DNA from: Nitrosomonas sp.
GTDB lineage: Bacteria; Pseudomonadota; Gammaproteobacteria; Burkholderiales; Nitrosomonadaceae
Assembly: GCA_024281995.1 (NCBI GenBank)
Contig: JAMWZW010000001.1
Location: forward strand, 682,001 to 746,000
Length of the DNA stretch: 64,000 nt
Direction: 5' to 3'
A program made the position numbers and the translations under genes. Under the pieces are notes generated by a model, which saw only the letters and a list, made by a program, of their open reading frames with translations, had not been told where the DNA came from and searched no databases. The first letter of the stretch is position 1. Each line of letters starts with the position of its first letter. Positions 1-64,000 of this stretch are shown here, piece by piece.

Positions 1-1
1 G

Positions 2-418
2 TTCAGCACTTTTGGCCCGGATACCTTGAAAGAATTGCGCCAATCGTTTGCGAAAGCCGATTCGTACGATCACGTCAACCGTTTTGTCGACATGCACGAC
101 ATCGGCGATCTGCTATTGAATAACCGTTTTTCTACCCCGGTTATGGATATGGAATACATCACATTGACGTATGATGACGTAATCAGTGTGATGCGCGACT
201 TGAAAGCGATCGGCGCGCATAATGTCGTGCAAGGCCGGCGCCAGGGGTTGATGGGTAAAAAACACTGGCAGCAGGCCATTGATGCGTATGAAACGCTGCG
301 CCGCGCCGGCAAACTGCCGGCCACTTTTGAAGTGGTGTACGGCCATGCTTGGAAACCGCGCGATCCTCGTTCGATACTGACGCCGGAAACGCGCCGGCAA
401 TTGGGTTTGCCACCTTAA
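2..418 (+). CDS. bioC: Malonyl-ACP O-methyltransferase BioC, C-terminal part (5' end outside window)
   Basis: Reading frame 2 is open from the window edge to a TAA at 416-418 and gives about 138 residues. It begins FSTFGPDTLKEL, a segment typical of the middle of BioC after the SAM-binding Rossmann fold, and continues with the C-terminal part of the BioC family (VMDMEYITLTY, NVVQGRRQGLMGK, YGHAWKP). BioC methylates the free carboxyl of malonyl-ACP, which lets fatty acid synthesis build the pimeloyl moiety of biotin. The bioD start lies 3 nt downstream, so the two are clearly one biotin operon. The start codon and SAM-binding motif I are upstream of the window and cannot be checked. Confidence 0.88.
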   Translation, partial: FSTFGPDTLKELRQSFAKADSYDHVNRFVDMHDIGDLLLNNRFSTPVMDMEYITLTYDDVISVMRDLKAIGAHNVVQGRRQGLMGKKHWQQAIDAYETLRRAGKLPATFEVVYGHAWKPRDPRSILTPETRRQLGLPP

Positions 419-420
419 GA

Positions 421-1113
421 ATGGGACGTGGCTACTTTGTGACCGGCACCGACACCGGAATTGGCAAAACCACTATTAGTTGCGCGTTGCTGCGTGCTTT
501 TGCGGCGCAAGGTTTGCAAGCCATCGGCATGAAACCCATTGCGGCAGGCAGCGACAACGGCCAATGGCAGGATGTCGAGCAATTGCTCGCCGCCAGCAAT
601 GTGGATGTGACTCGTGAACAAATCAATCCTTATGCCTTCGATACGCCGGTTTCCCCGCATATCGCCGCGCAACAAGCAGGTATGAAAATCGATCTGAGCG
701 AAATTCAGCAGGCTTATCAGCAACTCAGTGATAAAGCGGATATTGTTATCGTCGAAGGCGCAGGTGGTTTCCTGGTTCCGATCAATGCGCTACAAACCGG
801 TGCGGATTTGGCGCGCGCCCTGAATTTACCGGTAATCCTGGTAGTTGGTATGCGGCTGGGTTGCTTGAATCACGCACTGCTGACCGCGCAAGCAATCCGT
901 GCTGCCGGTTTGACTCTAGCAGGCTGGGTGGCGAATTGCATCGATCCGCAGATGATGGTGCTGGAAGAAAATATTGCGACGCTGGAGCGGCGGTTGAATG
1001 GTCCGTTGCTGGGGATGGTGCCGTTTGATGTGAAGATGGATGCGCACAAAACTGCCGGCTTTATGGATGTTGTAAGATTAGTATGCCGTGGGAATGCTGT
1101 GTACTGTTTATGA
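421..1113 (+). CDS. bioD: Dethiobiotin synthetase BioD
   Basis: 231 residues. ATP-dependent carboxylation and ring closure of 7,8-diaminopelargonic acid to dethiobiotin, in the cytoplasm. The ATG at 421 gives the usual BioD N-terminus YFVTGTDTGIGKTT, a P-loop (GTDTGIGKT, about residues 8-16). The frame stays open upstream to 349, but that stretch overlaps bioC and is not family-like. Other family features seen are IGMKPIAAGS (catalytic Lys region), VSPHIAA, and VEGAGGFLVPI for Mg/ATP binding. It follows bioC by 3 nt, which implies translational coupling. The last about 12 residues (VRLVCRGNAVYCL) look unlike a normal BioD tail, so the extreme C-terminus may have been altered. Confidence 0.93.
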   Translation: MGRGYFVTGTDTGIGKTTISCALLRAFAAQGLQAIGMKPIAAGSDNGQWQDVEQLLAASNVDVTREQINPYAFDTPVSPHIAAQQAGMKIDLSEIQQAYQQLSDKADIVIVEGAGGFLVPINALQTGADLARALNLPVILVVGMRLGCLNHALLTAQAIRAAGLTLAGWVANCIDPQMMVLEENIATLERRLNGPLLGMVPFDVKMDAHKTAGFMDVVRLVCRGNAVYCL

Positions 1114-1152
1114 TATATAACTTCGTTGTAGATTAATTACATATCGACTCTC

Positions 1153-1452
1153 ATGCCTGATAATAATCTGCACTATTGGTCCCACCACGTTACCCAGACC
1201 AGCAACGCCTTGGATCTCGAACCGGGTGTGTTTACCTGGAATGATCCGTGTAAAATCGCATTATCACTGAAGCATTCCGCTGAAAGTAGTCAGCGGCGCA
1301 AGGCCGAGCCGTTTGCGTCGGCAATGTCGATGCTGAATTTTTACATCAACCGGGCGGGGAAACATTTATCCGCGCAGCAGCGCGAGGTGTTGGAAAAAGC
1401 CAAGGATGAGCTGCGGGAATTGTATGGAAAACCGCGTGTCAATATTCGTTAG
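1153..1452 (+). CDS. DUF3175 family protein
   Basis: 99 residues, no signal peptide or membrane segment. The pattern TSNALDLEPGVFTW, then IALSLKHSAE, then SAMSMLNFYINRAGK and LEKAKDELRELYG matches what I know of the small DUF3175 family, common in proteobacteria and of unknown function. It is basic and probably helical. It lies 39 nt after bioD on the same strand and could be read through from the biotin operon, but no shared role is implied. Family call from memory of the conserved motifs. Confidence 0.7.
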   Translation: MPDNNLHYWSHHVTQTSNALDLEPGVFTWNDPCKIALSLKHSAESSQRRKAEPFASAMSMLNFYINRAGKHLSAQQREVLEKAKDELRELYGKPRVNIR

Positions 1453-1475
1453 GGATTCGTTGAGCGACCCATATT

Positions 1476-1546
1476 TGTCATTGCGGATGAAGTAAGGGAT
1501 CTTCGTGAATCTACACTGCAGATTTCTTGCTATGCCCGAAATGACA
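1476..1546. repeat. Intergenic imperfect inverted repeat with TGTCATT/AATGACA ends
   Basis: The gap between the DUF3175 gene and the next gene holds a 71-bp element bounded by TGTCATTGCGG (1476) and CCGAAATGACA (ending 1546). The ends are inverted copies and the interior contains GGGATCTTCGTGAATC-type sequence. This resembles dispersed 'GTCATTGCGAG' repeats frequent between genes in many proteobacteria. Only one copy is visible here, so repeat status is inferred from resemblance. Confidence 0.4.
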
Positions 1547-1614
1547 GGCATGCAGGGTTTTTGCTAGCATGCTAAATCTTGTTTATCAGTCATTATGAGT
1601 AGATTCGCCATTTC

Positions 1615-2253
1615 ATGAGTTATATCGATTTAACCTCTCATCAATTCAATTCGGAAAGCCATTGGGATCAGCCGCTAAACAGTTTAGATGTGCCGCCAGC
1701 ATGCGAGCTGGCATTGTTTGACCAGAACGGCTACGATCTGACCGGCTTGGAGCAGCGTTACGCTGAAGCCAATCTGACACCAGCGCATACTCACCGGGAG
1801 CACCGGCGTGCGCTAAAGGCACCGTGGTTTACGCAACCGGAGCGGGTCGAAGGCGCAGTATTGAATCACAGTCTGTTGTTTGAGCGCAAAGGCTATGCCG
1901 GGGAAGCATTGCGGCAATTGCAACGCTGGGCCAAAGAAAATCCATTGATTTACAAAATCATCCGCATCCGTCCGAAATGGGGGCTCGATTTCAGTATGGA
2001 CTATGCCGACAGCGATGGCAATGTATTCGAAGTATTGCATTGGGAATACGATGGTTTTGATTTTGCTGATGTCGAAGCTCGTAAACAGCAGCTCGAAACC
2101 AAATTTGCCGCCATCGATTGGGACGATGCCGCTAACCGCATCTTGAAACAGAAAGATCAATGGCATCACCTCGATTTCTTTGCGCAAAGCGACTGGAAGT
2201 GCAATTACTTCGGCATTGTCAAGGAACGCTTCAAAATGGTGATTTGGGAGTAA
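1615..2253 (+). CDS. Conserved hypothetical protein, soluble, 212 aa
   Basis: I do not recognise a named family. The protein is soluble, acidic and rich in Trp/Tyr/Phe, with no signal peptide or transmembrane segment. Notable stretches are HTHREHRRALKAPWF (residues ~59-73), VLNHSLLFERKGYAGEA, IIRIRPKWGLDFSMDY and a C-terminal WHHLDFFAQSDWKCNYFG. A second, decayed copy of its C-terminal 33 residues sits about 1.1 kb downstream (3361-3462), so the gene once had a paralogue nearby. G+C-rich codon use is similar to bioC/bioD. Function unknown. Confidence 0.7.
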   Translation: MSYIDLTSHQFNSESHWDQPLNSLDVPPACELALFDQNGYDLTGLEQRYAEANLTPAHTHREHRRALKAPWFTQPERVEGAVLNHSLLFERKGYAGEALRQLQRWAKENPLIYKIIRIRPKWGLDFSMDYADSDGNVFEVLHWEYDGFDFADVEARKQQLETKFAAIDWDDAANRILKQKDQWHHLDFFAQSDWKCNYFGIVKERFKMVIWE

Positions 2254-2350
2254 GCGGGTAATAGATAAATGAAGTTGCAGGCACTTCGGATTCAACCGGA
2301 TTGGCTGTAATTTTCTATAATGATTTACGCAGGCAATTAGTCATATTTCC

Positions 2351-3109
2351 TTAAGCGACCATATCGACCTTGCCGGTTTTCAGGTTGTATACGCCACCCA
2401 CCACCAGCAGCTTTTTCTCTGCGACCAATCGATTTAGAATCGGTGTCTGCTTTTTCAATTCTTGCACATTTTGTATGACATTCATTTTAACGACATCATC
2501 GATACGATTCTTCGATTGCTTATCAATGGCTCTTACTGCCGGCGCTAACGCGCTGGCGATAGACTGAATATGCCCGGGAAATTGCGTGCTGTTATCGACG
2601 GCATCGATAGCCGCCTGGATTGCGCCGCAGCTTTCATGGCCCAGCACCATAATTAGGGGGGTATGCAACACAACCGCCGCATACTCGAGCGTGGCCACAA
2701 AATCCGTGGTTAAATAATTGCCAGCTACGCGCGCGACAAATAAATCCCCTCGTTGCTCATCAAAGCAGAACTCCGGGCTTATTCTGGAATCGGCGCAGCT
2801 TAATATACTGGCATAAGGATTCTGGCCCCTGACCAAAGCTGCGCGTTCATGTTCAAAATTTAATGGAGTGGAGTGACCGGCAACATAACGATCGTTACCT
2901 GCCATTAACCTTTCTAAAGCTGCTTCCGGTGTGAGTACATTTTCAGGCTGAGGCGGCTCCTTAATCACGCCCGATGTGGCCATAACCTGATTGGCCGCCG
3001 CGACTCCCAGCCCCGCCAATGCGGATGCCATACTGAGTTTAAGAAATGAGCGCCTGTGCTGATTTTGCTGCAGGTCTGTGTTTTCTTGTTTATTGAATTG
3101 CTTGCACAT
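2351..3109 (-). CDS. Tat-exported beta-class carbonic anhydrase
   Basis: 252 residues. Reversible hydration of CO2 to bicarbonate; the twin-arginine signal implies periplasmic action. Residues ~18-45 contain HRRSFLKLSMASALAG, a Tat signal (RRSFLK plus hydrophobic stretch). The mature part shows beta-carbonic anhydrase zinc-site motifs: CADSRISPE (Cys plus the Asp-Arg dyad) and HESCGA (His and Cys). GNDRYVAG and ARVAGN are further family motifs. Length is usual for exported beta-CAs. It is transcribed against its neighbours. A periplasmic enzyme would suit CO2 and bicarbonate supply in an autotroph, which is inference. Confidence 0.9.
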   Translation of the reverse strand: MCKQFNKQENTDLQQNQHRRSFLKLSMASALAGLGVAAANQVMATSGVIKEPPQPENVLTPEAALERLMAGNDRYVAGHSTPLNFEHERAALVRGQNPYASILSCADSRISPEFCFDEQRGDLFVARVAGNYLTTDFVATLEYAAVVLHTPLIMVLGHESCGAIQAAIDAVDNSTQFPGHIQSIASALAPAVRAIDKQSKNRIDDVVKMNVIQNVQELKKQTPILNRLVAEKKLLVVGGVYNLKTGKVDMVA

Positions 3110-3298
3110 TTTTTGTTCTATTCCCTAAAATAATGGATGTATGAATTGCCTCTATTGTATAAGAACATACAACGCTTGCGAATAAATGAGGCGATAATAA
3201 GCATCTGAAGCTGTGCAATACGTTTCCATTTTCCTTCAGCACTGCTTCATGAGCGGTAGGTCCAGCTTTATTATCCATCTTAAATCCGTAAAGAAATT

Positions 3299-3462
3299 AT
3301 GCGCTTGACTGCCATCACCTATGGAACAACTGGAGATACCCTTCCACTGGTGGGAAACAGAAAGATCGATGGCATCACCTCGATTTTTTCGTCCAAAGCA
3401 ACTGGAAGTGTAACTACTTCGGTATTGTCAAGGAACGCTTCAAGATGGTGATTTGGGAATGA
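3299..3462 (+). pseudogene. Chimeric remnant: glycosyltransferase start joined to the end of a 1615-2253 paralogue
   Basis: From ATG 3299 the frame reads MRLTAITYGTTGDTLPLVG, clearly homologous to the N-terminus of the UGT glycosyltransferase at 4138 (MHFTVVTYGTEGDTRPLIG). Right after it, in another frame, 3361-3462 reads KDRWHHLDFFVQSNWKCNYF and on to a stop, nearly identical to the last 33 residues of the gene ending at 2253. The join lies at GGGAAACAGAAAGATC, which resembles the sequence at ~2148-2158 of the intact gene. This is a deletion or recombination scar between two duplicated neighbours. No functional product is expected. Confidence 0.8.
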
Positions 3463-3529
3463 GATATTTGTGATGAATGAAGCGAGGTGTCTGCTTCTAG
3501 ATATTTAATTTATTATAAAGATCATATCA

Positions 3530-4084
3530 ATGCGTCCAATATTTACAGTTCATGCAGGTGAATACTTAGTAGCAGCAAAGATTGAAGAAACTTTCCCTTT
3601 GATCAGGGTATGGATACCATCAAAAGATGATGGTATCGATCTTTTGGTTACAGATAAAAATTGTAGGGACTCAATTTCATTACAAATTAAATTCTCTAAG
3701 GATTACTTAGGAAATGGTGTCAAACCAGAAATAGCGACAACTATTAAATCTGGTGGTTGGTGGACATTCAAAAGAGAAAAAATTGTGAAATCACCTGCTG
3801 ATTACTGGGTTCTTGTTACTTATAGCTTTCATAATCGTGATTCAGATTTTATCGTCATTAAACCGATTGATCTTATTAGACTCTATGACGCGCTTGGAAA
3901 TCAGGAGCGTATTAATAGTTATGTTTGGGTTACAAATTCGAAAAATTGTTGGGAAACAAGAGGACTTAAAAAGGATGAACAATTGCTAGTAACACAGGAT
4001 AGATTTACTGATGAAACCAGAAGTCTCAAGAAATACTTGAATAATTGGTCGATGATTCAGTCGCTGTGTGTATCGAATTCCTAA
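3530..4084 (+). CDS. Putative PD-(D/E)XK nuclease-fold protein (DUF4365-like)
   Basis: 184 residues. The N-terminal half has the order of elements seen in restriction-endonuclease-fold proteins such as DUF4365: AGEYLVAAKIEE (helix with Glu, residues ~10-21), a hydrophobic strand, DDGIDLLV (acidic, ~33-40), then SISLQIKFSKD (Q-x-K, ~49-59). The C-terminal half (WWTFKREKI, DYWVLVTYSFHN, IDLIRLYDAL) is helical and may carry specificity. A/T-rich codons contrast with both neighbours, suggesting recent acquisition. No methylase, helicase or toxin partner is adjacent, so I cannot tell a defence protein from a stray nuclease. No strong ribosome binding site precedes the ATG. Fold call is inference from motif spacing. 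Confidence 0.55.
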   Translation: MRPIFTVHAGEYLVAAKIEETFPLIRVWIPSKDDGIDLLVTDKNCRDSISLQIKFSKDYLGNGVKPEIATTIKSGGWWTFKREKIVKSPADYWVLVTYSFHNRDSDFIVIKPIDLIRLYDALGNQERINSYVWVTNSKNCWETRGLKKDEQLLVTQDRFTDETRSLKKYLNNWSMIQSLCVSNS

Positions 4085-4137
4085 TCTACTGATCCTCTAA
4101 ATTTGCTAAATTTTTTATAGTTATCGGTAAAGCATCC

Positions 4138-5376
4138 ATGCACTTCACAGTCGTCACCTACGGTACCGAAGGCGATACCCGCCCGTTGATTGGACTCTGT
4201 CGTGGCTTGCGTAATGCAGAGCACGATGTTCATCTGTTTGCTGACCGATCAACACTTGGTGCAGCGCAGATGCTTGGGGTTCCCGCGCAGGCGCTGAGTG
4301 GCGACATGAAGGCAGCAGTTGGAGCGGATGGCGCATTATCTAAGCTGATGCGGGAAGGCGGCGATGTCACCCAAATGGCTAAGGCGGTTGCGCGTATTGC
4401 AGATGAGAATACGGTTGCCTGGATGGAAGCAATCGTCGAACAAGCCAAATCGTCTGATGCGATTTTATTTTCAGGAATTACCAGTTATGCCGGATTATCG
4501 GTGGCCGAGTATTTGCGTATTCCGGCTATCGGTCTGGGGCTTTGGCCAATGTCGCCGACCCGGGCGTTTGCTTCGCCGCTGTTGCCGCCCTGGAGGATAC
4601 CCGCTTGGCTCAACCGGATAAGTCATCATGCAGTCAACACGTTGTTGTGGCAGTCATTCCGCAAGCGCATCAACGAAGCGCGTCGCGAAGTGTGTGGGCA
4701 AGCGTCGCGCGGCCGGATGTGGCGCGATTATCCGATTCTGTATGGCATATCGCGCCATCTTGTGCCACAACCGGCAGATTGGCCTGAGATCTGGGAAATA
4801 TGCGGTGCATGGTCTGCCGGTTCAGGTACCTGGGAACCGCCAGCCGCTTTGACGGAATTCCTTTCTTCCGGCGAGCCGCCGATTTATGTAGGGTTTGGCA
4901 GCATGGCAGGATTTGACCGGGAAAAACTCTTGGCCACCGTCGTGGATGCCGTGGCCGGGCGCCGAGTCCTTTTTTATTCCGGATGGAGCGGCGTTGATCC
5001 TGCCTTATTGCCGGAAAATTTTTTTGTCATTGGCGATACGCCGCATCACTGGCTGTTTCCCCGCACTTCGCTGGTGATTCATCATGGTGGCGCCGGTACA
5101 TCGCATACCGCATGCCGAGCGGGCGTGCCGTCGATTGTGATTCCATTTGCCGGCGATCAATTTTTCTGGGCAGGCCGATTGGCAGAAGCAGGGGTTGCAC
5201 CAAATTATATTCACCATACCAAAATCAATGCAGAAAGCTTATCTGTCATGATCGCTTTCGCTGAAACGCCAGAAGTTGTCCGGCGTGCAAACGCTTTAGG
5301 ACAAGCGATGGCGCAAGAAGATGGCGTAGCGCATGCAGTAGAACATATTGAAAAGCTCATGGCACAATCGCCATAA
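4138..5376 (+). CDS. UGT/MGT-type glycosyltransferase (GT1 family)
   Basis: 412 residues, GT-B fold. The N-terminal acceptor domain starts MHFTVVTYGTEGDTRPLIGL, and the C-terminal nucleotide-sugar domain carries the GT1 signature PHHWLFPRTSLVIHHGGAGTS, then GVPSIVIPFAGDQFFWAGRL. Acceptors of bacterial members include sterols, macrolides, lipids and flavonoids; none can be deduced here. Typical length for the family and apparently intact. A decayed copy of its first ~20 residues lies at 3299. No polyketide or lipid genes adjoin it. Family confident, substrate unknown. Confidence 0.85.
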   Translation: MHFTVVTYGTEGDTRPLIGLCRGLRNAEHDVHLFADRSTLGAAQMLGVPAQALSGDMKAAVGADGALSKLMREGGDVTQMAKAVARIADENTVAWMEAIVEQAKSSDAILFSGITSYAGLSVAEYLRIPAIGLGLWPMSPTRAFASPLLPPWRIPAWLNRISHHAVNTLLWQSFRKRINEARREVCGQASRGRMWRDYPILYGISRHLVPQPADWPEIWEICGAWSAGSGTWEPPAALTEFLSSGEPPIYVGFGSMAGFDREKLLATVVDAVAGRRVLFYSGWSGVDPALLPENFFVIGDTPHHWLFPRTSLVIHHGGAGTSHTACRAGVPSIVIPFAGDQFFWAGRLAEAGVAPNYIHHTKINAESLSVMIAFAETPEVVRRANALGQAMAQEDGVAHAVEHIEKLMAQSP

Positions 5377-5491
5377 TCTAGGAAAATCAGAAGGTTGTAG
5401 CTTTTATCTTTCCGGATTTAGTGAGATATCTTTGATTACTGATCAATACTGATAATTGTTAGGGTATTTATGAGAAAAAAATAAGGACGGC

Positions 5492-6094
5492 ATGTTTTAT
5501 TGCAAAGAAATAATTAGCGCGATTGCCATCGTGTTGACACTGACAGCCTTCATTCCCTATATCCGCGCAATCTTTAACGGTACCGTTACGCCGCATGTGT
5601 TTTCCTGGATCATCTGGGGTGTCACAACATTTTTTGCTTTTCTGGCGCAGCTTGAGGATAAAGGAGGTGTGGGTGCTTGGCCGATCGGCGTTTCCGGCAG
5701 TATTACAATTTTCATTGCTTGCTTGGCTTATCTAAAACGTGCGGATGTGACGATTACAAAAACTGATTGGCTATTTTTTATTTCGGCGTTATCGTCGTTG
5801 CCGTTGTGGTATGTGACTTCGGATCCATTGTGGGCGGTAGTCACCTTGACCATCGTCGATGTGCTCGGGTTTGGGCCGACTATCAGGAAAGCATATTATT
5901 TCCCCTATTCAGAATCATTGTTGTTTTTTGGTTTGTTCACGGTCCGCAATCTGCTGGTAATGATGGCGATGGAAAATTTTTCGACTACGACGTTATTATT
6001 TCCAGCCTCCATTGCAGCAGTGTGTGTGGTACTGATGGTCTTAATTGCCTATCGCAGGCGGGTTGTTGTTGCAAATCAAGTAGAATCCAATTGA
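5492..6094 (+). CDS. Small integral membrane protein, possibly PQ-loop-like
   Basis: 200 residues with about six or seven hydrophobic segments. Two halves look related: SAIAIVLTLTAFIPYIRAIF followed by FSWIIWG, and later VDVLGFGPTIRKAYYFPY. The FIPYIR and GFGPTIRKAY elements recall PQ-loop/SemiSWEET repeats that bind sugars or amino acids, but this is a weak resemblance. It is separated from the glycosyltransferase by 115 nt of AT-rich sequence. Function unknown; membrane location is clear from the hydrophobicity. Confidence 0.6.
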   Translation: MFYCKEIISAIAIVLTLTAFIPYIRAIFNGTVTPHVFSWIIWGVTTFFAFLAQLEDKGGVGAWPIGVSGSITIFIACLAYLKRADVTITKTDWLFFISALSSLPLWYVTSDPLWAVVTLTIVDVLGFGPTIRKAYYFPYSESLLFFGLFTVRNLLVMMAMENFSTTTLLFPASIAAVCVVLMVLIAYRRRVVVANQVESN

Positions 6095-6252
6095 TTACGC
6101 TAACATCAAATTAACGTTTATTCGATTCGTGTGTGGGAAGTAGATTAAGGTCGAAATGAATTGCTATGATATGATGGTATGTGGACTTAGTTATTGTTTT
6201 AAAAGCAACATCGTTTTAAAAAAGACTATCTTATCTATTTGACGGAGGTTTC

Positions 6253-7215
6253 ATGATGGCTGATATTTTCTTCAATATAGGCGGCAATATAAGGGCTGTC
6301 GGTTCTATCCGCCGTGGAACAGATGATCGGCCGCAATCGCTCGATGCATCGATTGCAGACGGCGATACCATTGGTTTTCATTTCAGCGGAAGTGGATCGT
6401 TGCGTTTTCTTGGCGTGGATACCCCGGAAAAAAACTTTCAGCTTCCAGGGTCGCAAGCTTCGCGCCGCCTTGACTCGGCGGAATGGGAAGCGTATCTCAC
6501 CGATCCTTTTTTGTCCGGGTTGGGTTCGTATCATCTCGATGCCGGTCTAATTGAATACTTGCGTGGCCGAGTTGGTCTTGGCGCCGGTATCAATCACCGT
6601 TTTCACGGCGAAAGAGCGGAGCAGGCATTAATCGAGCAGGTGCAGGCGGATATGGACGCATTAGGGCAAAACCCGGATACCTTCGGATATTTTATTGCTT
6701 TTTCCCACGAAGTATTTGATGCGTATGGCCGCTTTCTGGCTTTTGTTAATCGCAATCAACCCAATGCCAATATTCCGAGTCCCCGACCGCTCTCGTACAA
6801 TGAACGCCAGCTCGAAAAGGGGGTAGCGCTGCCTTATTTCATTTGGCCAAATATTGCACCGTTTCGAGAAAAATCACTACTGGATGCCGTGTTTGCGCCT
6901 GGCATGGCAAAGCGGATCGCTGAATCTAATGTAGATTTAAGCCGTGCGCGTAATCTAGTACGCCAAGCGCGTGCAAACAAGATCGGCGTATTTAACTCGG
7001 ATAATCCGCTGCGTTTGGAAGCATTTGAGGTGCGTTATCTCGGGCGGCGTGAAATACCCAATCGCGCAGTGATTGATTTAAGCCGCGATGATGATGTCAT
7101 CTTGCAGGCGCAGCATTACTTCCGTATTCCCAATGCGGAAGACCGTCTGTACATACCGCCTGCATTCGTTCCGCTGTTTGTCACGAGGGGATGGCGTCTC
7201 GAGGGCTGGTTTTAA
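6253..7215 (+). CDS. Thermonuclease (SNase)-like domain protein
   Basis: 320 residues. Residues ~33-58 read SIADGDTIGFHF and LRFLGVDTPEKN, matching the staphylococcal nuclease core (DGDT and the R-x-x-G-x-DTPE motif with its calcium/catalytic Asp and Arg). Later HGERAEQAL and DAYGRFLAFV correspond to the Glu-containing and YGR motifs. Insertions around residues 60-110 make it longer than the ~150-residue SNase domain, and a C-terminal ~130 residues (from about FREKSLLDAVF) form an extra domain I do not recognise. No signal peptide. GGAGG at 6243-6247 supports ATG 6253 or 6256. The DUF4177 gene starts 64 nt downstream. Confidence 0.75.
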   Translation: MMADIFFNIGGNIRAVGSIRRGTDDRPQSLDASIADGDTIGFHFSGSGSLRFLGVDTPEKNFQLPGSQASRRLDSAEWEAYLTDPFLSGLGSYHLDAGLIEYLRGRVGLGAGINHRFHGERAEQALIEQVQADMDALGQNPDTFGYFIAFSHEVFDAYGRFLAFVNRNQPNANIPSPRPLSYNERQLEKGVALPYFIWPNIAPFREKSLLDAVFAPGMAKRIAESNVDLSRARNLVRQARANKIGVFNSDNPLRLEAFEVRYLGRREIPNRAVIDLSRDDDVILQAQHYFRIPNAEDRLYIPPAFVPLFVTRGWRLEGWF

Positions 7216-7279
7216 AAATCCAAATGAACACTGATTCACAAGCGCTTGCTTGTTCGTTCCTATTAAAGGAGATTAGATA

Positions 7280-7492
7280 ATGGCTTATAAGGAATATAAA
7301 GTATTGCATATCACAGAAGGCGGATTGGGCACGATTTTCTTAGGAGCGTCCGGCATTCCGATTAAGCGATTGGAAGTTACGCTCAATAAAGAAGCGGCCG
7401 ATGGTTGGACGCTATTATTTCAATTTGTCGAGCAAAAGCGTTTTATGCTGTTCTGGAAACGTGAAGCGGTGATTATCACGCTGGCGCGCTAG
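7280..7492 (+). CDS. DUF4177 family protein
   Basis: 70 residues. The pattern YKEYKVLHI, then LEVTLNKEAADGWTLLFQFV and the closing FWKREAVIITLAR match the DUF4177 small-protein family (beta strand, helix with EGW/DGW, strands). Preceded by AAAGGAGA about 8 nt before the ATG, a good ribosome binding site. Function unknown. It lies 4 nt before the TM2 gene and the two are very likely co-transcribed. Confidence 0.75.
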   Translation: MAYKEYKVLHITEGGLGTIFLGASGIPIKRLEVTLNKEAADGWTLLFQFVEQKRFMLFWKREAVIITLAR

Positions 7493-7496
7493 TGCA

Positions 7497-7883
7497 ATGA
7501 AAACTAAGGAAGTAATTCAGGAGGATGAGGAGCGTATCCGGAAATTAGTGCGTGAATTACCGGATGAACAGCGATTCCAATTTTTTAAACGAACGGAACA
7601 ACGATTGAAAGATCCCGATACTTACGCAACACTGAATTATTTATTTATTGCCGGATTGCATCATTTTTATCTGGGCAAATGGGTGCGGGGTTTAGTCAAT
7701 TTAAGTATATTTCTTTTCGGCGTATTACTGTTATTCACGGGACTTGCACTGGCCGGGGTGGTTCTGCTAATCGTTATTACCCTAGTTGAACTCAAGGCGT
7801 TGTTTAAATCCCAGGATATCATTCAAAATTACAACAATGATGTCATGAGAGCCATTTATCACGAAATTAGCAGAGACTTATGA
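7497..7883 (+). CDS. TM2 domain-containing membrane protein
   Basis: 128 residues. The N-terminal ~35 residues are a charged helix (EEDERIRKLVRELPDEQRF). Next come two hydrophobic segments around 48-100 with the TM2 hallmark LNYLFIAGLHHFYLGKWVRG, in which a first helix leads into a turn with G-x-H-x-FYLG and a second helix. The C-terminus is cytosolic and polar. TM2 proteins are small and mostly uncharacterised, often found with DUF4177 genes as here. Start codon follows the DUF4177 stop by 4 nt. Confidence 0.75.
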   Translation: MKTKEVIQEDEERIRKLVRELPDEQRFQFFKRTEQRLKDPDTYATLNYLFIAGLHHFYLGKWVRGLVNLSIFLFGVLLLFTGLALAGVVLLIVITLVELKALFKSQDIIQNYNNDVMRAIYHEISRDL

Positions 7884-7938
7884 ATCTGTATGAGCACTGT
7901 CATTGAATACCGATCAGTGTAGAAATCGGAGACAATTT

Positions 7939-7969
7939 TAGCCGATCCTATCAGAAACGGGACCGGCTA
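7939..7969. terminator. Hairpin between convergent genes, terminator candidate without T-tract
   Basis: TAGCCGATCC (7939) can pair with GGACCGGCTA (ending 7969) as a 10-bp stem with one mismatch around an 11-nt loop. It lies between the ends of the TM2 gene and the convergent cheV gene. Neither strand has a T-run after the stem, so intrinsic termination is doubtful; it may block exonucleases or stabilise 3' ends. Confidence 0.4.
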
Positions 7970-8013
7970 ATGCATGTCTGAATCAGTATAAAGAGCAAGT
8001 GGTTTCAGGATTG

Positions 8014-8967
8014 TTATTGCAATACTTTTTGAATAGCTGCGGCCAATTCATCTGCTACAAACTTGGCAACGTAGGCATCGGCACCAACTGATTTAACATG
8101 GTTTTCATTAGCCTCGCCAGTTAGGGAGGAATGAATCACCACTGGGATTGATTTAAATTGTTGGTCATTCTTGATATTACGCGTAAGGGTAAAGCCATCC
8201 ATTTCTGGCATTTCCAAGTCGGTTAGTACGAGCGCTACTTTGTCTTGAAGTGTTTTACCTTCCGCTATAGCTGCATCAGACAGGGATTGAATTTTTGTCC
8301 ATGCTTCAAGCCCGGTTTTTGTCATGACAAAAGGAAGATTCAGTGTTTTAAGGGTATTTTCAAGCATGCTGCGTGCCAGCGGGGAGTCGTCGGCAGCTAG
8401 GATAATTTTGCCGGAAGGAAGTTTAAACGTCGTATCAATTTTATTCGGAATAAAGTTTTCAGCGGTGCTAGGTAAAACATCGCGCAAGATTTGTTCAACA
8501 TCAAGTACCTGGGCTAATCTGGAATCTTCCGTGTTGCCATCGAGCCGTGCAATGCTGGTAATAAGATCACCGCCCTTGCCTTCCGCGGCAATTACTTGGT
8601 TCCACTCTAGACGAACAATTTCATTGACTTCTTCAATCGCAAAAGCCTGGGTTGAGCGAGCGTACTCAGTAACTAAAAGAATCGGAGTTCCTTTTTTTGG
8701 TGAGCACCCTACAACTTTTGGCAAATCAATGACGGTAATGACTTGACCACGAATATTTGCGACTCCCATCACATTAGCAGGAGCGTTAGCAATTGCGGTA
8801 ATGGTCGGCATTACTAGGATTTCACGAATTTTGAAAACATTAATGCCAAATAATTCGCGGTGACCGGTACCAGGGGCTTCACCTAATTTGAACAATAATA
8901 ATTCAAATTTATTACTGGCTGTTAAGTTAGTGCGCTCGTCAATTTCGTGTAATGTTGATGGATTCAT
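8014..8967 (-). CDS. cheV: Chemotaxis coupling protein CheV (CheW-receiver fusion)
   Basis: 317 residues. Residues ~20-165 form a CheW-like domain (FELLLFKLGE, FGINVFKIREIL, NVMGVANIRGQVITVIDLP). Residues ~190-317 are a receiver domain with the acidic pair in AADDSPLARSM, the phospho-acceptor Asp in LVLTDLEMPEMDG, and switch Ser/Lys positions (VIHSSLTG, YVAKF). CheV couples chemoreceptors to CheA and adapts through phosphorylation. No other che genes are here; the neighbour 180 nt upstream is an EAL-HDOD signalling protein in the same direction. Confidence 0.92.
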   Translation of the reverse strand: MNPSTLHEIDERTNLTASNKFELLLFKLGEAPGTGHRELFGINVFKIREILVMPTITAIANAPANVMGVANIRGQVITVIDLPKVVGCSPKKGTPILLVTEYARSTQAFAIEEVNEIVRLEWNQVIAAEGKGGDLITSIARLDGNTEDSRLAQVLDVEQILRDVLPSTAENFIPNKIDTTFKLPSGKIILAADDSPLARSMLENTLKTLNLPFVMTKTGLEAWTKIQSLSDAAIAEGKTLQDKVALVLTDLEMPEMDGFTLTRNIKNDQQFKSIPVVIHSSLTGEANENHVKSVGADAYVAKFVADELAAAIQKVLQ

Positions 8968-9147
8968 AGGATACTCTCCGTAGTAGTTGAGATTTGATTG
9001 AATAGTGTAGGGTATCGGCTAAGCAGCAAAAAGCTTGATAAGTGCATTCGTAGAGCGGTATTTTCCATTGCTAAAAGAATAAGAACACAACGAGCAATCG
9101 CCTAAAATTAGGCCCTAAATATAAATTTTTCTAAGGTAAGTGGGAGG

Positions 9148-10416
9148 TCAATTAATCGTTTCACCCATACGATTGATCCATCCCATAGCCTGTGTTTCAA
9201 TATTTGAAAACTCATTCATGCTCAAAAAACCCAGTTCTGAGACTAAAGTTTGTATGGAGCTAGTCTCGCCTTTTTCTTTGGCCTCGATTAATTTCAATGC
9301 TTGACCTAATCGTCCATGACGAGTCATTAATGCTCTGCTCATGTCATCAGAGATTCCCAATTTATCGACTATCTTGTGCATTTCAATGCCCAGTAGTTCA
9401 TCCAGCAGTGATAGCATGCCAATTAAATAGGCTCGCTCCTGGTAATTTTTATCATGAGGACGTTCAATGGTAGCGATTAATTCCATCAATTTGCCACGCG
9501 TTACTGCAGTTTGTGTGACGGTATTTAAAGTGTGGTCTTCTGCCTGATTCGATGTGTAAAGCAAAAGTTGTATCCATTTTTGCAACTGTTTAAGTCCCAT
9601 TAGTTTAATGGCTTGCTTAATGGAATTAATTTTCTGAGGGATATTATCGTTACCCGAATTGACCATGCGCAGCAAGTTATAACTTAAGCCAGGAAGATGT
9701 TTAAATTCTTTTTCAATTTCGTCTATATTATTTTCATTGTCATAATCATCGTTGTTACTATCATCGCGTGTCGTTAATGAGAGCAACTTCAAAAGTGATG
9801 CTTTGCCAGGTTCAGCTCGTTTTACTGACATGACTTCGGGTTTAGCAAAATAATAGCCTTGGAACATTTGAAAACCTAATTGTCGGCAATGCGCCTCTTG
9901 CTCACGATTTTCGACTTTCAATGCTAATAATAAGACCGGCCAGCGATTAAGTTCCGTTACCAGTTTGGTCAGTTCATTTTGACTCAATGCCAATATGTCG
10001 ACTTTAACGACACTGACCAGAGGTAGCAATAATTCCACGTTATTATTGATGGCTACAATATTATCCAGCGCAAATTGATAGCCTTTTTGTTTTAATTCCT
10101 TGCAGCGCTGCATAAATTCCTGGGTTATGGAAGCAGATTCTTTGACTTCTAGTACGATGTGTCTACTGGGTAGTAAAGTGATGATGTCGCTCATGATAAG
10201 ATCGGGATCAGCATTGATAAAGCCGCGTTGCTGTCCCAACACATTGTGAATGCCGAATTTGCCGTAAGCATTTACAATGACATTGGCCGAAGCTGACAAA
10301 TCATCGGTAACATGAGCGGCTTCCTCAGTTTCTTCTTGCCTGAAAAGTAACTCAAAAGCTACTAGATTATGGTTACGATCAAGAATTGGCTGCCTACCAA
10401 GAAAAAAGCCACCCAT
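9148..10416 (-). CDS. EAL-HDOD signalling protein with degenerate EAL domain
   Basis: 422 residues. The N-terminal ~205 residues follow the EAL fold of YuxH/CdgS-type proteins (FLGRQPILDRNHNLVAFELLFR, GFINADPDL, IVLEVKES, KVDILAL, FQGYYFAKPE). The catalytic EAL triad is FEL and the DDFG-like loop is LDNIVA, so phosphodiesterase activity on c-di-GMP is unlikely. The C-terminal half is an HDOD domain (LPGLSYNLLRMVNS, INSIKQAIKLMGLKQLQKWI), a signalling module related to HD-GYP but without its metal ligands. Probably a c-di-GMP sensor or scaffold. Same strand as cheV, 180 nt apart, so joint control of motility is plausible but inferred. Confidence 0.85.
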   Translation of the reverse strand: MGGFFLGRQPILDRNHNLVAFELLFRQEETEEAAHVTDDLSASANVIVNAYGKFGIHNVLGQQRGFINADPDLIMSDIITLLPSRHIVLEVKESASITQEFMQRCKELKQKGYQFALDNIVAINNNVELLLPLVSVVKVDILALSQNELTKLVTELNRWPVLLLALKVENREQEAHCRQLGFQMFQGYYFAKPEVMSVKRAEPGKASLLKLLSLTTRDDSNNDDYDNENNIDEIEKEFKHLPGLSYNLLRMVNSGNDNIPQKINSIKQAIKLMGLKQLQKWIQLLLYTSNQAEDHTLNTVTQTAVTRGKLMELIATIERPHDKNYQERAYLIGMLSLLDELLGIEMHKIVDKLGISDDMSRALMTRHGRLGQALKLIEAKEKGETSSIQTLVSELGFLSMNEFSNIETQAMGWINRMGETIN

Positions 10417-10785
10417 ATGTTTCTCCCATTAATAGTTGTTGGAGCAGCATATAGTAAAGTTGGCAGTCGCTTTTTGTTGAAAAAGCAGTTTTTTATGGCT
10501 TAATAATAAATTTACTCAAATTAAATCATGCGATTGAAGTAACCACCATGAATTTCTCAGAAGCTGATATCACGCACTGTAGCCCCACCAGAAATGTTTC
10601 TACACCCGATACATGGATTGATTGACTTAAAACCGATTTAATCGCACTAAGAATATTGATGGAAGTGCTTGACAAAATTTACAAAGGAGGCAAGATGAAA
10701 AATATTACGTGGTATTAGACCATTAAGATATTGTAAGCGACTAATACATATTAAAAAATAAATACATACATAGAATGAGAGGAGA
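10417..10785. other. Intergenic region with two very short ORFs, one behind a strong Shine-Dalgarno
   Basis: No recognisable gene in 369 nt between divergent genes. A 25-codon frame begins at ATG 10548. At 10683-10690 AAAGGAGG precedes ATG 10695, which encodes only MKNITWY before TAG at 10716-10718. The second looks like a decayed gene start or a leader peptide. The sequence is AT-rich and must also carry the promoters of both flanking genes; no clean -35/-10 pair stands out. Confidence 0.35.
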
Positions 10786-10791
10786 ATGATT

Positions 10792-11295
10792 ATGGGTACA
10801 AAAAGTACTCCCCCTGGTTTCCAGCAAATTAGCCGACATGATGGTATTTTTCAGGAAAAAATTCATGATGCTTATAAAATTAAACAAAAACTTCCCGAGC
10901 CAACCGTTTGTCCGCAGTGTCATGCAGTATTTCATAAAGGGCATTGGCAATGGCTGGCGGTGCCTCCTGATGCGCATCAACATAACTGTCCGGCTTGCCA
11001 GCGTAATCTTGATCACTTTCCGGCCGGGTATTTGACACTAGAAGGTGAATTTTTGCTTGCGCATCGCGATGAAATTTTAAGTTTGATTCATAATTTCGAG
11101 AACAAAGAAAAATCCGAGCATCCCTTAAAGCGCATTATGGCTACGGAGGAAAAAGATCAAGCTTTGTTGATCACCACAACTGATATTCATCTTGCACGAG
11201 GTATTGGTGAGGCTATTCATCATGCTTATCAGGGTGAACTGGAGTTTCACTATAATCCAGCCGAGAATTTGCTGCGGGTTAATTGGTCACGCTAA
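10792..11295 (+). CDS. Zinc-ribbon protein, BCAM0308-like family
   Basis: 167 residues from ATG 10792, chosen because GGAG (10781-10784) is 7 nt upstream; the ATG at 10786 is only 1 nt from it. Two CxxC pairs, VCPQCHAVFHKGHW (residues ~37-50) and NCPACQRNLDHFPAGY (~65-80), should bind one zinc. The C-terminal part (EHPLKRIM, LITTTDIHLARGIGEAI, AYQGELEFHY, VNWSR) matches my memory of the BCAM0308 family of unknown role. Cytosolic. Located between a signalling protein and convergent fabI. Confidence 0.65.
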   Translation: MGTKSTPPGFQQISRHDGIFQEKIHDAYKIKQKLPEPTVCPQCHAVFHKGHWQWLAVPPDAHQHNCPACQRNLDHFPAGYLTLEGEFLLAHRDEILSLIHNFENKEKSEHPLKRIMATEEKDQALLITTTDIHLARGIGEAIHHAYQGELEFHYNPAENLLRVNWSR

Positions 11296-11383
11296 GCGCT
11301 GGGCTTACAATATCGTTTGATTTTACCAAGGAAAGTAAGCCCCGCTCCGGGTTAAAAATGAAGTAAGAATGGGTGGTAATTTT

Positions 11384-12169
11384 TTAATCGATGAGATCAA
11401 ATGCAACAGTATTAAAGCCGGCATCAACGTATGTAATTTCTCCAGTAATACCGCTGGCAAGATCGCTGCACAAGAAAGCAGCAACATTACCTACTTCATC
11501 AGTTGTGACGTTGCGGCGCAAGGGTGACACTTTTTCAGTGTAGCCCAATAACTTGCCAAAGTTTCCAATGCCGGAGGCTGCTAGCGTTTTAATGGGACCA
11601 GCTGAAATAGCATTGACACGTATTCCCTTCGGCCCGAGACTGGAGGCCATGAAGCGGACATTTGCTTCAAGGCTGGCTTTGGCCAGTCCCATGACATTGT
11701 AGTTCGGCATAACTCGTACTGCACCCAAGTAGCTCAGCGTCAAAAGTGAAGCGTTTCTATTTTGCATTAAAGGTAGAGCTGCCTTGGCAAGTGCGGAGAA
11801 ACTGTATGAACTGATGTCATGGGCAACGCGAAAAGCCTCCCTATTGACGCTTTCCAGGTAATCGCCAGTTAATGCATCACGGGGAGCAAATGCAATGGAA
11901 TGGATAATGCCATCCAGACCATCCCAATATGTTTGTAAACTTTCAAAGCATGACGTAATTTCGTTATCATTCGCTACATCACAAGGGAATAACAGATTGC
12001 TGTCAAACTCGGCAGCTAGCTTTACGACACGCTCGCGTAATTCTTTTCCTTGATAGGTAAACGCTAAAATTGCGCCTTCACGTTTCATTGCTTTGGCAAT
12101 ACCGTAGGCAATAGAACGATTGCTGAGAAGACCGGTAATAAGTACGCGTTTGTTTGCAAGAAATCCCAT
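11384..12169 (-). CDS. fabI: Enoyl-[acyl-carrier-protein] reductase (NADH) FabI
   Basis: 261 residues. NADH-dependent reduction of trans-2-enoyl-ACP, the last step of each fatty-acid elongation round. Rossmann motif [16 protein letters not shown] near the N-terminus (SDR variant of FabI). Catalytic Tyr and Lys lie in [14 protein letters not shown] (Y-x6-K), preceded by LTLSYLGA; substrate-loop motif [14 protein letters not shown] and the C-terminal GEITYVDAG are also present. Normal length. Convergent with the zinc-ribbon gene; its own start faces the solute-binding protein gene. Confidence 0.95.
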
Positions 12170-12302
12170 AAAACATCCTTGTAAAATTTAGAGAATTGGC
12201 GAATTATAGCTGATGGCTGGAATAAGTTGGAGTTGTTAGGGTTAGCCGTTATAAGATGTTATTCAATCGTAATTTAATTTGAGAGATTTGTGGTGATTTA
12301 CA

Positions 12303-14501
12303 ATGATTAAAACAATTGCTTCATTGGTTTGGTCGCTATTGTTGCTAGCTTCATTAGCTGGTTGCGGAGAAAGTAGTTGGAACAATCCTTACAATGCGGA
12401 AGATATTGGAAAAAATATTCTGTATAGTGTATTCAGCGAGCGACCAAAGCATCTTGATCCAGTGCAGTCTTACAGTTCTAACGAAATTCAATTTACAGCA
12501 CAAATTTATGAGCCGCCGCTACAATATCATTATTTGAAAAGACCATTCACGCTAATGCCTCTAACAGCAGAGGCGATGCCAATTACTAAGTTTCTTAATG
12601 ACCAAGGTCATCAATTACCGGATGATGCTCAGCCCACCGATATCGCCTACAGCGTTTATGAGGTATCCATAAAGCCCGGAACTTTCTATCAACCCCACCC
12701 AGCTTTTGTTAAAAATGAGCAGGATGGTTGGCAGTACCATCATCTGAGCGATCAAGAATTAAGATTGATAACTGAACTGGCGGATTTTCCGAAAACCGCT
12801 ACACGGGAGCTGACAGCAGAGGATTATATCTATCAAATTAAGCGATTGGCACACCCCCGATTACATTCACCGATTTACGGTTTGATGGCTGACTATATTG
12901 TAGGATTAAAGGAGTATGCAGAGGTGTTGAAACAGGTTGATCAAGAACAATCGGCAAGTAAAGTGTTTCTCGATTTAAGGAAATACCCATTGGAAGGGGT
13001 GGAACTAGTTGATATCTATACCTACCGCATAAAAATCAAAGGATTATATCCACAATTTCTTTACTGGCTAGCCATGCCGTTTTTTTCACCTATTCCCTGG
13101 GAAGCTGATTTGTTTTATTCGCAACAAGGATTGATAAAGAAAAATATTACTTTAGATTGGTATCCCGTTGGTACTGGTCCGTATATGCTAACAGAGAATA
13201 ATCCCAATTTGAGGATGGTATTGCAAAGAAATCCGAACTTTCATGAAGAATATTATCCGCTTGATGGTATGCCGGAAGATGCAGAGAATGGTTTGCTGGT
13301 GGATGCGGGCAAAAAATTACCTTTTATCGATAAGGTAGTTTTTACGCGTGAGAAGGAAAGCATTCCCCGCTGGAATAAGTTCTTGCAAGGATACTATGAT
13401 GCTACCGGAATTGGTTCGGACAGTTTTGATCAGGCTGTACAATTGGTCGGGCAGGGAGAAGCAACTGTAACAGAGGAAATGGCAGCACAAGGCATAAGAT
13501 TGGAAACCACAGTCGCAGTTTCAACTTATTATATGGGTTTTAACATGCTTGACCCTTTAGTAGGGGATGGTGGTAACAAGTTTCAGCGGGAGTCGGCTAG
13601 AAAATTACGGCAGGCTATTTCAATTGCTGTGGATTATGAAGAGTTTATTTCTATTTTTGCGAATGGGCGTGGATTACCAGCGCAGAGTCCAATTGCACCT
13701 GGCCTTGCAGGTTATCGGGATGGAGAAAAAGGTATTAATCGAGTGGTATATGATTGGGTTAACGGTCGGCCGCAACGAAAGCCCATTCAAGTGGCAAGGG
13801 GGTTGCTAGCTGAGGCAGGTTATCCGAATGGAATCGATCAAACAACAGGCGCGCCATTAATTTTGTATTTTGATGTTACTGCTCGCAGTTCGGATGATCG
13901 ATCCAAGCTTGATTGGATGCGTAAGCAATTTAATAAATTAAACATACAATTAGTAATCAGAAGTACGGATTACAATCGTTTTCAAGATAAAATCCGTAAG
14001 GGAAACGCGCAGATTTTTGAATGGGGCTGGAACGCAGATTACCCTGACCCGGAGAATTTTCTTTTCTTATTATATGGGCCGCAACGTAAAGTAGGTAGCA
14101 GTGGTGAAAATGCCGCAAATTATGATAATGCAGAATTTAATCAATTATTTGAACAGATGAAGGATATGCAAAATGGACCAATGCGGCAACAAATAATTGA
14201 TCGTATGCTGGAGATATTGCGCTTTGATGCTCCTTGGTTGTGGGGATATCATCCGAAAGACTATGGGCTGTATCATTCATGGTATGAGAACATTAAACCT
14301 AATCGAATTTCGAATAACAACTTAAAATATTTCAAAATTGATGCTAATCAGCGGGAGCAAAGGAGGCAAGAATGGAATGATCCCGTGTTATGGCCAATTG
14401 GTGGAGCATTTATTTTGCTGATGATCTGCTTTATTCCTGCTGCCACAAATTTTTATCGCCGTGAAAGTAGCGCGGCGGTCAATAGTGAGTTATCAACTTA
14501 A
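12303..14501 (+). CDS. Family 5 extracellular solute-binding lipoprotein with C-terminal membrane anchor
   Basis: 732 residues. A lipoprotein signal peptide ends LLLASLAGCGES (lipobox Cys ~21). The body is an SBP_bac_5 (DppA/OppA-like) domain: LDPVQSYSSNEI, VGTGPYML, LRQAISIAVDYEEF, LLAEAGYPNG and EWGWNADYPDPENFLFLLYG. It is ~200 residues longer than ordinary OppA. The end is a transmembrane helix, LWPIGGAFILLMICFIPA, followed by basic residues. Such a doubly anchored protein is unusual. It likely binds peptides or similar solutes in the periplasm. The permease gene follows after 18 nt. Confidence 0.8.
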   Translation: MIKTIASLVWSLLLLASLAGCGESSWNNPYNAEDIGKNILYSVFSERPKHLDPVQSYSSNEIQFTAQIYEPPLQYHYLKRPFTLMPLTAEAMPITKFLNDQGHQLPDDAQPTDIAYSVYEVSIKPGTFYQPHPAFVKNEQDGWQYHHLSDQELRLITELADFPKTATRELTAEDYIYQIKRLAHPRLHSPIYGLMADYIVGLKEYAEVLKQVDQEQSASKVFLDLRKYPLEGVELVDIYTYRIKIKGLYPQFLYWLAMPFFSPIPWEADLFYSQQGLIKKNITLDWYPVGTGPYMLTENNPNLRMVLQRNPNFHEEYYPLDGMPEDAENGLLVDAGKKLPFIDKVVFTREKESIPRWNKFLQGYYDATGIGSDSFDQAVQLVGQGEATVTEEMAAQGIRLETTVAVSTYYMGFNMLDPLVGDGGNKFQRESARKLRQAISIAVDYEEFISIFANGRGLPAQSPIAPGLAGYRDGEKGINRVVYDWVNGRPQRKPIQVARGLLAEAGYPNGIDQTTGAPLILYFDVTARSSDDRSKLDWMRKQFNKLNIQLVIRSTDYNRFQDKIRKGNAQIFEWGWNADYPDPENFLFLLYGPQRKVGSSGENAANYDNAEFNQLFEQMKDMQNGPMRQQIIDRMLEILRFDAPWLWGYHPKDYGLYHSWYENIKPNRISNNNLKYFKIDANQREQRRQEWNDPVLWPIGGAFILLMICFIPAATNFYRRESSAAVNSELST

Positions 14502-14519
14502 GCGGATGGTTAGATAGTA

Positions 14520-15497
14520 ATGTTCGGTTATATTTTGCGACGTACTTTGTATGCCATACCGATTCTTATAGGCGTCAATCTCATTACCTTTATTTTGTTT
14601 TTTGTAGTAAATACCCCTGATGATATGGCGCGCATGCAATTGGGTATTAAATATGTTACACCAGAAGCGATTGAAAAGTGGAAATATGAACGTGGCTATG
14701 ATAAGCCATTACTTGTTAATTCAAAAGAAGTTGGACTAAGCGCGCTAACGGAAACTATTTTTTTTGAAAAATCAGTGGCGATGTTTGCATTTAACTTCGG
14801 AAGGGCAGATGATGGACGTGATATTTCACAAGAAATCAAATCGCGTATGTTACCGAGTTTAGCGATTGCGCTGCCTGTTTTTGTTCTTGGTTTGATCGTG
14901 CATATCACTTTTGCGTTATTGATAGTTTTTTTTCGTGCCACTTACATTGATTTTTGGGGAGTTGTTTTTTGTGTCGCGCTGATGTCAATTTCCAGTTTGT
15001 TTTATATTATTACTGGGCAATTTTTAGTGAGTAAGCTATGGCATTTGGTGCCTATTTCTGGTTATGGAGTTGGGTTAGATGCTGGAAAGTTTCTAGTGTT
15101 ACCTATTTTAATTGGGGTGGTAAGTAGCGCTGGAAGTAGCATTCGTTGGTATCGCACAATTTTTTTGGAAGAAATGAATAAGGATTATGTGCGCACCGCT
15201 AGAGCAAAAGGAATGTCTGAGCACATTATTTTATTCAAGCATGTACTAAAAAATGCAATGATTCCGATTTTGACAGGTGTGGTTGTAGTTGTCCCACTAT
15301 TGTTTCTGGGTAGCTTGCTGGTCGAATCTTTTTTTGGAATTCCTGGACTTGGCAGTTATACCATCGATGCGATTAATTCACAAGATTTTGCGGTTGTAAG
15401 AGCGATGGTTTTTCTTGGCTCAATGCTGTATATGGTTGGACTGATACTAACAGATATATCTTATACTTTTGTTGATCCAAGAATTCGATTGTCATAA
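14520..15497 (+). CDS. DppB/OppB-type ABC transporter permease
   Basis: 325 residues. First hydrophobic helix FGYILRRTLYAIPILIGVNL is typical of DppB-like permeases, followed by a periplasmic loop and about five more helices. The EAA loop contacting the ATPase reads DYVRTARAKGMSEHIILFKH. Belongs with the preceding solute-binding protein. A DppC-type second permease and the two ATPase genes that normally follow are absent: downstream is only ~150 nt of AT-rich sequence and then tRNA-Tyr. Confidence 0.85.
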   Translation: MFGYILRRTLYAIPILIGVNLITFILFFVVNTPDDMARMQLGIKYVTPEAIEKWKYERGYDKPLLVNSKEVGLSALTETIFFEKSVAMFAFNFGRADDGRDISQEIKSRMLPSLAIALPVFVLGLIVHITFALLIVFFRATYIDFWGVVFCVALMSISSLFYIITGQFLVSKLWHLVPISGYGVGLDAGKFLVLPILIGVVSSAGSSIRWYRTIFLEEMNKDYVRTARAKGMSEHIILFKHVLKNAMIPILTGVVVVVPLLFLGSLLVESFFGIPGLGSYTIDAINSQDFAVVRAMVFLGSMLYMVGLILTDISYTFVDPRIRLS

Positions 15498-15646
15498 TTA
15501 GAATAATTGTCCAAACGTAATTAAAAAATCATCACAAGAGATAATTTGTGAGAGTTGGATTACTATTATTGTAGTTTTACAACATTTCAAGCTGCAAAGT
15601 AGATTGACTTATGAGTGCAAAATATTCATAATCGCGAGTTTCGTTT

Positions 15647-15732
<86 letters not shown>

Positions 15733-15813
15733 GCTTGAAATCAGTGTAGCAAATATTCTAGAAGGTGGGAGTTGTTCGACAATAAATTTTTCCTACAATT
15801 TGGATAATGTAAT

Positions 15814-15887
15814 GCGGGTGTAGCTCAATGGTAGAGCAGAAGCCTTCCAAGCTTACGACGAGGGTTCGATTCCCTTCACCCGCTCCA
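15814..15887 (+). tRNA. tRNA-Gly (anticodon UCC)
   Basis: GCGGGTG pairs with CACCCGC, discriminator U and encoded CCA. Anticodon loop within GCCTTCCAAGC gives UCC. D-loop AGCTCAATGGTAGAGC and T-loop GGTTCGATTCC are standard. Confidence 0.95.
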
Positions 15888-15918
15888 GTTCTAATGGGTT
15901 TTGATATTTTTTATGCTT

Positions 15919-15993
<75 letters not shown>

Positions 15994-16047
15994 TAGGTTA
16001 TATGATAAGCTGATAGGGTTAAAGGCACAAAAAAGGGGGGGGCAGTC

Positions 16048-17238
16048 ATGGCAAAGAGTAAATTTGAGCGGTCGAAGCCACACGTAAATGTCGGGACGAT
16101 AGGTCACGTGGATCATGGGAAGACGACGTTGACGGCGGCGATTACGACGATATTGACGAAGAAATTTGGTGGTGAAGCGAAGAGCTATGATCAAATTGAT
16201 TCTGCGCCGGAGGAGCGTGCTCGTGGGATCACAATAAATACTGCGCACGTAGAATATGAGACAGCCAGTCGTCACTACGCACATGTGGACTGTCCTGGGC
16301 ATGCGGATTACGTGAAGAATATGATTACGGGTGCGGCGCAGATGGATGGGGCGATATTGGTTGTGTCTGCTGCGGATGGGCCGATGCCGCAAACGCGTGA
16401 GCATATATTGTTAGCAAGGCAGGTAGGTGTTCCGTACATTATTGTGTACATGAACAAAGCTGATATGGTTGATGATGCGGAATTAATTGAGCTGGTAGAG
16501 ATGGAAATACGGGAATTGTTATCGAAGTATGATTTTCCTGGGGATGACACACCAATCATTGTTGGTTCGGCATTAAAGGCATTGGAAGGAGATCAAAGCG
16601 ATATTGGTGAGGCCTCTATTCTGAAACTGGCGGAAGCATTGGATAGTTATATTCCACAGCCGGAGCGTGCTATAGATGGTGCATTCATTATGCCAGTAGA
16701 AGATGTATTTTCAATTTCAGGCCGTGGGACGGTTGTGACGGGTCGTGTAGAAAGAGGGATAATTAAGGTGGGCGAGGAGATTGAGATTGTTGGTCTAAAG
16801 CCTACATTAAAGACAGTATGTACGGGTGTCGAAATGTTTCGCAAGCTGCTTGATCAGGGTCAAGCAGGCGACAATGTGGGTATATTGTTGCGTGGTACGA
16901 AGCGAGAAGAAGTAGAGCGGGGTCAGGTATTGGCGAAGCCTGGTAGTATCTCACCGCATACGAAATTCTCGGCGGAGATATATGTTTTGAGTAAAGAAGA
17001 AGGTGGAAGGCATACGCCATTTTTTCCGGGTTATCGACCACAGTTTTATTTTAGGACGACGGATGTGACGGGGGCGATTGAATTGCCGGCCGGAACGGAA
17101 ATGGTGATGCCTGGAGATAATGTGTCGGTCACAGTGAATTTGATAGCACCAATAGCTATGGAAGAAGGACTGCGCTTTGCGATACGTGAAGGTGGAAGGA
17201 CTGTAGGTGCGGGTGTCGTTGCTAAAATTATTGAGTGA
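16048..17238 (+). CDS. tuf: Elongation factor Tu
   Basis: 396 residues, full length. Delivers aminoacyl-tRNA to the ribosome with GTP. G1 [15 protein letters not shown]2 [10 protein letters not shown]3 [19 protein letters not shown]4 NKADM; domains II and III follow ([40 protein letters not shown]). The Shine-Dalgarno is replaced by a run of eight G's (16035-16042), about 5 nt before the ATG. Codon use is richer in G-ended codons than the nearby ribosomal genes. Betaproteobacteria usually have two near-identical tuf genes; only this one is in the window. Confidence 0.98.
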
Positions 17239-17308
17239 TTTTTCTGGATAGAAAAAGCGGCGGTCATATTGAAGAATATTGTTAATTATAGAAAAATCTT
17301 AAGTAAGA

Positions 17309-17384
17309 AGGCCAGTAGCTCAATTGGCAGAGCGTCGGTCTCCAAAACCGAAGGTTGGGGGTTCGATGCCCTCCTGGCCTGCCA
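17309..17384 (+). tRNA. tRNA-Trp (anticodon CCA)
   Basis: AGGCCAG pairs with CTGGCCT, discriminator G and CCA. Anticodon stem TCGGT/ACCGA with loop CTCCAAA gives CCA. Between tuf and secE, the same place as in E. coli and most betaproteobacteria. Confidence 0.96.
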
Positions 17385-17559
17385 GATTTTACTAGGGCTA
17401 AGTATATAATTGCAAATATGATGGATTATAGAATATTGTGACCATAATATTATGAGCGTGTGGTTACAGGTAGGTTTTAAAATAGTTTTAATTCAAATCT
17501 TGGGAAGTTAACTAAGTGCAAAAGATTATAAATATAAAGACAAAGAAGGATCGCTAAGC

Positions 17560-17904
17560 GTGAATAAACTGAAACTCGGACTTGTATTTTTGTTCATATT
17601 TTCTGGTATTGCGGGTTTCATATATTTAAGTGAAGGCGCAATGGTGGTTCGCATTTTATCGATTCTGAGTGGATTGCTATTCGCTGCGGTTGTGGCTAAA
17701 TTTACAACACAAGGGCAAGAATTTTACGGGTTTTGTAGGGAATCTATCGAAGAAACAAAAAAGGTGGTTTGGCCAAGTCGGAAGGAAGCGCTCCAAACAT
17801 CGGGAGTTGTATTTGCTTTTGTAATTGCAATGGCATTATTTTTGTGGTTAATTGATGCTGCTTTAATGTCGCTTGTTAAGCTAATGATGAATCAGGATAT
17901 TTGA
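17560..17904 (+). CDS. secE: Preprotein translocase subunit SecE
   Basis: 114 residues from GTG 17560, preceded by AAGGA. Essential subunit of the SecYEG channel. Two N-terminal hydrophobic helices are followed by the conserved amphipathic helix and hinge EETKKVVWPSRKEALQTS and the third helix VVFAFVIAMALFLWLID. Three-helix layout as in E. coli. Leads the secE-nusG-rpl cluster, 24 nt before nusG. Confidence 0.95.
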   Translation: MNKLKLGLVFLFIFSGIAGFIYLSEGAMVVRILSILSGLLFAAVVAKFTTQGQEFYGFCRESIEETKKVVWPSRKEALQTSGVVFAFVIAMALFLWLIDAALMSLVKLMMNQDI

Positions 17905-17928
17905 TCAAATAATGTCACAGAGGAAAGA

Positions 17929-18462
17929 ATGAATAAGAAATGGTATGTAGTCCACGCTTATTCAGGATACGAGAAAAGTGTGCAACGAGCATTAAAAGAT
18001 CGTATCGAACGATCTGGGATGCAAGACAAGTTTGGACAAATTCTGGTGCCAGTAGAAGAAGTAATAGAGATGAAAAGTGGTCAAAAGAGTATTAGTGAAC
18101 GGAAATTTTTTCCTGGCTATGTTTTGGTGGAAATGGAGATGTCAGATGAATCCTGGCATTTGGTTAAAAGTACAGACAAAGTAACCGGATTTGTTGGTGG
18201 TTCTGCCATGAAACCCACGCCAATCAGTCAGAAGGAAGTGGAAAATATACTTCATCAGATTCAAGAGGGAGTAGAAAAACCAAAACCAAAAATCTTATTT
18301 GAAATGGGTGAAGCCGTGCGTGTTAAAGATGGACCATTTACAGATTTTCATGGAAATGTTGAAGATGTTAATTATGATAAAAGCAAACTCAGAGTTTCAG
18401 TTTCTATTTTTGGACGACCTACACCTGTTGAATTAGATTTTAATCAAGTAGAAAAATCCTAA
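17929..18462 (+). CDS. nusG: Transcription termination/antitermination factor NusG
   Basis: 177 residues. N-terminal NGN domain ([47 protein letters not shown]) binds RNA polymerase; C-terminal KOW domain ([25 protein letters not shown]) contacts Rho or ribosomal protein S10. Normal length. Ribosome binding site GAGGAAAGA precedes ATG 17929. Confidence 0.96.
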
Positions 18463-18580
18463 ATGTTGATTGATTAAATTTCATTTCTATTAAAGAGATA
18501 GATAAAAGGTTTGTCTGGTTGATATGGTGTAAAAATAGAGAAAGAAATGATTGTTCGCTGGTGCCCATAAGGAGAATATA

Positions 18581-19018
18581 GTGGCAAAAAAAATTATTGG
18601 ATATATTAAATTGCAAGTACCGGCAGGCAAGGCCAACCCAAGTCCGCCTATCGGTCCTGCTTTAGGTCAGCGTCAATTAAATATTATGGAATTTTGTAAA
18701 GCTTTTAATGCAGCTACACAAAAAATGGAGCCTGGATTGCCAGTGCCGGTAATTATTACGGCTTATGCTGATAAGAGTTTTACTTTTATAATGAAAACAA
18801 CACCGGCATCAGTATTAATCAAGAAAGCTGCAGGAGTTGGCAAAGGAAGCTCAAAACCACATTTGGATAAGGTGGGGAGATTGAGTCGTAATCAAGCAGA
18901 AGAAATTGCAAAAACCAAAATGCCCGACCTGACGGCGGCAAATTTAGATGCTGCTGTTCGCACTATAGCTGGTAGCGCAAGAAGCATGGGTATAGAAGTA
19001 GAGGGTATAAATGTCTAA
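18581..19018 (+). CDS. rplK: 50S ribosomal protein L11
   Basis: 145 residues from GTG 18581, chosen because AAGGAGA lies 6-7 nt upstream and the product starts [20 protein letters not shown], as in the family; the frame stays open further upstream without a family-like sequence. L11 binds 23S rRNA at the GTPase centre with L10/L12. Seen motifs: [49 protein letters not shown]. Its stop overlaps the rplA start by 8 nt. Confidence 0.96.
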
Positions 19019-19700
19019 TAAATCAAAACGTTATAGAGAAATAATAAGCAAGATTGATTGTAATAAAACCTATCAAATTGAAGAAGCATTGAGTTTTGTA
19101 AAAGAAGCGGCGACTGCTAAATTTGATGAATCTATCGATGTTGCGGTCAACTTAGGAATTGATGCCAAGAAGTCTGATCAGGCTGTGCGTGGATCTGTAG
19201 TTTTACCGATGGGAACGGGGAAAACTGTTCGTGTTGCTGTATTTGCGCAAGGAGATAAGGCTAAAGAAGCTCAAGATGCAGGGGCAGATATTGTTGGTTT
19301 TGAAGATTTAGCAGCCGAAATAAAAGCGGGTAATATTAACTTTGATATTGCAATTGCGAGTCCAGACGCAATGCGAATAGTTGGTCAGCTGGGTCAAATT
19401 TTAGGGCCACGTAGTCTAATGCCCAATCCGAAGGTTGGTACAGTTACAACTGATGTTGCTGGAGCTGTTAAAAATGCAAAGGCAGGGCAGGTGCAATTCA
19501 GAGCTGATAAGACAGGCATAATTCACTGCTCTATAGGAAGAGCGTCGTTTGGAGTGGATGCGTTAAAACAAAATTTAACTGCATTAATAGAGGCACTTAA
19601 CAAGTCTAAGCCAACATCATCAAAGGGTATTTATCTTAGAAAAGTGTCTGTTTCTAGTACGATGGGTATTGGGATACGCATAGATCAAACAACTATATAA
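19011..19700 (+). CDS. rplA: 50S ribosomal protein L1
   Basis: 229 residues, full length. Binds 23S rRNA at the L1 stalk and usually represses its own rplK-rplA mRNA. Motifs [34 protein letters not shown] and [14 protein letters not shown] are typical. Starts inside the end of rplK (8-nt overlap), so translation is coupled. Confidence 0.96.
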
Positions 19701-20000
19701 TGAAAGAACTTTGGGCCGTTAATTTGCTGTCGTCATATGCAATTTAACGAAGTATCAAAGACCGCATGGGGTATACAAAAATAGTGAAGCTTATGAAAAG
19801 TACTAAAGCTATTACTATTTTTGGAGCTTAAACAATTGACTATTTTACTTAAATATTTATTTGTAATTATGTCAAATACCCAGCGCAGATGGTGTACCCA
19901 AAACTGGAATGTAATATTTCCTGGTTAAAGGTCGCCAGTTCGTAGTATTGGGTAACAGATTAATGTAACCAAGTACTATTTTACTGATGGAGAGTGAACC
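19701..20000 (+). promoter_or_regulatory. rplJL leader/promoter region (L10 autoregulation site expected)
   Basis: 300 nt without a gene between rplA and rplJ. In E. coli and many bacteria this interval carries the PL10 promoter and the RNA leader that L10(L12) binds to repress translation. The position and length fit, and several short inverted repeats are possible, but I cannot fold it reliably by eye. A Shine-Dalgarno GGAGAG lies at 19989-19994 before the TTG start. Confidence 0.45.
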
Positions 20001-20516
20001 TTGAGTCTTAATCTTGAAGAAAAAAAAGCAATAGTAGCAGAAGTGAGTGCTCAAGTAGCAAATGCTCAAACTATGATTATTGCAGAATATCGAGGAATAG
20101 AAGTTAGTCAAATGACACAACTTAGAGCAAAAACACGCGAATCGGGAATATACTTTCGTGTCATAAAAAATTCACTAGTTCGTAGAGCAGTTGTGGGTAC
20201 GCCTTATGAGGAGTTAGCCAGGCATATGGTTGGTCCGCTAGTGTATGGTATTAGTGCTGATCCAGTAGCCGCTGCAAAGGTATTGCATGAATTTTCAAAA
20301 AATAATGAAAAATTTATGATCAAAGCTGGTGTAATGGGTGGACAAGTGATGTCAGTTGATGACATCACTGCACTTGCGGTATTACCTAGTCGTCAAGAAT
20401 TGTTATCTATGTTATTGGGGACCATGCAAGCACCAGTTACTAAGTTTGTGCAAACACTTAATGAAGTGCCTGCAAGATTTGCACGTGGTTTGGCTATGGT
20501 TCGTGACAATAAATAG
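20001..20516 (+). CDS. rplJ: 50S ribosomal protein L10
   Basis: 171 residues from TTG 20001 ([19 protein letters not shown]), with a ribosome binding site GGAGAG. Base of the L7/L12 stalk. Family motifs [28 protein letters not shown] and [18 protein letters not shown] are present. The weak TTG start fits a tightly autoregulated gene. rplL starts 54 nt downstream. Confidence 0.95.
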
Positions 20517-20570
20517 GTTATAAACTTCTATCTTACTCACAATTAAAATACTGAAAATAACCAGGAGAAA

Positions 20571-20957
20571 ATGATGTCTGTAACAAAAGATGAAATATTA
20601 GACGTAATTGCAAATATGACTGTGCTTGAGTTGTCGCAGTTAATTAAAGATATGGAAGAAAAATTTGGTGTTTCAGCTGCAGCAACAGCTGCGGTTGCTG
20701 TTGCTGCACCAGGAGGTGGTGGTAGTGCGCCTACAGCAGTGGAACAAACTGAATTTGCTGTGATTCTTTCATCAGCAGGTGAAAGTAAAGTTAATGTAAT
20801 TAAAGTTGTGAGAGCAGTGACTGGCCTAGGTTTAAAAGAAGCTAAGGACTTAGTTGATGGTGCTCCTAAAACAGTGAAGGAAGGTATATCGAAAGAAGAT
20901 GCAACTGCAATTCAAAAGCAATTGGTCGAAGCAGGCGCTACTTGCGAAATTAAATAA
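20571..20957 (+). CDS. rplL: 50S ribosomal protein L7/L12
   Basis: 128 residues. N-terminal dimerisation helices ([27 protein letters not shown]), Ala/Gly-rich hinge, then the C-terminal factor-binding domain ([32 protein letters not shown]). ATG at 20571 or 20574 (tandem). Present in several copies on each ribosome. Confidence 0.97.
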
Positions 20958-20972
20958 GGGAAGAAAAAGTTC

Positions 20973-21000
20973 AGGCTGGTAAGTCTTTGGCTATCAGCCT
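20973..21000 (+). terminator. Attenuator-like hairpin between rplL and rpoB
   Basis: AGGCTG (20973) can pair with CAGCCT (ending 21000) around a 16-nt interior that may pair further. In E. coli the same gap holds a partial terminator and RNase III site that lowers rpoBC expression relative to rplJL. There is only a short T stretch after the stem, consistent with partial read-through. Confidence 0.45.
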
Positions 21001-21101
21001 TTGGTATCTTGATTGTTTGAGATGCCCTGTGAACGATTGAACAAATACTAGAATTGATCTTCAATTTCTAATTTTCTTTCTTCTTCATGCGGAGAAAATT
21101 C

Positions 21102-24100
21102 ATGAGCTATTCATTTACCGAGAAAAAACGTATCCGTAAAAGTTTTGCCAAGCGTGCGAGCGTATTGCCAATTCCATTTCTTCTCGCTACTCAGCTCGAA
21201 TCATATGCAGCTTTTTTGCAGGAAAATGTTGCATCCAATAAACGCCAAAATCAAGGACTGCAGGCAGCTTTTAATTCAATTTTTCCGATTGAGAGTCATA
21301 CTAAAAATGCTCGTCTTGATTTTATCAGTTATGAGCTTGGTTCACCGGTATTCGATGTTAAAGAATGTCAGCAACGTGGGCTTACATATGCTTCTCCTCT
21401 ACGTGCCAGAGTGCGATTGACAATTATGGATAAAGAAATATCCAAACCGACTGTGAAGGAAGTCAAAGAGCAAGAAGTTTATATGGGTGAAATTCCTTTG
21501 ATGACAGAAACGGGATCATTTGTTATTAATGGTACAGAGCGTGTAATTGTTTCGCAGCTTCACCGGTCGCCCGGCGTTTTTTTTGAACATGATCGTGGTA
21601 AAACTCATTCATCGGGTAAGTTACTATTTTCTGCACGTATAATTCCTTACCGTGGCTCTTGGCTTGATTTTGAGTTTGATCCTAAGGATTGTTTGTATTT
21701 TCGGATCGATCGACGTCGTAAAATGCCCGTTACTACACTTTTAAAAGCAATTGGTTGTACCTCAGAGCAAATTCTAAAAGAATTTTTCATATTCGATAGT
21801 TTTTATTTTACAGAAAAAAGTATTCAATTTGAGCTTGTTCCTGAACGTTTGCGGGGGGAAGTGGCTAGTTTTGATATTCTCGCAAAAGGAAAAAAAGTCA
21901 TTGTCCAAAAGGACAAACGTATAACCGCTAAGCATATACGTGAAATGTTGGAAGCAAAAATTGATCAGCTCGAGGTACCAGAGGATTTTTTATTGGGAAG
22001 AATACTCGCACAGAACGTAGTTGATAAGGAAACAGGCGAAATTATTGCTCTTGCTAATGACGAAATTACAGAAGAAGCTATTACCAAGTTGCGGAAGGCT
22101 GGCATAAATAAAATCAATACACTCTATGTAAATGATCTTAATCACGGGCCTTATATTTCTCAGACATTAAAGATTGACGAAACGGTCGACGAAATGACTG
22201 CGCAAGTTGCAATTTATCGAATGATGAGACCTGGTGAACCTCCTACGGAGGAGGCTGTTAAAGCATTGTTCTCAGGTTTATTTTACTCACCTGAGCGCTA
22301 TGATTTATCAGTCGTAGGTAGGATGAAGTTTAATCGCAGGATTGGTAATGCAGAATTGACAGGGTCACCTACATTATCGAATGAGGATATTATTTCTGTA
22401 ATTAAAATACTCGTAGAGCTACGGAATGGACGCGGTGAAATAGATGATATTGATCATTTAGGTAACCGACGAGTACGCTCGGTAGGAGAGTTAGCAGAAA
22501 ATCAATTTAGATCTGGTTTGGTGCGAGTTGAGCGTGCAGTTAAAGAACGGTTAAGTCAAGCAGAGTCAGAGAATTTAATGCCACATGATTTGATCAATGC
22601 AAAACCTGTTTCAGCGGCTGCACGTGAATTTTTTGGATCCAGCCAGTTGTCTCAATTTATGGATCAAACCAATCCGTTGTCAGAAATAACACATAAACGT
22701 CGCATTTCAGCTTTGGGCCCTGGTGGATTAACAAGAGAGAGAGCAGGGTTTGAGGTACGTGATGTTCATCCAACGCATTATGGGCGTGTGTGCCCTATTG
22801 AAACGCCTGAAGGACCAAATATCGGTCTTATTAATTCATTGGCATTATATGCGCGCACTAATGAATATGGATTTATTGAAACGCCTTATAGTAAAGTAAA
22901 AAAGTGTTGTGTAACTGAAGAAATTGATTATTTATCTGCAATTGAAGAAGGTAACTATATGATTGCTCAAGCAAATGCGGAGCTTGATAAGGATAATCGA
23001 TTTATTAGCGAAATTGTTTCTTGTCGTCACAAGAATGAATTTGCTTTATCTTCTCCCGAACGCATTGAGTATGTAGATGTAGCGCCAGCACAAATTGTTT
23101 CCGTTGCTGCATCTTTAATTCCATTTCTCGAACATGATGATGCTAATCGTGCATTAATGGGGTCAAATATGCAGCGTCAAGCAGTCCCTTGCTTGCGTGC
23201 GGAGAAGCCACTCGTTGGTACAGGAATTGAGCGAGTTGTGGCGATGCATTCTGGAACGACAGTTCGTGCTAAACGTGGTGGGATTGTCGATTATGTAGAT
23301 GCTGGCCGAATTGTTGTTCGAGTACATGATGCAGAAACCCGGATGGGTGAAGTCGGCGTTGATATTTATAATCTTACAAAGTATACACGCTCTAATCAGA
23401 ATACAAATATCAATCAACGCCCTCTAGTCAAAAGTGGAGATAGAATTAGCAAGGATGATGTCATTGCGGACGGAGCTTCAACTGACATGGGTGAGCTTGC
23501 ATTAGGGCAAAATATGCTAGTGGCATTTATGCCATGGAATGGCTATAACTTTGAAGATTCAATTCTAATTTCAGAGCGTATTGTTGCCGAGGATCGTTTT
23601 ACATCCATACATATTGAAGAATTATCAGTTGTCAGTAGAGATACGAAGCTTGGTACAGAAGAAATAACCGCTGACATTCCTAACTTGTCTGAACATCAAC
23701 TGAGTCGCCTTGATGAATCAGGTATAGTTTACATTGGTGCGGAAGTTGAAGCGGGTGATGTTCTGGTGGGTAAAGTTACGCCAAAAGGTGAAACGCAACT
23801 TACTCCGGAAGAAAAATTGCTGCGAGCAATTTTTGGTGAAAAAGCTTCGGACGTTAAGGATACTTCGTTGCGAGTACCATCCGGAATTTCCGGAACAGTT
23901 ATTGATGTGCAAGTGTTTACGCGAGAAGGAATACAACGTGATAAGAGGGCTCAGCAAATTATTGACGATGAATTAGATCGATATAAGAAAGACTTAGCGG
24001 ATCAAATGCGTATTGTTGAAGAAGACGCATTTGAACGTCTTGAGCGATTGCTAATTGGTAAAGTAGCAACAGGCGGCCCTAATAAGCTGGCTAAAGGCAA

Positions 24101-25175
24101 GGAAATTACTGCTGAATATCTCAAGAGCTTTGATCCCCACTATTGGTTTGATATTCGTTTGGCTGATGAAGACGCGAGCATACAGTTAGAACAAGTGCGT
24201 GAAGGTATGGCGCAAAAGCGCAAAGCATTTGATGCAGCTTTTGATGAAAAGAAAAAGAAGCTTACACAAGGTGATGAATTGGCACCTGGTGTGCAGAAAA
24301 TGGTTAAGATTTATATTGCTGTCAAACGACGATTGCAACCTGGTGACAAAATGGCAGGCCGTCATGGTAATAAAGGTGTGATTTCCAAGATTGTACCGCT
24401 TGAAGATATGCCTTACATGGCTGACGGTACACCTGTTGATGTGGTGTTAAATCCATTAGGCGTTCCTTCAAGGATGAATGTAGGTCAGATTTTAGAGGTA
24501 CATTTAGGATGGGCAGCCAAAGGACTTGGTAAGAAAATTAATGAAATGTTGGCTTGCCAAAGAAATATAAATGAAATTCGAGAGTTTCTTGACAAAATCT
24601 ATAATGGAAGCGGAAAGAAAGAAGATATATCTTTACTAACAGATGGTGAAATTATTTCTTTAGCAGAAAACCTAGTTGAAGGTGTGCCGTTTGCTACACC
24701 TGTATTTGATGGTGCAACTGAAAATGAAATCAAGGACATGCTGGAACTGGCCAAATTGCCAAGATCAGGACAGATTACATTGTATGATGGACGTACTGGT
24801 GAAGCTTTTGATCGTCCAGTAACGGTTGGTTATATGCATGTTCTTAAACTACATCATCTCGTGGATGATAAGATGCATGCTCGTTCAACGGGGCCTTATA
24901 GTCTGGTGACGCAACAACCATTAGGTGGTAAAGCGCAATTTGGTGGACAGCGATTTGGAGAAATGGAGGTTTGGGCACTGGAAGCATATGGTGCAGCATA
25001 TACGTTACAAGAAATGTTAACGGTCAAATCAGATGATGTTACGGGACGCACTAAAGTATATGAAAGTATTGTTAAAGGCGATCATAAGATCGATGCTGGA
25101 ATGCCAGAATCGTTTAATGTGTTGGTAAAAGAAATACGTTCATTAGGTATGGATATTGATTTAGAGCAACACTAA
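21102..25175 (+). CDS. rpoB: RNA polymerase subunit beta
   Basis: 1357 residues from ATG 21102 ([15 protein letters not shown]), preceded by CGGAGAAAA; an in-frame ATG five codons earlier overlaps this Shine-Dalgarno and is less likely. Full length. Rifampicin-region motifs [22 protein letters not shown] and the following [11 protein letters not shown] are wild-type-like; also [22 protein letters not shown], the catalytic-domain NFEDSILIS and [12 protein letters not shown]-terminal [20 protein letters not shown] is intact. Confidence 0.98.
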
Positions 25176-25275
25176 AATGTGGAATGAAGGAATGGTTAGG
25201 TAAAAAAATTCCAGCCACTATTTGTAGAATTTACTCCCTATTTTTTATTGCCCCCTGATTTTACAGGAGTGACAA

Positions 25276-28200
25276 ATGAAAGCACTGCTAGATTTATTTA
25301 AACAAGTTACCCACAAAGAAGAATTTGATGCAATAAAGATTGGCCTTGCCTCGCCAGAGAAAATTCGCTCTTGGTCTTACGGTGAGGTAAAAAAACCTGA
25401 AACGATAAATTATCGTACATTTAAACCTGAAAGAGATGGATTATTTTGTGCCAAAATCTTTGGTCCTGTAAAGGATTATGAGTGTTTATGTGGAAAATAC
25501 AAGCGATTAAAGCATCGCGGTGTTATCTGTGAGAAGTGTGGTGTTGAAGTAACCTTGTCTAAGGTCCGCCGAGAACGTATGGGGCATATTGAGCTCGCTA
25601 CTCCAGTTTCTCATATTTGGTTTCTCAAATCCTTGCCCTCTCGATTGGGTATGGTATTGGATATGACGTTACGTGATATCGAGCGTGTACTTTATTTTGA
25701 GGCTTATGTAGTTACCGATCCAGGTTTAACACCATTGACTCGTTGTCAATTACTAACAGAAGATGATTATTTAATTAAAACAGAAGAATACGGTGATGAT
25801 TTTAGTGCCAGTATGGGTGCAGAGGGTATACGTGATCTATTGAGTAATTTAGACATAGCTGCTGAAATTGAGACTCTTCGGAGAGAGATGGAAAGTACAG
25901 GTTCAGAAACGAAGATTAAAAAAATTTCTAAGCGTCTTAAATTACTTGAAGCTTTTAGCAAATCTGGAATTAAGCCACAATGGATGATATTAACCGTATT
26001 GCCAGTATTACCTCCTGATCTTCGCCCATTAGTACCTTTGGATGGAGGCCGCTTTGCAACTTCCGATCTAAATGATTTATACAGACGTGTCATTAATCGA
26101 AATAATCGATTAAAGCGCTTGCTAGAATTAAAAGCACCGGAAATTATTGTTCGCAACGAAAAACGCATGCTGCAAGAGGCTGTTGATTCTTTATTAGATA
26201 ATGGTCGCCGTGGCAAAGCAATGACGGGTGCAAACAAACGTGCACTCAAGTCTTTGGCGGATATGATTAAAGGTAAAGGCGGACGTTTTCGTCAAAATCT
26301 ACTTGGAAAACGTGTTGATTACTCTGGTCGTTCTGTTATTGTAGTTGGTCCTCAGTTAAAACTCCATCAATGTGGATTACCTAAGAAAATGGCACTTGAA
26401 TTATTTAAGCCATTTATTTTTAATAAACTGGAGCAGATGGGTATTGCCAGTACCATAAAGGCCGCTAAGCGCGAAGTAGAAAGTGAGAGTGCGGTAGTAT
26501 GGGATATACTTGAAGATGTGATTCGTGAGCATCCGGTTATGCTGAATCGAGCACCAACTTTGCATCGCCTTGGTATTCAAGCTTTTGAACCGGTATTAAT
26601 TGAAGGTAAAGCTATCCAATTACATCCATTAGTATGTGCAGCATTCAATGCTGACTTTGACGGTGATCAAATGGCCGTGCATGTTCCACTGTCATTAGAA
26701 GCGCAAATGGAATGTCGGACATTGATGATGTCAACAAATAATGTTCTTTCTCCTGCTAATGGAGAGCCTATAATAGTTCCTTCTCAAGACATTGTGCTTG
26801 GACTGTATTATACAACACGTGAAAAAGTAGGGGTACGAGGAGAAGGTATGTTTTTCCAGAATATCAACGAAGTATCTCGTGCTTATGAAAGTCGGAATGT
26901 AGAATTAAATGCAAAAGTCATTGTAAGAATAAAAGAATATGATGTTAATGCTGATGGTGAACGATGCGAGAAAATTGCCCGATATGAAACTACAGTAGGT
27001 CGAGCGTTATTATTTGAAATTTTTCCACCGGAATTGCCTTTCTCCCTGATTAATAAGACGCTTAAAAAGAAAGAAATTTCAAAGCTTATTAATGCTAGCT
27101 TCAGAAGGTGTGGATTGCGAGAAACGGTTATTTTTGCAGATAAGCTAATGTATGCGGGTTTTAGTTATGCAACACGAGCGGGAATTTCAATCTGTGCTGA
27201 CGATATGCTAATTCCGAGTCAGAAAAGTGAGATTATTGCTGCTGCTGAAAAGGAAGTGAAAGAAATTGAAGGGCAGTATACTTCAGGGTTAGTGACGCAA
27301 GGTGAGCGCTATAATAAGGTAGTTGATATTTGGGGGCGTGCCGGCGATCAAGTTGCTAAAGCAATGATGAATCAACTTGGAGTTGAACCAGTAATTGAAC
27401 AAGTAGTTGGTAAAATAAAATTAGACGAAAGTGGAAATCCATTAACACAAGAATCATTTAACTCAATTTATATGATGGCGGATTCAGGTGCGCGCGGTTC
27501 TGCTGCTCAAATTCGCCAACTTTCAGGTATGAGAGGATTAATGGCAAAACCGGATGGTTCAATTATTGAAACTCCTATCACTGCAAACTTTCGCGAAGGT
27601 TTAAACGTTTTGCAATATTTTATTTCTACGCATGGTGCCCGCAAGGGGCTTGCTGATACGGCATTAAAAACTGCTAACTCAGGATATTTAACTCGTAGGC
27701 TTGTTGATGTTACTCAGGACTTAGTGGTAACGGAAGAGGATTGTAATACTGGCAACGGTGTCGTTATGAAAGCACTGGTAGAAGGTGGTGAAATTATTGA
27801 AGCACTGCGAGAGCGTATTCTTGGTCGGGTTGTGGTTAATGATGTTATTAACCCGGAGAATCAGGAAGTTGTGTTTTTGTCTGGTATGTTGCTGGATGAA
27901 GATGCTGTTGATTTAATTGAAGCGATTGGTATCGATGAGGTAAAAGTTCGTACGCCATTAACATGTGAAACTCGATATGGGTTATGTGCTAAATGTTATG
28001 GTCGAGATTTAGGACGTGGTACGTTGGTGAATGTAGGAGAAGCAGTTGGTGTTATTGCTGCCCAATCAATTGGAGAACCGGGTACACAGCTTACTATGCG
28101 AACATTTCACATTGGCGGGGCCGCATCAAGAACGGCTGTGGTAAGTCAAGTTGAAAGTAAGTCAAGTGGCACTATTCATTATTCTTCTTCGATGCGTTAC

Positions 28201-29484
28201 GTAACAAATGCACAAAGTGAGTTGATAGCAATTTCACGGAGCGGTGAAATTATTATTCAGGATGAAAATGGTCGTGAGCGTGAAAGGCATAAGGCCTCTT
28301 ATGGCGCAACATTATTGGTTCGTAATGGAGAAAGTGTTAAAGCTGGACAAGTATTAACTACATGGGATCCTCATACACGACCAATAATTACAGAGTATGC
28401 TGGAAAAGTACGTTTTGAAAATGTCGAAGAAGGTGTAACAGTAGCTAAGCAAATTGATGAAGTCACTGGATTATCTACATTGGTTGTAATTGACCCCAAG
28501 CGGCGTGGTGTAAGTCAATCGAAAGGTTTACGTCCATTAGTTAAGTTCTTAGATGATGATGGAAATGAAATTAAGGTGATTGGTGGTAATCTGCCAGTGA
28601 GCATTACATTTCAAATTGGCTGTATCATTACAGTTCGCGATGGACAACAAGTTAGTGTTGGTGAAGTTTTAGCAAGAATTCCACAAGAAACATCTAAAAC
28701 GCGAGACATTACTGGTGGATTGCCACGTGTGGCAGAGCTTTTTGAAGCGAGGTCACCAAAAGATGCAGGGATGTTAGCCGAGGTAACTGGCATTGTATCG
28801 TTTGGGAAAGATACAAAAGGTAAACAAAGACTTGTTATTACTGATTTAGAAGGTATTGTTCATGAATATTTGATACCCAAAGATAAACATGTCATGGCGC
28901 ATGATGGGCAAGTTGTTAATAAAGGTGAGATTATTGTTGATGGCCCTGCTGATCCACGGGATATATTGCGTTTACAGGGTGTTGAAGCATTGGCGCGCTA
29001 TATTACTGATGAAGTACAGGATGTATATCGTTTACAGGGTGTTAGGATAAATGATAAACATATTGAGGTTATTGTTCGTCAAATGTTAAGAAGAGTTCAA
29101 ATAATTAATGCCGGGGATTCAACATTCATACCTGGTGAGCAAGTTGAGCGTGCTGATCTATTAATTGAAAATGAGCGCTTAATTGCCGAAAAAAAAATGC
29201 CTGCAACGTATGAGTTTATGCTTCTTGGTATTACTAAAGCTTCATTATCAACAGATTCATTTATTTCTGCGGCATCATTCCAAGAGACGACTCGTGTTTT
29301 AACAGAAGCAGCAATAATGGGCAAAAGGGATGATTTACGCGGACTTAAAGAAAATGTTATTGTTGGTAGACTTGTTCCAGCAGGGACAGGATTATCTTTT
29401 CATACAAAACGTAAAAATCAAGGAAAAATGTATCAGATGGGAATTGAACTGAGTACCTCAATTATTACTAGTACAGCATCCTGA
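25276..29484 (+). CDS. rpoC: RNA polymerase subunit beta'
   Basis: 1402 residues. N-terminal zinc-binding region [20 protein letters not shown], the Mg-chelating [12 protein letters not shown] loop, the trigger-loop region ([11 protein letters not shown]) and a second zinc site [13 protein letters not shown] are all present. Follows rpoB by 100 nt. Where rpsL-rpsG-fusA often follow in other betaproteobacteria, the hao cluster begins here 190 nt downstream. Confidence 0.98.
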
Positions 29485-29541
29485 CACCCTAAAATTAAGT
29501 TAAAAAATAACTGGATAATAATATTTCTTTTGGTAAATCAC

Positions 29542-29570
29542 TTGACAGTATAAACTTGACTAAGTAGTCT
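29542..29570 (+). promoter_or_regulatory. Candidate promoter of the hao cluster
   Basis: TTGACA at 29542-29547 and TAGTCT at 29565-29570 are spaced by 17 nt, upstream of hao; the -35 is perfect, the -10 poor. It is followed by a ~100-nt purine-rich leader (29571-29674) ending in AAAGGAGAGAGAG before the hao ATG. A transcription start has not been shown. Confidence 0.4.
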
Positions 29571-29674
29571 AGAAGGGGAAGTGGGGAGGACGAGGAGAAG
29601 AGGCTGTTGCGAGAGAGAATAATAAAAAGAGTAAGGGAAGGGGATAAAAACATGGAAAAACAAAGGAGAGAGAG

Positions 29675-31399
29675 ATGAGTGCCAAGTTATGGCTAAGGAT
29701 GGCTGTGGTAATGTTAGGGGCGATGCTGATAGGGGCGGTAGAAGCGAACAACATGCCGAGCGTTCCGAATGAATTATTTGAGGCGTTGAAGATAGATCGA
29801 GTAGATCGTAACAAGGTTACGCCGGAGGAGTTGCATGAGGCGTTAGTGAAGCGCTACAAGGATCCTGAGCAAGGTGCTGGTAAGAAGTACGTAGCGCAAT
29901 ACTGGGAGCCTATTCCGTATGGGATGTATTTAGATCCTGCGACATTTTACAAATCGCCGATGACGAATAAAGAGATAGCAAGTCGTAAAGGAATGTGTGG
30001 AATGTCATACGGATGAATCGCCGGTATGGGTACAAGCGTGGAAGCGGAGTAGTGCGAACCTTGACAAGATTCGTAACTTGAAGCCTGAAGATCCGACATT
30101 TTATAAGAAAGCCAAATTAGAAGACGTGGAGAAGAATCTGCGTTCAATGGGGAGGCTTGCGGAAGGTGAGAATCTGAAAGAAGTTGGTTGCATAGACTGT
30201 CATGTAGACGTTGGTGCGAAGAAGAAAGCAAGATACTAAAGACATTAAGATGCCGACGGCAGATGTATGTGGTATTTGTCACTTACAAGAATTTGCGGAA
30301 CGTGAATCGGTTTACACCATGATATGGCCCCATGGGCAATGGCCGGATGGGCGTCCTTCACACGCGCTGGACTATAAGGCTAATGTAATAATGCAGCAGT
30401 TTGGGCTGCGATGCCACAACGTAGAAGTAGCGGAAGGTTGCTCGATGTGTCATACGAACCAGAACAAATGTGACTCGTGCCATACACGTCATGAATTTTC
30501 AGCAGCGGAATCGCGTAAACCGGAAGCGTGTGCGACCTGTCATAGTGGTGTAGATCACAACAACTGGGAAGCGTACTCGATGTCGAAGCACGGCACAGAT
30601 GGTATCGATGCTGGGCGACAAATGGAATTGGGAAGCGCCTTTGAAGGATGCTTATGCAGTGGGTGGTCAAAATGCGCCGACTTGTGCGGGTTGTCATATG
30701 GAATATGAAGGCGAATATAGCCATAACATGGTGAGGAAGATTCGCTGGGCGAACTATCCATTTGTTCCAGGTGTAGCAGAAAACATTAAGAGTGAATGGG
30801 CGGAAGCACGTTTAGATTCATGGGTTGTGACATGTACACAATGCCACTCACAGCGTTTTGCCGTTCTTATTTGCAGGAGTTGATGGATAAAGGTACTTTG
30901 GAAGGGTTGGCGAAATATCAGGAAGCCAATGACATTGTTCATCAGTTGTACAAAGAAGGCTTACTGACTGGTCAGAAGACCAATCGTCCGGCCCCTCCTG
31001 CTCCGGAGAAAGAAGGCTATGCATACTTTGCGCAGTTATTCTGGTCGAAAGGCAACAGTCCTGCAGCGATTGAGCTGAAAGTTCTGGAGATGCATGAAAA
31101 TGATCTGGCTAAGATGTCACGTAGGATTGGCACACGTTAATCCAGGTGGTTGGATTTATACTGAGGGTTGGGGGCCGATTAATCGGGCTTATGTAGAAAT
31201 TCAAGATGAAAACACACGCATCCGTGAAATGGTTGCATTACAAGAACGTGTTAAGAATCTTGAATCCAGAAAAACCAGCTTACTGGACTTAGAAGGCACA
31301 GCTGAGAAAAATCTCACTGGGCGGTTTAGGTGGTGGCATGTTGCTAGCCGGAACACTGGCGTCAGCAGGTGGCGCAAACGTAAGCAAAGCGAAGCTTGA
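29675..31399 (+). pseudogene. hao: Hydroxylamine dehydrogenase (HAO), full length but with multiple frameshifts
   Basis: HAO oxidises hydroxylamine in the periplasm and passes electrons to cytochrome c554. Frame switches along the segment recover the family protein end to end: a signal peptide (LWLRMAVVMLGAMLIGAVEA), all eight heme motifs CVECH, CIDCH, CGICH, CSMCH, CDSCH, CATCH, CAGCH, CTQCH, the GGWIYTEGWGP region expected to hold the heme-crosslinking Tyr, and a C-terminal hydrophobic tail ending WRKRKQSEA. Disruptions seen: +1 near 29990; net -2 at 30228-30236; a scrambled but compensated stretch at 30387-30422; +1 at 30594-30616; -1 near 30860; +1 T at 31117; +1 A at 31307-31311; -1 near 31370. 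Two in-frame His codons expected after KRSS and KAD also seem to be missing. As given it cannot make HAO. Decayed extra copy or consensus error cannot be told apart here. Confidence 0.9.
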
Positions 31400-31444
31400 C
31401 AAACACGGCAGTAACTGGCCGCACGGAGAAAGCGGTGCGGTCGG

Positions 31445-32461
31445 ATGATATAAGATACTCCCGTCATTAGGTATATTCCTAGTGACGGGAGGTTTGTTTT
31501 TGTGGGGCTGGTTTGCATATCTTTGGTTTAAACCGATACCTGTGCCGTATCACTATCAACTGATAGCAGAAGGTGACAGTCAGAAATTTTCCCAGATGGA
31601 TTTGGTTGGCTGGCCTGAGCTAAAACTTGGTCAATATAAAGTAAAAGCAAATGATATAGACAAGCCGATTGCTGAATTTATTGTTGCAAGACAAGACGAT
31701 GAGCCGCCGGTGTTGATGTACTGGAAGAATAGTACGAATGAAGTACTTTATAATTTTGATAGGAAGCCATCGGAGCTCAGTGCACTGGCTGCAGCGATCA
31801 TCAAGCACGCGCCGCAAGATGCCTTAATACTTTCATGGTGGGATACCTCACGGCAAATCAAGTTACTGACGGGGCGAGACACACTTTTTACCAGCCATTT
31901 GAATGAGCCGCTGATGGTTCCGTTACCCTGGTTGGAGCAAAGCCAAGCGATTCGGGCTTACGAGAACGAGTTTTGGGGAAGTAAAGTTGACCCGAAGGAA
32001 CATGAGCAATTTAAGCGTTTTAGTCAAGCCCTAGCGGCTCCTGCAGAAGAAGGAGCTAAGCAACTGCGGAAGCTCATTGGTTCAAATCGGGAAGCGTATA
32101 TAATTGTACACGTGACTGACCTGTACAAAGTAGGGGTGATGTATCCGGATAGGATAGGAGTTGCTTATCAGAACTTTCCTATGACGGGGAATATGCATGG
32201 CATGATTAATCAGATGAAGGTGCAAGTTAAAGAGAATAATTTTAACACTTATACTCTGCAATCCATATTGGATAGAATGAAATCAGGGCATTTTTTCTAA
32301 GTGACGAAGCCAGTAGTGAAACTTTGTTAGGGAAGATGTTTCCTTTTATAGAAAAGAAAGCGCCAGTAGAGCTGGAAGTATTGCAGCTTATATATCAGCA
32401 AGGGTGGTTATTGGGTACTCAAAATACCCTAAGTATGGGCTACGGCTATGAGAAGAGGTAG
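31445..32461 (+). pseudogene. haoB: HaoB (orf2 of the hao cluster), frameshifted
   Basis: The gene between hao and cycA in ammonia oxidisers encodes HaoB, a membrane-anchored protein of unclear role. Here ATG 31445 is followed, after removal of one T at 31451, by IKILPSLGIFLVTGGLFLWG (signal anchor) and a long intact stretch (272 codons, 31482-32300) with FKPIPVPYHYQLIAEGD, ALILSWWDTSRQIKLLTG and VHVTDLYKVGVMYPDRIG. One base is missing near 32287 (G run) and one near 32340 (T run). With both restored the frame goes on (FFLSDEASSETLLGKM, EVLQLIYQQG) to TAG 32459-32461. If read as is, only the middle could be translated, without its membrane anchor. Confidence 0.8.
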
Positions 32462-32578
32462 TTGAATTTTAGAGAACATCAAAGTAGCTGCATAATTGCT
32501 ACATAATTATTTACACAATCTGGTGATAGCGTACAATACGCGGCTATAACTTGAACTAAAAAAGCATAAAAGGAGGAG

Positions 32579-33303
32579 ATGAAACACTGATAAGCTATAT
32601 ATTTGGGGTATTAGCGATATTTACATTGATGTGTGGTACAGCAGCAGTAGCGGATACTTATGAAGGACGCACGAAATGCAGTTCATGCCACAAATCACAA
32701 GCGAAATCATGGAAAGATACAGCGCATGGTAAAGCGATGGAATCACTAGAGCCGGGTACACGCAAGGAAGCTAAGCTTAAAGCCAAGCTTGATCCGGATA
32801 AAGATTACACACAAGATAAAGATTGTGTAGGTTGTCACGTGGATGGATTTGGTAAGAAAGGTGGTTATACGATAGAGGCGCCTAAGAAGCCATTAGCGGC
32901 GGTTGGCTGTGAATCGTGTCACGGGCCTGGTAAAGCCTACCGAGGGGATCATCGTAAGGCAGGGCAGGTTTTTGAAAGTAAAGGTACAACGACACAGCGT
33001 AAAGTGCTTGCTGACAAAGGTCAAGACTTCACTTTTGAAGAAGCGTGCAGTGCGTGTCATCTAAACTATGAAGGTTCACCATGGAAAGGCGCGAAAGCAC
33101 CGTATACGCCATTTACACCGGAAGTAGACAAGAAGTATACGTTTGACTTTGATAAGATGGTGAAGGATGTTAAAGCGATGCATGAACACTATAAACTTGA
33201 CGGTACATTCGTAGGAGAGCCTAAATTCAAATATCATGATGAATTCCAGGCGAATGCAAAGGAGAAGGTAGCGGACAAGAAAGATAAGAAAGGAAAAGAC
33301 TAA
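32579..33303 (+). pseudogene. cycA: Cytochrome c554 (cycA), one base missing in the signal peptide
   Basis: Tetraheme periplasmic cytochrome that accepts electrons from HAO. Heme motifs CSSCH, CVGCH, CESCH and CSACH, plus KDCVGCHVDGFG and CHLNYEGSPWKGAKAPYTPF, match N. europaea c554. AGGAGGAG precedes ATG 32579, but the frame from it stops after three codons (MKH). One more A in the AAA at 32582-32584 gives MKTLISYIFGVLAIFTLMCG and a clean signal peptide cut after AAVA. Without it the only in-frame starts (TTG 32626, ATG 32629) lie near the end of the signal peptide, so export would fail. The rest of the gene (225 codons) is intact. Confidence 0.85.
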
Positions 33304-34005
33304 TGACGAGTTTACAAAAAGGGGCGATAGGGACGTTACTGACGGGAGGATTGCTGGGGATAGTGCTGGTGGCGGTGGTATTTGGAGGAGAAGCGGCGCT
33401 TTCGACGGAAGAATTTTGCTACCAGTTGTCACTGGATGACCTATACGCAAACGGAGTTGAAAGAATCGACGCACTATGGGGCATTGGGGGTAAATCCTGG
33501 TTGTAAGGATTGTCATATTCCGCAAGGATTAAGAACTTTCATTTAGCGTTATATACGCATGCGGTGGATGGGGCGAGGGAATTATCTTTTAGAGTTGATG
33601 AATGATTATTCGACGCTGGAGAAGTTTAATGAAAGGCGTTTGATAATGGCACATGATGCGCGGATGAACTTGAAGAAATGGGATAGTGTGACGTGTCGTG
33701 ATTGTCATAGGGATCCGAATCCACCGGGAGCGGATGCGCAGGAAGCGCATAAGAAGTTGAAGACGGAAGGTGCGACGTGTATAGATTGTCATCAAAATTT
33801 AGTGCACGAAGCGGTACCGAAGACGGATTTGAATGCGAGCTTGGCGGCGGGCAAGATGGTGGTGATGAAGGAAGAAGATGAAGGTGGTGAAGAAGAGGGA
33901 GATGAGGAAGATGAAGATGAAGATGGTGAGAGTAGTAGTAGTGAAGCGGTAGAGGGTGAGACTCAGAGTGAGGATGGTGAAGAAGAGGAAGACGACGAAG
34001 AGTAA
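33303..34005 (+). pseudogene. cycB: Membrane tetraheme cytochrome cM552 (cycB), frameshifted
   Basis: NapC/NirT-family quinone reductase that passes electrons from c554 to the ubiquinone pool. ATG overlaps the cycA stop by one base. N-terminal anchor TLLTGGLLGIVLVAVVFGG is intact. An extra T at 33420 falls inside the first heme motif (C-TSCH); one A is missing near 33531 and one extra T lies near 33584-33590. Restoring these gives four hemes: CTSCH, CKDCH, CRDCH, CIDCH. The C-terminal ~50 residues are an acidic Glu/Asp/Ser tail, as in the Nitrosomonas protein. A Ser to Trp change after the first heme (CHW for CHS) also suggests base-level damage or error. Confidence 0.85.
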
Positions 34006-34273
34006 GCTTGTTCCGCTGTGATAAAAAGAAAAAATCTGATTTGTTGTAGAATATTTGGGTTCTGGAAATATTAATATTACTGGAACCCATTCTATAAAAA
34101 ATAGAAAAACTCCGAAAAAGAGAAAAGTAGTGTAGAGAGAGAAAGAGAGCTTTTTGTAGATTTTAATAGAGTTTTATTTGATAGATAATAATTTGCTAAA
34201 TTCATCGGAATTCTGAGTACCCATAAAAGGATTCATTATAAAGATTATTTTTTTATGGTTGAATAAAACAAAT

Positions 34274-34296
34274 AACCCGCTGATGGCGGGTTTTTT
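34274..34296 (+). terminator. Intrinsic terminator downstream of the hao cluster
   Basis: AACCCGC, 5-nt loop TGATG, then GCGGGTT and a run of six T's. It lies in the ~316-nt gap after cycB and 26 nt before the next gene, so it ends transcripts from the hao cluster. The rest of the gap (34006-34273) is AT-rich and shows no gene. Confidence 0.85.
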
Positions 34297-34321
34297 ATTA
34301 CGTTGTAGGGTTTTATATATT

Positions 34322-35074
34322 ATGTTTGACCATTTTCCAAAACCTGATGTAACTTATCCACACAGAAATAGAGATTATTTTATTGCTGGGTTTACTTTTT
34401 TTTGTGTAGCGGTAAGTTTAGTAATTGATGGAAGCGCGAGTATTCAGATTCAAAACCTGTTGGGTGTTATCGCCTGGCTTTTTCTAATTGGACTTTTAAT
34501 TGGCGAAAATAAAGAGATAAGGATGCAAGTGATAATTGCGGTGGCATTTGCTACAGCAGGAGAGCATTTTGCATCTATCTATATGGAGGGATATACCTAT
34601 CGATTTGGGAATGTACCGTATTATGTGCCTCCAGGTCACGGAATGGTTTATCTGACAGCTGTTAAACTTGCACGTTCAAGGTTTTTCTTAATGAATGCAA
34701 GAAAGCTGGCCTTCTTTGTTATAGTTGTTGGCGGCGTATGGTCGTTATGGGGTATCAGTGGAATACCTGAACAAGGAGATCAGGTGGGTGCTTTTTTATT
34801 TTGTATATTTGTCATTTGTATTTTTAAAGGTCGATCACCGATGGTTTATCTTGGTGCTTTTTTTATTTGTACTTGGTTGGAAATCATTGGTACAGCAGCT
34901 GGGACATGGAAATGGGCATCAATTGAGCCAGTTTTTAATTGGACCCAAGGAAACCCTCCTAGCGGAGTGGCTGCTTGGTATTGTCTAGTTGATGCTGTAG
35001 CCATTGGTTTTGCTCCAAAATTCCTAAATGGTTTGCAAAAAATGAGCAACTGGTATAAAACTCTTATTGAATAA
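34322..35074 (+). CDS. Integral membrane protein of unknown function
   Basis: 250 residues from ATG 34322; a longer open frame upstream runs through the terminator and is rejected. About seven hydrophobic segments. Polar residues within or next to them look functional: GEHFASIYMEGYTYRFG (residues ~80-95), YYVPPGHGMVYLTAVKL, TWLEIIGTAAGTWKWA and FNWTQGNPPSGVAAWYCLVDA. The recurring Glu, His and Trp suggest an enzyme or carrier acting in the membrane rather than a simple anchor. I do not recognise the family. It stands alone between the hao terminator and thrS. Confidence 0.65.
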   Translation: MFDHFPKPDVTYPHRNRDYFIAGFTFFCVAVSLVIDGSASIQIQNLLGVIAWLFLIGLLIGENKEIRMQVIIAVAFATAGEHFASIYMEGYTYRFGNVPYYVPPGHGMVYLTAVKLARSRFFLMNARKLAFFVIVVGGVWSLWGISGIPEQGDQVGAFLFCIFVICIFKGRSPMVYLGAFFICTWLEIIGTAAGTWKWASIEPVFNWTQGNPPSGVAAWYCLVDAVAIGFAPKFLNGLQKMSNWYKTLIE

Positions 35075-35153
35075 AAGTAAAAAAATTACAAATTACGAAA
35101 AAGTTTATAAAAAATAGCTTTTATTAAATCATTATGAAACGAAAGGAATATTT

Positions 35154-37061
35154 GTGATTGTTGTACGATTACCAGATGGTTCTGAGCGTATTTTCGATCA
35201 ACCTATAAATGTTATGACTGTAGCTTCATCTATTGGAGCAGGCTTAGCTCGCGCAGCAATAGCAGGAAAAGTAAATGGTAAGTTGGTAGATATAAATAGT
35301 CAAATTGATAGTGATTGTGAGCTTTCAATTATTACAGAGAAAGATCCTGAAGGATTAGAAGTTATTAGGCATTCTTGCGCACATTTGCTTGCGCATGCTG
35401 TAAAAGAATTATTTCCAGATGCACAAGTTACTATTGGTCCCGTGATAGAAGATGGTTTTTATTATGATTTTTCATATAAACGTCCCTTTACTCCTGAAGA
35501 CTTGATTACTATCGAGAAGCGTATGCTTGATATCAGTAAGCGAGATTTAAAAATAGAACGAAAAATAATGGAGCGTTCTGAGGCAATAAATTATTTTAAA
35601 AACCAACAAGAATATTATAAAGCACAGATTATTGAGTCTATACCTGGTGATGAAGATTTATCACTTTACACTCAAGGTAATTTTACTGATTTATGCCGAG
35701 GCCCACATGTACCGGTAACGTCAAAGATAAAAGTTTTTAAACTTATGAAGGTGGCTGGAGCATATTGGCGTGGAGATTCAAATAATGAAATGCTCCAGCG
35801 CATTTATGGAACGGCGTGGTCTAGTAAGGAAGATCAGAAAAGATACTTGTATCGATTGGAAGAAGCTGAAAAACGGGATCATCGTAAACTTGGAAAACAG
35901 CTCGATTTATTCCATATCCAAGATGAAGCTCCTGGGATGGTATTTTGGCATCCAAAAGGATGGGTATTATGGCAACAAATTGAACAATATATGAGAAATA
36001 TATTGAATCAGAATGGTTATCAAGAAATCCGAACACCACAGATTTTGGATAAAAACCTATGGGTAAGATCTGGGCATTGGGAAAATTTTCGTGAAAATAT
36101 GTTCGCGACAAATTCCGATGAGAAGGATTTTGCTATAAAACCTATGAATTGTCCGGGTCATGTTCAAGTATTTAATCAGGGTTTGCGAAGTTATCGTGAA
36201 CTTCCGATAAGGCTGGCTGAATTCGGTTCATGTCATCGAAATGAAGCATCGGGAGCTTTACACGGATTAATGAGAGTCCGTGCATTCACACAAGATGATG
36301 CGCATATTTTTTGTATGGAGACCCAGATTCACGACGAGGTTGTGAAATTTATAGATTTGTTGAAAGCTATTTATGCAGATTTTGGTTTTAGTGAACTCTT
36401 AGTTAAGCTTTCAACTCGACCGCAAAAACGAGTAGGGTCAGAGTTACAATGGGATAAATCTGAAGCTGCATTGGAAGCAGCTTTGAATGAGACAAAACTT
36501 ACTTGGGAATTGCAACCAGGTGAAGGTGCATTTTACGGACCAAAAATCGAATTTTCATTAAAAGATTGTATTGGGCGCGTATGGCAATGTGGCACATTAC
36601 AATTAGACTTTTCCATGCCTGATAGATTAGGTGCAGAATATGTTGCAGAAGACAATTCGCGCCAGATTCCAGTTATGTTGCATCGAGCCATTTTGGGGTC
36701 ATTGGAGAGATTTATTGGTATATTAATTGAGAACTATGCAGGTGCTTTTCCGCTTTGGTTATCACCCGTGCAAGTAGTCATATCAAATATTTCCAAGGGA
36801 CAAGCTGATTATGCACACGGAGTTGCTGTTCAACTACAAGATCATGGGATTAGAGTGAGTTTAGACTTGAGAAATGAGAAAATAACCTATAAAATCCGCG
36901 AACATAGTTTGCAGAAGCTTCCATATCAAATTATTATTGGCGATGAAGAAGTGCGAACAAATAAAGTCGCGGTTCGTAATCGTGCAGGTGAAGATCTCGG
37001 TCTAATGACCTTAGAATTCTTAATCAAACGCTTAAAAGAAGAACTTTCTGTAAGGAAATAA
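35154..37061 (+). CDS. thrS: Threonyl-tRNA synthetase
   Basis: 635 residues from GTG 35154 (start after GAAAGGA). Class II synthetase. TGS domain ([19 protein letters not shown]), the HxxxH editing-domain motif in [19 protein letters not shown], zinc-site and catalytic motifs [42 protein letters not shown], and the class II motif 3 [18 protein letters not shown]-terminal anticodon-binding domain complete. Head of the thrS-infC-rpmI-rplT run. Confidence 0.97.
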
Positions 37062-37091
37062 ATTTTTTCAATTACATTTGGAGGATTTGCC

Positions 37092-37661
37092 ATAGCTCAG
37101 GAAAAGACAGCGCGTATCAATCAGGAGATAGATGTGCCAGAAGTACGTTTGATTGGTGTTGATGGAGAGCAGATAGGAATTATAGCCCTTGCTGAAGCAA
37201 ATAAATTAGCGGAGGAGGCGGGAGTTGATTTGGTTGAAATTGCAGCAACAGCACAACCTCCTGTATGTCGTTTAATGGATTATGGTAAGTTTCGCTATCA
37301 AGAAAGTAAGAAGAAGCATGATGCAAAGCTGAAGCAAAAACAAATTCAGATCAAAGAAATTAAATTTAGGCCCAATACAGATGAAGGTGATTACAATATT
37401 AAGTTAAGAAACCTAACTAATTTTCTTAATGATGGAGATAAGGTGAAAGTGACGTTACGCTTCCGGGGACGGGAAATGGCGCATCAAGAATTTGGAGTAC
37501 GTTTATTAGAGCGTGTGAAAATTGATTTGGAACCATTTGCAGTTGTAGAACAGTTTCCTAAAATGGAAGGTAGACAGATGGTGATGGTACTTTCACCCAG
37601 AAAGAAAGAAGCTAAAGTCGATAAGTCTAAAACAAAAATAGAAAATTCCACCTTAACGTGA
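37092..37661 (+). CDS. infC: Translation initiation factor IF-3, with an AUA start codon
   Basis: 189 residues when started at ATA 37092: [20 protein letters not shown] is the normal IF-3 N-terminus (initiator Met instead of Ile). GGAGG at 37080-37084 is 7 nt upstream. The first conventional start, GTG 37134, would drop the conserved ARINxEI segment and has no Shine-Dalgarno. IF-3 genes use rare start codons (AUU in E. coli) so that IF-3 can repress its own translation; AUA would serve the same purpose. Motifs [21 protein letters not shown] and [12 protein letters not shown] are intact. Confidence 0.93.
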
Positions 37662-37771
37662 TTTTTAATATGTTTAGTTGATAATTTGTAATGTAATAAT
37701 AAGTGATTACTAGGTTTAAAAAGTTTTTCAATCTTGAAAGCACCTGGTTTCATGTTAAAGAAGGGGATCTT

Positions 37772-37975
37772 ATGCCTAAAATGAAAACTAAAAGTGGTGC
37801 AGCAAAGCGTTTTAAATTCCGAGCAAGTCGGAATGGAAGTATTAAGCGCGCACAAGCTTTTAAACGCCATATTTTAACAAAGAAAACAACAAAAAATAAA
37901 CGTCAATTACGAGGAGTGACTAGTGTTCATCCCACTAATGTAGCTTCAGTTCGTACTATGATGCCGTACGCATAA
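37772..37975 (+). CDS. rpmI: 50S ribosomal protein L35
   Basis: 67 residues from ATG 37772, after [28 protein letters not shown] is the standard L35 start; the protein is strongly basic. Longer in-frame starts upstream lack a ribosome binding site. Spaced 12 nt from rplT. Confidence 0.95.
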
Positions 37976-37987
37976 AGGAGAACGACT

Positions 37988-38347
37988 ATGCCGAGAGTAA
38001 AACGTGGTGTAACAGCTCATGCACGACACAAGAAGATCTTGAATCTGGCAAAAGGATATCGTGGACGTCGAAAGAATGTTTATCGAATAGCCAAACAAGC
38101 TGTTATGAAGGCTGGGCAATATGCTTATCGGGATCGCCGTCAGCGTAAAAGGCAATTTCGAGCTTTATGGATTGCACGTATTAATGCTGCTGTACGCGAG
38201 TGTGGCTTAACATATAGTGTATTTATGAACGGTCTTAAAAAAGCAAGTATTGATATCGATAGAAAGGTGTTGGCTGATTTGGCTGTATTTGACAAGATAG
38301 CCTTTGGAAAAATTGTTGAGCAAGCAAAATCCAGCCTGGCAACATAA
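37988..38347 (+). CDS. rplT: 50S ribosomal protein L20
   Basis: 119 residues, full length, after [39 protein letters not shown] and [19 protein letters not shown] are L20 signatures. Early 50S assembly protein, and in many bacteria a repressor of rpmI-rplT translation. Confidence 0.97.
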
Positions 38348-38370
38348 TTGACTGGAATGAGAATTTTATG

Positions 38371-38405
38371 GGGAGGTCGGGATATAAACCTGAACCTCCC
38401 TTTTT
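38371..38405 (+). terminator. Intrinsic terminator after rplT
   Basis: GGGAGGT (38371) pairs with ACCTCCC (ending 38400) around a 16-nt loop, followed by TTTTT. Ends the infC-rpmI-rplT transcript. It also lies in front of pheS, so it could act as an attenuator there, but no leader peptide rich in Phe was seen. Confidence 0.8.
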
Positions 38406-38558
38406 CTTGTTTAGAAAAAATATCACAGACTGCGGCATAACTAGCTTTTTGGTTAATTTGTAATTTTTAAGTGATTGATTTTATGAATCACACATTAGCT
38501 GAATAACTTAAAAAAATATATATAGTTATACAGAAGTCTTAATCAATCTATTTTTTAA

Positions 38559-39587
<1,029 letters not shown>

Positions 39588-39626
39588 ATTTGATAGTTCA
39601 CATACAGTAATTAGTAATGGATTTAC

Positions 39627-41993
39627 ATGAAATTTTCTGAAAATTGGTTGCGAAGTTATGTCAATCCGCCACATTCGAGTGATGAATTGGCGCATGCATT
39701 AACGATGGTAGGAATTGAAGTTGAGAGTGTTGAGCCGGTGGCAGCAATTTTTGATAAGGTTGTTGTGGCTGAAGTCATTTCAATCGAAGAACATCCGTCT
39801 GCAGACAAACTAAAAGTGTGTAGTGTTAAGACAGGAGGTAGAGAGGAAGATATATTGCAAATTGTTTGTGGTGCCCCTAACGTAAATGCAGGTATAAAGG
39901 TTCCCTGTGCTTTGATTGGTGCGACATTGCCAGGTCTTATTGTCAAACAAGCGAAACTACGCGGTATAGAATCTGCTGGCATGCTATGTTCAGCAAAAGA
40001 ATTAGGTATTAGTGTAGAAGTTGATGGTTTGCTACTGCTTCCTGAAGATGCCCCGGTGGGTGTAGATTTTCGTAGTTACTATGAACTTGATGATAATGTT
40101 TTTACATTAAGTCTGACACCGAATCGTGCAGATTGCCTTGGAGTATTCGGCGTAGCACGTGAAGTAGCTGCAATAACAAAATCTGATTTACGATTGCCAG
40201 AAATAAACTCAGTTTTACCAGAAACTGAAGATACTTTATCAGTACGTGTAATTGCTCCTGATGCCTGTCCATTGTATTGTGGGCGGATTATACGGGGTAT
40301 TAATCTTGATGCTGCAGTGCCATTATGGATGTCACAACGGTTGGAACGTGGTGGAATTCGATCTATTAATTCCGTAGTTGATATCACTAATTATGTCTTG
40401 TTGGAAACAGGACAACCCATGCATGCTTTTAACTTGATGAAGATTTCTGGAGGCATCAACGTCCGTTATGCATTATCTCATGAAAAAATAAAGCTATTGA
40501 ATGGCAATGAAATAAGCTTAACCCCAGAAATGCTAATAATCTCTGATGACGTTAATCCACTTGCGTTAGCAGGTATTATGGGTGGTTTAGATAGTGGAGT
40601 AACACAAGGCACAACTGATATTTTTCTCGAAAGTGCATTCTTTGCTCCGAATGCTATCAGCGGTAAATCATTTCAACTTGGATTTAATTCTGACTCTGCT
40701 TATCGTTTTGAACGCGGTGTAGATTTTGCTGCAACAAAAAGTGTTTTAGAGCGCGCAACGTATTTGATACAAATGATTTGTGGAGGCCACGTAAGTGCAA
40801 TTATTGAAGTTAACAATAAACTGCCACAACGAGGTCTGGTTAATGTACGTAGTCAGCGCATAGGACGGGTTTTAGGTATTGACATTAGTCAGCAGCAAGT
40901 AAGTGATTATTTTAAAAGATTAGGTTTCGAATTCTCTGTAAATGAAAGCACTTTTAATGTTATACCTCCGACCTATCGTTTTGATTTGGCGATAGAAGAG
41001 GATTTTATAGAAGAGCTTGCACGTATTCATGGTTATGATCATATACCTGCGCATTTTCCGTGTGGCAATATGGCAATGTTGCCGGTGCCAGAGACGAAAT
41101 ATACGTTATTTCAAATAAAGCAATCATTGATTGCCCGTGATTATCAAGAAGTAATTAATTATGCTTTCGTGGACATTGAATGGGAGTCTGATTTTACTGG
41201 CAATAATACGCCAATTGTACTAAAGAATCCGATTGCAAGCCAAATGAATGTCATGCGTAGCACATTAATTGGTAGTTTAATTTCTAATTTGCAATTTAAT
41301 TTAAATCGAAAGCAGTTAAGGGTGCGTTTGTTTGAAGTCGGTGGTTGCTTTATTAGAGATGGTGAAAATGATTGCACGCAAATAGAAAAAATAGCGGGTC
41401 TTAGTTATGGTGAGGTTGTGTCTGAGCAATGGGGAATAGCTGCAAAAGATGTTGATTTTTATGATGTGAAAGCTGATATAGAAGTGCTGTGTAAAGGAAA
41501 GGTTATTTCTTTCAAAGAGTTTTATCATCCGGCGCTGCATCCTGGTAAATCGGCTCAAATTTATACCGACGGAAAATCAATTGGGTGGTTGGGAGAATTA
41601 CATCCGCGATGGCAAAAAAAATATGGATTGCAGAAGAATACAATATTGTTTGAAATAGTTCTTGATGACTTAATATCTAAAATATTGCCAGTAGTAAAGG
41701 CCATTTCTAAATTTCCACCTATACGGCGCGATATTGCGATTATCGTTAATAAGGATACTAGCGTACATTCGCTGTTGTGTGGTATGTACGCAGAGAAATT
41801 GGCAATTATTTCAGATATCTCTTTGTTCGATGTATATCGTGGGAAGGGTGTAGATGATACTAAAAAAAGTCTTGCATTCCGACTATTGTTACAAGATACT
41901 GAGAAAACGTTGACGGATAATGAAGCTGATTTTGCAGTGGCGAGCTTAGTGGAAATGTTGAAAAGTAAATTTGGAGCAATATTACGCAATTGA
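39627..41993 (+). CDS. pheT: Phenylalanyl-tRNA synthetase beta subunit
   Basis: 788 residues, usual length. N-terminal tRNA-binding (OB) domain (VVVAEVISIEEHPSADKLKVC), B3/B4 editing domain (RSINSVVDITNYVLLETGQPMHAF), B5 and the class II-like catalytic fold, ending with the ferredoxin-like anticodon-binding domain (FPPIRRDIAIIV). Starts 39 nt after pheS and forms the alpha2beta2 enzyme with it. Confidence 0.97.
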   Translation: MKFSENWLRSYVNPPHSSDELAHALTMVGIEVESVEPVAAIFDKVVVAEVISIEEHPSADKLKVCSVKTGGREEDILQIVCGAPNVNAGIKVPCALIGATLPGLIVKQAKLRGIESAGMLCSAKELGISVEVDGLLLLPEDAPVGVDFRSYYELDDNVFTLSLTPNRADCLGVFGVAREVAAITKSDLRLPEINSVLPETEDTLSVRVIAPDACPLYCGRIIRGINLDAAVPLWMSQRLERGGIRSINSVVDITNYVLLETGQPMHAFNLMKISGGINVRYALSHEKIKLLNGNEISLTPEMLIISDDVNPLALAGIMGGLDSGVTQGTTDIFLESAFFAPNAISGKSFQLGFNSDSAYRFERGVDFAATKSVLERATYLIQMICGGHVSAIIEVNNKLPQRGLVNVRSQRIGRVLGIDISQQQVSDYFKRLGFEFSVNESTFNVIPPTYRFDLAIEEDFIEELARIHGYDHIPAHFPCGNMAMLPVPETKYTLFQIKQSLIARDYQEVINYAFVDIEWESDFTGNNTPIVLKNPIASQMNVMRSTLIGSLISNLQFNLNRKQLRVRLFEVGGCFIRDGENDCTQIEKIAGLSYGEVVSEQWGIAAKDVDFYDVKADIEVLCKGKVISFKEFYHPALHPGKSAQIYTDGKSIGWLGELHPRWQKKYGLQKNTILFEIVLDDLISKILPVVKAISKFPPIRRDIAIIVNKDTSVHSLLCGMYAEKLAIISDISLFDVYRGKGVDDTKKSLAFRLLLQDTEKTLTDNEADFAVASLVEMLKSKFGAILRN

Positions 41994-42154
41994 TAAGTTT
42001 ACAAATATCGAATGACTATTGATTAAGGTGAAAGCCGGTGATTTCTCTTTTTTAATTTTATAAAGAATAACCTTTTGATGGTTTTTTTACTTATAATACA
42101 ACTGCCTAGTAAATTTAACAAAAATAAAGTTACATTAAATGGATGGAGTAAAGT

Positions 42155-42457
42155 ATGGCATTAACAAAAGCTGAATTAGCAGATTTACTATTTGAGAATG
42201 TAGGGCTTAATAAACGTGAAGCAAAAGATATGGTCGAGTCATTTTATGAGGAAGTACGTAATGCCTTGCAAAATAATGAAGGTGTTAAGCTTTCAGGATT
42301 CGGTAACTTTCAGCTACGAGAAAAACCACAACGTCCTGGTAGAAATCCTAAAACAGGAGAAGAAATTCCTATTACCGCACGTCGTGTGGTTACATTCCAT
42401 GCAAGTCAAAAACTTAAAACCTTGGTTGAAAAAAACTATCATGGAAAAAAAACCTAG
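42155..42457 (+). CDS. ihfA: Integration host factor subunit alpha
   Basis: 100 residues. [27 protein letters not shown] and the DNA-bending arm [22 protein letters not shown] with the intercalating Pro are characteristic; R-P-G-R-N-P is the HU/IHF core motif. Placed after pheT as in most gamma- and betaproteobacteria. The ~160 nt upstream contain a weak AACC/GGTT hairpin with T's and a TATAAT at 42092, a possible promoter. Confidence 0.95.
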
Positions 42458-42818
42458 TAGCACGCTTGCTCCAATTCCAGCAAAGCGCTATTTTACCATT
42501 GGTGAAGTGGGTGAACTTTGTGACGTAAAACCGCATGTATTGCGATATTGGGAACAAGAATTTACGCAATTGAAACTTGTTAAGCGTCGTGGTAATCGCC
42601 GTTACTATCAACATCAGGAAGTATTACTAATTCGTCGTATAAGAGAATTACTTTATGATCATGGACTTACAATAAATGGCGCACGTAATCGATTGGATCA
42701 TGGTAAAAATTCTTCAACATACTTCAAAACTATCGATACTCATGCAGCTTATTCAGCAGAGAATTTACGCTACATACGACGTGAAATTAAAGGTGTCGTG
42801 TCTCTACTTCTTTCCTAA
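42441..42818 (+). CDS. MerR-family transcriptional regulator
   Basis: 125 residues from ATG 42441, overlapping the end of ihfA by 17 nt. Winged-helix N-terminus [41 protein letters not shown] is the MerR DNA-binding fold; the short C-terminal part ([23 protein letters not shown]) is the dimerisation helix. Lacks cysteine ligands, so not a metal sensor. This regulator after ihfA is conserved across proteobacteria; its targets are unknown to me. Confidence 0.9.
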
Positions 42819-42867
42819 GCATATATTTTTCAGTAGATTTAAAGTTAATAGAATATAATTTCTAGTT

Positions 42868-42944
<77 letters not shown>

Positions 42945-43039
42945 TTGCAGCTAGTCCAACTGATTAAAAGAGTTAAATCTGAGTTCATTGTGCGAAAGTA
43001 TTTTATTAACGATTTAGTGATTAACAGGATATTGTAAGA

Positions 43040-43783
43040 ATGCGCATACTACTCAGCAATGATGATGGATATTTTGCACCGGGGTTGGCGTGCCTTGCCC
43101 AAATGCTTTCTGAAATCGCTGAAATCATTGTGGTTGCACCTGAAAGGGATCGTAGTGGATCCAGCAATTCATTAACTTTGGACCGTCCATTGAGCTTACA
43201 TAAATCGCATAATGGTTTTTACTATGTTAACGGTACACCAACAGATTGCGTGCATCTTGCTGTAACGGGTATGTTGGATGTGATGCCAGATATAATACTT
43301 TCTGGTGTGAATCATGGTGCAAATATGGGCGATGATACGATTTATTCAGGGACTGTTGCTGCGGCTACGGAAGGTTTTTTGCTGGGAATTCCCTCGTTAG
43401 CTATTTCTCTGGTTAGTGCTTCTAATGGAAATTATAGAACAGCTGCACGTGTTGCAGTCGATATGGTAAAGCGACTACGAGAAAATGATATCAAGAATCC
43501 AGTTTTGTTGAATATCAATGTACCAGATATCGAATATCACCAACTCGAAGGAATTGAAGTTACTCGATTGGGACGGCGACACAAAGCAGAGCCCGTCATT
43601 AAATCGCACAGCCCTCGTGGAGAAAGCGTCTATTGGGTTGGGGCTGCGGGTGCTGCACAGGATGCTGGCAAAGGTACAGATTTTTATGCCATACAACATA
43701 ATCGTGTTTCTGTAACTCCGCTACAAATTGATTTAACCCGATACGATCAGATGGATCTTATAACAAGATGGCTAAATAATTAG
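43040..43783 (+). CDS. surE: 5'/3'-nucleotidase SurE
   Basis: 247 residues. Survival protein, metal-dependent phosphatase of nucleoside monophosphates. [16 protein letters not shown] carries the catalytic Asp pair; [21 protein letters not shown] and [25 protein letters not shown] are the signature motifs. First gene of a surE-pcm-nlpD set, which in E. coli is followed by rpoS; here nlpD is followed by the opposite-strand smbP instead. Confidence 0.95.
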
Positions 43784-43854
43784 GTGCTTGTTATATTTAA
43801 GTGATTAATATTTATGGATACTAATTGGTGAGTGTACGTCATTCGGGAATTGGT

Positions 43855-44490
43855 ATGACTTCGCAACGAACACGCTTGCGAATGATCGAACGGTTGCGTG
43901 GACAGGGTATTGCTGATGAAGTGGTTTTGTCGGTAATGGGTACCATTCCCCGCCATATCTTTGTTGAAGAAGCTTTGGCCAGTCGTGCCTATGAAGATGT
44001 TGCTTTACCAATTAACTATGGACAAACCATATCTAGCCCTTGGATTGTTGCTCGCATGAGTGAGTTATTACGTGCCAATTCTGATTTAGAAAAGGTACTA
44101 GAGATTGGAACTGGTTGTGGCTATCAGACTGCACTATTGGCACAGCTTGCACAAAAAGTTTACTCAATCGAACGTATCGGACCATTATTAACACGAACTA
44201 GAGTTCGATTGCAGGAGTTACAAATTAGAAATGTTTATATGAAACACGCGGATGGCTTGCGTGGATTAACTGAGGCTGCACCATTTGATGGTATTATCAT
44301 GACCGCTGTAACGACACATATTCCTACAACATTATTAGATCAGTTGATGGTAGGTGGGAGAATGGTTTTTCCTAAAGGAACTCAAAAACAAAATTTGTGT
44401 ATCATTGAGCGTAATTCACAGGGTTATACTGAAACTGTATTGGAAGAAGTAAATTTTGTACCCCTGTTAGCTGGTGTCGTAAAAAAATAG
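43855..44490 (+). CDS. pcm: Protein-L-isoaspartate O-methyltransferase
   Basis: 211 residues from ATG 43855 (MTSQRTRLRMIERLRGQGI), which fits the family start; GTG 43828 or TTG 43825 would add about ten residues. Repairs isoaspartyl residues with SAM. Motifs: GQTISSPWIVARMSELL, the SAM site VLEIGTGCGYQTALLAQLA, and GGRMVFPKG. Follows surE closely. Confidence 0.93.
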   Translation: MTSQRTRLRMIERLRGQGIADEVVLSVMGTIPRHIFVEEALASRAYEDVALPINYGQTISSPWIVARMSELLRANSDLEKVLEIGTGCGYQTALLAQLAQKVYSIERIGPLLTRTRVRLQELQIRNVYMKHADGLRGLTEAAPFDGIIMTAVTTHIPTTLLDQLMVGGRMVFPKGTQKQNLCIIERNSQGYTETVLEEVNFVPLLAGVVKK

Positions 44491-44510
44491 CGATACGAGG
44501 AATATTACAA

Positions 44511-45587
44511 ATGGCAAATAATTTACTTGTAACACGTGTTAGTGTTGATAAAAGCAATTTTAAAATAAATTTATTCTGGGTAAGCCAACAATCAATAATG
44601 TCTATTTTTAATGGCTTATTACTCATTACAATCTGTTTTGTAGTGTTTGGCTGTGCTACTCAATCTCCAGCACCCGTAATCGATCGTGCGAAAACTGATG
44701 TATCTGGATTGACTAGTAAGTCGGTTGACTCAAGTAATTTAAATAATCAAACATATATTATTCAGAAAGGGGATACGCTATATAGCATTGCGCTTAATCA
44801 TGGCATCGATTTTAAGAAATTGACCGAATGGAATAACATTGCGGACCCCAAAGCTATTAAACCCGGTCAGAAGTTGATTTTGTCTACACCAGCCGATGAT
44901 TCTCAACCTACTTTGTATGCTTTACCTCAGCGGCCAATCGAAACAACAATTGCGCCTGACGAGCAAGCCACTATATCAATTCCTGATGAAAGCTCGAGTT
45001 CAATTACTGCCAATGTGAAGGGAAACTTGAAAACGGGCCCTAAGGCAGTTAAATTGCCGTATTCTGAGCAGAATGTTGCACGACTGAAGAATCCAGATAC
45101 ATTGTCTACAGCTCCGATAGCATTATCTTCACAATCTGCAAAAATAGCTAAAGAAAGTAATAGAATTGAAATTGCTCCTAGGCCACAAATAGAAAAATCT
45201 AATAAGGTGATCAATCAATTAGATACCGAGTGGATATGGCCAACCAATGGTAAATTGCTATCATCATTTTCCAAAAACTCAAAGGGGGTAAAGATTTCCG
45301 GCCAGGCTGGCCAGCCGATCCTAGCATCTGCTGATGGAGAAGTAGTTTATAGTGGTCATGGTTTGCGTGGTTATGGAAATTTGATCATTATCAAACACAA
45401 TAATACTTTTCTAAGTGCATATGCGCACAATAGTAAGCTACTGGTGAAGGAAGGTGAATCTGTGATTAAAGGTCAGAAAATAGCAGAAATGGGTAATACG
45501 GATACGGATACAACCCAATTACATTTTGAGATTAGAAAGCATGGTAAGCCTGTTGATCCTATGGAATATTTACCCAATCCATCATAG
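44511..45587 (+). CDS. nlpD: NlpD-like lipoprotein with LysM and M23 peptidase domains
   Basis: 358 residues. Divisome-associated activator of amidase AmiC in E. coli. GAGGAA lies 9 nt before ATG 44511, but the signal peptide (FNGLLLITICFVVFGCAT, lipobox FGC) begins ~30 residues in, so Met at 44598 could be the true start although it lacks a Shine-Dalgarno. LysM domain: YIIQKGDTLYSIALNHGIDF (~80-130). C-terminal M23 domain: WPTNGKLLSSFSKNSKGVKI, GEVVYSGHGLRGYGNLIIIKH, HFEIRKHGKPVDPM. The first catalytic His is replaced (SKNSKGVKISG instead of HRGxD), as in degenerate NlpD/EnvC regulators. Confidence 0.9.
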   Translation: MANNLLVTRVSVDKSNFKINLFWVSQQSIMSIFNGLLLITICFVVFGCATQSPAPVIDRAKTDVSGLTSKSVDSSNLNNQTYIIQKGDTLYSIALNHGIDFKKLTEWNNIADPKAIKPGQKLILSTPADDSQPTLYALPQRPIETTIAPDEQATISIPDESSSSITANVKGNLKTGPKAVKLPYSEQNVARLKNPDTLSTAPIALSSQSAKIAKESNRIEIAPRPQIEKSNKVINQLDTEWIWPTNGKLLSSFSKNSKGVKISGQAGQPILASADGEVVYSGHGLRGYGNLIIIKHNNTFLSAYAHNSKLLVKEGESVIKGQKIAEMGNTDTDTTQLHFEIRKHGKPVDPMEYLPNPS

Positions 45588-45606
45588 GAATATGTGATTA
45601 ATCAAT

Positions 45607-45639
45607 AAAAAGCGGATACCTTATTTATATCCGCTTTTT
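45607..45639. terminator. Bidirectional intrinsic terminator (nlpD / smbP)
   Basis: Perfect 12-bp inverted repeat AAAAAGCGGATA / TATCCGCTTTTT with a 9-nt loop between two convergent genes. T-runs at the end on both strands make it suitable for both transcripts. Confidence 0.92.
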
Positions 45640-45646
45640 ATTTACA

Positions 45647-46000
45647 TTATTTTGCACCTGCATCAAGCATATGTTGTAAAGCTTCTGTGACATGTTTGGT
45701 TGCTACATCTGCATGATCTTGTTTGGCGTGGGCAATCGCTTCATCCAGATGTTTGATTGATTCAGTCATATGCCGCTTGTGCATTTCAGTAAGCTCTTTT
45801 TCGGCAGCTTTGGCATGTACCAGACTTTCTTGCGCATGTTCGAGCAATGCTTTTGTATGGCCTGCTTGACCATGAATTTGAGCTTCTTCTGCATGTTTTA
45901 TAGCTTCAGCAGTATGTGGATTCATATCAGCAGCGATTGCCTGCGAGTGAAGATAAAACGCTAATACAAAAGTTGTGACGATAATCTGTATCAATTTCAT
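45647..46000 (-). CDS. smbP: Small metal-binding protein SmbP
   Basis: 117 residues with a signal peptide (IIVTTFVLAFYLHSQAIAA, cut near residue 24), so periplasmic. The mature part is a His-rich helical array with repeating AxxHAxxA units (AIKHAEEAQIHGQAGHTKALLEHA, SLVHAKAAEKELTEMHKRHM, AIAHAKQDHADVATKHVTEALQH). This matches N. europaea SmbP, a four-helix-bundle protein that binds copper and other divalent metals. It fits an organism with heavy copper demand. More than 20 residues are quoted only as positions 25-110 of the protein. Confidence 0.88.
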   Translation of the reverse strand: MKLIQIIVTTFVLAFYLHSQAIAADMNPHTAEAIKHAEEAQIHGQAGHTKALLEHAQESLVHAKAAEKELTEMHKRHMTESIKHLDEAIAHAKQDHADVATKHVTEALQHMLDAGAK

Positions 46001-46134
46001 AATACTACCCCTTTTAATTGATTATTGAGCGGTACCTAATTGGTATGTGATATCAATATGATTTGTGGATTAATACTTCACAAAGTTCACAAAAGTTAAG
46101 CTTTCTTTTATAGGGTGTGCTGTATATTGAAAAT

Positions 46135-46911
46135 TCAGGAGGTTATGCTAGCCATTTTATTTAGCATTTGATAATCAACCCATTGGTTATTAAATGTCAT
46201 TCCATCGATCTTTGTAAATGGCTTAAATGACTCACCGAGGTCTGATAAAACTGCGACCGCACCGTTGAAATCTTGTGAACGAGTATAGCTGCTGACTGTA
46301 ATAAGGGTAGTGAGGTTTGCTGCCAATGCTGACCTGAGGCCATTTTCTGAATCTTCAATTGCTATACATTGCTGCGGTGTTAATTTGAGTTGATTCAGCA
46401 CCCAATGATAAATATCGGGAGCCGGTTTTTTCTTGGGTACAATATCACCGGCACCAATCACATCAAACCAATCGATCGATTCCTCACCCAACGTTGATTT
46501 AAGCAGAGCAATGACGTTTTCCATGGTGGTGGTGGTTGCAATTGCAAGCTTTACTTTTTCTTGGCGCAGCTCTTGAATTAATCGTGCGACACCCGGACGC
46601 AATGGGATGCGGCCAGTTTCCATTAGTGATTCAAAATACATAGTTTTTGCTTTATGCAAACCGATAATCCACTCCTTCAAATCATTTCGATCAAGTAGAG
46701 CAGGTACATAATTTTCAATGTAATGGAGAATCCGTTCCTTTCCACCTGTAATTTGCAGTAATTTGCCATAAAGATCGATATCCCAATTCCAATTAAGACC
46801 AAACTCTTGAAATGCAGCATTGAAAGCCAAGCGGTGTCCATCTTGTTCGGTATCCGCGAGTGTGCCATCAACATCAAATAATACTGCTTGTAACTTATTG
46901 CGTGTATTCAT
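46135..46911 (-). CDS. HAD-superfamily phosphatase, CbbY-like
   Basis: 258 residues. Motif I AVLFDVDGTLADTEQDGHR with the nucleophilic Asp; helical cap; motif II AIATTTTMENV (Thr/Ser); motif III/IV KKKPAPDIYHWVL and CIAIEDSENGLRSALAA. Similar to CbbY, which removes xylulose bisphosphate, an inhibitor of RuBisCO, fitting an autotroph, but other sugar phosphates are possible. Its start overlaps the stop of the upstream sua5 gene by 4 nt (translational coupling). Confidence 0.82.
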   Translation of the reverse strand: MNTRNKLQAVLFDVDGTLADTEQDGHRLAFNAAFQEFGLNWNWDIDLYGKLLQITGGKERILHYIENYVPALLDRNDLKEWIIGLHKAKTMYFESLMETGRIPLRPGVARLIQELRQEKVKLAIATTTTMENVIALLKSTLGEESIDWFDVIGAGDIVPKKKPAPDIYHWVLNQLKLTPQQCIAIEDSENGLRSALAANLTTLITVSSYTRSQDFNGAVAVLSDLGESFKPFTKIDGMTFNNQWVDYQMLNKMASITS

Positions 46912-47957
46912 AACGATAACTCATTTTTGTTAGAAGAATGATTGCTGGCACGTTGTAATCGATCGGTAATGGCCAACCAACTTGGGTGATTGGGAGGGGC
47001 CTCAATCAACAGATAATCAAATGCAGCCTGATCAAACTGACGTAATTTTGCATACAATTGCTTGCCATATATAACAGGATCTGCTGGCATGCTGCAATGT
47101 TCTATTAATTGATTAGAGAACTGTGTTTGTTCAGTGTTCGACCAAGTCATGATAAGAATGCGCAAATCTTGTGCAGTTAATGTGGATGCTTGTTGCCATA
47201 TTTGTTCTGCAGGATATATTCTTAATGGCGTAATTGGGGCATAGTGTGCGGGTAACAACCCAGAAACACGTGGAGATTGGCTGGCAATAGATGCTAAATT
47301 GACTGGCATATCCAGTACCATTTCAAGTTCGAGTGCTGTAATTCCGCCGGGGCGCAATATTCTGACTGACTGATTTTCGATATATACGATAGTGCTTTCT
47401 AAACCTACTTCACAAGCGCCGCCATCGAGAATCATATCGACTTTAGCGCCTAATTCATGCTGTACATGCGCGGCAGTCGTCGGACTGATGTGTCCGAAGC
47501 GGTTGGCAGATGGTGCAGCTAATGCTTTTCCGGATCCTAGTGCATCGAGTAAAGCCAGTGCAATCGGGTGCGCTGGCATCCTTATGCCTACAGTATTCTG
47601 ACCACCTGTAACGCTGTCCGCTACGTGATGGCTACGCTGTAAAATTAATGTCAATGGCCCAGGCCAGAATTGATAGGCCAATTTCCAGGCTGATTCGGGG
47701 ATAGCTTGAGCCCAATAGTTCAATTGCGAGATATCGCCAATATGTACAATGAGCGGATGATCGAGAGGGCGCTGCTTTATGTCGTAAATTTTTCTGACAG
47801 CACCGGGATTGCTAACATCCGCTCCCAGACCATAAACAGTTTCAGTAGGAAATGCGACGATACCGCCTTCACAGAGTATGCGTGCGGCTGTATTGACGTG
47901 ATCTTGTTGGTCTGGAGATAACTCGATGCTATTAAGCGCGTGCTGTGCCTGCTTCAT
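46908..47957 (-). CDS. L-threonylcarbamoyladenylate synthase (Sua5 type)
   Basis: 349 residues. Makes threonylcarbamoyl-AMP for t6A37 of ANN-decoding tRNAs. N-terminal YrdC/Sua5 catalytic domain (GGIVAFPTETVYGLGADVSNP, KIYDIKQRPLDHPLIVHIG, FWPGPLTLIL, VGIRMPAHPIAL, APSANRFGHISPTTAAHVQHEL) and the additional C-terminal Sua5 domain (ending with ADPVIYGKQLYAKLRQFDQAAFDYLLIEAPP). Complete by length for the long, two-domain form. Confidence 0.92.
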   Translation of the reverse strand: MKQAQHALNSIELSPDQQDHVNTAARILCEGGIVAFPTETVYGLGADVSNPGAVRKIYDIKQRPLDHPLIVHIGDISQLNYWAQAIPESAWKLAYQFWPGPLTLILQRSHHVADSVTGGQNTVGIRMPAHPIALALLDALGSGKALAAPSANRFGHISPTTAAHVQHELGAKVDMILDGGACEVGLESTIVYIENQSVRILRPGGITALELEMVLDMPVNLASIASQSPRVSGLLPAHYAPITPLRIYPAEQIWQQASTLTAQDLRILIMTWSNTEQTQFSNQLIEHCSMPADPVIYGKQLYAKLRQFDQAAFDYLLIEAPPNHPSWLAITDRLQRASNHSSNKNELSL

Positions 47958-47987
47958 TTAACTAAATGGTGATACATTAAAAGAAAA

Positions 47988-49160
47988 TCACCGAATGTTG
48001 TCATACCAATCATATCCTAGTATACCTTGTATCATGCGTACAATATAAAAGCTTAACCAGTTAATAACGTACCTTCGCCACGAAAAAAAGCTTTTGTCAG
48101 TTGAGGTAATACATAATGATTCCTGCGTGATTGCAATTTTCAAGCGTGCTCTTAATTTATTAGCAAATTGGCGGTCTTCGATGAAAACATTGGCTTCGCG
48201 TGCCAGTAATAAGCTGAAAGGATCAATATTGGAGGATCCGACTGTAGCCCAATATTGATCAATAACAGCAACTTTGGCATGCAGATAACTGCGATTGTAT
48301 TCATAAATTTTTATCCCTGCTTGCAATAGATTCTCATATAGTGCCTGCGTCGCATGATACTGAAGACGATATTCAATTTTACCTTGTAATAAAAGTTCAA
48401 CTTTAACACCCCGTTGGGCAGCATTTTTTAGTGCAGTACTAAATTTTCTTCCGGGCAAAAAATAAGCATTGGCAATTATGATTTCAGTTTGCGCTTGGTA
48501 AATGGCAGCTAAATAGGCATGCTCGATGTCATGGCGGTGACGCCAGTTATCACGAATGACAAAAGCAGCTTTCTGATTGCCGTAAGGTTTACTACTTGGT
48601 GTAACAATAGTTGGTTGGACCCAGCGTTTCTTTAAATGAGCCCAGGCCACTAACATCCATAAATGTTTTACAGCTTTATGAATTTGAACCAGCAGTGGGC
48701 CTTCAATCGTAACAGCGTAATCAAAACGCGGTGTAAATCCTTCCGGATTATGTTGATCGTCGATGATATTAATTCCACCAACGAAAGCAATTTGTGCATC
48801 GATAATAGCTATCTTGCGATGCATTCGGCGTAGGCGATGGCGCCGCGGTATAGAGAAAATAAATTCCGGTCTAAATATCAGCAGCTTGATGCCGGATTGG
48901 AGCAAAATGTCGATTTCCGCTTGAGAAAGATTTTGTGAACCGAAGCCATCAAGTAGAAGATAAACGGATACGCCTCGTTGCACTGCGCGTTTTAGCGCTT
49001 CTGAGATTTTGATGCCGATAGCATCATATTCAAAAATATAAGCTTCAAGATGTATTTCAATCTGCGATTTATCAATAGCGGCTTCTAATTGCGGAAAATA
49101 TTCTTCTCCGTTTTGCAGCAAAGCGATATGGTTGTTCTCAACATAACAAAGTTTTTTCAT
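47988..49160 (-). CDS. Phospholipase D-like cardiolipin synthase (ClsB type)
   Basis: 390 residues. Two HKD motifs: HRKIAIIDAQIAFVGGINII (first) and HAKVAVIDQYWATVGSSNID (second), each H-x-K-x4-D. No N-terminal transmembrane pair, so ClsB rather than ClsA type; a hydrophobic-aromatic C-terminus (WRRYVINWLSFYIVRMIQGILG) may associate with the membrane. Probably joins two phosphatidylglycerol (or PE plus PG) molecules to cardiolipin. Confidence 0.87.
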   Translation of the reverse strand: MKKLCYVENNHIALLQNGEEYFPQLEAAIDKSQIEIHLEAYIFEYDAIGIKISEALKRAVQRGVSVYLLLDGFGSQNLSQAEIDILLQSGIKLLIFRPEFIFSIPRRHRLRRMHRKIAIIDAQIAFVGGINIIDDQHNPEGFTPRFDYAVTIEGPLLVQIHKAVKHLWMLVAWAHLKKRWVQPTIVTPSSKPYGNQKAAFVIRDNWRHRHDIEHAYLAAIYQAQTEIIIANAYFLPGRKFSTALKNAAQRGVKVELLLQGKIEYRLQYHATQALYENLLQAGIKIYEYNRSYLHAKVAVIDQYWATVGSSNIDPFSLLLAREANVFIEDRQFANKLRARLKIAITQESLCITSTDKSFFSWRRYVINWLSFYIVRMIQGILGYDWYDNIR

Positions 49161-49276
49161 GTTGGAGATATGCGCTATGCTATTACAAGTAGTAATTTGC
49201 CCGCATGAATATGGCAGGGATCGTGCGCAATGTTGAAGTTCGTGATGTGCAAGTTCTCCGTCATTTGGGGTCTTCT

Positions 49277-50374
49277 CTATGAAATCTTCAGCATCTTATC
49301 CAGCGCCAGTCTCGCCAGTTTAGCTTCTTCCATAGGAACTTTTATTTGGTTGACGACATTGCCATTTACCAGGTTCTCCAGTGCCCAAGCCAGATGTTGA
49401 GGGTCGATTCGCGCCATCGTTGAACACATGCACACCATAGGTGACATGAATTGAACAATTTTTCCTTGCGATTTGAATTCCTCAGTGATTCGGCTAACGA
49501 GATTCAATTCAGTGCCAACCAGCCAGCGCGTGCCACTTTTTGCTGCCGCGATAGTTTTAATGATGTATTCAGTTGAACCGACAAAATCAGATGCTTTGCA
49601 AACTTCAAAACTACATTCTGGGTGCGAAATGACAATACCATCCGGATATTGGTTGCGGAAACGGATAATATGTTGCGGCTGGAACATTTGATGCACTGAA
49701 CAATGGCCTTTCCACAACAAAATTTTAGCTTTCTTAATTTGCTCTGCGGTTAACCCGCCCATTGGTTCATCAAAATTCCATATAGGCATTGCTTCAAGTG
49801 GTATGCCAAGTTGATGGCCGCTCCAGCGCCCGAGATGCTGGTCAGGAAAGAATAAAACTTTTTCTCGTTGCTTAAATGACCATTCCAGAACTTTTCCGGC
49901 ATTACTAGATGTGCACACTATGCCACCATGCTCTCCACAAAATGCTTTGAGATCTGCTGCAGAATTGATGTATGTGACTGGAGTGATTACTTCATCGGGA
50001 TTAAGTAACTCTGCAAGCTCACGCCAAGCGCGTTCAACATTGGCAAGATTAGCCATGTCCGCCATTGAGCAACCAGCCGCCATATCAGGTAATATGGCAA
50101 TTTGTTGCGGGCTCGAGAGTATGTCTGCAACTTCAGCCATAAAGTGAACGCCGCAAAAAACCAGATAATCAGCGTCCGTTTGAGCAGCAAGAAACGAGAG
50201 CTTCAAGGAATCTCCGGTCAAATCAGCGTGACGATATACATCGGCACGTTGATAATGGTGTGCAAGTATAACTGCACGTTTCCCCAAACTATTTTTTGCA
50301 GCGATAATGCGCTCTGCGCATATATCATCCTGTAATTGATCGTAATTTTCAAATTTTAATGCTTCTACATGCAT
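49277..50374 (-). CDS. nadA: Quinolinate synthase A
   Basis: 365 residues. Condenses iminoaspartate and dihydroxyacetone phosphate to quinolinate in NAD biosynthesis; [4Fe-4S] enzyme. Cluster cysteines lie in MAAGCSMAD, HPECSFEVC and MVCMCSTMARI. Other motifs: ILAHHYQ, VFCGVHFMAE, SHPECSFEV. Normal length for the family. Divergent from lptC; the 216 nt between them must hold both promoters. Confidence 0.96.
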   Translation of the reverse strand: MHVEALKFENYDQLQDDICAERIIAAKNSLGKRAVILAHHYQRADVYRHADLTGDSLKLSFLAAQTDADYLVFCGVHFMAEVADILSSPQQIAILPDMAAGCSMADMANLANVERAWRELAELLNPDEVITPVTYINSAADLKAFCGEHGGIVCTSSNAGKVLEWSFKQREKVLFFPDQHLGRWSGHQLGIPLEAMPIWNFDEPMGGLTAEQIKKAKILLWKGHCSVHQMFQPQHIIRFRNQYPDGIVISHPECSFEVCKASDFVGSTEYIIKTIAAAKSGTRWLVGTELNLVSRITEEFKSQGKIVQFMSPMVCMCSTMARIDPQHLAWALENLVNGNVVNQIKVPMEEAKLARLALDKMLKIS

Positions 50375-50590
50375 GATTATATTTTTTTCTTAAGTGGTTG
50401 CTAAAAATTTACAGTATTACGCTGATATGTAGATTCAAATTTAGAATTTATAAAAACCCAAAAAAACGCAAAAAATCTATTCTCTAATTAGAGATTTTAG
50501 TTCTGATATAATTCAAAAAGTATGTATTTTAATCAATAAGATTCGAGTGATACCGAATATTTTGGAATAATTGTTACACGCTATTTTTTC

Positions 50591-51157
50591 ATGCATAGTC
50601 GCCAACATATCAGTTTTTCTCTAATTCTTTTTATCTTTCTAATGTTAATAACATGGTGGCTGGATCAAATCACTCGTCCGCCTGAGCAGGCTAAAGATAG
50701 CGATTTATATCAAAATCCGGATTATATTGTTGAAGATTTGTCTGGTATTCGAATGGAACATGCGGCAACAACACAGCGAATATTCACGGCTGAGAAATTA
50801 TTTCATTATATTGATGAAGATGTTACACAAATGGAACAAGTCAACTTTATCAGTACTGAACCGGGGAAACCTTTGATGCGTCTGCAAGCAGAGCGTGCGG
50901 AAATAAGAAACAAAGGTAAAGATATCTATCTGTCGAATGATGTGACTGCGATCAGAGGTTTGGATGATGAAAAAGGTAAAATTTCTTTGGTGACTCAGTT
51001 CTTACACCTTATTCCGGATGAAGGTCTGGTTAAAACGAATCAAGCGGTGACTATTTCAAAATCGAATACCACAATCACTGCAATCGGAATGGAATTAAAT
51101 AATCAGACTGGCGTGATTCAGCTTTTGGCGCAGGTGCGAGCAGTTAATAATAAGTAA
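50591..51157 (+). CDS. lptC: LPS export protein LptC
   Basis: 188 residues. Single N-terminal transmembrane anchor (FSLILFIFLMLITWWL) followed by a periplasmic beta-jellyroll. Low sequence conservation, but gene order lptC-lptA-lptB is decisive. Bridges inner-membrane LptB2FG to LptA. Motif PDYIVEDLSGIRM is typical of betaproteobacterial LptC. Confidence 0.88.
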   Translation: MHSRQHISFSLILFIFLMLITWWLDQITRPPEQAKDSDLYQNPDYIVEDLSGIRMEHAATTQRIFTAEKLFHYIDEDVTQMEQVNFISTEPGKPLMRLQAERAEIRNKGKDIYLSNDVTAIRGLDDEKGKISLVTQFLHLIPDEGLVKTNQAVTISKSNTTITAIGMELNNQTGVIQLLAQVRAVNNK

Positions 51158-51168
51158 TTGAAGATGAT

Positions 51169-51699
51169 ATGAAATTAATTCTTATAGTAGGGCTAATGAG
51201 TTTGTTATGTGTTCAGTCAGCAATAGCGGAGCGGGCTGATCGGAAAAAACCTGTCCATTTAGAAGCTGATCGTGCTACGGTTGAAGATGTTAATCGTAAA
51301 GAATCGACCCGGGTCAGTATATTTACAGGCAATGTAATTTTGACCCAAGGTACGATGCGGATTAAGGCTGATAAAGTAATCATGAAGGAAGATCTGAATG
51401 GATTCAAACAAGCAACTGCAATTGGGGATCTCGTTAGTTTTCGTCAAAAGCGTGATGGTTTAGATGAATATGTCGAAGGATGGAGCGAGCGAGCCGAGTA
51501 TGATAGTAAAACAGATAAAATTGAACTATTTCGACAAGCCCGATTAAAACGAGGTACTGATGAAGTGCAGGGAGATTATATTTCCTACGATATGAATACT
51601 GAATTTTTTAAAGTGATCAGCAGTAAGGAACGTGGAGATGTGGCTGGTCCTGATAAACGAGTACGTATTACTATCCAACCTAAAAACAAGTCTGAGTAG
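51169..51699 (+). CDS. lptA: LPS transport periplasmic protein LptA
   Basis: 176 residues with a signal peptide (KLILIVGLMSLLCVQSAIA, cut before ERADR). Beta-strand-rich OstA-like domain (HLEADRATVEDVNRKESTRV, FTGNVILTQGTMRIKADKV). Forms the periplasmic bridge for LPS. Follows lptC by 11 nt. Confidence 0.92.
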   Translation: MKLILIVGLMSLLCVQSAIAERADRKKPVHLEADRATVEDVNRKESTRVSIFTGNVILTQGTMRIKADKVIMKEDLNGFKQATAIGDLVSFRQKRDGLDEYVEGWSERAEYDSKTDKIELFRQARLKRGTDEVQGDYISYDMNTEFFKVISSKERGDVAGPDKRVRITIQPKNKSE

Positions 51700-51742
51700 T
51701 TTTAGCAATTAACGTTGCACTTAAATCCATCAATTCCAAGTA

Positions 51743-52465
51743 ATGAGTGAATTAAAAGCCAGCAATTTAAAAAAGCGCTATAAATCGCGCACTGTGGTAA
51801 AGGATGCCTCTTTTTCATTATGTAGCGGTGAGGTGATTGGTTTGCTGGGACCGAATGGTGCTGGAAAAACTACCTGCTTTTATATGATTGTAGGCCTCGT
51901 GCCTCTCGATGGTGGAACGATATTTCTTGATGATCAGGATCTGAGCCAGCTACCCATTCATCAGAGGGCAAAGCTGGGGTTGAGCTATTTGCCTCAAGAA
52001 GCATCAATTTTTAGACGATTAACCGTTGAAGAAAATATTCTTGCCGTATTAGAACTACAAAATTTGGACGATGATACAAAACAGCGGTATTTAGATGGTT
52101 TATTACACGATTTGCATATTAGTCATTTACGTAATAATTCTGCAATTAGTTTATCAGGAGGGGAACGGCGTCGTGTTGAAATCGCGCGTGCTTTAGCTTC
52201 ACAGCCGCGTTTTATCCTACTTGACGAACCTTTTGCGGGTGTTGATCCGATTGCAGTTTTGGATATACAAAAAGTTGTTGCTTTTCTCAAAGAACGAAAA
52301 ATAGGGGTGTTGATTACTGATCATAACGTTCGAGAAACATTAGGAATTTGCGATCGGGCATATATCATCAGTGAAGGGCAAGTACTTGCTAAAGGTAAGC
52401 CAGAAGAAATTATTCATAATGAACAGGTTAGGGAAGTATATTTGGGAGAACATTTCCGGTTGTAG
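51743..52465 (+). CDS. lptB: LPS export ABC transporter ATPase LptB
   Basis: 240 residues, full length. Walker [18 protein letters not shown]-loop [17 protein letters not shown], signature [17 protein letters not shown], Walker [17 protein letters not shown] and H-loop TDHNVRET, all typical of LptB. Powers LPS extraction by LptFG, which are encoded elsewhere. Confidence 0.96.
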
Positions 52466-52514
52466 ATTGTAATCAGCGAATTAAATGATCAAGCGCTAAC
52501 AGTTTATTCTTATC

Positions 52515-53966
52515 ATGAAACCAACACTTCAGCTAAAGCTATCTCAGCAACTTAAGCTTACACCGCAATTGCAGCAGTCGATACGATTGCTGCAATTATC
52601 GACGCTTGAATTAAATCAGGAGATTGAGCGTATTGCGCAAGAAAATCCACTGTTGGAATTAGGTGAAGATTGGAATGCACCTACAACAGATTACTCACCG
52701 CAATCTGAGACTGTTAATTCTCCAGAATTTGAGAATGTGTCATCCGATATGACAGTGTCGGAAGATAAAATCTTACCTAATGAAACTCATGAAAATGAGC
52801 CTGAGTGGCCGCAGGAAAGTCTTTTTTCTTATAATACGTATGACGATGATGAATATGAGACTCCACAAGTTCCTGCCACACCAATAAGTTTGCGTGAATA
52901 TTTAAATGTGCAAGCTTCATGTTTAAAGCATATTTCTGATCGTGAAAGAAGGATTATCGGTTTATTGATTGATAGTCTGGATGATGATGGTTATTTGCCC
53001 CAGCCTCTGGGTGAATTGATGGAAATGTTACCCATAGAACTGAATATTAGTTTCAATGACTTAGAAAGTGCACTGAAATTATTGCAACGTCTTGACCCAC
53101 CTGGTGTAGGAGCGCGTAGTCTGGAAGAATGCTTGGCCTTGCAGTTGCAAGCGATGCCTGATAACAGCCCATATCGTGATCAGGCACTCATGTTGGTGCA
53201 GGAACATTTGAAAATTCTGGCATTACACGATTTTTCTCAAATCAAAAAATTATTGAGATGCGATGACCAGGCACTACGTGATATTCAGAAGTTGATCATC
53301 AATCTAAACCCTAAACCGGGTGCTGAATTTAATCCGCAAAATGAGCGCTATATTGTGCCTGATGTTATAGTTACAAAAAATAATGGAATCTGGAGTGTAC
53401 ATCTAAATATAGATGCACTCCCCAAACTCAGTATCAATCAACTGTATGCTAACATATTAAGACAAACGGGTAATAACTCAGCAAGTATGCTAGCGAATCA
53501 ACTAAATGAAGCTAAGTGGCTAATTAAAAATATTCAACAACGTTCATCTACTATTTTAAATGTAGCTAATGCCATAGTGGTGCGTCAACAGCAGTTTTTT
53601 GAACATGGAGAAGTCGCGATGCGCCCGCTAGTATTGCGGGAGATTGCAGAAGCTTTGAATTTACATGAATCAACAGTATCACGTGTGACTACACAAAAAT
53701 TTATGCATACTCCCCGCGGTATTTTTGAGCTTAAATATTTTTTTGGTAGCCATGTGACTACAGATTCAGGAGGGGCGTGTTCAGCTACAGCCATTCGTGC
53801 ATTGATCAAGCAACTGATACAAAAAGAGAATTCAAAAAAACCACTGAGCGATAACAAAATTGCAGATATTCTTGAGCAACAAGGTATTGTTGTTGCTCGT
53901 AGAACTATTGCAAAATATAGAGAATCGCTACAAATTCCAGCAGCAAATCTTCGCAAATCATTTTAA
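52515..53966 (+). CDS. rpoN: RNA polymerase sigma-54 factor
   Basis: 483 residues. Region I (KPTLQLKLSQQLKLTPQLQQSIRLLQLSTLELNQEI) interacts with bEBPs; acidic region II (~45-115); core-binding region III; the RpoN box ARRTIAKYRESLQIP near the C-terminus. The partial sigma-54 activator at 63189 is one likely client. Standard position after lptB. Confidence 0.97.
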   Translation: MKPTLQLKLSQQLKLTPQLQQSIRLLQLSTLELNQEIERIAQENPLLELGEDWNAPTTDYSPQSETVNSPEFENVSSDMTVSEDKILPNETHENEPEWPQESLFSYNTYDDDEYETPQVPATPISLREYLNVQASCLKHISDRERRIIGLLIDSLDDDGYLPQPLGELMEMLPIELNISFNDLESALKLLQRLDPPGVGARSLEECLALQLQAMPDNSPYRDQALMLVQEHLKILALHDFSQIKKLLRCDDQALRDIQKLIINLNPKPGAEFNPQNERYIVPDVIVTKNNGIWSVHLNIDALPKLSINQLYANILRQTGNNSASMLANQLNEAKWLIKNIQQRSSTILNVANAIVVRQQQFFEHGEVAMRPLVLREIAEALNLHESTVSRVTTQKFMHTPRGIFELKYFFGSHVTTDSGGACSATAIRALIKQLIQKENSKKPLSDNKIADILEQQGIVVARRTIAKYRESLQIPAANLRKSF

Positions 53967-53982
53967 TTAAAAAGGAAGAATA

Positions 53983-54309
53983 ATGAACCTTAAACTTACC
54001 GGCAATCATGTGGAAATTACCGATGCCATGCGTGATTATGTTAATTCAAAAATAAGCAAAATTACGCGACACTTTGATCATGTCATTGATGTAAGTGTCA
54101 TATTATCGGTCGAAAAGCTCAAACAAAAAGCAGAAGCGAATGTCCATGTGCGAGGCAAAGATATTTTTGTTGAAACCGATAGTGAAGATATGTACGCATC
54201 GATTGATAGTCTTGTAGATAAGCTGGATCGCCAAATTCTAAAACACAAAGAGAAAAACCTTGAACGCCGTAACCATGGCGCATTAAAAGATCAAGATTTT
54301 GAGCAATAA
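53983..54309 (+). CDS. hpf: Ribosome hibernation promoting factor (HPF/YhbH)
   Basis: 108 residues (short HPF). NLKLTGNHVEITDAMRDYVNSKISKI is the family N-terminus; beta-alpha-beta fold with basic C-terminus (RQILKHKEKNLERRN). Silences ribosomes in stationary phase. RBS AAAGGAAGA before ATG. Confidence 0.93.
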   Translation: MNLKLTGNHVEITDAMRDYVNSKISKITRHFDHVIDVSVILSVEKLKQKAEANVHVRGKDIFVETDSEDMYASIDSLVDKLDRQILKHKEKNLERRNHGALKDQDFEQ

Positions 54310-54394
54310 AAGTCACTCGTGCAAAAAGTTGCGAGGATGAAACGTATGGATAGGTTGTATGCCATATTAGTATCCGCCTGAATTAATTTTTCCT

Positions 54395-54862
54395 ATGAAT
54401 TTAATTTCACAATTATTACCACTATCCAATGTTATCGTTGATTTAGATGTAGCAAGCAAGAAACGTGTATTTGAACAAGCGGGACTCTTATTTGAGAATA
54501 CTAATCAGATTGCACGTAGTCAGGTTTTTGATAGTCTATTTGCTCGCGAGAAACTAGGTTCTACAGGGTTGGGGCAAGGCGTTGCAATTCCTCATGGTCG
54601 TATTAAAGGTTTACGTGAAGCAATTGCCGCTCTAGTAACAATGAAGGAGGCGATTCCATTTGATGCACCTGATGGTCAGCCGGTAAATATTGCTTGCATT
54701 TTATTGGTACCTGAAAAAGCTACCGATAAACACTTGCAAATTCTAAGCGAATTAGCGCAAATGTTTAGTGATAAGCAGTTTCGCGAAAATATCTTGCGTA
54801 GTAAAGATGCGACAGAGATTCATAAGCTGATCGCTGATTGGGAGCCGAATGTCACGAATTAG
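54395..54862 (+). CDS. ptsN: PTS IIA-Ntr protein PtsN
   Basis: 155 residues. Regulatory EIIA(Ntr): phosphorylated His lies in LGQGVAIPHGRIKGLREAIAAL. Part of the regulatory PTS-Ntr branch rather than sugar uptake; no sugar permease is present. Overlaps hprK by 14 nt. Confidence 0.93.
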   Translation: MNLISQLLPLSNVIVDLDVASKKRVFEQAGLLFENTNQIARSQVFDSLFAREKLGSTGLGQGVAIPHGRIKGLREAIAALVTMKEAIPFDAPDGQPVNIACILLVPEKATDKHLQILSELAQMFSDKQFRENILRSKDATEIHKLIADWEPNVTN

Positions 54863-55808
54863 TATTGCGCAATTATTTGAAGATAAGAAGGAAAAACTAG
54901 GCCTAAGTTGGATAGCGGGGCAGAGCGGCGGCATTATTGAGCTTAGTGATGAAGCGATTGGAAAGTCTGGGCAAGGTGTGATTGGGCACTTGAATTTTAT
55001 TCATCCCGATTGGATTCAAGTCATCAGCAGTGATGAAATTCACTATTTAAACAAACTCGAGCCTACTTCACTTGAAAAGAAACTGAATCAGCTTATACAG
55101 AGTAATCCGGCGTGTATTATTGTTGCCGATAATGCAGAAGTTCCAGTAGCAATATTTAACATGGCAAGTTCTTCGAATATTCCATTATGGCGCTCGCCTT
55201 ATCCCAGCCTTGAAATTATCTGGGTGATTCGTACCTACTTGGGAAGTGTTTTGGCACCTTCATGCAACTTACATGGCGTATTACTGGATGTTCTAGGCAT
55301 GGGTGTCATGATAACGGGTGAGAGCGGTGTAGGTAAAAGTGAGTTGGCTCTTGAATTAATCAGCCGAGGTCATGGCTTGGTTGCGGATGATGTGGTGGAA
55401 TTACGCCGCATTGCTCCTGAAACATTAGAAGGCCGTTGTCCGCCAATGTTAAGGGATTATCTCGAAGTACGTGGTTTAGGTATGTTGAATATTCGTACGA
55501 TTTTTGGTGAAACAGCCGTCCGTCGCCATAAAAATATGAAGTTAATTGTCCATCTCCAAAATAGTGGTGGAACAGATGCCAGATTATTGGAGCGATTGCC
55601 GCTTAGTAATCTGAACGAAAATATTATGAATGTGGATATTCGCAAAGTCATTATACCTGTTGCCGCTGGTAGGAATTTAGCGGTGCTAGTGGAGGCTGCT
55701 GTACGCAATTATGTATTGCAATTGCGTGGTATTGATAGCACTAAGGACTTTATTGAACGGCATGAACAAGCAATGGGTATCGAATCAGTAGACAAGCACC
55801 AGAGTTAG
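54849..55808 (+). CDS. hprK: HPr kinase/phosphorylase
   Basis: 319 residues. C-terminal kinase domain has P-loop GMGVMITGESGVGKSELALELISRGH and HPrK signature LEVRGLGMLNIRTIFGE; N-terminal domain is the variable regulatory part. Phosphorylates HPr on Ser in proteobacterial PTS-Ntr networks. HPr (ptsH) and ptsI are not in the window. Confidence 0.95.
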   Translation: MSRISIAQLFEDKKEKLGLSWIAGQSGGIIELSDEAIGKSGQGVIGHLNFIHPDWIQVISSDEIHYLNKLEPTSLEKKLNQLIQSNPACIIVADNAEVPVAIFNMASSSNIPLWRSPYPSLEIIWVIRTYLGSVLAPSCNLHGVLLDVLGMGVMITGESGVGKSELALELISRGHGLVADDVVELRRIAPETLEGRCPPMLRDYLEVRGLGMLNIRTIFGETAVRRHKNMKLIVHLQNSGGTDARLLERLPLSNLNENIMNVDIRKVIIPVAAGRNLAVLVEAAVRNYVLQLRGIDSTKDFIERHEQAMGIESVDKHQS

Positions 55809-55906
55809 TTTGGTGGTTTACAAAATTGCCCTAATATCATAGCCGCCGGCGTAAATAGTCTTAACGGTCTCTTGGTGGAAAGATTGTATAAATTGTCAAC
55901 CTTGAC

Positions 55907-56521
55907 ATGAAAAATCCGCACACAATCACTTTAGCACTAACCGGTGCATCTGGAATGCCTTACGGGATCCGCTTACTCGAGATGTTGCTTAATGAAGGCA
56001 AGCAAGTTTATTTGTTGTATTCAAAAGTGGCGCAAATCGTTGCGCAACAAGAAATGAATTTGGTATTGCCATCCAGCGCCAAAGAAACGGAAGCTTTTCT
56101 CAAGGAGCGATATCGCGTTGCACACGGACAATTGCATGTGTTTGGCCGTGAAGAATGGTTTGCGCCTGTAGCTTCCGGGTCAAATCCAGCGGATGCAATG
56201 GTAATTTGCCCTTGCACAATGGGAACGCTGGCGGCGATTGCCGCCGGCATGAGTCAAAATTTGATTGAACGCGCGGCGGATGTGGCATTAAAAGAAAATC
56301 GGCCTTTGATTATTGTGCCAAGGGAGACACCATTTTCTGCAATTCATCTCGAGAATATGCTTAAACTTGTGCACAGTGGAGCGGTTATTCTGCCAGCGAA
56401 TCCCGGTTTTTATCATCACCCGCAGACCTTACAGGATATGGTGGATTTTGTCGTGGCTCGGATTCTGGATCACTTGGGCGTTCAACATACATTAATGCCT
56501 CGCTGGGGTGCAGAAAGCTGA
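55907..56521 (+). CDS. ubiX: Flavin prenyltransferase UbiX
   Basis: 204 residues. Makes prenylated FMN, the cofactor of UbiD, for ubiquinone synthesis. Motifs: ITLALTGASGMPYGIRLLEMLL, APVASGSNPADAMVICPCTMGTLAAIAAG and LIIVPRETPFSAIHLENMLKL. Normal length. An independent gene 98 nt after hprK. Confidence 0.95.
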   Translation: MKNPHTITLALTGASGMPYGIRLLEMLLNEGKQVYLLYSKVAQIVAQQEMNLVLPSSAKETEAFLKERYRVAHGQLHVFGREEWFAPVASGSNPADAMVICPCTMGTLAAIAAGMSQNLIERAADVALKENRPLIIVPRETPFSAIHLENMLKLVHSGAVILPANPGFYHHPQTLQDMVDFVVARILDHLGVQHTLMPRWGAES

Positions 56522-56550
56522 GGATGCTGTTTTCTTTTTTGTGTAGATGA

Positions 56551-57174
56551 CTACATGTTATCAGTATCATTGGTGGCAATCGATTGATGGTGCTTGGTTT
56601 GAAAAATACCTTTTTCTGTCACTACATAATGCATTGCGATATCATGCGATTGTGGATATACATTGTCGACTCGTTGTAGCTCAAATGCCACGCCGATACT
56701 GAGTGGTTGTGATTCATAACTAGCCAGCGTGCGGTCGAAATAGCCGCTGCCATAACCTAATCGGTAGCCATGCTGATCAAAACCGACCATGGGAATAATA
56801 ACTGCATCCAATCGAACAATCTCAGTTCCTACAGGAACTGGAATCCCATAAGCACCGTTTTGCATGGGGGTTTCGGGTGACCACTTGCGAAAACACAGCG
56901 GCTCGTGCTTACCGGTAACCTCCGGTAATGCCAGTATTGCGTCCTGCTGTATCAAATCCTGGGCTATTGATCGTGGATCGTACTCACCGCGAAATGGCCA
57001 ATAAATACCAATAACCTTTTTGTGCAGTTGTGGCAGCCCTTGCATGAGAAAACCGGAAATTGCTTGACTCCATTGCTGATATATTTTTCCGGGAATCGCC
57101 TCACGGGCGGCAATCAATTCCTTGCGCTGCTGTTTTTTCCATTCCGGTAAATTATCCATATTCCATAGAAGCAT
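56551..57174 (-). CDS. 5-formyltetrahydrofolate cyclo-ligase
   Basis: 207 residues. Converts 5-formyl-THF to 5,10-methenyl-THF with ATP. Motifs RKELIAAREAIPG, GIYWPFRGEYDPR, ALPEVTGKHEPLCFRKW, and GFDQHGYRLGYGSGYFDRTLA match the MTHFS/YgfA family. Its start lies within the end of mutY (about 23-nt overlap). Confidence 0.92.
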   Translation of the reverse strand: MLLWNMDNLPEWKKQQRKELIAAREAIPGKIYQQWSQAISGFLMQGLPQLHKKVIGIYWPFRGEYDPRSIAQDLIQQDAILALPEVTGKHEPLCFRKWSPETPMQNGAYGIPVPVGTEIVRLDAVIIPMVGFDQHGYRLGYGSGYFDRTLASYESQPLSIGVAFELQRVDNVYPQSHDIAMHYVVTEKGIFQTKHHQSIATNDTDNM

Positions 57175-58225
57175 GATCAGTTAAGAAATTTTGCTTTAAC
57201 AGTTTTCTGACAGGTGCTGGAATACCTTGTTCAAGCGCATCGGATGGTTTGATCCAAATATATTGAGGTGGTGCTATCAAGGATTCTGAAACAACGTGCA
57301 GCAGTTGTGGATGAATACGTAATTTGAAATGCGTGAATTGATGATCCAGCGACGGTAGTTTAATTGATGCTTGGATATTGATGCCTAATTGGTGCTGGCA
57401 ATAACTCGCAACATCTATGTCAGCGTCGATTTCAGGCGGACACCACAATCCTCCCCAGATACCTTTAGCTGGTCTTTTCTTTAACAGCAACTTTTGTTGC
57501 TGCGCCAGGAGTAAAAAAATGGTCTCTTTTTGGGGTAATGATTTGTGAGGCTTGGCAGTAGGGAGTTGGTATACGCGTTTTTCCTGCCATGCAATACATT
57601 GTTGTTGCAGTGGGCAGGCTTCACACAGTGGGGTGCGGCGGGTACAAACAGTAGCACCCAGATCCATTAATGCTTGAGTATAGATTTCAATCTCACCCCT
57701 ATGATAGCTTGTCGGTAATGAGGCTTCCGCTTTTTGCCATAACAAATTCTGAATTTTGTGTTCTCCGGGATAACCGGTGATTCCAAAATAGCGCGCAAAA
57801 ATTCGTTTAACATTGCCATCCAGTATAGCTTCATGCTTGCCAAAGGCAAAAACCGCGATGGCAGCGGCTGTAGAACGCCCGATGCCGGGTAGCTGTTGGA
57901 TCAATTCCCGGTGTTCTGGAAATTGCCCTTGATAATTTTGCATCACTTGACGCGCCGCCCAATGCAAATTTCGCGCACGTGAATAATAACCAAGCCCGCT
58001 CCACAGAGCCAATACAGCATCCAATGGTGCTTGCGCCAGGTCGTGTATGGTCGGGAATTTTCGCATGAACCGTGCATAATACGGTATGACAGTATTGACT
58101 TGGGTCTGTTGTAACATGATTTCTGATAACCAGACCGCATAAGGATCGCGATTTCGTTGCCAAGGGAGATCATGGCGGCCATGTTGCTTATGCCATTCGA
58201 TTAACCTAATTGCGATGGCTGACAT
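57152..58225 (-). CDS. mutY: A/G-specific adenine glycosylase MutY
   Basis: 357 residues. Removes adenine paired with 8-oxoG. Start motif WHKQHGRHDLPWQRNRDPYAVWLSEIMLQQTQV with catalytic Glu; HhH QLPGIGRSTAAAIAVFAFGKH with catalytic Asp in AILDGNVKRIFARYF; [4Fe-4S] cysteines CTRRTPLCEACPLQQQC; C-terminal NUDIX-like domain. Complete. Confidence 0.95.
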   Translation of the reverse strand: MSAIAIRLIEWHKQHGRHDLPWQRNRDPYAVWLSEIMLQQTQVNTVIPYYARFMRKFPTIHDLAQAPLDAVLALWSGLGYYSRARNLHWAARQVMQNYQGQFPEHRELIQQLPGIGRSTAAAIAVFAFGKHEAILDGNVKRIFARYFGITGYPGEHKIQNLLWQKAEASLPTSYHRGEIEIYTQALMDLGATVCTRRTPLCEACPLQQQCIAWQEKRVYQLPTAKPHKSLPQKETIFLLLAQQQKLLLKKRPAKGIWGGLWCPPEIDADIDVASYCQHQLGINIQASIKLPSLDHQFTHFKLRIHPQLLHVVSESLIAPPQYIWIKPSDALEQGIPAPVRKLLKQNFLTDHASMEYG

Positions 58226-58281
58226 AGCGTTCCGAGCAAATTACAGTGGTGAGCTAGTATGTTACGCAATACGTCAAGACT

Positions 58282-58536
58282 TTATTCAAAGATTACTTCA
58301 CGGAATTTGGCATTGGGTGTCAATACTTCTAATTTGGTGAGCTGTGTCAACTCGATCTGCTGTTGTGGATTACCGTCGATAACCAAGCATTCCCGTCCTT
58401 CAGGTGAATTGACAATATCGATGGCTTTGCCTTCTATCGTTTGTTTATTTTTTAAGATCAGCTTGAGTTGATAGCGATACATGCAGGCAACCTCGACAAA
58501 ATCATGGAGTTCGCACGAAATGGCATTTTCCGACAT
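58282..58536 (-). CDS. Rho-binding antiterminator (ROF/YaeO-like)
   Basis: 84 residues. Pattern ISCELHDFVEVACMYRYQLKLILKNKQTIEGKAIDI, then LTQLTKLEVLTPNAKFREVIF, matches the ROF family (Sm-like fold), which binds Rho and inhibits termination in E. coli. Small, no membrane segment. Independent gene, terminating 57 nt after the convergent mutY start region. Confidence 0.8.
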   Translation of the reverse strand: MSENAISCELHDFVEVACMYRYQLKLILKNKQTIEGKAIDIVNSPEGRECLVIDGNPQQQIELTQLTKLEVLTPNAKFREVIFE

Positions 58537-58664
58537 GGTTATCTTATCCTTTCAATATTATTGAAAAAAAACATAAATATACACGATCCTTATAAGCAAA
58601 ATAACGAGAGCTTCTTGGTGATCTGCCCAATTTTACTGTGGATTATTGCCAGTTTTTTATTGAT

Positions 58665-59165
58665 TTAGTGTGTTTTTTTAGACCAAGGAAATTTAAAACC
58701 TCTAACGTTGCCTTCAGTTTTGGGTGTACTGCTTTTTTCATCTGAAGATGAGTTATCTGAAGATTGTTTATTCGAAACTGCTGTGTCAGCTTGGTCAATT
58801 GGTTTTTGTTGATTGGTCGATGCATGTACGGGAGATTTCTGTGTTAGTGCCTGATTTAATTGTTGAATGAGTTGATTGGCCGCATCAATACTAATGACAA
58901 TCCTGCAGGACATTTTTGCATGGACAGCAGTTGGTGAATTATTGCCTGACCGAATCAATTGATTTATTGTTTGCATGGTTTGAGGGTCGAGAAAGCCAAA
59001 ATTCACGATAATGACATCTTGTCCAGCTTGTACTGAGGTAAAGTTAGTATATAAGGGTTGTGCTGTATGCTCGCCTTGTCGCATGTTAACTTTGATTTGC
59101 ATTACCTCATGCGATTGAGGAGTGCCGTCGTTACTTTCAGTCAGTATATCGTATTTCTCTACCAT
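58665..59165 (-). CDS. DUF3467-like protein with Ser-rich tail
   Basis: 166 residues. Core (~20-115) QIKVNMRQGEHTAQPLYTNF, VIIVNFGFLDPQTMQTINQL, and CRIVISIDAANQLIQQLNQAL resembles DUF3467: a YTN/YSNF strand, a DFGF-like strand and a helix after RMAIS. The C-terminal ~50 residues are low-complexity (SSDNSSSDEKSSTPK) and end basic. Paralogue of the next upstream gene. Function unknown. Confidence 0.6.
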   Translation of the reverse strand: MVEKYDILTESNDGTPQSHEVMQIKVNMRQGEHTAQPLYTNFTSVQAGQDVIIVNFGFLDPQTMQTINQLIRSGNNSPTAVHAKMSCRIVISIDAANQLIQQLNQALTQKSPVHASTNQQKPIDQADTAVSNKQSSDNSSSDEKSSTPKTEGNVRGFKFPWSKKTH

Positions 59166-59255
59166 GGTTCCTCTCTTCGATCTTCACTAATTAGCTTCAT
59201 GAAAAAATAGTTTTTACAATTTCATCTTTCGATCTGATCACTAAAGTTAGAGTAT

Positions 59256-59618
59256 TTACGTTTTTCTGTTAAATAATTGATTTAACTGTTGAGCTAAGCT
59301 ATTTGCAGCTTCAGCGCTAATAGCCATCCTGCATAACATTTTTGCACTCACCGTATCCGGTATTTTCTCACCTGATCGGGCTAATCGGTTTACTGCATGG
59401 ATAGTTTGTGGATCGACAAAACCAAAATCCACAATGACTACTCCTTGTCCAGCTTGCGCTGCAGTAAAATTAGAGTAAAGCGGTTGGCTGGTATGTTCGC
59501 CTTGTTGCATTTTGATACTTATTTGCGTGGATTGAGATGCGGTAGTGTCTGTTTTATTTTCACTTCCAGTATTATTTATTTCTGTCATTTGGTTTTTCCC
59601 ACGGTTTCGATAAATCAA
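59256..59618 (-). CDS. DUF3467-like protein, paralogue
   Basis: 120 residues. QISIKMQQGEHTSQPLYSNF, VVIVDFGFVDPQTIHAVNRL and CRMAISAEAANSLAQQLNQL align over the whole core with the downstream gene (roughly half the residues identical). Lacks the Ser-rich tail. The N-terminal ~20 residues are a variable, Thr/Ser/Asn-rich stretch. A tandem duplication; the two may form a heteromer. Confidence 0.6.
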   Translation of the reverse strand: MIYRNRGKNQMTEINNTGSENKTDTTASQSTQISIKMQQGEHTSQPLYSNFTAAQAGQGVVIVDFGFVDPQTIHAVNRLARSGEKIPDTVSAKMLCRMAISAEAANSLAQQLNQLFNRKT

Positions 59619-59879
59619 GATGTTAAGAATTGATTACTGAGCAGATATTTACATCTTTAGCAAAAATTTTTGTCTATCTTTAATACAAAATTTTCATCTG
59701 CTTTCACTACAATAAATTACTTTATCGCTCAGTAAAAACTTCAATATATTAGTGTATCAATTACTGAAAAATAATCAGCAATTCATTTTCTTAAAATTAG
59801 CTTTGTTTATTGAAGAACAGTATAAGCTTATTGGAAAAAGTAATTATAGGAAATCATTTCTTCTATGTGAAAAAGTTTT

Positions 59880-60566
59880 TTATTTCTTTCGTAGCTTATG
59901 CTTAAGAACATAGTTCCACAGCCCCAGTTTGTTGCTGACATCAAGTTTTTCGTAGATTGATGTCAAGTGATTGCGAAATGTGCTTTCACTTATATTGAGC
60001 TTATTCGAAATAACTTTGGCAGGTAATCCGGCATTTTCTACCAAGGTAAAAAATATTTTCTTTTCTCTTGGAGTAAGTTTTTCGATTTTATTTTCTTCCT
60101 GAATATCGCCTCTCTCGGAAACTTCCTGAGATAGCTTATTAACTAGCTTTTTTATATAAGTTTGATTCAGCCAAAGCTGGCCCTCATTGACTTTCTCAAT
60201 GGCTTTAAGAATCGCATGTAGAGGTTCGTCTTTTTCAATAAGTCCCTTGGCTCCGGCAAGTATGGCTCTATCATAGATTTCGGAATCTTGTACCCGCTTC
60301 AAAATTAAAATTTTTGCTTTGGATGAAGTAATGAATTGCAATATAACTTGTAGTTCATTTTCGGAACTGCAATTCAAACTAAGAATAATGACATTAGGTG
60401 ATAAGTTCTCAATGCATGGAATTGCAGCAGAGCAACTGATAAAACTTCCGACACTTTTCATAATCGATTGCTGAGTGTTAATTAGCATTTCTAGCCCGTA
60501 CTGTACGATACTATCGTGTCCTATCAGAACTACTCGAATAAGGTTGTTTTGTGAATCATTCATCAT
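59880..60566 (-). CDS. LuxR/NarL-type regulator with atypical receiver domain
   Basis: 228 residues. N-terminal ~125 residues keep the receiver fold (IRVVLIGHDSIVQYGLEMLI, AGAKGLIEKDEPLHAILKAI) with the switch Lys expected in KGLIEKDEP, but the phospho-acceptor Asp is absent: PNVIILSLNCSSE has Ser where PDVILLDLNM is expected. C-terminal LuxR HTH: LTPREKKIFFTLVENAGLPAKVISNKLNISESTFRNHLTSIYEKL. No adjacent histidine kinase. Probably a phosphorylation-independent regulator. The ~260 nt on either side contain no gene. Confidence 0.8.
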   Translation of the reverse strand: MMNDSQNNLIRVVLIGHDSIVQYGLEMLINTQQSIMKSVGSFISCSAAIPCIENLSPNVIILSLNCSSENELQVILQFITSSKAKILILKRVQDSEIYDRAILAGAKGLIEKDEPLHAILKAIEKVNEGQLWLNQTYIKKLVNKLSQEVSERGDIQEENKIEKLTPREKKIFFTLVENAGLPAKVISNKLNISESTFRNHLTSIYEKLDVSNKLGLWNYVLKHKLRKK

Positions 60567-60821
60567 TATTTCTGAGTGAGCGTGTAAACAATATGTTACG
60601 GTTTTGAGCGCTTAATCAAACGATTAAAAAAAGAATTCTTATACTCTTTTTAAGAAGAAAAAATTCTAAATGAAGACTATTGTATTAGCTGTTCAGTATG
60701 TTTTGTTACGATTTATTACTGAGAGAGCGCTAATCATACTTTAGGCTAAGAAGAGGTTTGTGGTGAATGAGGATAAGTCCGTGATTGTATTGTCTATAGG
60801 AAACCTAAGTGTGTGATAGAT

Positions 60822-61121
60822 TTATGCATGCATATTGTTTCTGGCACGTATTCTTCTGGCGTCTTTTGGGTTAATGATAAGTGCTCGATATATTTCGATT
60901 CTGTCGCGAGATTGCAACGGTGTGTCGAAGTGGACTGATTTACCAAAAATACCACATTTGTTTTTTGTCAAATCGATATCTGGAAATTGATTAATAATTC
61001 CTGAGAGTTGAATGGCCTTACCAACTGTACAACCGCCGGGCACAATGACCTCCTTGATGATTTGGGTGTGAGGCAGGGCATATACGACTTCGATTTGCAA
61101 TAAATTGTTATCGCTTACCAT
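60822..61121 (-). CDS. RnfH family protein (UPF0125)
   Basis: 99 residues, ubiquitin-like beta-grasp fold: IEVVYALPHTQIIKEVIVPGGCTVGKAI, IGIFGKSV-like KCGIFGKSVHFDTPLQSRDRIEIYRAL, and the basic tail PKDARRIRARN. Overlaps ratA by 14 nt, the usual ratA-rnfH pair. Function poorly known. Confidence 0.9.
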   Translation of the reverse strand: MVSDNNLLQIEVVYALPHTQIIKEVIVPGGCTVGKAIQLSGIINQFPDIDLTKNKCGIFGKSVHFDTPLQSRDRIEIYRALIINPKDARRIRARNNMHA

Positions 61122-61545
61122 AAATGTCTTCTGCCCGCTCGATGAAGGATTCTACAAAACTATTTGCAATCATATGAAATACTGGTCCAACCAGTTTTTC
61201 AAGAATTTTGTGTGAGAACGTATAATGTAGGCGGAATTTAATTTTGCATGCATTTTCAGATAAAGGAATGAATTGCCAGTAGCCATCAAGATGTTCGAAT
61301 GGGCCATCAATCAGACTCATTTCAATGAGATCGGGAGGAAAGCGCTTATTCTTGGTGGTAAAGCTATGCTGAATATGGTGATAATCAATCTTAACTGTCG
61401 CATGCGTTGTAATCTCATCTTGTGGATCTACTGAAGTACCGCCGCACCAGGGAAGAAATTTTGGATATTCTTCAACATTATCAACCAAAGCAAACATTTG
61501 ACTTGCTGAATATTCAACTAAAACTGATTTTTCTATTTCTGCCAT
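61108..61545 (-). CDS. RatA/COQ10-like START-domain protein
   Basis: 145 residues. Polyketide cyclase/START family: IEKSVLVEYSASQMFALVDNVEEYPKFLPWCGG is typical of RatA. Named as a ribosome-association toxin in E. coli, but many members are ubiquinone-binding. Divergent from smpB, as in many proteobacteria. Confidence 0.9.
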   Translation of the reverse strand: MAEIEKSVLVEYSASQMFALVDNVEEYPKFLPWCGGTSVDPQDEITTHATVKIDYHHIQHSFTTKNKRFPPDLIEMSLIDGPFEHLDGYWQFIPLSENACKIKFRLHYTFSHKILEKLVGPVFHMIANSFVESFIERAEDIYGKR

Positions 61546-61632
61546 AAACGCTGATCGCTCTACCTTCCGTAAGTAATACTAAAAGCTGATAAAATACACG
61601 AAATTTTAGTGATTTCCACCCACTTCTTTTAT

Positions 61633-62076
61633 ATGAGTATAGTACAAAATAAAAAAGCCTTTCATGATTATTTTATCGAAGAAAAATACGAAACCGGTAT
61701 GATATTAGAAGGATGGGAAGTTAAGGCAATTCGTGAAGGGCGTGTGCAGCTAAAGGAAGCCTATGTCATTATCCGTAGCGGTGAATTGTTTCTTATCGGT
61801 AGTCATATCAGTCCACTTAAAACGGCCTCAACGCATATCAACCCGGATCCCACCCGAACGCGCAAGCTATTGTTGCACGCGGAGCAGATCAAACGGCTCA
61901 TTGGCAAAGTTGAACGCGCTGGTTATACGCTCGTTCCACTCGATATGCATTATAAGACAGGCAGAATTAAGTTGGAAATTGGACTGGCTAAAGGTAAGAA
62001 ACAACATGATAAGCGTGAAACCGAAAAGCAAAAAGAATGGGAACGCACTAAACAGCGTTTGCTCCGGGCTAAATGA
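61633..62076 (+). CDS. smpB: SsrA-binding protein SmpB
   Basis: 147 residues from ATG 61633 ([22 protein letters not shown]), the usual start; an upstream in-frame ATG at 61609 adds eight unfamiliar residues. Works with tmRNA in trans-translation. Motifs [51 protein letters not shown]-like segment. ssrA itself is not in the window. Confidence 0.95.
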
Positions 62077-62119
62077 AATATAACTTATTGATCAAATAAA
62101 ATAACTTTTCTTTAAAACT

Positions 62120-63142
62120 ATGCAAAAAACAAAACCTATTGCAATCTGGCTATTAACATGTTGTGCCTTGGTATTTGCCATGGTGGTGGTTGGTGGTGTG
62201 ACACGCCTAACAGAGTCAGGGCTTTCGATTGTGGAATGGCAGCCAATTGTTGGAACTATGCCACCGATTACTCAACAGGATTGGGATGAATTACTTGAGA
62301 AATACCGTGCTACACCTCAATACCAGCAAATTAATAAAGGTATGAGTATCGAGGAGTTCAAAAGTATTTTTTGGTGGGAATATTTTCATCGTTTGCTTGG
62401 TCGGCTCATAGGGTTGGTTTTTTTTATCCCATTTGTTTATTTTTTGCTTAGAAAACAAATAGACCGGTCATTGGGGATTAAACTGACAGGAATATTCATC
62501 TTGGGTGGATTGCAAGGCCTTATGGGTTGGTATATGGTTATGAGCGGATTGGTGAACGACCCTCATGTGAGTCAGTATCGGTTAACTGCACATTTAGGGC
62601 TGGCATTTGTCATTTTTGCGGCCTTATTTTGGGTTGCACTGGGATTGTTGTCTCCAGAAAAAGAGAACTCTCGATCAAATGAAGGCATGCAAAGTTTACG
62701 GCGATTCTCCTTTGGATTGACTGCATTAATTTTTATGATGGTACTTTCGGGTGGATTCGTTGCTGGTATTCGCGCAGGCTTGGCTTATAATACGTTTCCA
62801 TTGATGAATGGGCATTTTATTCCACCCGACCTCTTTGTGCTGGAACCGTGGTATCGTAATTTCTTTGATAACATAACAACTGTACAATTTGATCATCGCA
62901 TGATTGCTTGGATTTTGGCTTTTTCAGTCCCGCTGTTCTGGTATAAATCGCGTAAGGTAGAATTATCGAAAACTACACACCTTGCCTGTAGTCTTTTTTT
63001 GTTGATGTTGGTAATCCAGGTTAGTCTGGGGATTGCAACTTTATTGCATGTGGTACCAATTCCTTTGGCGGCATCGCATCAAGGAGGTGCAGTGTTGTTG
63101 TTTGCTGCGTCGTTATGGGTAAGTCATCGATTGCGTCAATAA
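62120..63142 (+). CDS. ctaA: Heme A synthase (COX15/CtaA)
   Basis: 340 residues, about eight transmembrane helices. Oxidises heme O to heme A for cytochrome c oxidase. Motifs [41 protein letters not shown] (heme His), [21 protein letters not shown], and [13 protein letters not shown] / [12 protein letters not shown] with the conserved His. COX15 type rather than the short Bacillus form. Cytochrome oxidase subunits lie elsewhere. Confidence 0.93.
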
Positions 63143-63188
63143 TTTTATAATTTTGCTATACATAACTGATATTAAGATTTTGTTAGGT

Positions 63189-64000
63189 TTATTTGGCTTC
63201 GTTTAATCCAAGCCTCTCCATTCTATAGCGCAGTGATCTAACTGTAATGCCAAGTATTTTTGCGGCCTTGGTGCGATTATATCGACTCTGATTGAGTGCT
63301 TTTACAATGGAATCCTTTTCCAGTTTATCGAGAAAATCTTGTAATGGTAGACCGTGATCGGAATCGATAGTTGGCAGGTTATCGGTATTTTGTGAAATCT
63401 CCTTGTTAAGAAGCTGTAATTCCTCTTTATCAATTTGAAGATTCGAGGAAAATGCTAGGGTGCGTTCAAGAATGTTTTCCAGCTCGCGGACATTACCCGG
63501 ATAATCATATTTAACAAGTATGGCTAATGCATCTTTGGTGAATGTGCAGATGGGGCGCGAAGCTTCCTGACATAGCTTTGCCAGAATTTTTTCAGCAATG
63601 AGTGGAATATCCTCCTTCATCTCACGTAGTGCGGGCATATTCAATTCAATAACGTTTAAACGATAGTATAAGTCTTGGCGGAACTGTCCGGCTTCGACAC
63701 AGCTACTAAGTTTTTTATGGGTAGCACTGATGATGCGAACGTCGATATTTTTCTCTTGGGTATCGCCAATCCTTCTTACCTGCTTTTCCTGTATGACTCT
63801 AAGCAATTTAACTTGCATGGCTAATGGCAAGTCGGCTACTTCATCAAGAAATAAAGTACCACCATCTGCCGCTAGAAAAAAACCATCATGATCTTTATCG
63901 GCGCCGGTGAAGGCGCCTTTTTTATAGCCAAAAAATTCACTTTCCATCAAGTTTTCAGGTATAGCGCCACAATTAACCGCAATAAACGCTTGTTTATGTC
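63189..64000 (-). CDS. Sigma-54-dependent transcriptional activator, PilR-like (5' end outside window)
   Basis: About 270 residues of the C-terminal part; the frame remains open to 64000 ([24 protein letters not shown]). AAA+ core with GAFTGA loop ([19 protein letters not shown]), Walker [14 protein letters not shown], sensor motifs; C-terminal Fis-type HTH ([26 protein letters not shown]), close to PilR. PilR controls type IV pilin with sensor PilS; the sensor would lie beyond the window. Walker A and the receiver domain are outside. Confidence 0.85.

What the first reader, a model, noticed from the sequence alone, without database searches (positions are those of the whole stretch)
29675..34005. 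Whole hao-haoB-cycA-cycB cluster is frame-disrupted, while the rest of the window is intact
At least fifteen frame disruptions in 4.3 kb (about eight in hao, three in haoB, one in cycA, three in cycB), against none evident in the other ~59 kb, including the 4-kb rpoB and rpoC next door. Ammonia oxidisers carry two or three nearly identical hao clusters, so one may be decaying by redundancy. The alternative is an assembly/polishing artefact confined to a multi-copy repeat; several changes are in homopolymers (A, T, G runs), which favours that. Complex local changes (30387-30422, 30594-30616) are harder to explain as simple homopolymer errors.
Basis: partly seen in the sequence, partly recalled or inferred. 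Interest (0 to 1): 0.85.

Follow-up and report, generated by a model that had tools for sequence, protein, structure and literature searches.

The report
Sequencing-error patch over hydroxylamine-oxidation gene cluster
The gene cluster for hydroxylamine oxidation in this ammonia-oxidising bacterium looks shattered, but the damage is most likely uncorrected sequence errors in one copy of a repeated region of a draft genome, not a decaying gene cluster.

Summary
Sixteen frameshifts (hao 9, haoB 3, cycA 1, cycB 3), with in-frame and complex changes, lie in window 29.8-33.6 kb. About 46 kb of the rest, compared with relatives, shows none in a real gene. Decay is not supported. Away from the indels the cluster keeps ordinary constraint (16 private changes at 798 invariant codons; 18 at 959 in the nearest intact relative), with no stop by substitution; five substitutions per indel is excluded on every baseline tried, two or three only on the higher baselines. 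In the same genome one amo copy is damaged likewise while another is intact. Six contig ends carry edges of missing hao and amo copies, four as exact 77-base overlaps. No real frameshift was found in 36 hao clusters of 12 near-finished relatives, but three other drafts hold a garbled hao or amo copy beside an intact one; those of G025 are rich in homopolymer indels. Best explanation: a repeat copy bridged with error-prone, unpolished sequence. No raw reads were available.

The parts
29675..31399 (+). hao (hydroxylamine oxidoreductase), 9 frameshifts
   Evidence: 88% identity to the L084 protein when read across frames; 8 of 8 CXXCH motifs present across the frames. The name hao is recalled: NCBIfam gave only below-cut-off matches
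31396..32432 (+). haoB, 3 frameshifts
   Evidence: TIGR04392 over cut-off for the open piece 31482-32297
32579..33303 (+). cycA (cytochrome c554), 1 frameshift at the fourth codon
   Evidence: NF043010 over cut-off for 32626-33300
33303..34005 (+). cycB (cytochrome cM552, NapC/NirT-like), 3 frameshifts; one of four CXXCH motifs lost
   Evidence: NapC/NirT match of the intact relative is below the curated cut-off; name recalled
29535..29618 (+). 5' edge of the repeat: exact 77-base overlaps with the ends of contigs C10 (29535-29611) and C15 (29542-29618)
33950..34026 (+). 3' edge of the repeat: the first 77 bases of contig C7 are identical
   Evidence: 77 by reading together
34048..34100 (+). 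3' flank shared exactly (53 bases, up to the end of the query) with the end of contig C16; 91 bases at 94.5% up to 34138

Best explanation
This is an ordinary hao-haoB-cycA-cycB cluster of a Nitrosomonas-type ammonia oxidiser, one of probably three nearly identical copies in the genome. Short reads could not resolve the copies. At this place the repeat was bridged with error-prone (probably long-read) sequence that was never corrected, because short reads map ambiguously inside repeats. The other two copies were lost at contig ends. The real locus is probably intact and working. Shown: the disruptions, their restriction to multi-copy DNA in the parts tested, ordinary substitution constraint, the contig ends carrying cluster edges, and the same pattern in an amo copy and in other drafts. 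Inferred: the long-read origin of the patch, the assembler, the copy number, and the intactness of the real locus.
For: (1) Sixteen frameshifts in 4.3 kb against none in real genes over about 46 kb of the window. (2) Away from indels, private changes at invariant codons are 16/798 (2.0%), with no nonsense substitution; three controls about as isolated, L084, L089 and L101, have 1.9, 1.2 and 3.4%. Five or ten neutral substitutions per indel are excluded even with a zero baseline (P = 0.0017, 1e-12). 15 of 16 haem motifs survive. (3) The amo copy at C21:55231-58599 differs from C7:12729-16088 by 15 mismatches and 9 gap openings; at the frame-changing differences C7 agrees with the 8 relatives displayed; a one-base loss lies just beyond, in the next gene. 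First-versus-second copy pairs in 12 near-finished genomes give 122 mismatches to 10 gap openings, Fisher P = 4e-4. (4) Only one hao cluster is assembled, but ends of C10, C15, C7 and C16 carry its edges, and ends of C3 and C12 those of a third amo copy. (5) 36 clusters in 12 near-finished relatives have no real frameshift, including the copies beside thrS in G017, G083 and G027. (6) Broken copies beside an intact one recur in drafts G057 and G025 (hao) and G059 (amo). The two in G025 are 97.2% and 94.1% identical to the intact one with 56 and 105 gap runs, 30 and 43 in homopolymers.
Against: No reads or coverage were examined, and the technology behind this assembly is unknown. The substitution test depends on its baseline: with the low private rates of the controls L086, L090, L094, L096, L097 and L100 (0-0.5%), two or three substitutions per indel would still fit. 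Natural copies compared in the Fisher test are under selection against indels, so that test does not by itself separate error from decay. Homopolymer indels are a minority here, unlike in G025. The C7 amoCAB copy crosses a 3.4-kb repeat undamaged, and the amoC of C21 is clean and identical over 811 bases to a solo amoC in C2. Other drafts hold two intact copies (amoB in G025, G028, G033, G013; hao in G028, G013). In G057 some substitutions of the broken copy match a relative and look like natural variation.
Confidence: 0.89

Rival explanations
1. A genuine pseudogene cluster: one of three redundant copies has escaped gene conversion and decays, the other two being intact but unassembled.
For: Frame disruptions are real in the deposited sequence and, in the parts tested, confined to redundant genes. 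A diverged copy is easier to assemble through than identical ones, which would explain why this copy is inside a 912-kb contig while the others end at contig ends. With a low baseline, two or three neutral substitutions per indel are not excluded.
Against: No stops by substitution and no excess of private changes over comparably isolated relatives. No real frameshift in 36 clusters of 12 near-finished genomes. Bursts of several changes in about 10-20 bases between unchanged stretches of about 100-330 bases in the C21 copy. A study reports long-lasting concerted evolution of amo, hao and cyc genes and cites slower growth after loss of one copy (PMC6053082, passages).
Confidence: 0.08
2. A chimeric consensus: reads of several real, slightly different copies were merged into one unreadable sequence.
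For: Natural copies differ by up to about 2% in some relatives (G036, G005).
Against: Natural copies differ mostly by substitutions and keep their frames; merging intact copies should not give 16 frameshifts.
Confidence: 0.03

Closest known systems
hao-haoB-cycA-cycB clusters of Nitrosomonadales (named as multi-copy genes in PMC6053082, passages)
   Same: Gene order, gene families, and three near-identical copies per genome in 12 near-finished relatives.
   Different: Frames broken by indels in this deposited copy.
Residual errors in repeats of long-read or hybrid assemblies (Polypolish, PMC8812927, abstract; gene-fragmenting errors, PMC12007338, start of abstract and passages)
   Same: Errors persist where short-read polishing is unreliable, that is in repeats; genes look pseudogenised.
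   Different: Indels here are mostly outside homopolymers and more often gains than losses; the actual technology is unknown.

Membership tests
hao-haoB-cycA-cycB cluster | Homologues of all four genes in order | tested here: met
Genuine pseudogene cluster | Relaxed constraint: excess replacement and nonsense substitutions | tested here: not met
   depends on the baseline for low substitution-to-indel ratios
Genuine pseudogene cluster | Indels present in independent reads of the locus | not testable with these tools
   no reads available
Assembly/polishing artefact in a repeat | Damage confined to multi-copy DNA | tested here: met
   for the window; parallel case C21 amo. The rest of the genome was not scanned
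Assembly/polishing artefact in a repeat | Other copies missing, contigs ending at the repeat edges | tested here: met
Assembly/polishing artefact in a repeat | Indels not accompanied by the substitutions that neutral decay would bring | tested here: met
   for five or more substitutions per indel on any baseline tried
Assembly/polishing artefact in a repeat | Homopolymer-dominated error profile | tested here: not met
   about 3-4 of 16 here by reading; 30 of 56 and 43 of 105 in G025. That not all long-read errors are of this kind is recalled
Assembly/polishing artefact in a repeat | Anomalous read depth or error-bearing reads | not testable with these tools
   no reads available

The most novel reading that the evidence does not exclude
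One hao cluster and one amo cluster of this strain really are decaying, mainly by indels: an escape from the concerted evolution of the ammonia-oxidation genes, in a lineage with an unusually indel-biased mutation process.
Probability: 0.07. Interest if true: 0.5.

Novelty: not a real feature. Interest (0 to 1): 0.1.

Why it matters
As biology it is most likely ordinary. As a warning it is useful: in draft genomes of ammonia oxidisers the multi-copy hao and amo clusters can look like pseudogenes when they are not, so copy counts and gene-loss claims for them are safer from finished genomes. A like signature was seen in three other public drafts of the genus (G025, G057, G059).

Tried and rejected
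Considered and dropped: real decay, a chimeric consensus of natural copies, and general low quality of the contig (about 46 kb of clean genes). The two-copy tuf gene was checked as a short repeat: the second copy at C10:32959-34149 matches full length at a printed 100%, with slightly fewer bits (2135 against 2149), so a 1.2-kb repeat was resolved. Attempts to name the strain from papers led nowhere: the ANs5 announcement (whole text; 122 contigs, 52% GC) does not fit, and passages of a hybrid-metagenome paper (PMC7648391) settle nothing. Paper searches.

Rows set aside. 28 of 85 genus genomes gave no HAO match and 23 of 85 no AmoB match. Of the 144 gene copies in 36 near-finished clusters, 140 were tested; the two missing hao copies (G066) are open, two cycB copies (L175, L178) were cut off by my fetch. 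Two of 140 were flagged, both cycB of G066 (L105 one stop, L172 one shift at residue 212 of 224); cycB is shorter there (209 residues in L105), so I read them as the natural end. L175 cycA had one stop in tblastn but none in the trimmed alignment. G043 and G044, listed as one contig but 89 and 83% complete and with N runs, were left out of the 12; their full copies keep their frames (L101, L106, L181), and L179 and L180 hold only a piece of hao. Draft G015 (L099) has a single frameshift in hao; cycB tails of drafts L103 and L107 are flagged; none was followed up. The TAA in the HAO match of draft G069 is not inside the aligned reading frame, residues 6-568. Of 8 genomes listed with 20-40 contigs, 4 (G000, G025, G057, G059) have a broken copy; G008, G024, G035 and G041 have at most one full copy of either gene, unbroken. 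For the Fisher test I used one pair per genome, 12 of 36 pairs. In one search, of which only rows of 45% identity or more were printed, one rplJ row (L014_22) has a stop, and shadow ORFs have many. One search left out codons near indels: 1162 of 1377 were used.

Full report
What is there. The window lies at C1:682001-746000 of a 2.88-Mb genome in 21 contigs; the contig is 912,526 bases long. Between rpoC and a gene of about 250 residues upstream of thrS lies a hao-haoB-cycA-cycB cluster. haoB and cycA are named by NCBIfam matches over cut-off of window pieces; cycB by a below-cut-off NapC/NirT match of the intact relative; hao by homology to the relatives' 570-residue protein with eight CXXCH motifs. 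The names hao, cycB, rpoC and thrS are recalled. The genus is Nitrosomonas-like by content; no call names the strain.

The observation. Aligning the proteins of an intact relative (L084, genome G017) with frameshifts allowed gives 9, 3, 1 and 3 frameshifts in hao, haoB, cycA and cycB. DNA alignment with 15 intact genus clusters shows 25 private indel events, 19 of them not a multiple of three, from 29802 to 33976. As a control, 46,157 bases of the window outside the cluster were covered by ORFs from G017, G083, G027 and three outgroup loci. Ten of 161 rows there carry a stop or shift (hand count): six are antisense ORFs and four are over-extended starts.

Decay or error: the substitution test. 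A copy that has lost its function long enough to gather 16 frameshifts should also carry unconstrained substitutions. Away from the indels the window has private residues at 5/343, 7/147, 1/167 and 3/141 invariant codons of hao, haoB, cycA and cycB (2.0%), with no stop by substitution. The ten intact controls run from 0 to 8.9%. They depend on how isolated each is: those with a relative above 90% identity have 0-0.3%; L090, L089, L084 and L101, whose nearest relative is 82-85% identical, have 0.5, 1.2, 1.9 and 3.4%; L104 (73%) has 8.9%. The window's nearest relative is at 80%, so 2.0% is ordinary. Simulated neutral substitutions hit an invariant codon with a replacement 47% of the time. Five substitutions per indel would give P = 0.0017 even with a zero baseline and 2e-7 with that of L084. 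Two per indel are excluded only with the L084 baseline (P = 0.012); three with that baseline (P = 5e-4) or with a baseline of eight (P = 0.016). That bacterial neutral mutation gives several substitutions per indel is recalled, not tested. 15 of 16 haem-binding motifs persist across the frames.

The same damage in a second repeat, with an intact copy to compare. The amoCAB copy at C7:12729-16088 is open in all three genes. The copy at C21:55231-58599 is 99.1% identical but has amoA and amoB broken, and a one-base loss in the next gene, amoE by position. At the frame-changing differences the C7 state is that of the eight relatives displayed. Several changes come as bursts within about 10-20 bases, with unchanged stretches of about 100-330 bases between them. 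First-versus-second hao copies in 12 near-finished genomes show 122 mismatches to 10 gap openings; C7 and C21 show 15 to 9. The natural copies are under selection, so this contrast says that C21 is abnormal, not why. Against a simple story: C7 crosses this repeat undamaged, and the amoC of C21 is clean and identical over 811 bases to a solo amoC in C2.

Anatomy of the breaks. No other hao cluster was found in the assembly. Contigs C10 and C15 end in exactly 77 bases of its 5' edge, C7 begins with exactly 77 bases of its 3' edge, and C16 ends in the 3' flank. C3 ends in exactly 77 bases, and C12 in at least 70, of the edges of a third amo copy. Equal 77-base overlaps are what a de Bruijn graph with k = 77 leaves at unresolved repeats (inference). 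So the genome most likely has three hao and three amo clusters, like G017 and G027.

Relatives. In 12 near-finished genomes (1-4 contigs as listed) the 36 hao clusters keep their frames: 138 of 140 tested gene copies are without a flag, and the two flags are in cycB of one genome; the window scores 14 on the same scale. Copies within a genome are 98-100% identical. In G017, G083 and G027 the copy beside thrS is intact. Broken copies occur in other drafts: G057 (one of two hao clusters, 10 frameshifts), G025 (two of three hao copies; 97.2% and 94.1% identical to the intact one with 56 and 105 gap runs, 30 and 43 in homopolymers) and G059 (one of two amo copies, 29 gap runs, 8 in homopolymers). 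Both amoB copies of G025 are intact, and drafts G028, G033 and G013 have two intact copies of amoB, G028 and G013 also of hao, so drafts are not always damaged. In G057 some substitutions of the broken copy agree with a relative.

Literature seen. A study of concerted evolution reports that amo, hao and cyc genes of eight Nitrosomonadales species are kept in nearly identical copies, and cites slower growth after loss of one copy (PMC6053082, passages). The Polypolish abstract states that most short-read polishers rely on alignment that is unreliable in repeats, so errors often remain there (PMC8812927). Gene-fragmenting long-read errors that mimic pseudogenes are described in PMC12007338 (start of abstract; passages).

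Conclusion. The cluster is ordinary and probably intact in the living cell. The broken frames are best explained as uncorrected errors in one bridged copy of a repeat with probably three copies. Not shown: the reads, the platform and the assembler.

Noticed in passing
L126 (own genome C21:54.8-57.2 kb): amoA, amoB and the next gene of one amo cluster are frame-broken while the C7 copy of amoCAB is intact.
   Followed up: yes
L187 and L188 (G025 C13, C18), L189 (G059 C8), L182 (G057 C4): Garbled hao or amo copies in three other public draft genomes of the genus, each with an intact copy elsewhere in the same genome.
   Followed up: partly
L186 (own genome C2:11225-12035): A solo amoC identical over 811 bases to the amoC of the C21 cluster.
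   Followed up: no
window 16048-17238: tuf has a second full-length copy at C10:32959-34149, printed as 100% identical.
   Followed up: partly
L099 (G015 C22): A single frameshift in an otherwise intact hao of another draft.
   Followed up: no
window 34322-35062: A gene of about 250 residues between the cluster and thrS, 88-89% identical in three relatives; not identified.
   Followed up: no
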